Source: a virus. From it: DNA of 28,068 nt. Where the stretch lies: positions 1 to 28,068 of IMG/VR virus record IMGVR_UViG_3300017952_002890. One strand, 5' to 3'. The position numbers and the translations under genes were made by a program. The notes under the pieces were generated by a model. That model made no database searches and had not been told where the DNA came from. It saw only the letters and a list, made by a program, of their open reading frames with translations. Below, in pieces: positions 1 through 28,068 of this stretch. Position 1 is the stretch's first letter, and every line of letters starts with the position of its first letter.

Positions 1-1
1 C

Positions 2-127
2 ATCCGCCGTTCAGATACGACCAAGCCGTTCACGGTGCTTGAGCCAAACTGCGGCCCTGGGCAAAGCGATGAGAATTGCATCGGCTACAGGGCGGATGTC
101 ACCGTTGAGTTGCGCTGGGAGGAATGA
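2..127 (+). CDS. 3' end of an upstream structural-type gene (partial)
   Basis: Frame 2 is open from the window edge to TGA at 125-127, giving the last 41 residues of a protein that begins outside the window. The tail reads PFTVLEPNCGPGQSDENCIG and then YRADVTVELRWEE, a balanced sequence typical of a folded protein, unlike the other two frames here. Its stop is followed after one base by the next ATG (129), and the GGGAGG inside its last codons (117-122) serves that gene, so the two are translationally linked. The position ahead of the tail module suggests a head-neck or tail-completion protein, but that is inference from gene order only; no family is recognisable. Confidence 0.7.
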   Translation: MRRSDTTKPFTVLEPNCGPGQSDENCIGYRADVTVELRWEE

Positions 128-128
128 C

Positions 129-545
129 ATGCCCCGCTCCTTTGGTGCTTTGAGTTTGACACGTGCGGCCATCACCACGCCCGATTGGGCGTCGACGGCG
201 GGTTTGTCCTATTTTCTTCTCGCTCAACGTTTCTCCCAATGGGCCAGCGGCTCATCCCTCAGCGGGCGCGTTGCTTTGGTGTCTGGGTCGTTGCTGGGTG
301 AAATTGCCCCACACTTTCTGCCGTTCCCTCAACCAGGCTGGGGTTTCACGACCAGCGACGATCCAGCCTACGGTGTAGCCGACAAGACATACCCAGCCGC
401 CACGCCCGTCCTCTCCATCTCTGGGTCGTTGCCCACGGACAATTCAGCCTACCCAACCGCAGGCGGTTCGGGGTCATCGACATACGCCGCCGACACCCGT
501 GAGGTTCGGATTCTGCGCCCTGCATTCGTGCGACGTATCGTCTGA
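129..545 (+). CDS. Hypothetical protein, possible head-neck/tail-completion component
   Basis: A 138-aa protein starting at ATG 129, chosen because GGGAGG at 117-122 lies six bases upstream and the previous gene stops at 127. The frame stays open further upstream, but that part overlaps the real frame of the preceding gene. The sequence is Ala/Ser/Gly/Thr-rich with many aromatic-proline turns (for example FLPFPQPGWGF) and ends in a basic segment, EVRILRPAFVRRIV. I see no catalytic motif, signal peptide or membrane segment. It closes the first operon of the window: a promoter motif follows it. A structural role is inferred from composition and neighbours; no family is recognised. Confidence 0.6.
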   Translation: MPRSFGALSLTRAAITTPDWASTAGLSYFLLAQRFSQWASGSSLSGRVALVSGSLLGEIAPHFLPFPQPGWGFTTSDDPAYGVADKTYPAATPVLSISGSLPTDNSAYPTAGGSGSSTYAADTREVRILRPAFVRRIV

Positions 546-594
546 TATTGGAGCGTGTCTGGGGGATATTGGCGAAAATCTGATGAGTTTCAAA

Positions 595-619
595 CATTGA
601 GAACCTAAACCCTTAAGAG
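595..619 (+). promoter_or_regulatory. Archaeal-type promoter with upstream ATTGAGA element
   Basis: ATTGAGA at 596-602 is followed by the TATA-like CTTAAGAG at 612-619, which begins 31 bases before ATG 643. This is the same arrangement as the promoters at 1232, 4057, 12354 and 19356, except that the proximal box has diverged from CATTGATA. Confidence 0.6.
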
Positions 620-642
620 CAAACACCTCGTGGGGTGTGAAC

Positions 643-876
643 ATGGAACGAGCCAAGAGCATAGACCACGCCGAGTTTGCATTGATACAACACCTGCTGG
701 ACACCGTAGACCTTTACGGTCTGGAAGCCCGCATGGTCCCCGCAGGGGACGACGTAGCAAAGAATCGATTTGACAAAGCCTGTGAAAAGGTCTGCAAATT
801 GCTGGAGAACATGAGCGACCGCCGCCGTCACAAACTCCCCGCAGACCACCCACACTACCGAGCAAAGGAGGACTGA
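643..876 (+). CDS. Hypothetical small protein, helical
   Basis: A 77-aa protein beginning MERAKSIDHAEFALIQHLLD. ATG 643 is preferred over the in-frame GTG 637 because it lies 31 bases from the start of the TATA-like box at 612, as in the other leaderless genes of this window; a weak GGGGTG at 632-637 could also help initiation. The sequence is rich in Leu, Glu, Lys and Arg and looks largely alpha-helical, with a basic Arg-Arg-Arg-His-Lys stretch towards the end. No motif identifies a function. It is first in a two-gene operon: its end carries GGAGG for the next gene, which starts two bases after the stop. Confidence 0.65.
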   Translation: MERAKSIDHAEFALIQHLLDTVDLYGLEARMVPAGDDVAKNRFDKACEKVCKLLENMSDRRRHKLPADHPHYRAKED

Positions 877-878
877 GC

Positions 879-1229
879 GTGGACACCCCAGACTTCACCG
901 CCACCGCCGCCCAGAGATTGAGGGTTTTGAATCCACCAAAGACGGGAACGTGCCGCATTTGCGGAGCACCACGATCCAACGATTTGCACGAGGGCTCGTC
1001 GATTTGCTCAGTCGTTTGCTACGATTGCCGCCAGACCATGCTGGGCAAGCGAGGAAAGGGCAAAACCCTCACCCGTTTGTCCCCCGTGTCAATGACGGGC
1101 GAAAAGGGCGTAGGAAAGACCCACACGGCTTCCCCCGCCGTTCTGGGTATGGATGAAGCATTCTCGCCAATGGTGGCGACACAGGCCACGCACGAGCCCG
1201 TATTCCTACGCTCGTATTCTCAACGGTAA
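879..1229 (+). CDS. Zinc-finger-like hypothetical protein
   Basis: A 116-aa protein with GTG start at 879, preceded by GGAGG at 867-871. The N-terminal half holds a cysteine cluster CRICGAP (C25, C28) followed by CSVVCYDC (C43, C47, C50), a spacing able to bind one zinc ion, then a basic GKRGKGK stretch at about 55-61. This suggests a nucleic-acid-binding or regulatory protein. The C-terminal half has no recognisable domain. Near its end it shares an exact 17-base string with the start region of the hub gene (1140-1156 versus 19856-19872). It is second in the operon and ends just before the next promoter. The specific role is unknown. Confidence 0.65.
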   Translation: MDTPDFTATAAQRLRVLNPPKTGTCRICGAPRSNDLHEGSSICSVVCYDCRQTMLGKRGKGKTLTRLSPVSMTGEKGVGKTHTASPAVLGMDEAFSPMVATQATHEPVFLRSYSQR

Positions 1230-1231
1230 GA

Positions 1232-1255
1232 CATTGAGATAACAAAGCATTGATA
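1232..1255 (+). promoter_or_regulatory. Two-element promoter (ATTGAGAT + CATTGATA)
   Basis: ATTGAGAT at 1233-1240 and CATTGATA at 1248-1255, with the two cores 16 bases apart, followed by a C-run. The predicted transcription start near 1278 coincides with a TTG and leaves a 15-base leader holding GGAGG (1281-1285) ahead of ATG 1293. Confidence 0.8.
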
Positions 1256-1292
1256 TACCCCCGACACGTCGTCGTGGTTGGAGGCAACAAGA

Positions 1293-1688
1293 ATGACCCA
1301 CCTAACCCCAGCCCAAAAGACAACCAAAGCCAAGAAGTTTTACATCGGAGCGTTGTATCACAGCGTTTTCTATGACCGCTCGAGCCGTCAAATCAACACC
1401 CAACTCCGCAACGAAAGCGACGGAGTCAGCCCAACCGAGGCGCAAATCTTGATCGCCAACAAGATGGCACTTCTCCGCATGAACAACGATGGCACGTGCT
1501 CCCTCTCTGAAACCCTTCACGGTGCAAAGCAACACGGGCGCAACCACACCCTGCGCCACGACTACGACCCCACCGTTGTTCTCGGTGAATACCCACGAGG
1601 TCGAGAGGCCGAGCCCGTTGACATGAAAGCAGTTTACGACATTTGCTCCAAATACGCCTACCGCTTCAACCTCGGCAAGATGTATTGA
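1293..1688 (+). CDS. Hypothetical protein
   Basis: A 131-aa protein beginning MTHLTPAQKTTKAKKFYIGA. Two starts are possible. ATG 1293 has GGAGG seven bases upstream and is preferred; the in-frame TTG 1278 sits 30 bases from the promoter box and would add five residues as a leaderless start. The protein is soluble, rich in Asn, His and Arg, with central text GVSPTEAQILIANKMALLR resembling a helix pair and a His-rich segment HGAKQHGRNHTLRH. No family is recognised. It is a single-gene transcription unit: its own promoter precedes it, and a new TATA-like box with a palindrome follows before the glycosyltransferase. Confidence 0.7.
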   Translation: MTHLTPAQKTTKAKKFYIGALYHSVFYDRSSRQINTQLRNESDGVSPTEAQILIANKMALLRMNNDGTCSLSETLHGAKQHGRNHTLRHDYDPTVVLGEYPRGREAEPVDMKAVYDICSKYAYRFNLGKMY

Positions 1689-1715
1689 AGCCAACGACAC
1701 GAGGGGTTCAGCCCC

Positions 1716-1730
1716 CCCTTAATTTAAGGG
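1716..1730 (+). promoter_or_regulatory. TATA-like box embedded in a palindrome
   Basis: CCCTTAA (1716-1722) and TTAAGGG (1724-1730) form a perfect 7-base inverted repeat around one central base. The AT core (AATTTAAG at 1721) starts 31 bases before ATG 1752, so the palindrome covers the presumed TATA box and could be an operator. Confidence 0.55.
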
Positions 1731-1751
1731 TGGGCGATGCTTCCCCGTGTC

Positions 1752-3041
1752 ATGGCGAAGCCCAAGCCCAAGAAACTCCGCATCCTCTGGGGAAGCGAGC
1801 AACCAACGCGCCCCACGGGTTATGCCGTGGTCACCCGTGAAATCTGCAAACGTTTGGTCGCTCTCGGCCACGAGGTCTTTGTCATGGGCTGGGACCACAA
1901 TGGAGAGGATTGGACGCACGAGGAGGGCTGGACAATGGTTCACGCTGGTATCGGCGGGTATGGCTCTGATCGCATCAACGCCAGCGGAGCAACGGTGCTG
2001 GAATACAACATCAGCCGCCTCGAGCCCGATGTGTATATCTCCCTTATTGACCCGTGGTTCATTGGTCACGCCGTCCAATCCACCAACCGTCTCGGCGTTC
2101 CCTATCTGGCGTATTTGCCCGTTGATGGCTTCCCGTTGTCCTACAAGTGGAAGGACATTCTCGCCAACCTCAACCAGCCCGTGTGGATGGCTGACTTTGG
2201 TCGCCAGCAAATGGTGGACTACGTTAAGCAGTGGGGAAGCAACGGCGACGGGACGAAGGATATGCGTGACCCCCACCTTGACCGATACCTCATCAACCCA
2301 GGGCCTGTGATTTATCATGGCGTTGACCTTGACGTGTTCAAGCCCTTCACCGCCGCCCAGAAGAAAGAAGCCCGACAACAGTTGGGCGTCGATTGGGACT
2401 TCACCTTCCTCTCCGTTGCTCGCAACACCAACCGCAAGCAAATCCCCCGCCTGCTTCAAGCGTTGAAGCAGGTCGTGGATCGTGTAGGCGAGGGCAAGGT
2501 TGGGCTGATTCTTCACTGCGGCGACCCGACCGACACAATGGGGATGGGCGGCTGGCCGTTGCCCGACCTCGTCAAAGAATACGGACTATACGACAGCGTC
2601 CGCTTCTCCGACACGTCCTCAAACCCCCTCCTGGGCTTGAGCCGTGAAGAGATGTCCATGCTCTATGGGTTGTCCGATGTTCACGTCATGGCGACGGGCG
2701 GTGAAGGCTTCGGCATTCCCTCCGCTGAGGCTATGGCCTGCGGCCTCCCCATCATTCTCCCAGCCAACTCCACAGGCCCTGAATTGGTCGGCAACAAAGA
2801 CGAGCGAGGGTGGCTTATCCCCCAATGCACCTCAATTGTTGGCCCAAAGTGGGGGGTCAACATGGGGCTGGTTGATGTCGAGAAGTTGGCCGACGCTATG
2901 ATAGAGGCCTACATGAGCAAAGACACGGCTCTGTATCAAGACAAATCGACGGCGGCTCGCACGTTTGCGGAGGCTCGCTTCAATTGGGACGACATCACCC
3001 AGCAATTCCTGACCCAGATTGAGAAGAAGGTGAACCAATGA
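1752..3041 (+). CDS. GT-B fold glycosyltransferase (GT4-like)
   Basis: A 429-aa protein predicted to transfer a sugar from an activated nucleotide donor. ATG 1752 (MAKPKPKKLRILWGSEQP) is preferred over ATG 1737 because it matches the leaderless spacing from the AT box. The N-terminal Rossmann-like half begins with LRILWGSEQP and a Gly-rich acceptor-side loop, then REICKRLVALGHEVFVMGWD. The C-terminal half has FTFLSVARNTNRKQIPRLLQ and the donor-site motif EGFGIPSAE (E318 to E326), the EX7E signature of retaining GT4-type enzymes, followed by MACGLPIILP. Length fits the family. It overlaps the next gene by four bases. Likely substrates are virion proteins, host surface glycans or viral DNA; the sequence does not decide which. 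Confidence 0.88.
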   Translation: MAKPKPKKLRILWGSEQPTRPTGYAVVTREICKRLVALGHEVFVMGWDHNGEDWTHEEGWTMVHAGIGGYGSDRINASGATVLEYNISRLEPDVYISLIDPWFIGHAVQSTNRLGVPYLAYLPVDGFPLSYKWKDILANLNQPVWMADFGRQQMVDYVKQWGSNGDGTKDMRDPHLDRYLINPGPVIYHGVDLDVFKPFTAAQKKEARQQLGVDWDFTFLSVARNTNRKQIPRLLQALKQVVDRVGEGKVGLILHCGDPTDTMGMGGWPLPDLVKEYGLYDSVRFSDTSSNPLLGLSREEMSMLYGLSDVHVMATGGEGFGIPSAEAMACGLPIILPANSTGPELVGNKDERGWLIPQCTSIVGPKWGVNMGLVDVEKLADAMIEAYMSKDTALYQDKSTAARTFAEARFNWDDITQQFLTQIEKKVNQ

Positions 3042-3370
3042 GCAAGAAAAAGAAGTCCCCCAAAATCAAACCCCCCAAGACGTGTGGGCAGGTTCACAAA
3101 ACCAAATGCACCAAGCACAACGATCCGTGCAATATCCCCGTCGAGTTTGACCCAAAGGATTCCAGAACGGAGTGGGTCGCCGCTCTCCATGCTCTCGGTG
3201 CTCAATCACACACAAAGGACGACAAACACCGCTGTGCTAAATGCGAGCATGAGCAAATCAACCATAGCCCGTGGCGTTTCTTAAGAGTCCCAGGGACGCA
3301 AAACCTGCCATCGGCTCAAGACGGGGAGGACATACGCCGCCACCTTGAAGAGTTGGGCTGGGACGTTTGA
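3038..3370 (+). CDS. Lysine- and cysteine-rich small protein, possible zinc binding
   Basis: A 110-aa protein whose ATG overlaps the glycosyltransferase stop (ATGA at 3038), with AAGGTG upstream, so the two are probably co-translated. The N-terminus is strongly basic (MSKKKKSPKIKPPK). Cysteines occur at C16, C24 and C31, then in HRCAKCEHEQINH (C66, C69 with H71, H76), a plausible zinc site. The C-terminus is acidic (EDIRRHLEELGWDV). No membrane segment or enzyme motif is visible. It could be a nucleic-acid-binding protein or a partner of the glycosyltransferase; both are inference. Confidence 0.7.
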   Translation: MSKKKKSPKIKPPKTCGQVHKTKCTKHNDPCNIPVEFDPKDSRTEWVAALHALGAQSHTKDDKHRCAKCEHEQINHSPWRFLRVPGTQNLPSAQDGEDIRRHLEELGWDV

Positions 3371-3383
3371 CCGCTTGAGGTTT

Positions 3384-3391
3384 GTTATAAA
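3384..3391 (+). promoter_or_regulatory. Canonical archaeal TATA box
   Basis: GTTATAAA begins 31 bases before ATG 3415, and there is no Shine-Dalgarno sequence between them. No ATTGAGA-type upstream element is present, so this belongs to the simple promoter class. Confidence 0.75.
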
Positions 3392-3414
3392 CCGCCATCT
3401 GCAACCTTTGGGGC

Positions 3415-3819
3415 ATGAGCGACCTCGCTGACCTCTTGAAAGCAGACCTCGTAGCCCTTTGTGAAGAAAAAGGGCTGGACACAGAAGGAACGAAAGCCGA
3501 CCTGATTGCACGTTTGGAGGCGGCTGAAGCACCAGCACCCGTTGAAGAATCCACCCCAGAGCCTGCGGCTGAAGAACCCGCCCCAGAGCCAGCACCCAAA
3601 CCCAAAGCAAAGACAACGGCCAAAGGTTCTCCCGATCCAGAGGACGAGAGCCTCAGCACCGTTGATTTCATCACACAGGCCTACCTCTCAATCCTCAAGC
3701 GAGAGCCTGACCAATCTGGCCTGCGTCACTACAAAAACGCCCTTGACCTTCACCAAACCATCGACCGCCAGCGTGTGCTTGACGATCTGCTGGCGAGCGA
3801 GGAATACAGAAACCAATAA
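3415..3819 (+). CDS. SAP-like domain + DUF4214-like domain protein
   Basis: A 134-aa leaderless gene with three visible parts. Residues 3-34 (LADLLKADLVALCEEKGLD, then TKADLIARL) match the helix-extension-helix pattern of SAP/HeH domains, which usually bind DNA. Residues about 36-77 are a low-complexity Pro/Glu/Ala/Lys linker. Residues about 80-132 (VDFITQAYLSILKREPDQSG, then Leu and Tyr spacing ending LLASEEY) match the DUF4214 pattern, often found on cell-surface or glycosylation-linked proteins. The downstream neighbour of a glycosyltransferase therefore fits a sugar- or surface-related role. The fusion of a SAP-like head with DUF4214 is unusual. Domain names are from pattern recognition. 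Confidence 0.75.
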   Translation: MSDLADLLKADLVALCEEKGLDTEGTKADLIARLEAAEAPAPVEESTPEPAAEEPAPEPAPKPKAKTTAKGSPDPEDESLSTVDFITQAYLSILKREPDQSGLRHYKNALDLHQTIDRQRVLDDLLASEEYRNQ

Positions 3820-3847
3820 AACCCCCCAACCCAAACGATGTGGCTGG

Positions 3848-3996
3848 TGGAGAGCATCTCTCCAAACGGACGGTGGGGGTCTCCACCCTGGCTTCGGGCT
3901 TTGCCAGCATTCTTCCCCCACCGTCCACCTTTATGTGGGTGGGATGGCAACGTCATCTCGCCCCGTAGGACTCTTCGGGGAAGGTCGCCTACGGGG
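3848..3996 (+). ncRNA. Cluster of three hairpins in a non-coding gap (candidate structured RNA)
   Basis: The gene-free stretch 3820-4104 contains three consecutive inverted repeats. Hairpin 1: TGGAGAG (3848-3854) and CTCTCCA (3858-3864), three-base loop. Hairpin 2: GGACGGTGGGGG (3868-3879) and CCCCCACCGTCC (3915-3926), perfect over 12 bases, with an inner CTGGC/GCCAG stem (3888-3892, 3903-3907). Hairpin 3: CCCCGTAGG (3961-3969) and CCTACGGGG (3988-3996), perfect over 9 bases, with inner CTTC/GAAG (3973-3976, 3980-3983). It does not fold as a tRNA by eye. It could be a structured RNA, a read-through leader/terminator region or a protein-binding DNA site; strand is assigned by convention. Confidence 0.5.
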
Positions 3997-4056
3997 TGGG
4001 GTTCATTTCCGCCCCCCTTCTCGGCTCACGGCCTTCCCCACCTTTTCACCTCTAAC

Positions 4057-4081
4057 CATTGAGATTTTGAAAACATTGATA
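4057..4081 (+). promoter_or_regulatory. Two-element promoter (ATTGAGAT + CATTGATA)
   Basis: ATTGAGAT at 4058-4065 and CATTGATA at 4074-4081, followed by a G-run. The proximal box starts 31 bases before ATG 4105, which lacks a ribosome binding site. Confidence 0.8.
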
Positions 4082-4104
4082 AAGGGGAATGCCTACCCCC
4101 AACT

Positions 4105-4251
4105 ATGCCCCGCCGCATCCCCCAACCCCACTGCCCCGACTGCGAATGCCCACAGGTGCGTATCGATGACGTATGGATTGCCTGCCCTGAGATGTGCGGG
4201 TGGTCTGAAGTCTGGGCTGACACACCCGATGGCATGCCTGTGCGAGACTGA
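4105..4251 (+). CDS. 48-aa zinc-ribbon protein
   Basis: A short gene: MPRRIPQPHCPDCECPQVRI, then ACPEMCGW and a C-terminal VRD, stop TGA at 4249-4251. Cysteines at C10, C13, C15 and later C27 and C31 make a compact zinc-ribbon arrangement (CPDC and CPEMCGW). The start is supported by the promoter box 31 bases upstream and by the absence of any other start. Small zinc ribbons like this often act as transcription or translation modulators or stabilise other proteins; the role here is not known. A 58-aa membrane protein follows after 12 bases. Confidence 0.7.
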   Translation: MPRRIPQPHCPDCECPQVRIDDVWIACPEMCGWSEVWADTPDGMPVRD

Positions 4252-4263
4252 TTGGTGGTTTGA

Positions 4264-4440
4264 ATGAAGCAGACTCCCCTCGCCCGCCGCTTTGCCCGCT
4301 CATGGCCGACCCTGTTGGTTTGGGCCGCATCTTTGTTCTCCAGCACCGTCCGCCTACAGGCCGACATTGAGGGCAAATGGATAGGCGGCTGGATTCATTT
4401 CTTTGTCATGGGCGTTCCCGCTCTGGCTGGCCTTCTTTGA
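4264..4440 (+). CDS. 58-aa membrane protein (holin-like candidate)
   Basis: A 58-aa protein, MKQTPLARRFARSWPTLLVW at the N-terminus. It has a basic N-terminal tail, a first hydrophobic stretch at about residues 16-28 and a second at about 41-58 (GGWIHFFVMGVPALAGLL), separated by a charged RLQADIEGK loop, so both ends may lie on the same side of the membrane. Size and topology are compatible with a small holin, but no endolysin neighbour is visible and archaeal virus lysis proteins are poorly defined. It sits directly before the tail tube promoter. Function is inference; the reading frame is well supported by its composition and by close spacing to its neighbours. Confidence 0.6.
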   Translation: MKQTPLARRFARSWPTLLVWAASLFSSTVRLQADIEGKWIGGWIHFFVMGVPALAGLL

Positions 4441-4450
4441 CCCCCCAACC

Positions 4451-4458
4451 GTTAAAAG
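4451..4458 (+). promoter_or_regulatory. TATA-like box of the main tail operon
   Basis: GTTAAAAG starts 30 bases before ATG 4481. No ribosome binding site precedes the ATG, and no ATTGAGA element lies upstream. Confidence 0.6.
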
Positions 4459-4480
4459 CCGCAAACCCCAACCTACGGGC

Positions 4481-4873
4481 ATGGCAGTGCATTCCTTCAC
4501 AGGTGTCACAGGAAAAATCACGGTCAGCGGGACTATCGTTGGCTTTGTGTCTGGCGATTTCACGCTTGCATCGGCAACGGGCAAATACGTGACGCTGGGT
4601 TCAAACTACGCCACCGCCCACACCCGTGGCCTACGATCCGTCAGCGGCTCTTTGTCAAAGGCTTGGGGTGTTAGCGACGACGAGTTGTATGATTGGTTCA
4701 ACAACGACACGGAGTTGGACATCGATTTTGATGCAGACGACGCAGGGACGCACACCTACACGGTTTCTGGGTGTGTCCTCACCGACTTAGCCATTGAAGG
4801 ACTTGAGGCTGGGGCTGAGGGTGCTTTGATGATTAACGCTACGTTTGAAGGCTTGACCTGGAGCCGAGACTGA
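4481..4873 (+). CDS. Major tail tube protein
   Basis: A 130-aa protein starting at ATG 4481 (MAVHSFTGVTGKITVSGTIV), placed by the TATA-like box 30 bases upstream. The all-beta sequence alternates Gly/Thr/Val strands (GDFTLASATGKYVTLGS, HTYTVSGCVLTDLAIEGLEA) around the helix-like DDELYDWFNNDTELDIDF, the usual layout of siphovirus tail tube subunits, where hexameric rings stack around the tape measure. The position directly before chaperones and tape measure is the standard place for this gene. The assignment rests on order, size and fold pattern rather than on a single signature motif. It would be among the most abundant virion proteins and is first in the operon. Confidence 0.75.
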   Translation: MAVHSFTGVTGKITVSGTIVGFVSGDFTLASATGKYVTLGSNYATAHTRGLRSVSGSLSKAWGVSDDELYDWFNNDTELDIDFDADDAGTHTYTVSGCVLTDLAIEGLEAGAEGALMINATFEGLTWSRD

Positions 4874-4889
4874 AGGGTGGTGATTTCAA

Positions 4890-5243
4890 TTGAGTTGGCT
4901 GGACACCACTATTGCAAAAGCCTCCACGCCCGTCACGGTCAATGTAGCCCATATTGGGCTCGAGGACGAGGACGGGATCGTGCAGACCCTCCAAGCCCAG
5001 CCGTTGAGCGTTGGGGAATATCAAGCATTGAAGGCCGACCCATCCATTTCAAAACTGAGCGGGGAGGACAAGTCCGAAGCGTTGGGTCTCCGCATGGCCT
5101 ACGAGATGCTCGCCAAGTGCGACGACTCTTTGACGTGGGCGAAGTGGAAGCAACTGCCCCTCCTCACCCTCTCATCCGTAGCCGCCGCCGTGGTGGAAGC
5201 CGTTGGCTCTCCATCGTCAGGTGGTGGTGCTCTGGGGGAATAA
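4890..5243 (+). CDS. Tail assembly chaperone, upstream product (gpG-like)
   Basis: A 117-aa protein with TTG start at 4890 (MSWLDTTIAKASTPVTVNVA), preceded by GGTGGTGA at 4877-4884. It is the position equivalent of lambda gpG: between tail tube and tape measure, and followed by a second small frame. The C-terminal half, MAYEMLAKCDDSLTWAKWKQ then LPLLTLSSVAAAVVEAV, has the helical Trp/Leu pattern of these chaperones, which coat the tape measure during tail assembly and are absent from the virion. The last codons CTG GGG GAA TAA contain a G GGG GAA run discussed separately. The next gene overlaps the stop by one base, in the -1 frame. Confidence 0.7.
   Translation: MSWLDTTIAKASTPVTVNVAHIGLEDEDGIVQTLQAQPLSVGEYQALKADPSISKLSGEDKSEALGLRMAYEMLAKCDDSLTWAKWKQLPLLTLSSVAAAVVEAVGSPSSGGGALGE
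5234..5240 (+). other. Candidate -1 ribosomal frameshift site
   Basis: G GGG GAA spans the last two sense codons of the gpG-like gene. A -1 slip here would re-pair GGG perfectly in the P site (A site imperfectly) and fuse the product through GGA ATA ATG into the downstream frame, as in lambda G-GT. The -1 frame is open back to 4877. Confidence 0.35.
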
Positions 5244-5437
5244 TGGAACACTCCGTTTCAACAGAAGGCCAGTGGCTTTTCCAACTTCTCACCCTCTTTG
5301 GCTTGACCCCTCAACAATGGCGTGACCTCGATTTGCGGGACGCTACGTTCCTCGCTGGGGCGTTCAATGAACAAAACCGCAGGGAGCGTGAAGCCATGAA
5401 GAAGGCTGAGGCTCAACGTAGGGCGGGTGGTCGTTGA
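5243..5437 (+). CDS. Tail assembly chaperone, downstream product (T-like)
   Basis: A 64-aa frame beginning MEHSVSTEGQWLFQLLTLFG and ending in a charged helix, NRREREAMKKAEAQRRAGGR. Its ATG overlaps the stop of the gpG-like gene (TAATG), and it lies in the -1 frame, so it may be made by reinitiation, as a frameshift extension of gpG, or both. The core LTPQQWRDLDLRDATFLAGAF followed by a basic tail resembles the T domains of tail chaperones, which contact tail tube subunits. Its stop overlaps the tape measure ATG (TGATG at 5435-5439). Location is the main evidence. Confidence 0.65.
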   Translation: MEHSVSTEGQWLFQLLTLFGLTPQQWRDLDLRDATFLAGAFNEQNRREREAMKKAEAQRRAGGR

Positions 5438-7737
5438 TGATTGGCAAACAAGTGGCTCACCTACAGGCCAAAATCGACGCCAACACCGCTGGGTTCAGCA
5501 AAGGCATGAGCGACATCGGGCGCGGTGTCAGCCTTGCTGGGGGCAAAATTGGCCGCTTCGGTCAAGCCGCCTCCGCTTCATTTGCCGCCGTTGGTGTAGC
5601 CGCCACCGTTGCTGGAGGGGCCATCGCCGCCAACTTTGTCAAGAAGTCCACCATGCTCTTTGTTGAGTTTGAGGACTCGCTGATACGGACGCAGGCTATT
5701 CTGGGAAAAGCCGCCACAGCGGATTTCCCCGCCCTTGAAGGCCGCATCCGTGAATTGGGGCGGACGACACGTTCAACGGCCACTGAGGTTGCGACAGCGG
5801 CTCAAACGTTGGCTCTCGCAGGTTTGACCGTTTCAGAGATGGTGGATGACAAAGCCCTGGACAACTTGAACGCCCTCGCTATTGCCGCAGGGACGGACAT
5901 GGAGACCGCCGCTGGTATCGCCATTGCATCGTTGAAGGCATACCGCATGGAGACCTCGGAGTTGGGCGACGTGTCCGATGTCTTGGTCAACACGTTCACG
6001 CAGTCTTTCACCACGATTGAAACGTTGGGGGAGACCATGAAAATGCTCGGTCCAACCGCCGCCGCCGCTGGCATCTCCCTCCAAGAATCAGCCGCCGCCG
6101 CTGGTGCTCTGGGGAACGCTGGGCTACAGGGGACAATAGCGGGGACAGGTTTGCGTATGGCGATCACAAAACTCCTGTCGCCCACGGATGATGCCAGGAA
6201 AATCATGGACGAACTCGGCCTTACCATGTTCAGGCTGACACCAGCAGGTGAACAGGCTCAACGAACCCTTACACAACTCAATACGGAGATGACCGCCTCC
6301 CGATCCGAAGCCGAGCGGACTTCTTTGGCTCTCAAGCAGTTGACCGATGAAATGACGGACATGAGCATCGAGCAACAAAAGAACAACCTTGACATAATGA
6401 AAATCCGTGCTCGTGCGGAACGTGAAGGTCGGGAATTGACGGAGCGGGAGTTGGAGCAAATCGACCGCCTTGAAACGGCAAACGACAGCCTTGCTATCAC
6501 GATGGAGGAACGCCGCCTCCAGCAGTCCATCATGCGGCGGGATAATGAGAGGGCAAACGATACGCTCTCGGCTCAAGAGAAGCAATTCAGCGACCTCAAC
6601 AAGCAGGTGCAAATGCAAACAACGGGCATCACCAGCCTCAGTGAATTGTTTGACCAACTATCGGAGAGCGGGGCGACGACCTCTCAAATCCTTGAAGTGT
6701 TCGGGATTCGTGGTGGTTCAGCGATCAACGCTATTCTCGCCCAAAAGGGTGCGTTTGACGCTCTCGTTGAGTCCAACCAAAACGCCCAAGACCGCACCGC
6801 TGAGTTTTCAGAAGTGCTGAGGGGTTCAACCAAAAACGCCCTGCTGGAGTTAAACTCAGCCTTTGAGGACTTTATGTTGGACGTGGGTGCGCCCTTTGCT
6901 CTCATGCTTCTTGAGGACATGGTCCCAGCGGCGATGGAGTTTATTGAGAACATGAAACCGCTCATCCCCGTCTTTGCCGAGATTGCTCAAGAGATGGGCG
7001 ACCAAATGATACCCTTGTTTGAAGGGTTGCTCCCGTTGGTTATGACGGGGGTTGACAACTTCAAGACGTTGGTCCCTGTCATCATTCTGTTGGGCAAGGT
7101 CATTCAAGGTATCATGGTTTATTTCCAGCCGTTCCTTGAAATGTTGTCTGGCTTCTCATCCGCTATTTTGGCTTTGCTTGAGGGCGACTTCAGTGGATTC
7201 CTCGGCGGTTTAATTGATGGCTTCTTGGCGTTGTTCAAGGTGTTGACTCCCGTTGTCCGCATAGCCGAAGCGTTGCTCGGTGCTCTGGGCTTGACCGAGA
7301 AGATTGATGATGCGGGGGCTGACGTTGGAGCAAAGAACGTCACGGGCAACACACTTCAAGGGGCGGCGGCGGGCGCGGCGATTGGTTCAATCATCCCTGG
7401 AGTCGGAACGGTTGCAGGTGGCCTGATCGGTGGCGGCATTGGGCTGGCCACTTCATTCTTTGAGGATGGCGGGCTGGTGCTTGAACCCACTCTCGGTATG
7501 GTCGGAGAGGCTGGCCCTGAGTTGATTATCCCGCTTTCGCCGCAAAAGCGTTCCCAACGTGAGAACCTGTTGGGGGGTATTGAGTCCAATAACGCCCCCT
7601 CGATAACGATCCAGGGAGGTATTCACATCGGAGCGGGCAACCAAATAAACCCGCAACAGGTTCGGCAAATCATGGAGGAGCAATTGCCGATAGCCCTGCG
7701 GCAGGCTTCTTTGAACCAAACACGGGGGGCGATTTGA
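5437..7737 (+). CDS. Tail tape measure protein (TP901 type)
   Basis: A 766-aa protein that sets tail length and lies inside the tube. ATG 5437 is chosen because GGGTGG at 5425-5430 is six bases upstream and the start overlaps the chaperone stop. Residues about 85-250 carry the TP901 core (RSTATEVATAAQTLALAGLT, later ITKLLSP), with Ala-rich helices; about 271-395 is a long charged coiled coil (for example EREGRELTERELEQIDRLE); about 535-585 is hydrophobic (LVPVIILLGKVIQGIMVYF), a possible membrane-inserting segment. The C-terminus holds the typical GGLVLEPTLGMVGEAGPELI motif followed by IPL. A Gly/Ala-rich GAAAGAAIGSIIPGVGTVAG stretch precedes it. No lysozyme or peptidase domain is visible. 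Confidence 0.93.
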   Translation: MIGKQVAHLQAKIDANTAGFSKGMSDIGRGVSLAGGKIGRFGQAASASFAAVGVAATVAGGAIAANFVKKSTMLFVEFEDSLIRTQAILGKAATADFPALEGRIRELGRTTRSTATEVATAAQTLALAGLTVSEMVDDKALDNLNALAIAAGTDMETAAGIAIASLKAYRMETSELGDVSDVLVNTFTQSFTTIETLGETMKMLGPTAAAAGISLQESAAAAGALGNAGLQGTIAGTGLRMAITKLLSPTDDARKIMDELGLTMFRLTPAGEQAQRTLTQLNTEMTASRSEAERTSLALKQLTDEMTDMSIEQQKNNLDIMKIRARAEREGRELTERELEQIDRLETANDSLAITMEERRLQQSIMRRDNERANDTLSAQEKQFSDLNKQVQMQTTGITSLSELFDQLSESGATTSQILEVFGIRGGSAINAILAQKGAFDALVESNQNAQDRTAEFSEVLRGSTKNALLELNSAFEDFMLDVGAPFALMLLEDMVPAAMEFIENMKPLIPVFAEIAQEMGDQMIPLFEGLLPLVMTGVDNFKTLVPVIILLGKVIQGIMVYFQPFLEMLSGFSSAILALLEGDFSGFLGGLIDGFLALFKVLTPVVRIAEALLGALGLTEKIDDAGADVGAKNVTGNTLQGAAAGAAIGSIIPGVGTVAGGLIGGGIGLATSFFEDGGLVLEPTLGMVGEAGPELIIPLSPQKRSQRENLLGGIESNNAPSITIQGGIHIGAGNQINPQQVRQIMEEQLPIALRQASLNQTRGAI

Positions 7738-10700
7738 TGGCTTCGGAGAAGCACACGTTCACCAAGCCCTTCAGCCGTGTCAAGAATGACCTCGCTGAGT
7801 TGCAGAGGTGGTTTCCAGCCTTCATCAAGAACGATGGCATCGGCGGGTTGTCCGTTGACCCCGTGTTGTTCCGCTCCACGTTTGGACCAAACACCCCAGA
7901 GGATGACGGGACGGGGTTAAATGATGAGGCCAACACGCCAGGGGTTCGGGTTGAAGCCATCAACGACGACGGCACTGACGTTGCTGGGACTGAGCCGACG
8001 ATCCAGATTTTGCGAAGCGGGTCTTTTGACCCCCGTTGCCGTATCACCCACGCCGATGGCACGATCACGGAGTTTTGCCTCGTTGCCCCATCATCAGAAC
8101 GCAAAGACAACTCAACCGCCCTGGGAACGCTGACCACGGGGCGAGCGTTGGACATTGAAAACTTCACGGACACCAGCGGCCCGTATCCCGTGTTCATGAC
8201 CCTTCAGGAGTTTGTCGAGATGATTGACACCTACCGACACGTTGGGGAGTCCGACGCTGACAAACCATCGTGGCTACCTCACGGTCTGATCGGGCGGACG
8301 GTTTCAGCCGCCTCAGCCAACCCAGCCATCACCGACGACCCCCGTGTTGATTCAGCCAACGATGACCCGTTCCCGACCACTTCACCCTACAGGGCGACGG
8401 TGTTCATGCCGATGCTTCTTGACAACAACCAACTGTCCAAAGAATGCACAGGCAACTCCATGCACATCTCGGTGCTCAATGAAGCGGCTGGGGGCGGGTT
8501 TGACTCCACCGCTTTGACACGCTACAACGCCGACCCTATCAATCAAGCCGCCAGCGTGAAATACAAAATCGTCGGCAAAAGCGGCGACCACGTGCTCGGC
8601 CCTCAATTTGCAGGCAACCGCAAACTGCAACCCGACCCAACTGTCCGAGCCAAATACGCCAACAACGACCAATCGAGCGACAGCACCGCCTCCATCGGGC
8701 CAAAATACCGAACCCGCATGGCGTTGGCTTGCTTCTTGAAGGATGGCACGTATTCCCTCAACGATGGGGTTCTCATCCCCTACACCTACGATTCCAGCCG
8801 CTACATTGGCGGGACGGTATCATCCACGGTCTACGCCGTCTGGGACGGAGATAACGGCTACGGGAGCGACGGCGATAGCACCGCCGAGGGAACGTTTGTC
8901 GGCTCTGGCTACGGACAATATGAGAATGACCGCTCGGCTCAAATCTATCCGCTCTTTGACTTCGTGCAGGGGCCATTATGCCCCGCTGGTCAAGGTGCAA
9001 ACTTTGACTTCAGCGTGGTTGAAGGAACGTTCAAAAAATGGTCTGACCTTCAAACCACGTGGGCCGAGGATGAACAACCCCGCAGTGAATTGGTTCGCCC
9101 CAATCCAAAGCGAGCACCGATCCGTGCCGTGGCCGTTGAAAATGCTCCTTCGGGGAGTCAAGGCAGGCACTTGGTGGTTTGGATTGAATACCCAGACCCG
9201 TTCATTGAACCCGCCTCGGCGTATCAAATCGATGAAGGGACAACGATGGTGTATCTCAGCGGCATGACGGGCGACGCTGGCACAGGTGCAACCGATACGG
9301 ATGAATGGGAGGCGGGTGATGAGGCTGGCTATGGCGTTTCCTACAATGCGGGAACACGTGATATGAATGGCTGGTGGTGTGTCAATGAAGTGACCGACAT
9401 CGGTTCAACAGACCTGAACACTATCACAACCGACTACCCAGCGGCAACTATGGCCTACCTCCAAAAGTTGACGATATGGGTTCAAGGCACACGCACAACC
9501 GAGTCTGCCTACAAGCCAGGCGACAATGCGTGGATCGCTCAAGGGATTTTGAGCGGCTCGCTTTCTATTCAAAACCCCTTCTTTGATGAGTCAACGGGAG
9601 TGGGCATTGGAACGCTGGCGGCGGGTGTTGACCAGCCTGGATTCTCCCCAGCACCGCAAATCGCCAACTCCAAAATCACCGCCCCTGGACGTATTGTTCA
9701 CGCATACCTTGACAACAAAGTGGAAGGCTCTTTCACCAATCCTTCACGCTACGCCTTGCGAGACCTACGGATTCTTTCAGCCAGCGACTCTCAGTTTGCA
9801 TCATCCCCCACACGTAGCAACGTTGGCGGAGGTGTGTTGCGTATTCCTCCGCCGTTGGGTTGGGGGCTTGCCGCCACATACCTCACACGGTTCTCCACCT
9901 CCGTCTCTGGCTCAATCATCAATGAGGTGGACGAGTTTCTCAGTCTTGACGAGGGGGCGTTGCCGACACAATGGGCCAGCAAAGGTCTGTGGACTCCAAT
10001 ATGGTCGTCAATCGACCATGTGACGGGCAACCACGCATGGGACTACACAAAGCCCGTGGGGGTGTCTGGGACATGGACGTATGGACGAAACCGCCCGTGG
10101 CCAGCCCATGAACGGTGCGGCACACGTTTGGGCTATGGTGGGTCTTTGTCGGCAAATGAAACCACTGACTACGGAACGATGGAGGTCGCCTGCTCTCCCG
10201 TTGCTCTTGACTTAGAGGTTCGGGCGGTTATTCCAGATGTTCAAGACCGCCTATTCATCATGGAGTTTGACACGGGCGGGACGCACCCTCGGTTTGGCAG
10301 ACACGCCATGCTCAACAAAGACGCTCATGCCGACTATGGGTCTGGCTTCTTGACAACATGGGACGGGGCTGGCGTGATGGATCGAGCCAACAACACGGGC
10401 AACGTAGGCATCGCTCTCGGCTATTTGACAACATTAAACCAACAATACCCCACACATTCTTCAGACCGAGCAGTCGTTTATCATTTCAAAGACAGCGGGT
10501 TCATGGATGCAGACCAATGGAACAACGCCGACTCGTGGCCTGTGGACGGCTTCACCAGCGGGTTTGGTATGCTGGGCAACGCAACGGGCAAAGCGGCCAC
10601 CATAGGCGGAGGAATGCAAACGATTCGGACGTTCTTCAATGAGGCTGGGCAAACATTGGTGGTGAATGGTTCTGTTCAAGGCACTGACGCAAACGCCCCC

Positions 10701-12230
10701 AGCACCGTTTGGGGTTTGACAATCAACGTCGCTGACTTGATTTCACTGACCGAGGAGGCCGACCTTCAATCCAGATCGTCGGAGAAGCCCGACAAAGTTG
10801 CCCGCCAAAGCAGGCACGACGACCTTCAAATCGACGCCCTGACGATGCGGCAAATCCCGTCCCCATCCATGCTTCCCTTCACCGTTGACACAACCGAGGT
10901 GGACATTTCAGGCATCGCCAGATACACCAGCCTTGTTGTTGAAGCCGACAACATCAGCACCGCAACGGGAATGAACGTCACGGCCTCGATTCACGAAGTC
11001 GGAACGACCAGCACAATTGCTGGAGAAGCGGGGGCGGTTGTGTCTGGGTTTGAGGACATAGACCTCGTATTTGTTGGCGGGATCGGGACGGCTGACTTGA
11101 CGGGGTTGCCATCCTCCATCGTCAGCAACGGGTTTCAAGTCCGCTTCAACTTCTATGTCCCCGACACCACGCAAACGAGCCTGCACCCGATTAATTGGAA
11201 CGCCACCCCAATTATCCGCTCGTGGACCATAGAATACGACATCGCCCCAACCGCCAGCGTCGCTTGTGTCAGCAACACGTTCAACGGCGACCTTTCTTCA
11301 CCAATTGACACAAAGGTCGGCCACATCCTCTCGTTTAGAGGAACGGGAACGACCACGGACTCCGACCGAACCATTAGCCAGGTGAAGTTTGACTTCGGAG
11401 ACGGAACGGTCACGGACTTCATCAACTTTGCAGACCAAACCCTGACAACGGCAACCTACGATATCTCCCACGCCTACATCACTTCTGGGACGTATTCTGT
11501 CACGGTCACGGTCAAAGACGACAGCGGCAACGTGTCGGCGGCTTCTTCAGCCCTCTCGGTTGTTGTTGCGGCCACCAACACCGTCGCCGTGTTGCGTGGT
11601 TTGCCCGCTCTGGTTCGGGCTGGCACAGCGAACAGCTTCACGGGGGCTGACTCATACAGTCCCGAAGCGGGTGTGACTTTGACCGACTACGAGTTTTCCT
11701 TTGGGGATGGCTCAAGCAACGTCAGCGGCTCATCTTCATCGACGACCCACACATACGCCGCCGCAGGGGAATATCAAGCGACGCTGGTTGTCACGGACTC
11801 CAACACCAACACATCAAACACGGGCTCGGTCGTGGTGAAGGTGTTGCCCGCCACATTGGTTGTGCCTTTGACGCTCAACACCAAACCGTCATCGTTCCAG
11901 CGGCGACGATCCAGCACGTTGTCAATCTCCCCGATATTGGATGCAATATACCCAGAGGTGTCGGACACGGGCTCACGTTCCGACGAGTTTGTTTTGCAGG
12001 GTCAATTCCTCAAGGAAACCGCCAACGCCGACATTGATTTCATGGAAGAGTTGCTTCAAAGCGGTGCTCTTGTTGAGTTTGAATGGGAGAGCGTCAACTA
12101 TGCGGGAACGCCAACGGGCAAAACCTTCGTGGGGCGCATGACCTCCTTTGATTATCAACGGGCGGGCGGACAACACGGGCAAACGCCCTACAGTGCGACC
12201 TTCATACGGGAGGCTGGGCTCGGTGCTTGA
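7737..12230 (+). CDS. Giant distal tail protein with two PKD-like domains
   Basis: A 1497-aa protein, ATG 7737 overlapping the tape measure stop (TGATG). The first ~1150 residues are beta-rich, Gly/Asp/Thr/Ser/Tyr-rich and show no domain I can name; the N-terminal 40 residues (FSRVKNDLAELQRWFPAF) are more helical. Two PKD/Ig-like domains follow: one with KFDFGDGTV near residue 1218, SHAYITSGTYSVTVTVKD, and one with EFSFGDGSS near 1318, HTYAAAGEYQATLVVTD. PKD domains are found on archaeal surface proteins and viral adhesins. The last ~115 residues (LVEFEWESVNYAGTPTGKTF, FVGRMTSFDYQRAGG) look like a separate compact module. The place after the tape measure suggests a distal tail or baseplate protein exposed at the tip. 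Domain calls are by eye. Confidence 0.8.
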   Translation: MASEKHTFTKPFSRVKNDLAELQRWFPAFIKNDGIGGLSVDPVLFRSTFGPNTPEDDGTGLNDEANTPGVRVEAINDDGTDVAGTEPTIQILRSGSFDPRCRITHADGTITEFCLVAPSSERKDNSTALGTLTTGRALDIENFTDTSGPYPVFMTLQEFVEMIDTYRHVGESDADKPSWLPHGLIGRTVSAASANPAITDDPRVDSANDDPFPTTSPYRATVFMPMLLDNNQLSKECTGNSMHISVLNEAAGGGFDSTALTRYNADPINQAASVKYKIVGKSGDHVLGPQFAGNRKLQPDPTVRAKYANNDQSSDSTASIGPKYRTRMALACFLKDGTYSLNDGVLIPYTYDSSRYIGGTVSSTVYAVWDGDNGYGSDGDSTAEGTFVGSGYGQYENDRSAQIYPLFDFVQGPLCPAGQGANFDFSVVEGTFKKWSDLQTTWAEDEQPRSELVRPNPKRAPIRAVAVENAPSGSQGRHLVVWIEYPDPFIEPASAYQIDEGTTMVYLSGMTGDAGTGATDTDEWEAGDEAGYGVSYNAGTRDMNGWWCVNEVTDIGSTDLNTITTDYPAATMAYLQKLTIWVQGTRTTESAYKPGDNAWIAQGILSGSLSIQNPFFDESTGVGIGTLAAGVDQPGFSPAPQIANSKITAPGRIVHAYLDNKVEGSFTNPSRYALRDLRILSASDSQFASSPTRSNVGGGVLRIPPPLGWGLAATYLTRFSTSVSGSIINEVDEFLSLDEGALPTQWASKGLWTPIWSSIDHVTGNHAWDYTKPVGVSGTWTYGRNRPWPAHERCGTRLGYGGSLSANETTDYGTMEVACSPVALDLEVRAVIPDVQDRLFIMEFDTGGTHPRFGRHAMLNKDAHADYGSGFLTTWDGAGVMDRANNTGNVGIALGYLTTLNQQYPTHSSDRAVVYHFKDSGFMDADQWNNADSWPVDGFTSGFGMLGNATGKAATIGGGMQTIRTFFNEAGQTLVVNGSVQGTDANAPSTVWGLTINVADLISLTEEADLQSRSSEKPDKVARQSRHDDLQIDALTMRQIPSPSMLPFTVDTTEVDISGIARYTSLVVEADNISTATGMNVTASIHEVGTTSTIAGEAGAVVSGFEDIDLVFVGGIGTADLTGLPSSIVSNGFQVRFNFYVPDTTQTSLHPINWNATPIIRSWTIEYDIAPTASVACVSNTFNGDLSSPIDTKVGHILSFRGTGTTTDSDRTISQVKFDFGDGTVTDFINFADQTLTTATYDISHAYITSGTYSVTVTVKDDSGNVSAASSALSVVVAATNTVAVLRGLPALVRAGTANSFTGADSYSPEAGVTLTDYEFSFGDGSSNVSGSSSSTTHTYAAAGEYQATLVVTDSNTNTSNTGSVVVKVLPATLVVPLTLNTKPSSFQRRRSSTLSISPILDAIYPEVSDTGSRSDEFVLQGQFLKETANADIDFMEELLQSGALVEFEWESVNYAGTPTGKTFVGRMTSFDYQRAGGQHGQTPYSATFIREAGLGA

Positions 12231-12351
12231 CGGGTTTTGGGTGCTCGTTGGTTTGCAGGTTGCGTGGTGGTTCACCGCTCTTTGCTATGCGGCCTGGAGA
12301 ATCCGCCAACTGTGGTCGGCGGTTGTTCAAATCCCCGTTTCATACCCTTAA
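12223..12351 (+). CDS. 42-aa single-pass membrane protein
   Basis: A small gene with GTG start at 12223 overlapping the end of the giant tail gene; GGGAGG at 12208-12213 precedes it. The product begins MLDGFWVLVGLQVAWWFTAL and continues CYAAWRIRQLW, a single hydrophobic helix followed by a basic flank, so an inner-positive membrane orientation is expected. It ends the tail operon, just before the next promoter. Small membrane proteins in this position may take part in lysis or membrane association, but nothing in the sequence shows this. Confidence 0.6.
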   Translation: MLDGFWVLVGLQVAWWFTALCYAAWRIRQLWSAVVQIPVSYP

Positions 12352-12353
12352 AC

Positions 12354-12378
12354 CATTGAGATAAGGGAAGCATTGATA
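12354..12378 (+). promoter_or_regulatory. Two-element promoter (ATTGAGAT + CATTGATA)
   Basis: ATTGAGAT at 12355-12362 and CATTGATA at 12371-12378, cores 17 bases apart, then a C-rich run. The proximal box starts 31 bases before ATG 12402, which has no ribosome binding site. Confidence 0.85.
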
Positions 12379-12401
12379 TACCCCCTCCCCTATGGCTAAC
12401 C

Positions 12402-12638
12402 ATGAGCCAACCCCTCAACCCCACCGCCTGCAAAAACATCGCCCGAAGCAACCCCGACCGCGTTATCCGCCGCACATGGAACACCGAATACGCCCCAACC
12501 GTTGAAGCGGCCATGAACCCAGAAAACTACGGCCTTTCCCTCGACGACGTTTCCCCTCTGGGCTACGCCACCTACGACTACGGAACGCTCCGCCAGCGAG
12601 CCCACATGACCGAAGCATGGTTCGTCATCACGGCTTGA
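12402..12638 (+). CDS. Hypothetical 78-aa protein
   Basis: A leaderless gene giving MSQPLNPTACKNIARSNPDR and ending GTLRQRAHMTEAWFVITA. The start is fixed by the two-element promoter 31 bases upstream. The product is soluble with mixed charge and a Tyr-rich centre (GYATYDYGTL). It begins with the same MSQP residues and nearly the same first 11 bases as the small gene at 19404, which also precedes a large tail gene, so the two might play parallel roles, perhaps as chaperones or cofactors of the large protein that follows. That is inference; no family is recognised. Confidence 0.65.
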   Translation: MSQPLNPTACKNIARSNPDRVIRRTWNTEYAPTVEAAMNPENYGLSLDDVSPLGYATYDYGTLRQRAHMTEAWFVITA

Positions 12639-12669
12639 AGCCGCCCAAAGCGTCAAAACCCACGAGCAC

Positions 12670-12691
12670 TGACCGTCACCGATGACGGTCA
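12670..12691 (+). promoter_or_regulatory. Palindrome over the start codon of the 2223-aa gene
   Basis: TGACCGTCA (12670-12678) and TGACGGTCA (12683-12691) are perfect 9-base inverted repeats separated by CCGA; the ATG at 12682-12684 lies at the centre. As RNA it would hide the start codon. A weak TATA-like GTCAAAAC at 12652 lies 30 bases before the ATG; if used, the repeat would be a DNA operator over the transcription start. Confidence 0.55.
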
Positions 12692-15600
12692 ACCCTACGA
12701 GCGGTGTTGATGCTTCCCGCATCAATTTGTCGCCTCCCGTGGGGGCTCGTGGCCTTCCCTTGACCCTCGTGCTCTCCGACTCAAAGGATGACACATTCAC
12801 GGGCGACACGGACGGTTTCTCGGTCATTGACGACAACCTGTGGCTCTCCACCGCCAGCGGATCGGGGACGCTCGTTAATCCATCACGCAAAGTGCCGAGA
12901 GCGGCGGTTGTGACCCAGCGCATAAATCCGCTCGATGAAGAACCCAGCGACAATGTTGACAACTATAACGGACGGTTTGACGGCATCACGCTCAACACCG
13001 CGCCCCCTGCGTTCAATGCTGAATATGGCTCACTGGAGTTTGGGCAGGCCGTTCAAGACTTGAGCCGTTCCAGATATGATGCCGCCACGCTGACCAACTC
13101 CTACCCCTACGCCACTTGGACGTTGAGCGATGCGGGACGCTACGTTAGCCACCCTACACGGCTCTATACCTCCGCCCGTCCAGGCAACTACACGTGGCAA
13201 ACCGACCGAGATGCTCACGGCACGTTTGTGTATGCGGCGGACTTTGCGGTCGGCTCTTTGGTTGCTACGGGAACGGAGGACTGCACCGACCAGCGGTTTT
13301 ACAACGGCGGACGGGTCACGGCGATCACGCACTTCTCCAAAGTTGACCTACCCAGCAACGGGCTGGGGTCAAATTGGGGTGACAATCACAACTCAGCCTA
13401 CCTCACCGTTCTCGGTTCTTCATCCGTTGAAGAAACCGCCCTCCACGGCTTCACGGAGGACGACGGTTCATTGGCGACAGAATCCTGTCATTGGTCTTTG
13501 AATCTGGGAGTCCGCCAACGTGTGCTGGCGAGCGGGGCCAGCATTTCATCCCCAGACGGTTGCCCCCATGACACCTACACAACCGCTGAGGATTTGCTCG
13601 GCTCGTCCACGATTCAACACCTGATCGTGCGTGACTCCTTCAACACGGGAACGCCCACGGGTATCACGGGACCAAGCCCCGTGGGGCGCGTCGATTTAGG
13701 AAACCACGTCGTCGCTGACTCATGTGGGCTGATTGGCTACGAGGGCGTGTTCACGGCCACGGCGTTCTTCAGCATCGCCAAAGACGCAAACCCTGACGGG
13801 GCGGCTTCGGGTGAAGTTTCAAAGACTGACGAGTTGACCTACGCTGGGCTGAACATAGAAGTCCATAGCGGTGAATCCCTCCGCAGAAACGGGCGGGCGA
13901 GCGTCATCAACGGTTCGGACGGGCATTTGCCCTACATGAAATACGGAACGGACGGCTCACACGTTCAGCCCATGATGGCGGCTCTTAAGACACGAGCAGA
14001 TCGTCAAGACGGGTCGTTTTCATCATCAGAAGAAGCCAACCTCTCAACGTTCTCGGTTCTTCGCAAACAACGGGCAACCGTAGGCAACGCCCACCCGAAC
14101 ATCGTTGAGGGCGGAACGTGGCTGACGGGCGGGGGTTTGACGGGCGTGACCAACGGCAAAGCCGATGCTATTCTGGGAGAATCCGCCACGGGCGGGGATA
14201 ATTGGGGCAAAACCTCCAGCATCAACTCCGCATTTTTGGCTGAACAAATCCCAACACGGGTGCGGATCGTGCCGAGCGTGATTGGCTACACGGACGTGTC
14301 CGTCTCTCCTGGGGATGCTAAGTTGGCGACTCATCCATTGGCTGGCGACTTGACGTTCAAGAAGCCCATCGTCGATTATCACGTTCTCGTCTCGGTTGCC
14401 CCCAGAACCAACCAAGTGATGAAGTCCAACCTTGATGCAACCGACGATGCGTATGGCGACCCAACAACACGCAACAACCCCAACCCCAAACGCCTGCACA
14501 CCGATGCTGATTTCAGCGAAACGGGCGCGGTGATATATCACGCCATATTCAGAATCAACCCCGACACGTTGGAACAGGTTTTCTTTGTGCCTGGAGAAGC
14601 ACCGTCTGGGACATTCATCCCCGATGCCGACTGCCTATCAAGCGTCATGCCACGGCACTCCGCTATCACCGCCGACGACCGTTGCGATATGGGTTGGGGT
14701 TTGCATCAAGTCACCCCCTTCAGGCCATTGGCGAGCCGAGATTTTGCTAAAGTGCCACGCCTGTGTGGGGCGGTTGAGGCTGGCGGATTTTATCAACGGG
14801 GCGGAGTTGGTCACCTCTTTGATGCCGCCGCTTTTGGTGGCGAGTTGTTTGTTGCCGCTGACACCCTTCATTCATCCGACCTCGGCGTGGAATCGACAAA
14901 GGACGGCCAGCCGCACTTCGGCAAAGTCTGGGGGCGGGGTCAAATCTGGCCCAACGGAACGGCGACTGCCGCCATGCCTCCAGGTCAAGAGTTGCTGGTG
15001 TTCCGCTACACGCCGCACACCGATCCGTATCATCCCAACACCAAAGACACGACCAAGACGGACAACCCACTGCACAATGCGCTTTCATCCGCATATGCGG
15101 GCTACGTTCAAGGCGATACAGATTTCAATACCGCCCTGCGCACTGGGTTCACTATCAGCGACCAGCAGTTGTTGAATTGGGGAGGGTGGAACATTCACGA
15201 TTGGGTGTTCCCTCAAATTGAGCAAATGCGATACCTCGGCAGGGAGGATAAGGGGGTCACTACGTTCCCCAACGCCCAGCACCCAACGTTGCACTGCTCC
15301 AGCCTGCGTATCATGGAGGACGGGTCAATGGAGATGGTCGCCGTCCACAGGGACTACATCGGGTCGGTCGATGAATACCCGACCAGCGACGTTGGTTATC
15401 CACCCAACCCCGACATCGGGCGGACAACGTGTCCTCCTGGATATTTCCTCTCGGACGGTCAATGCGTTCCCATTTCAACGGCGGCGGGCGATTTGCCCGT
15501 TGGGACATACCTTGACCCAATCAGCGGAGAGGCCATCACGGGCGACGCTCCGTCACCCACTTCTGGCTCGAGCGGCTCAACGCCGACTGGCGATGCGTTT

Positions 15601-18600
15601 GGTGATTATCCGTCGTGGTCAAAAGTGATAGCAGACACACACGCCCGCTCCGTCATCCTTCTTTGGACTCCCGTGAAAGCGGAGCAGGGCAAAATCCCCA
15701 GGCGGTATCAGCCGTTTGAAATCACCTACGAAGAGGTCGCAACGGGCGACGGCAACCGAGAAACGTTGGCGACTCAAACATGGACTGACGATAGAGGATG
15801 GTGGTCGGGTGCTCGTATTGCTTGGTGGTATGAAGAAAGCGGGCAACGTGCAATCCCGCTGACCTACGGAACATACCCAGAGAGCCGCACGTCCAGCGCA
15901 CATCTCCCGATTAGCCTTCCATTCCTTGACACGGCGGGCGCGATCAGGCATGGCTTCCCGCTCATACAGACCTCAATAAACGCCCTCGAGAACGTCAATT
16001 CCCGAACCACGCCCATCGATTCTTGGTTCACTGAGCGGACTCAATACCTTGAACGAACCCGCTTCGTCCCGACCACCGTTGGGTTTGCAGACTTTGGTGC
16101 TGGGGCAAACCCCCATCAAGAGTTGGGCTGGTCTGGCTGGTCATTCCCCGCTGGACTCTTTGACCCCGTGGGCTACGGAGACGGCTCGGACTTCTTCTCG
16201 GACTCAGCCACCAAAGCAAAGTGGGCGGAGTTTGGCGGCATTCACGGCACTACGTTCTCGACGGAGACACCGAGTTTCACATGGGATTTGAGCGGCGTGA
16301 CCGTTGGTTGGGAGTTTAGCGGGTATCGTATCAACGGGGTGGACTACACCGTCACCCCGCCCGCCCCGTTTGTCAATGCCGAGGACTTGGTGTTGGTGGG
16401 TCTTTCACCCATCTCCGCCCCAGATTGGCAGACGCTCGTTGAGTTGCCGTTCTTCACCGAAACCGACCAAAACACAACGGGCAATCCAGTGACCAACATC
16501 GTGACGAGAACCTACACGTCAACAACTCCGCCAGCCACCCCCATGCGCTTTGTGTTCTCCGATCCGCTGGGGATTTCACCCGACCTCAAGATTGACCCCG
16601 TTCAAACGGAGAACGCCAGCATAGGCTCAATGCGTGGCCCGTTGGCGGCGTGGTCGTATCACGGCCCGCTTCACTACGGGGTATCAAAGACCAACCACCC
16701 CTACAAAGTTGACAAAGTGTGGAAGCAGGTTCATGCGGGCGTGGGCTATGACATACCCCTCCAACTCTTAGCCCCAGGACAAGTCCAAGTGCGGGCAAGG
16801 GCTGGGATGTCCAACTCCATTGACCTTGAGGTTGAAACGCCGTTTCACCGCACAGACACCCTCGCCCTTCAAGGGGCGGCGGCTTTGAACACGGGCTTTG
16901 CCGTGGGTGTCACGGACGTTCCTGGAGGTTCAAGGCAAACGCTGGGGCAGTGGTTCTTGAGAACCAACCTGTGGGCTGGTCCCAATACCTACGAGGGGGC
17001 GGGCGTCGATGGGTTGTTTGACTTTGAACGCATTCACGGCCCGTCCGTCAGCGGCGATCCGCTCTATTCCTTTTGGGCTGACCACCCAACCGAGCACTTC
17101 CACGCTGGGGCGATTCCTCTTCTCCCCAACACGGACTACGACCTCGCCATGATTGAAACGAGCCGCTACGTTCCCGCCATGCTCAAGACCGTGGACAGGC
17201 TCAGCCTGCTTGACTCTTTGGCCGTGTCCGAGCAATTGCTCTCCAGCGTTGATGTGCATATCAGCAAATCGACAAAGCCCATGTGGGACTCAGGCTCTAT
17301 TGTGTCCGCTCAAACGTTGGGCGTGACCGATGCAAAATCAACCAAAGCAACCCAACACCGCAACGAGATAGCAACCAACACGCCCCAAAGCACCAGCACG
17401 TTGGCGGGAGGCTCGGACGTTCAAGGGCTGGGCAAAGGGCAACGAAGCGTCAGAACGCCAGACGGAACGCTTCACACGTTCTTCATCCGTAGGGGTGCAA
17501 CGACCAGCACCGATCCGTTTTGGACGCACTTCAAGAAGCCGCTACACGGCGACCTCTTTTGGAACGGCAAAGCGTTGAAGTCGGGAAGCCCAGACACCTA
17601 CGAATACGAGGGCAAAGACCAATGCGGCCCAGATTTGTCAACGCTGGGCAACAACGCCAGACTACACGGGGCGGCGTTTTGTTCAGATAGCAAAGGGACG
17701 ATACACGCCGTCATTGAGGTTCACGCTGACCCATCGGACACGGGAACGGAACGGTCGCACCGCCTGTATTATCACAAAGCCGAGAGGGTGCAAGTGGGTG
17801 CAAATCCAGAGGCTGTCTATGATTGGGACTGGACTATACACACGCCAATAATCATCCAAACGTCCCTGGACGTTTCAACTCCAGCCGCCGCAGGTTCAGC
17901 CTACGATTTCCGCCAGCCGTCTTTGGTTTGTGATTCTCAAGACCGCCTGCACCTCGTTTGTCAACAGGTCTGGAATGATGCCTCCACGGATAGCACGACA
18001 TACGCTGGGCGCGGTGTGGGGCGTGTGCTTTACACTATCAAACAACCCAGCGACACTACGTTCCCAGACTACACGCAAACGGACACCCCCGCAGGTAGCC
18101 CCAATGATGGACGCTGGCAGACCGCCTCGTATTCTATGGCTACGATCCAGCAAACCATACCCGACGCAAACATCAGCACATCGTCAAGACACGCAGTGCA
18201 AGACATTGACAGTCCCAAAGTTTGCCTGCGTAGTGACGACACGCCCGTTGTTTTCTATCGTGGAGCATCGCCCACGTTCACAACCGCAAACCGACGATAT
18301 TCAGCCGTGTATGTCAACTACGGGCAAACGTCAGGCGGGACGACGGGGACTTCCGCTGGTGGGTTTGACTTCAGCAACAACGCATGCCACGTTGTAGGAC
18401 TTGGCCCAGATTCAAACAACAGTGGGCAAGGGGCGAACCACGTCCACTTCTATGACGCTATCATTGATGAGGCCGACCGTGTGATCGTGGTCGCCACCCT
18501 TGACGATGCAACCTCTGGGGGAACGCCTACACAGTCCTACGCCTCTCGACAAACATACCTGACCCACTTTGACGGCAAAACCCAGCCCGCCGACCAATAT

Positions 18601-19353
18601 ACCAGCACCAACGGCCTGGGCGTGACCCGTGTGTTGCTCAAAGCCCCCGTTTATGACGGCACAACTGAAACCCGCTACCTTGACCCAAAATACCGTGACA
18701 TCGTGCTGACCACCAACGGGAGCGGAGAGTTGCACATCATTCTCGGTTTCCTCTTGACGGGCGAGGACGCAGGGCGGGTTGGGGCAACGTTCCGTGACGC
18801 AGACGGAGGAACGGAGAGCGGTATTGCCCCTCTTCAATGGCCTGCCGTCCCAGATACGGAGGATGCCGCAACCGCCATGTATGCTGGAGGGTATGCGGAG
18901 CAAAGCACCACCCCAGATTGGTCGGACGGGGGAACGTATAACGCGCCCGCCAGCCCAGCCCCGTTCAGCCATTTCATGCACCTTTGGTTGCCGTCGATTG
19001 AGTTTGACCAGAACCCTTCAGCCGACGATTGGGTCATCCGCTCGTTGAATATGCGGTGGTTGTCCGTTCCTTCCCTCCAATACGACGCAACGTTGGGCTG
19101 GCAACCCATTGGCTCGGCTCAAACGGGATCGGGCGAGGAGGACTTCACCCACTTTGCCCCGCAGTTGCGGTATCAACGCTGGTGGGGATTCAACACCAAC
19201 GAGTTAGACCTCATCTGGCTGACCAACGAGCAGTCGTGGATGGTCACCCCGCATGAGGGTTCACGCTTGTTCATGCCCAGCGTGGGTGGCGTGTCCTTCC
19301 AATTCGGCGGCGACGTTGGGCAGGGCATTCCAGGCTATCCTTCGGGCGTTTAA
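12682..19353 (+). CDS. 2223-aa tail fibre/adhesin-like protein
   Basis: The largest gene in the window. ATG 12682 is the only good start: an in-frame TGA lies at 12670-12672. The N-terminal ~900 residues are beta-rich with many Gly, Asp, Thr, Ser and Trp and few Lys. A short Cys-knot-like CPPGYFLSDGQC sits at residues 917-928, followed by a Ser/Gly/Thr/Pro linker (about 950-970). From about 1585 to 2035 there are recurring propeller-like strands: RTPDGTLHTFF (near 1590), SKGTIHAVIEV (near 1672), SQDRLHLVCQQ (near 1753), DDTPVVFY (near 1852), GSGELHIILG (near 2012), similar to Asp-box or sialidase-type blades. Together this suggests a receptor-binding, perhaps glycan-recognising, tail protein. 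No sialidase catalytic set was recognised. It follows a small unknown gene and precedes the hub operon. Confidence 0.8.
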   Translation: MTVNPTSGVDASRINLSPPVGARGLPLTLVLSDSKDDTFTGDTDGFSVIDDNLWLSTASGSGTLVNPSRKVPRAAVVTQRINPLDEEPSDNVDNYNGRFDGITLNTAPPAFNAEYGSLEFGQAVQDLSRSRYDAATLTNSYPYATWTLSDAGRYVSHPTRLYTSARPGNYTWQTDRDAHGTFVYAADFAVGSLVATGTEDCTDQRFYNGGRVTAITHFSKVDLPSNGLGSNWGDNHNSAYLTVLGSSSVEETALHGFTEDDGSLATESCHWSLNLGVRQRVLASGASISSPDGCPHDTYTTAEDLLGSSTIQHLIVRDSFNTGTPTGITGPSPVGRVDLGNHVVADSCGLIGYEGVFTATAFFSIAKDANPDGAASGEVSKTDELTYAGLNIEVHSGESLRRNGRASVINGSDGHLPYMKYGTDGSHVQPMMAALKTRADRQDGSFSSSEEANLSTFSVLRKQRATVGNAHPNIVEGGTWLTGGGLTGVTNGKADAILGESATGGDNWGKTSSINSAFLAEQIPTRVRIVPSVIGYTDVSVSPGDAKLATHPLAGDLTFKKPIVDYHVLVSVAPRTNQVMKSNLDATDDAYGDPTTRNNPNPKRLHTDADFSETGAVIYHAIFRINPDTLEQVFFVPGEAPSGTFIPDADCLSSVMPRHSAITADDRCDMGWGLHQVTPFRPLASRDFAKVPRLCGAVEAGGFYQRGGVGHLFDAAAFGGELFVAADTLHSSDLGVESTKDGQPHFGKVWGRGQIWPNGTATAAMPPGQELLVFRYTPHTDPYHPNTKDTTKTDNPLHNALSSAYAGYVQGDTDFNTALRTGFTISDQQLLNWGGWNIHDWVFPQIEQMRYLGREDKGVTTFPNAQHPTLHCSSLRIMEDGSMEMVAVHRDYIGSVDEYPTSDVGYPPNPDIGRTTCPPGYFLSDGQCVPISTAAGDLPVGTYLDPISGEAITGDAPSPTSGSSGSTPTGDAFGDYPSWSKVIADTHARSVILLWTPVKAEQGKIPRRYQPFEITYEEVATGDGNRETLATQTWTDDRGWWSGARIAWWYEESGQRAIPLTYGTYPESRTSSAHLPISLPFLDTAGAIRHGFPLIQTSINALENVNSRTTPIDSWFTERTQYLERTRFVPTTVGFADFGAGANPHQELGWSGWSFPAGLFDPVGYGDGSDFFSDSATKAKWAEFGGIHGTTFSTETPSFTWDLSGVTVGWEFSGYRINGVDYTVTPPAPFVNAEDLVLVGLSPISAPDWQTLVELPFFTETDQNTTGNPVTNIVTRTYTSTTPPATPMRFVFSDPLGISPDLKIDPVQTENASIGSMRGPLAAWSYHGPLHYGVSKTNHPYKVDKVWKQVHAGVGYDIPLQLLAPGQVQVRARAGMSNSIDLEVETPFHRTDTLALQGAAALNTGFAVGVTDVPGGSRQTLGQWFLRTNLWAGPNTYEGAGVDGLFDFERIHGPSVSGDPLYSFWADHPTEHFHAGAIPLLPNTDYDLAMIETSRYVPAMLKTVDRLSLLDSLAVSEQLLSSVDVHISKSTKPMWDSGSIVSAQTLGVTDAKSTKATQHRNEIATNTPQSTSTLAGGSDVQGLGKGQRSVRTPDGTLHTFFIRRGATTSTDPFWTHFKKPLHGDLFWNGKALKSGSPDTYEYEGKDQCGPDLSTLGNNARLHGAAFCSDSKGTIHAVIEVHADPSDTGTERSHRLYYHKAERVQVGANPEAVYDWDWTIHTPIIIQTSLDVSTPAAAGSAYDFRQPSLVCDSQDRLHLVCQQVWNDASTDSTTYAGRGVGRVLYTIKQPSDTTFPDYTQTDTPAGSPNDGRWQTASYSMATIQQTIPDANISTSSRHAVQDIDSPKVCLRSDDTPVVFYRGASPTFTTANRRYSAVYVNYGQTSGGTTGTSAGGFDFSNNACHVVGLGPDSNNSGQGANHVHFYDAIIDEADRVIVVATLDDATSGGTPTQSYASRQTYLTHFDGKTQPADQYTSTNGLGVTRVLLKAPVYDGTTETRYLDPKYRDIVLTTNGSGELHIILGFLLTGEDAGRVGATFRDADGGTESGIAPLQWPAVPDTEDAATAMYAGGYAEQSTTPDWSDGGTYNAPASPAPFSHFMHLWLPSIEFDQNPSADDWVIRSLNMRWLSVPSLQYDATLGWQPIGSAQTGSGEEDFTHFAPQLRYQRWWGFNTNELDLIWLTNEQSWMVTPHEGSRLFMPSVGGVSFQFGGDVGQGIPGYPSGV

Positions 19354-19355
19354 AG

Positions 19356-19379
19356 AATTGAGATAGCGAAGCATTGATA
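19356..19379 (+). promoter_or_regulatory. Two-element promoter (ATTGAGAT + CATTGATA)
   Basis: ATTGAGAT at 19357-19364 and CATTGATA at 19372-19379, cores 16 bases apart, then a G-run. It begins directly after the stop of the 2223-aa gene and lies 32 bases (proximal box) before ATG 19404. Confidence 0.85.
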
Positions 19380-19403
19380 AGGGGTCGCCCCTTAGCCCTA
19401 AAC

Positions 19404-19823
19404 ATGAGCCAGCCAATTATCACCCCCGACCTGCCAACCGCCGACACGAAGGTTGTCATCGTCAAGTCAAGTGCCAACGACACCAGAAACTACGACCGCC
19501 GATACACCATCCGCCTCGGCGGTGAATACGACTGGAATTCCTATTTGCTCGCCTACATCTACGCAGGCATCAAGGGCTACGCAAAGGCCAGCATCGGCGG
19601 TGGATTCTCAACCAGCCGCTCGGACTTTTGGGTTGCCCCCTCCAAAGTGAAAACGCAAATCAAGACCCTCGCAGACTTTTCCAAATTGTCTGGGGTTCAC
19701 TTCTTTCACAACGACGACGGCGTGTTGTTTGTTGGTAGCCGCTATTGGGCTAAGAGCGTCGACGATGTGTGCAGGGAATGGGTTTCCTCAACCTCCGCCG
19801 ACGATCTGACGTTCATTTGTTGA
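19404..19823 (+). CDS. Hypothetical 139-aa tail-operon protein
   Basis: A leaderless gene beginning MSQPIITPDLPTADTKVVIV, start fixed by the promoter. Residues 35-60 (YTIRLGGEYDWNSYLLAYIY) and later FHNDDGVLFVGSRYWAKSVD show alternating aromatic strands and helices; a Gly-rich SIGGGFSTS loop lies in the middle. It is soluble, ends in Cys, and has no catalytic motif that I recognise. Its position between the giant adhesin-like protein and the baseplate hub suggests a tail accessory or assembly factor. The start region resembles that of the gene at 12402. Confidence 0.7.
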   Translation: MSQPIITPDLPTADTKVVIVKSSANDTRNYDRRYTIRLGGEYDWNSYLLAYIYAGIKGYAKASIGGGFSTSRSDFWVAPSKVKTQIKTLADFSKLSGVHFFHNDDGVLFVGSRYWAKSVDDVCREWVSSTSADDLTFIC

Positions 19824-19834
19824 ACGCAGAAACA

Positions 19835-19842
19835 CGCTTAAA
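19835..19842 (+). promoter_or_regulatory. Weak TATA-like box inside the hub start region
   Basis: CGCTTAAA begins 30 bases before ATG 19865, matching the leaderless geometry, but the match to a TATA box is modest and an upstream TTG (19820) overlaps the previous stop. It would give the hub gene its own transcript. Confidence 0.3.
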
Positions 19843-19864
19843 CCGCCCGACTGTTGTTCTGGGT

Positions 19865-21667
19865 ATGGATGATGCCCTTGAGCGTTTTCAACGCCTTGTG
19901 CGTAGTCCTGTGGGCGACGAATTGGTGATAACCCCACCCCAACCCCTGCTGGATGAAATCGAGCGGCTGGGGAGCGACCCACGCCGCCCCAGAACCGCCA
20001 TCGCTCGCTGGGCTTCATCCGTCTGGGTGGACTCCGTTCAAGCCGCTGGGGGTGCTCCAACGATTGAGGCTGGACACGCCGAGAAGGAAACCATCCAACG
20101 CCCCACCCATTATCCAGCCCACTGGGGTTTGGACTTGATACCCTACCCCTCCGACTTAGGCGGCACGATCACAAACGACCGCCTGTATACGGGATGCTAC
20201 ACGAGCCTGTCCACGCCGCGCCCGTTTGACCCACACCTTCACGGAACGCTCCCCAACGCCGCCCTCGGCTTTGGTTATCACCTCCTCTCGGAGTCGGGCT
20301 TCCCCGACCAATACGACATCACCGCTCGACGTGGGGGTGGCCCACGTGGGGGCTTTGCTTTCACCACGGGACCAACCGAGGGGGCTTATCCGTCCGCCGT
20401 GTTGCCCCAGCCCACGTTCAACCTGGGCGAGTTGGGCTTCAGCAACGGTGGCTGGAATCCAGAGGGTCTGCAATACACCAACCGACCAAAGAGGCTGATG
20501 CTGGGCGGACTCCGCAACGGATGGGCGCACAAGGTTATGTTTGCACGTTCCCGCCGTGTGGGATATCGCAACATTTACGGTCCCGTCGCCGTCGATGAAG
20601 CCACACCTCGTGCCTCTTTGGTTGTCATCAACGGACTGCACCCGCTTCATGGCATCAAGAACATACGGGCTAACGTGCGGATGAACGCTCCATCAGTGTT
20701 TGATATTGAGGTCAATAACGTCGCTGGCAGACGTTCTGGAGCGATCAGGGAGGGCGATGTTGTTCAGGTGTTTGCCTCAGCCCGTCTTTGGGCTAATCCC
20801 CCGCTGGTGTTCACGGGGTTTGTTTCATCAATCCGAGAAGGGTCGGACACTTTGACGTTCACCGCAACGGACACGCTGGGCTATTTGTCCAGGGAGGTCT
20901 TGACAACCTCCCCAGCGTATTATCAAAGCGACGCCGCTTCAATCATCAAGGACATCGCCGCCAACTCAACCTACAACCCACCCATCGGCAACATGACAAA
21001 CACGACCAACTTTGTCGTCCCGCAGGGGCTTGACCTATCCAACCGCTCAAGGTTGGCGGCGATCCAAACGATTCTGTCGTTGGTGAACGCCACCCCAACG
21101 TTTGCGAGGATTTACGCCGACCGCCACGGTGTGTTGCATCTGCGGTTGCTCAAGGAAATCGACGACGCTGACAACCACCCGCTGAACGGTGGAGCACTGC
21201 CCAGAACGGGAACGCCTCAAGACTTCTACCCCTCTTCGGTTTCACGGGAGGACGGAGACGTTCAAGGTTTCAACGTGGTGCAAATCATCAACGAGGAGGC
21301 TGGCATCAGCGTCAGCGTCCCAGACACCACCGACTCCCGCTATCCTTCCCGCCCCGTAGTGCGGATCGTGCGGGACAAGTCCATCACCCAAACCCAGCAG
21401 GCTCGGTTGTTGGGCGAGCAATACCTCCAGTCGCAGGGTGCTCAAAAGTCAAGGTGGACGGTCGTCGGCAGACCCGAAAGGCTGGACATTGAGCCTGGCG
21501 ACATCATTGAGTTTGCGACTTCATCCTCCGCCCTCTCTGGACGGTTTAGGGTCTTTGACGTGCGGTGGAATCTGTCACCTTCATTGGTTGAAATGACGCT
21601 GGTCGTCGGTCGTCCTTCACAAGACTTGCTCTCGTCGATTAGGCTCGCCAGCGATGTCAGCCTTTGA
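19865..21667 (+). CDS. Baseplate hub protein (gpD/gp27-like)
   Basis: A 600-aa protein if started at ATG 19865 (MDDALERFQRLVRSPVGDEL), or 615 aa from TTG 19820, which overlaps the previous stop. The N-terminal ~250 residues are Pro/Gly/Arg-rich and unusual for hubs. From about residue 255 the order follows late-control-D-type hubs: VINGLHPLHGIKNIRANVRM, EGDVVQVFASARLWANPPLV, FTGFVSSIREGSDTLTFTAT followed by DTLGYLS, then a helical SIIKDIAANSTYNPPIG part and a C-terminal RPERLDIEPGDIIEFATSSS and FRVFDVRWNLSPSLVEMTLV barrel. These hubs form the trimer that joins tube and tip. No peptidase or lysozyme insertion is visible. The last gene of the tail region. Confidence 0.78.
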   Translation: MDDALERFQRLVRSPVGDELVITPPQPLLDEIERLGSDPRRPRTAIARWASSVWVDSVQAAGGAPTIEAGHAEKETIQRPTHYPAHWGLDLIPYPSDLGGTITNDRLYTGCYTSLSTPRPFDPHLHGTLPNAALGFGYHLLSESGFPDQYDITARRGGGPRGGFAFTTGPTEGAYPSAVLPQPTFNLGELGFSNGGWNPEGLQYTNRPKRLMLGGLRNGWAHKVMFARSRRVGYRNIYGPVAVDEATPRASLVVINGLHPLHGIKNIRANVRMNAPSVFDIEVNNVAGRRSGAIREGDVVQVFASARLWANPPLVFTGFVSSIREGSDTLTFTATDTLGYLSREVLTTSPAYYQSDAASIIKDIAANSTYNPPIGNMTNTTNFVVPQGLDLSNRSRLAAIQTILSLVNATPTFARIYADRHGVLHLRLLKEIDDADNHPLNGGALPRTGTPQDFYPSSVSREDGDVQGFNVVQIINEEAGISVSVPDTTDSRYPSRPVVRIVRDKSITQTQQARLLGEQYLQSQGAQKSRWTVVGRPERLDIEPGDIIEFATSSSALSGRFRVFDVRWNLSPSLVEMTLVVGRPSQDLLSSIRLASDVSL

Positions 21668-21680
21668 ATCCCCCCGTTCT

Positions 21681-21703
21681 TTTGATATAGCGCAGGTTTA
21701 ATG
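21681..21703 (+). promoter_or_regulatory. Orphan promoter-like motif
   Basis: CTTTTGATATAGC (21679-21691) repeats almost exactly at 21836-21849, where it forms the upstream half of the next promoter. Here GTTTAATG (21696-21703) takes the place of CATTGATA, predicting a start near 21727, within the hairpin; no good gene follows directly. Confidence 0.35.
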
Positions 21704-21710
21704 TGCATCA

Positions 21711-21735
21711 TTGGGTGTGGCTACGCCACACCCAG
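21711..21735 (+). other. Perfect stem-loop in the 21668-21884 gap
   Basis: GGGTGTGGC (21713-21721) and GCCACACCC (21725-21733) flank a TAC loop; one more T-A pair and a T-G wobble extend the stem. It has no T-tract directly after it, so it is not a simple bacterial terminator. The rest of the 217-base gap is AT-richer than the genes, with a short CA repeat (21768-21777) and the T-rich stretch at 21826-21841. Confidence 0.6.
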
Positions 21736-21825
21736 CCGAAAGAATGCTACCTGAGCCTGTGCTGAGACACACACACCATCGTCAAACTGTATATGTGTTC
21801 ATGTAGGGGTATGTTGCCATCATTG

Positions 21826-21841
21826 TTTGGTTTTCCTTTTT
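21826..21841 (+). terminator. T-rich stretch, candidate archaeal terminator
   Basis: TTTGGTTTTCCTTTTT on the + strand. Archaeal RNA polymerase terminates at T-rich non-template runs, so this could end transcription from the hub operon or the orphan motif. Its last bases merge with the next promoter. Confidence 0.4.
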
Positions 21842-21861
21842 GATATAGCAAACCATTGATA
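21839..21861 (+). promoter_or_regulatory. Two-element promoter, variant distal half
   Basis: TTTGATATAGC replaces ATTGAGAT, and CATTGATA at 21854-21861 starts 31 bases before ATG 21885. An AAGGAG after the box is too far from the ATG to act as a ribosome binding site. Confidence 0.8.
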
Positions 21862-21884
21862 AAGGAGAACCTGCTGGTCGGGGT

Positions 21885-22079
21885 ATGAGCCGACACCAAT
21901 TCAGCCCAACCCCAGCCAGCCCAGAGCCAAACATGGCCTACAGTCACACCGTCACGACCTTTGCCGAGGTCATCAAGAGCCTGCAAGCCTGCGGTGAATT
22001 GGGCTGGGCTTCTTGCTACAGTGAGGACACCATCACCGATGCCAACATTCAAGTTTGGCACATTTTCAACAACGCCTGA
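21885..22079 (+). CDS. Hypothetical 64-aa protein
   Basis: A leaderless gene beginning MSRHQFSPTPASPEPNMAYS, first of the downstream operon. The N-terminus is Pro/Ser-rich and probably disordered; residues from about 17 on (HTVTTFAEVIKSLQACGELG, then WASCYSEDTI and a terminal QVWHIFNNA) look folded. An internal ATG at 21933 could give a shorter 48-aa form that omits the disordered part, but the promoter spacing supports the first ATG. No family is recognised. The next gene follows after nine bases. Confidence 0.6.
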   Translation: MSRHQFSPTPASPEPNMAYSHTVTTFAEVIKSLQACGELGWASCYSEDTITDANIQVWHIFNNA

Positions 22080-22088
22080 GGAATTAAC

Positions 22089-22358
22089 ATGAGCAAAGCC
22101 ACATGGTTCAAGCGGATATTGAAGAAAGAACACACCGTCATGGCGTTTGAGCCAGGTGAAGATGGGCATATTTTGTTTGGCTACAGTGATGAAAACACCG
22201 ATGCCAATATCCTCGATGAGTTTATGTCACGTTTGACGGACAAATACGGAGCATGGCATGACCTGTCCTACATCAGAATTGACAAGTGCTGGACATTGTT
22301 CAACCGTTGGAGCGTCTTTCACCGTGATGTCTTTGTTCACGATCTGATGGAGGACTGA
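22089..22358 (+). CDS. Hypothetical 89-aa protein
   Basis: A soluble 89-aa protein beginning MSKATWFKRILKKEHTVMAF. GAGGAATT just before ATG 22089 gives a reasonable ribosome binding site, as expected inside an operon. The N-terminus is basic, the middle acidic (EPGEDGHILFGYSDENTDAN), the end rich in Trp, His and Phe (YIRIDKCWTLFNRWSVFHRD). The DANI string also occurs in the preceding small protein (ITDANIQVW versus NTDANILDE), a small hint of relatedness. No function can be assigned. Confidence 0.65.
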   Translation: MSKATWFKRILKKEHTVMAFEPGEDGHILFGYSDENTDANILDEFMSRLTDKYGAWHDLSYIRIDKCWTLFNRWSVFHRDVFVHDLMED

Positions 22359-22364
22359 GGAAAC

Positions 22365-22724
22365 ATGACCCCCATCGGTATTCACGGTGAGAAGTCCTAC
22401 CACCTGACGACCACCAAAACGCCCCGTGGCGGTATGTCCTACGCCCGCATCAAGTTTGCCGACTGCGTCCACCACTACACCGTTTACAAGAACGGGGGGA
22501 TGGAGGGCTACGGGTTTATCGTTGAAATCTATGACCTGAAGGGCAACCTCATCGCCTTTGGCGACGATCAGGATTTCATCGGCCAAGTGCGGCAGGGTCA
22601 AACCCTCCCCGCCACGAAGTCTTACGCCATCCAACACGCCCAGGGCATGGTTGAATATCACCTCAACGACGAGGAGATACCTCTCTGGACACCCAGCGGC
22701 TACACAATCGAGTGCAACCTGTGA
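22365..22724 (+). CDS. Hypothetical 119-aa protein
   Basis: A 119-aa protein, MTPIGIHGEKSYHLTTTKTP at its N-terminus, with TGAGGAA before ATG 22365. The sequence is beta-rich (YGFIVEIYDLKGNLIAFGDD, then VEYHLNDEEIPLWTPSGYTI) with a mid-region Gln/Gly loop (GQVRQGQTLP). No membrane segment and no cysteine cluster. It lies between two small unknown genes and the helicase gene, in the same operon, so it may act in replication or early takeover of the host, but nothing in its sequence says so. Confidence 0.65.
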   Translation: MTPIGIHGEKSYHLTTTKTPRGGMSYARIKFADCVHHYTVYKNGGMEGYGFIVEIYDLKGNLIAFGDDQDFIGQVRQGQTLPATKSYAIQHAQGMVEYHLNDEEIPLWTPSGYTIECNL

Positions 22725-22750
22725 AAAGGGTGGGATGACCACCTCAAGGC

Positions 22751-24490
22751 ATGGCGGTCGTCCGTATCAACATACCGTCAAAGGCTACGCTCCCAAATGA
22801 ATGGGACGATATCCAGCCACACTTCCCAATGCCAGCCCCCCGCAAATATCAAGACGACGCTTTGAGCGTGGCGTGGTGGGCGTTGAAGAATGACAACTTT
22901 GACAACATCGTGATCGAAGCACCCACGGGAATCGGCAAATCCGCCGTGGCCATGACCCTCCAGTCTCAGTTTCAATCAGCCTACCTCTTGACCCCCACGC
23001 TGGGGCTGACTGAGCAATACAAACGGGACTACGGACACGTCGTGGAAGAGGTTCGGGGGCGTAGCAACTTCCCATGCTGGATTCAGAGCGGATCGGCACA
23101 CAACGCCCCCTGCTACAAGAACGGCAAGACGTGTCCCCACGCAAAGAAGGACGAGGACGACCCCTGCCCGTATTATGAGCAAAAGTGGGCTGGTCAAGAC
23201 GCTCGCATAACGTTGAGCAACCCCGCCTACCTCTTCAGGGCTATCCAATTTGACGAGGGCTGGGGTCAGCGTGACTTTGCTATCATCGATGAAGCACACA
23301 ACCTGGAGCCGTTCTTCATGGGGTTGCTTGAAGTCAAACTAACCGAGGCGGACTTCACCGCCGTCTATGGTCCAAAGTCCATGCCCTTCATCCACGTCCC
23401 AAAGGATTGGGAAGAGCCTGTTCAAGAGTTGCTGGACGGTGCTATCAAGAGCCGTGATGAAGCAAAGAAAGAGCGGAACGAACAGGCTGAAGAGGCGTTC
23501 AATGGAATCGCCCAAAGGTGCTCGATGATGCTGACGTTGCTGGGCAAACCCAATGACATGGTGATGACTCAAGAGAGCGACCGCTCTGGGCGGAGTTTGA
23601 CGGGCAAGCCTGTGCGGGTCAGCCAATTTGCTGGTGAACGTCTGGAGCAAATATCCCGCCAGCGCATCATGCTCTCAGCGACGATTCTTGACATTGACAC
23701 CTACCTCAAGTCCCTGGGGTTGGAGCACCAAAAGACCCTGTTCATTTGCATCACGAAGTCCCCGTTCCCGCAGACCAATTTCAACATCCACTACGCGCCC
23801 TGCGGCCCTATGTCGTGGGCTAAACGCAAGCATAGCATCCCCCGTCAAGTCAAGGCGATTGCCGCCATCATGCGGAAGTGGCCTGAACGTCGAGGGGTTG
23901 TGTTGCCCCACACCCACGCCATACGAAAGGAAATCGTTGAAGGACTCAAGGCTGAGGGATTGGGCGACCGTGTCTTGACCCATGATTCAGACGGACGGGC
24001 GCGGGACTTGGTGCTTGATAGGTTCATGAAGTCGGGGAAATCAGGCGAGGTTCTCATCTCCACCTACGTTGGTGAAGGGTTTGACTTTGCGGGCGATCTG
24101 GCTCATTGGCTCGTATTGAGCAAAATACCCTACCTTTTCACGCCCGATCCGCAAATTGCCCAGCGCATGGAACAAGACGAGCATGAATGGAGGCGGGAGA
24201 ATGAGGGGTCGCCAGCCTGTCCGTATGAACCGCCAAACAAATATAGCAACGGGCTGTGCTCGTCCTTCTCATGCCCCAAGCCGTGTCAACGCTGGTATAA
24301 CCTCCAGACGACGCTGAAGTTGGTGCAGGGTGCTGGACGTATTCACCGCCGCCCCGATGACGTGGGACACATCTTCATTCTCGACGGCTCATGGCAACGG
24401 TATTATCGCCAAAACGGGCATCTCCTCCCCTCTTGGTTCAGGGACAACATCAGCGACCCGCCCAATTGGTTGAAGCGTCATATTGCTTAA
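22751..24490 (+). CDS. XPD/DinG-like superfamily 2 DNA helicase
   Basis: A 579-aa ATP-dependent DNA helicase. Visible in order: Q-region-like RKYQDDALSVAWWALK; Walker A APTGIGKS (57-64); cysteines C109, C121, C128 and C139 between motifs Ia and II, where XPD and DinG carry a 4Fe-4S cluster; DEAH box at 180-183; motif III-like RIMLSATILDIDTYL; motif V-like STYVGEGFDFAGDLAHWLVL; motif VI QGAGRIHRRPDD near residue 525. A second cysteine group (SPACPYEPPNKY, LCSSFSCPKPC) lies just before motif VI. Such helicases unwind 5' to 3' in repair and replication. The start ATG 22751 has only a weak upstream signal. The gene ends the operon; a canonical TATA box follows. Confidence 0.9.
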   Translation: MAVVRINIPSKATLPNEWDDIQPHFPMPAPRKYQDDALSVAWWALKNDNFDNIVIEAPTGIGKSAVAMTLQSQFQSAYLLTPTLGLTEQYKRDYGHVVEEVRGRSNFPCWIQSGSAHNAPCYKNGKTCPHAKKDEDDPCPYYEQKWAGQDARITLSNPAYLFRAIQFDEGWGQRDFAIIDEAHNLEPFFMGLLEVKLTEADFTAVYGPKSMPFIHVPKDWEEPVQELLDGAIKSRDEAKKERNEQAEEAFNGIAQRCSMMLTLLGKPNDMVMTQESDRSGRSLTGKPVRVSQFAGERLEQISRQRIMLSATILDIDTYLKSLGLEHQKTLFICITKSPFPQTNFNIHYAPCGPMSWAKRKHSIPRQVKAIAAIMRKWPERRGVVLPHTHAIRKEIVEGLKAEGLGDRVLTHDSDGRARDLVLDRFMKSGKSGEVLISTYVGEGFDFAGDLAHWLVLSKIPYLFTPDPQIAQRMEQDEHEWRRENEGSPACPYEPPNKYSNGLCSSFSCPKPCQRWYNLQTTLKLVQGAGRIHRRPDDVGHIFILDGSWQRYYRQNGHLLPSWFRDNISDPPNWLKRHIA

Positions 24491-24515
24491 TGGTTTAAGC
24501 AAACAAGGTGCGGGG

Positions 24516-24523
24516 TTTATATG
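24516..24523 (+). promoter_or_regulatory. Canonical archaeal TATA box
   Basis: TTTATATG begins 30 bases before ATG 24546 with no ribosome binding site between. It lies just after the helicase stop and drives the last operon of the window. No ATTGAGA element is present. Confidence 0.8.
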
Positions 24524-24545
24524 CGGTGGGGGTGTCGGGTCAGCC

Positions 24546-24722
24546 ATGAACGAGCCACATCGTCATGCCCTGAAGCCCGCCGACCCGACCGCCCCGATTT
24601 TGGTTTGCCCCGTTTGTGAGAAAACCTTCTTTGAAATCGATTTGCCAACCTTGACCGCCATTTGCTCTCTCGGTTGCGATTCCAGAGTCCAGATCGACAC
24701 CATGCTTTTCACGGAGAATTGA
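24546..24722 (+). CDS. 58-aa zinc-finger protein
   Basis: A 58-aa protein from ATG 24546, MNEPHRHALKPADPTAPILV, with CPVC (about residues 21-24) and CSLGC (about 41-45) separated by a hydrophobic FFEIDLPTLTA strand, the layout of a treble-clef or zinc-ribbon finger. A longer frame reaching 24483 exists, but the TATA box at 24516 shows that the start is internal. It is first in an operon of small zinc proteins and a P-loop ATPase. Likely a DNA/RNA- or protein-binding finger; the partner is unknown. Confidence 0.7.
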   Translation: MNEPHRHALKPADPTAPILVCPVCEKTFFEIDLPTLTAICSLGCDSRVQIDTMLFTEN

Positions 24723-24724
24723 AC

Positions 24725-24802
24725 ATGGACGACAATAAGCACAACTTGAAAATCCGCATTGAAACGGACGAGTACATCTATTGGGAATATCTGGAGGCTT
24801 GA
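24725..24802 (+). CDS. Possible 25-aa microprotein
   Basis: ATG 24725 to TGA 24802, reading MDDNKHNLKIRIETDEYIYW then EYLEA. GGAGAATT lies just upstream, and GGAGG in its last codons serves the next gene, so the frame is tightly fitted between two genes. The product is short, acidic and aromatic. It may be a real small protein or merely a translated coupling leader. Confidence 0.45.
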   Translation: MDDNKHNLKIRIETDEYIYWEYLEA

Positions 24803-24805
24803 AAA

Positions 24806-25888
24806 TTGAGCGGACTGTTGGCCCGTCAAGCGAGCAAATGGAAGGCTCAAGAAGGGCGCGGTGAATTGCCCGACGCTCTCTATGCCGCCCTGTCTGAAGG
24901 CCACGCCAGCGGCTACGAGCGTCGGATTATCCGCAACCTCGCCAGAGTTAGCCGCATTATCAACGACGACGGGACGATCCGTCCCTACGCCGTGTTCTCC
25001 CTCGATTGGGTCTATCGTCATTCTGTGTATGGTGAAGTCCAAAAGTGTCAACTGTGCGGCCACGAGCCCATCGTTGAAAACTGCGTCCTTGAGAACACCG
25101 AGAGCGGTGAGAGCATTTACATCGGCAACACGTGTGTGCTCCGCTACATTGAGGTGCGGGACAAGAACGGCAACATCATGACCGCCCGTGAAAAGGCGGA
25201 CTACCTCAAAGGTGAAATGGGCGAGGCCAAGACTGAGTTTCGCCGTCAGGACTTTGCGTCCCGCTTCCCGACCGCTATGCGTGACCTCGCCAAATACGAG
25301 CCCATGATGAAAGAGCGCAAAGCCCTCAAGACCCTACACGCAAAGGTGATGAGCCGCATCGTGAAATACGGCTATCTTGGTCCCAAAATTGACGCTGAGT
25401 TTGCTCAATTCATGCTGACCGCCGAGGATGACTACAACGCATGGAGAGCGGACAACCAGCGGAGGTTGGAGGAACGCCAAGCCAGGAACGCCGCCACCGC
25501 CCTCAAGGTCGCCCAGATGAGAAATGAATGGGCAAAAGAAGCGGACGGCTGGATCGAGAGCGTCAACGATTTGACCCTCAACTCGTGGGAGCAGGGAATG
25601 GTTCAGCGTGTTGAACGCCACATCCGCAACCGTGGTCGAGCGTCCATCCGTCACGGCATGGCTCGATTTGTTGAAGAGATTGAAGCCCGTGTCAAGTTGG
25701 AGGACGGAGAGGCCAGCAACCCGTTGGCTCGTGAATTGCTTTCAATTGACACACACCGCCTCAACGAATGGGAGCAGGGCTTTGTCACGTCCGTGGTCAG
25801 CCGTCTGGAATGCGGACGATCATTGTCAAAGGGTCAGCAGGCAGTTGTTGAAAAATTGAAAAAGAAGCACCTGCCTCATGCGTCTTGA
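24806..25888 (+). CDS. CxxCG-finger protein with repeated C-terminal motif
   Basis: A 360-aa protein with TTG start at 24806, chosen because GGAGG (24793-24797) lies eight bases before it. Near residues 80-115 sits CQLCGHEPIVENCVLENTES followed by GESIYIGNTCVLRYI, a finger of the CxxCG...G..C type common in uncharacterised viral proteins. A long charged helical region follows (about 125-250). The C-terminal part contains two copies of one motif: LNSWEQGMVQRVERHIRNRG and LNEWEQGFVTSVVSRLECGR, the second followed by SLSKGQQAVVEKLK. This duplicated WEQ unit recurs in phage proteins of unknown role. Probably nucleic-acid associated. The stop overlaps the next ATG. Confidence 0.75.
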   Translation: MSGLLARQASKWKAQEGRGELPDALYAALSEGHASGYERRIIRNLARVSRIINDDGTIRPYAVFSLDWVYRHSVYGEVQKCQLCGHEPIVENCVLENTESGESIYIGNTCVLRYIEVRDKNGNIMTAREKADYLKGEMGEAKTEFRRQDFASRFPTAMRDLAKYEPMMKERKALKTLHAKVMSRIVKYGYLGPKIDAEFAQFMLTAEDDYNAWRADNQRRLEERQARNAATALKVAQMRNEWAKEADGWIESVNDLTLNSWEQGMVQRVERHIRNRGRASIRHGMARFVEEIEARVKLEDGEASNPLARELLSIDTHRLNEWEQGFVTSVVSRLECGRSLSKGQQAVVEKLKKKHLPHAS

Positions 25889-26169
25889 TGTCTATGTTTG
25901 ACTCGCCGCCGAGCAGGGTATTGACCCCCTCAACCCCTCAGCAACCGTCCAGAATGGCCGATGTCGTTGGGGTGGGGGTGTTGGAGCGTTGCCCCAATTG
26001 TCAACGCACAGGCCGCTTCACGGTGCTCATGCTTGCCCCTGGCGACATCTATCCAAACCAAGCCGTGATATGTGGCGAGGGTGGGTGTGGTGTGTTTTGG
26101 GCTTTAGGGCCAGCCCCACTTCAGTCACGCTTCTTTGATGAGGGTGGGCAGTCTGGGGTGAACCCATGA
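25888..26169 (+). CDS. Zinc-ribbon hypothetical protein
   Basis: A 93-aa protein, ATG 25888 overlapping the previous stop (TGATG); ATG 25894 is also possible and would drop two residues. The N-terminal ~30 residues are Ser/Pro-rich and probably disordered. Then LERCPNCQRTGRFTVLMLAP and VICGEGGCGVFWAL give two cysteine pairs, a rubredoxin-like or zinc-ribbon knuckle arrangement. It overlaps the following ATPase gene by four bases (ATGA at 26166), which suggests tight co-expression and possibly a physical partnership. No enzyme motif is seen. Confidence 0.7.
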   Translation: MSMFDSPPSRVLTPSTPQQPSRMADVVGVGVLERCPNCQRTGRFTVLMLAPGDIYPNQAVICGEGGCGVFWALGPAPLQSRFFDEGGQSGVNP

Positions 26170-28068
26170 CCGAGAAAATCGTGGTGCGTCAATCCACTGA
26201 AACCGCTTCAAAATACGAGGCCAGCGTTGGCGGCTACGACCTCGTCTTTGCCTTCTTGAAGTCCTCAAAGAACCGCATGGACTTCATGGTTGAGCACGAC
26301 AACAAACCCCACGGAACGTATAACCTGCTCAGCCAGCATAGCATCAGCCGCCTGTGCAAATCGATGAAAGTCCCAGAGGATGAACGGGAGACGTTCAAGG
26401 TCGGCGTGTTGCAGGTCGGCGTTTCTTTGCGGGACGGTGAATACGAGCCTGCGCCAATTGTGGATCGACGGGTCGCTGAGAAGGAGGACTACAACGGCAA
26501 GATGTCCAGCCGTGGGGCTATTGACACCAATATCATCACTGACTTTCTGGGCGATCAGCACCTGCTTGACTCCGTGAACGAGGTGCTTCATGGGTCAAGG
26601 GGTGTCCCGTTTGTTGGTGATGATGCCAACCTTCTGCTCACCTTCTTGGTTATGCTCTCATGCAAAACCGACCAACCCCTCAACCTGGAAATGGTCGGCC
26701 AATCCGCAAGCGGCAAGACCTACATGACACTGACCGCTCGCAACGGCTTCCCGAAGTCAATGTGCATGGTGCTGGCTGGTGCATCACGTGAGGCTCTGAA
26801 ATACGACTACGATGAAATCGACGACGACGGCAACTTCATCGTCCATGTGGACGGGCGTTGTATCGTCATTCTTGAGAAGGATGAGTCCGAGGCGTTTATC
26901 CGCAAAATGAAGCCGCTGATGAGCGGTGACGATAAGGAGTTGGTCTGGAAAACGCCCATCAAAAACGACCTCACGGGGGAGATTGAAACACGGGACTTCA
27001 TCATCAAAGGCCAGCCGTCCTTCATCACGCTGACCACCCGCAACCCCAGAGAGGCGGAGCAAATCACACGTCAACTGCTCATGACCCCAGACACCACCAG
27101 CGACAAGGTGGAGGCGGTCGTCGGCAACGCCCTGCAAGCCAAAGCGCGCCCCGATGAGATGCTGGTTCACCCCGATGTGGATTTGCTTCAAGCATCCATG
27201 CTCAACCTCAAGCAATACCGCATACGCAACATCTTCGCCCCGCTCATGGTGGACTTCTTCCCAGCCCGCAACGCTCAACACCAACGTGACATCAACAAAG
27301 TGCTGTCCATCATTGACTCCGTGACGTTGCTTCACCAAAAGCAACGGCCTGTGCAACGCGTGGGCGACCGTGAATACCTCATGGCGTCGATTGAGGACAA
27401 CATCATCGGCCTCATTCTATGCGACCTCGTGTTGCGGGCAAGCCTCAGCGGTATTCCCGACGACTCATGGATCGTGTTCAGCGAGTTGCAGTCAATGGAA
27501 GAAGCAAACCGCCCGCTGACGGAGGACAATATCCTTCAGTGGCTCAACATCCACGCCTTTTCATGTTCAAAGAACGCCCTCAAGGAGAAGCACCTGCCAA
27601 CGTTGGAGGATGCTGGGTTGATTGAGTTGGCACGACGTGGTGGCGGACGTGGAGGCGGTCGCAAATCATGGAGAATCGTCAAGACCCGACAAGGGCTGAT
27701 GGAGACCTATGCCCTCGCCCCGCTCTTTGTTGAAGCGGCCAGGAACAACCTGCCGACCATTCTCGATGAGTTTAGAGGCGTTATTGACTCCTGTATTGCC
27801 CCAGAACGTTGCAGACGTTTGGATCGGGGCGAGCGTGAATTGCTCCAGCGTCTTGGTTGCTCAAGCAAAACCGCCAGCATGACCTATCGCTCGTTGTTGT
27901 TGGGGTCATACCTTCACAACACGGGGCGGGATGGGGTGTTGTTCAACATTGTTGGCGACGTTCCTTCCCGTGATTCTTTGTTTGCACGTGTCCCAGCGTG
28001 GCTCAATGAAGAGATAGAAGGACGAGCCACCCAAACCCTCGCCAAGAAACGCAAAGCCGCTGAGAAGG
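26166..28068 (+). CDS. P-loop ATPase with winged-helix-like region (partial, runs off the window)
   Basis: An open frame from ATG 26166 to the window end, at least 634 residues, no stop. It overlaps the preceding gene by four bases. Walker A is GQSASGKT at residues 178-185, and a Walker B-like CIVILEKDE follows at about 231-239. Between them GASREALKYDYDEIDDDG resembles the region after Walker A in viral primase/helicase-type ATPases. Near residues 460-505, LQWLNIHAFSCSKNALKEKH then LEDAGLIELARRGG looks like a winged helix, with a basic Gly/Arg loop (RGGGRGGGRKS). A DNA replication or DNA-loading ATPase is the best guess; a specific family is not decided. The C-terminal end is Lys/Arg-rich at the window edge. 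Confidence 0.75.
   Translation, partial: MTEKIVVRQSTETASKYEASVGGYDLVFAFLKSSKNRMDFMVEHDNKPHGTYNLLSQHSISRLCKSMKVPEDERETFKVGVLQVGVSLRDGEYEPAPIVDRRVAEKEDYNGKMSSRGAIDTNIITDFLGDQHLLDSVNEVLHGSRGVPFVGDDANLLLTFLVMLSCKTDQPLNLEMVGQSASGKTYMTLTARNGFPKSMCMVLAGASREALKYDYDEIDDDGNFIVHVDGRCIVILEKDESEAFIRKMKPLMSGDDKELVWKTPIKNDLTGEIETRDFIIKGQPSFITLTTRNPREAEQITRQLLMTPDTTSDKVEAVVGNALQAKARPDEMLVHPDVDLLQASMLNLKQYRIRNIFAPLMVDFFPARNAQHQRDINKVLSIIDSVTLLHQKQRPVQRVGDREYLMASIEDNIIGLILCDLVLRASLSGIPDDSWIVFSELQSMEEANRPLTEDNILQWLNIHAFSCSKNALKEKHLPTLEDAGLIELARRGGGRGGGRKSWRIVKTRQGLMETYALAPLFVEAARNNLPTILDEFRGVIDSCIAPERCRRLDRGERELLQRLGCSSKTASMTYRSLLLGSYLHNTGRDGVLFNIVGDVPSRDSLFARVPAWLNEEIEGRATQTLAKKRKAAEK

Follow-up and report, generated by a model that had tools for sequence, protein, structure and literature searches.

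Small pseudoknotted RNAs are known from several systems. The preQ1-II riboswitch, a 5′-UTR aptamer, is an H-type pseudoknot with an embedded hairpin, and the ToxI antitoxins of type III toxin-antitoxin systems are small pseudoknotted RNAs, sometimes in tandem, that occur as short near-identical repeats with the ToxN nuclease. HDV-like self-cleaving ribozymes are pseudoknots whose 5′ end is that of the first helix, with a P3 hairpin between the 5′ strand of P2 and the 3′ strand of P1. In alphaproteobacteria, the alpha-r14 sRNAs, such as NfeR1 of Sinorhizobium, pair with mRNAs at the ribosome-binding site and thereby silence them (PMC10746234); their stems are variable, the anti-Shine-Dalgarno (anti-SD) motif CCUCCUCCC is kept in unpaired regions, and the units are repeated (PMC10746234).

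We analyzed a stretch of virus DNA of 28,068 nucleotides, called the window here (positions 1-28,068 of IMG/VR virus record IMGVR_UViG_3300017952_002890), and in particular its gap at 3820-4103. Judging from sequence comparison, we give a probability of about 0.78 that this gap holds two tandem members, PK1 and PK2, of an undescribed pseudoknot ncRNA family of archaeal tailed viruses. The a-b-a′-hairpin-b′ topology is that of preQ1-II, but a promoter stands between most of the virus elements and the next gene, and they have no Rfam match. Like ToxI they are small, pseudoknotted and sometimes tandem, whereas ToxI repeats are near-identical and PK1 and PK2 differ almost entirely in sequence. As in HDV-like ribozymes the 5′ end of the knot coincides with the first helix, but a P3-like hairpin is absent, b and a′ being 0-6 nt apart in all members, and again no Rfam family matches. 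With alpha-r14 they share small size, diverged stems and repeated units and, in 6 of 9 distinct loops but not in the window's own copies, an anti-SD motif in a predicted unpaired region (CCUCCUCCC there, ACCUCC here), although alpha-r14 RNAs are bacterial and made of three plain hairpins, whereas here an archaeal-type virus carries one knot per unit.

Stems and pseudoknots in the gap

The initial annotation had described three consecutive perfect hairpins at 3848-3996, denser than chance and in a non-coding gap. The stems themselves are present: a 7-bp stem TGGAGAG-CAT-CTCTCCA at 3848-3864, a 12-bp stem GGACGGTGGGGG/CCCCCACCGTCC at 3868-3926 with an inner 5-bp stem (CTGGC/GCCAG), and a 9-bp stem CCCCGTAGG/CCTACGGGG at 3961-3996. 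Apart from an implausible overlapping frame at 3506-4267, the gap is indeed non-coding. Shuffling and folding agree on the density, as a perfect stem of at least 12 bp arose in 0.1%, and two stems of at least 9 bp in 0.4%, of 1000 dinucleotide shuffles of gap 3820-4103, and RNA folding of 3848-3996 gave z = -4.5 on either strand, equaled by none of 200 dinucleotide shuffles. What did not stand was the reading as hairpins, which gave way to two tandem pseudoknots, and the extent, since the structured region, although genuine, continues to 4039.

PK1 (3846-3926) and PK2 (3961-4039) are H-type pseudoknots of one design, with b abutting a′. The 12-bp stem is helix b of PK1, and the left internal loop of this hairpin, TCTCCACC (3880-3887), is the perfect complement of GGTGGAGA (3846-3853). 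PK2, which has the 9-bp stem as its helix a, was found in the same gap by a descriptor for the a-b-a′-hairpin-b′ arrangement; scanning with this descriptor gave two pseudoknots in the window gap, one in the corresponding gap of the relative L007, and none in 2000 shuffles of either. Helix a of PK1 and the 7-bp hairpin (arms 3848-3854 and 3858-3864) draw on shared bases and are mutually exclusive, so that the hairpin could compete with the helix. PK1 and PK2 might be one transcript. The features are as follows.

3415-3819, + strand: SAP + DUF4214 gene (Pfam PF02037 and PF13946, above cut-off)
3816-3821, + strand: TATA-like box ATAAAA, overlapping the SAP gene stop codon, about 30 nt before PK1; also in L007
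3846-3853, + strand: PK1 helix a, 5′ strand GGTGGAGA, overlapping the 5′ arm of the 7-bp hairpin
3854-3867, + strand: PK1 loop 1 GCATCTCTCCAAAC, the place of the conserved ACCUCC motif, degenerate here
3868-3879, + strand: PK1 helix b, 5′ strand GGACGGTGGGGG
3880-3887, + strand: PK1 helix a, 3′ strand TCTCCACC, abutting b directly
3888-3907, + strand: PK1 embedded hairpin c, CTGGC-UUCGGGCUUU-GCCAG (L007 counterpart GCGGU-CGGGCAU-ACCGC)
3915-3926, + strand: PK1 helix b, 3′ strand CCCCCACCGTCC
3927-3932, + strand: PK1 3′ tail ACCTTT; in most members ACC stands immediately or a few bases past b′
3930-3935, + strand: weak TATA-like TTTATG, about 28 nt before PK2 helix a
3961-3969, + strand: PK2 helix a, 5′ strand CCCCGTAGG, the 5′ arm of the 9-bp stem
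3977-3987, + strand: PK2 helix b, 5′ strand GGGGAAGGTCG, with one U.G pair, on the transcript strand only
3988-3996, + strand: PK2 helix a, 3′ strand CCTACGGGG, abutting b directly
3998-4015, + strand: PK2 embedded hairpin GGGG/CCCC
4029-4039, + strand: PK2 helix b, 3′ strand CGGCCTTCCCC
4040-4047, + strand: PK2 3′ tail ACCTTTTC
4079-4084, + strand: ATAAAG box of the next, probably leaderless, small gene (start 4105)

Related elements and covariation

Virus contigs that share the SAP+DUF4214 gene and the tail-tube gene with the window were taken as its relatives. Across both pseudoknots L002-L004 do not differ from the window and so add no information there. In L007 (65% protein identity) the gap is shorter and holds a single pseudoknot, a homolog of PK1 directly preceded by the stop codon of the SAP gene. 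By synteny and descriptor search, this pseudoknot was recovered from six further virus lineages, adjacent or close to the SAP+DUF4214 gene. It lies on the opposite strand beside that gene in L154 (with an element identical in type in L018, L061 and L196, the L154 group), L006, L172, L081, L188 and L176, and about 500 nt from it in L205; L154, L006 and L176 were reached via SAP-gene synteny and their structure was read afterwards. No recognizable element was seen at the SAP gene of L191-L195, L207, L065, L069, L073 and L078, a pattern scan for L172-like elements gave no new contigs, and one scan of genome contigs returned SAP/DUF4214 proteins from bacteria only.

The initial annotation had proposed a viral structured RNA and a search for compensatory changes in homologous gaps. 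Such changes back the proposal: by hand count, 11 pairs differ on both sides between PK1 and L007 (3 in a/a′, 5 in b/b′, 3 in c/c′), 3 pairs are broken, all at helix edges, and the loop CGGGC is kept. Further support comes from a promoter-like box at the proper distance and from G.U pairing, which occurs on the transcribed strand. Because it is mainly structure that is conserved, whole elements could not be aligned with MAFFT, and pairs were counted on hand-cut cores rather than with a covariance model. In nine cores, with loops cut out and L007, gapped by the aligner, omitted, both partners change in 15 of 16 core pairs, and covariation was 1.18 compared with 0.29 after shuffling (0/500) and at most 0.23 with slid partners.

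In a cross-pairing control that takes in L174 and L171, strands paired fully with their own partners (a/a′, 100% compared with 41% crossed; b/b′, 100% compared with 63%) and none of 100,000 permutations did as well, the 100% figure being inflated by descriptor-found members, which were picked by pairing and are perfect by construction. For this reason, the synteny-picked loci and the close pair L172/L081 are cleaner evidence. These two elements are 96% identical and, by hand reading, every stem difference keeps pairing on the transcribed strand, with one compensatory G-C to A-U change, one G-C to U.G and one G-C to G.U. Two helices in a-b-a′-b′ order, both covarying, place the elements in the H-type pseudoknot class.

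Other structured elements were seen in these viruses. L174:8517-8577 (- strand) and L171:2065-2165 form a homologous compact pseudoknot pair at another genomic position, beside a different gene, with ACCTT after b′ and no evident TATA box; their membership in the family is uncertain. Elsewhere, other structures fill the same slot by the SAP gene. A different conserved element lies close downstream of the SAP+DUF4214 gene at L031:3418-3490, L032:3744-3821 and L033:3596-3664, with a variable complementary outer stem around CCGCGGTCCGmATCCCC and TTTCAACGGAGTTAT; a pattern search of IMG/VR found it in these three contigs only, and it has no Rfam match. A second such family near the SAP gene (L142:5757-5814 with flanks, L139:730-761 and L143:6903-6933) has an 11-19-bp terminal stem with compensatory changes, a core ACyCGGACGsGCC...GGACATGGATGrC and a TATA box about 25 nt ahead of the stem. 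Homologous-looking knotted elements at L163:12865-12968, just upstream of a gene related to the helicase of the window (22751), and L160:10415-10512 have GAAAGyCCTGTyG and GATAGGCAAC in common and are a candidate RNA family. HNH endonuclease-like genes with a MPYKDP/MPIKDP-like start follow the divergent element in L154, L006, L176, L188 and L205; relatives that lack the element have similar genes after the SAP gene.

Promoters, database searches and host

A TATA-like box stands 24-32 nt before helix a in all ten SAP-linked elements, a spacing that matches the boxes of leaderless genes in these viruses, and no clear one was seen in L174/L171. In these viruses ATAA/TTAA/TATA peaks at about -26 to -30 ahead of start codons, which is a signature of leaderless archaeal genes; a box lies in the -36 to -18 zone of 147 of 543 ORFs (55 in shuffled controls), and a Shine-Dalgarno core precedes 56 of 543 (18 in controls). 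No sigma-70 promoters were found. The two-element promoter previously noted downstream of the stems is present as CATTGA/ATAAAG at about 4055-4084. Most members have ACC-YUU after b′, a tail that in the majority of loci read is followed by a box belonging to the next gene. The elements' own boxes, the tail and the box of the next gene speak for short RNAs transcribed independently rather than for a UTR of either neighbor, and each pseudoknot unit looks like a stand-alone ncRNA. Comparison among the relatives supports the predicted pseudoknot, its transcribed strand and its stand-alone architecture.

One or two CATTGA elements precede a TATA-like box at about 4055-4084, 21850-21870, 1228-1258 and 590-610 of the window and in many relatives (e.g., L020 and L022), possibly as a viral or host activator site. 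At L020:3562-3610, a 15-bp perfect inverted repeat, AGTATATCAATGTTT/AAACATTGATATACT, consists of two opposed CATTGA elements around a promoter region. In the window, a perfect 10-bp hairpin, TGGGTGTGGC-TAC-GCCACACCCA (21712-21734), lies in the gap between a gene that ends at 21667 and another CATTGATAAAGG promoter.

The Rfam search that the initial annotation had also suggested came out negative, with no match for the window in Rfam 15 at the gathering cut-off and best sub-threshold values of E = 1.9-7.5 for this gap, 2.6-4.5 for the L154 member and 3.4 for the L172 member. A weak MIR6288 match in L032 was dismissed, as it lies over an AT-rich promoter palindrome. The ARAGORN model gave no tRNA or tmRNA, no DNA similarity to named phages was found, the SAP and tail-tube proteins had no match in named phages, and the open-access literature searched contained no paper on non-coding RNAs of these viruses. 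By these comparisons the elements appear to be a new family of pseudoknotted viral small RNAs. Relatives of roughly 80 kb encode a family-B DNA polymerase (PolB), and magroviruses, which infect Poseidoniales, also encode PolB (PMC12999244). Archaeal-type promoters of leaderless geometry, PolB in relatives and the lack of a close named phage together fit magrovirus-type viruses, so the host is probably Poseidoniales, a group of marine archaea.

The loop 1 motif and competing explanations

We propose that each family RNA, about 75-120 nt long, is probably transcribed from its own TATA promoter, with a start at or near helix a. It would fold as an H-type pseudoknot with a helix a of 7-10 bp and a helix b of 9-14 bp; because b abuts or nearly abuts a′, both helices could stack, the third loop would usually hold hairpin c, and the RNA would end in the short ACC-YUU tail. 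ACCUCC is the anti-SD core of 16S rRNA, and this motif (ACCTCC in DNA) is present in 6 of 9 distinct loop 1 sequences, with 0.13 expected and 0/200,000 shuffles as rich, usually 0-4 nt past helix a. In the window itself the case for anti-SD action is at its weakest, as PK1 carries only a degenerate form (CUCUCC) and PK2 lacks the motif. Loop 1 may expose ACCUCC as a seed for pairing to Shine-Dalgarno sequences. The RNA would then act in trans on translation initiation and, since many viral genes appear leaderless, would probably target host mRNAs. Given the conserved motif and the likeness to alpha-r14, a trans-acting anti-SD RNA aimed at ribosome-binding sites is the function we tentatively favor. 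A bolder version, in which a viral mimic of the 16S rRNA 3′ end masks host Shine-Dalgarno sites and lets leaderless viral mRNAs win ribosomes, is unlikely. The motif could instead be structural, for example, in a groove triplex with the purine-rich b strand. Of the arrangements tried, a triplex with GGAGG of helix b fits L154 and L006 only, an additional helix joining loop 1 to the bases that follow a′ is strong in L205 only, and intramolecular pairing of ACCUCC with helix b is inconsistent.

The main rival to an anti-SD function is a partnership with the SAP-DUF4214 protein, in which the RNA would form a ribonucleoprotein, for instance as a virion or packaging RNA, and ACCUCC would be a protein-binding site or tertiary contact. 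SAP domains, of which the window gene has a Pfam match, bind nucleic acids, the element adjoins or sits near this gene in both orientations, and other structured elements take its slot in other lineages; on the other side, ten relatives named above have the SAP gene and no recognizable element, and the L174/L171 pair is beside a different gene. We rate this partnership as less likely than not. A role in the SAP-DUF4214 mRNA, as its 3′ UTR, terminator or stability structure, would suit the position directly after the stop codon in the window and L007, the U in the tail and the perfect hairpin past another gene end (21712-21734). A terminator should follow its gene on the same strand, though, whereas the element is upstream of and divergent from the SAP gene in six loci (L154, L006, L172, L081, L188 and L176) and has its own TATA-like boxes, which makes this role improbable and leaves the earlier suggestion of termination or attenuation of the upstream gene unsupported as the main function.

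We give still less credence to a riboswitch-like 5′-UTR regulator of the downstream gene: pseudoknots are common among riboswitches and an HNH-like ORF lies just downstream in five loci, but the genes that come next vary (small zinc-ribbon-like, tail tube, HNH-like). At most loci read, such a gene is preceded by a TATA box of its own, about 25-28 nt ahead of its start codon, which places the pseudoknot outside its mRNA. The long perfect stems fold on either strand, as they would if inverted repeats formed cruciforms at an origin or at the packaging or recombination site once suggested for these stems; such a DNA-level element is very unlikely, since a/b/a′/b′ is knotted, unlike simple inverted repeats, G.U pairs of one strand are tolerated and retained, and each SAP-linked element is behind its own promoter-like box. 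The G/C-rich, purine/pyrimidine-biased composition of the gap does favor G-rich/C-rich stems, and a relaxed descriptor yields chance matches elsewhere, but against the 0/2000 shuffles, the covariation, the conserved motif and the synteny, hairpins arising by chance are hardly credible.

In conclusion, a covarying pseudoknot family with a promoter, a recurrent gene neighbor and a conserved anti-SD-like seed lends itself to direct testing. Were the seed to act as proposed, leaderless viral initiation would be linked to a strategy of translation take-over, and a mimic of the 16S rRNA 3′ end, if true, would be a host shut-off device that acts at the level of initiation type.
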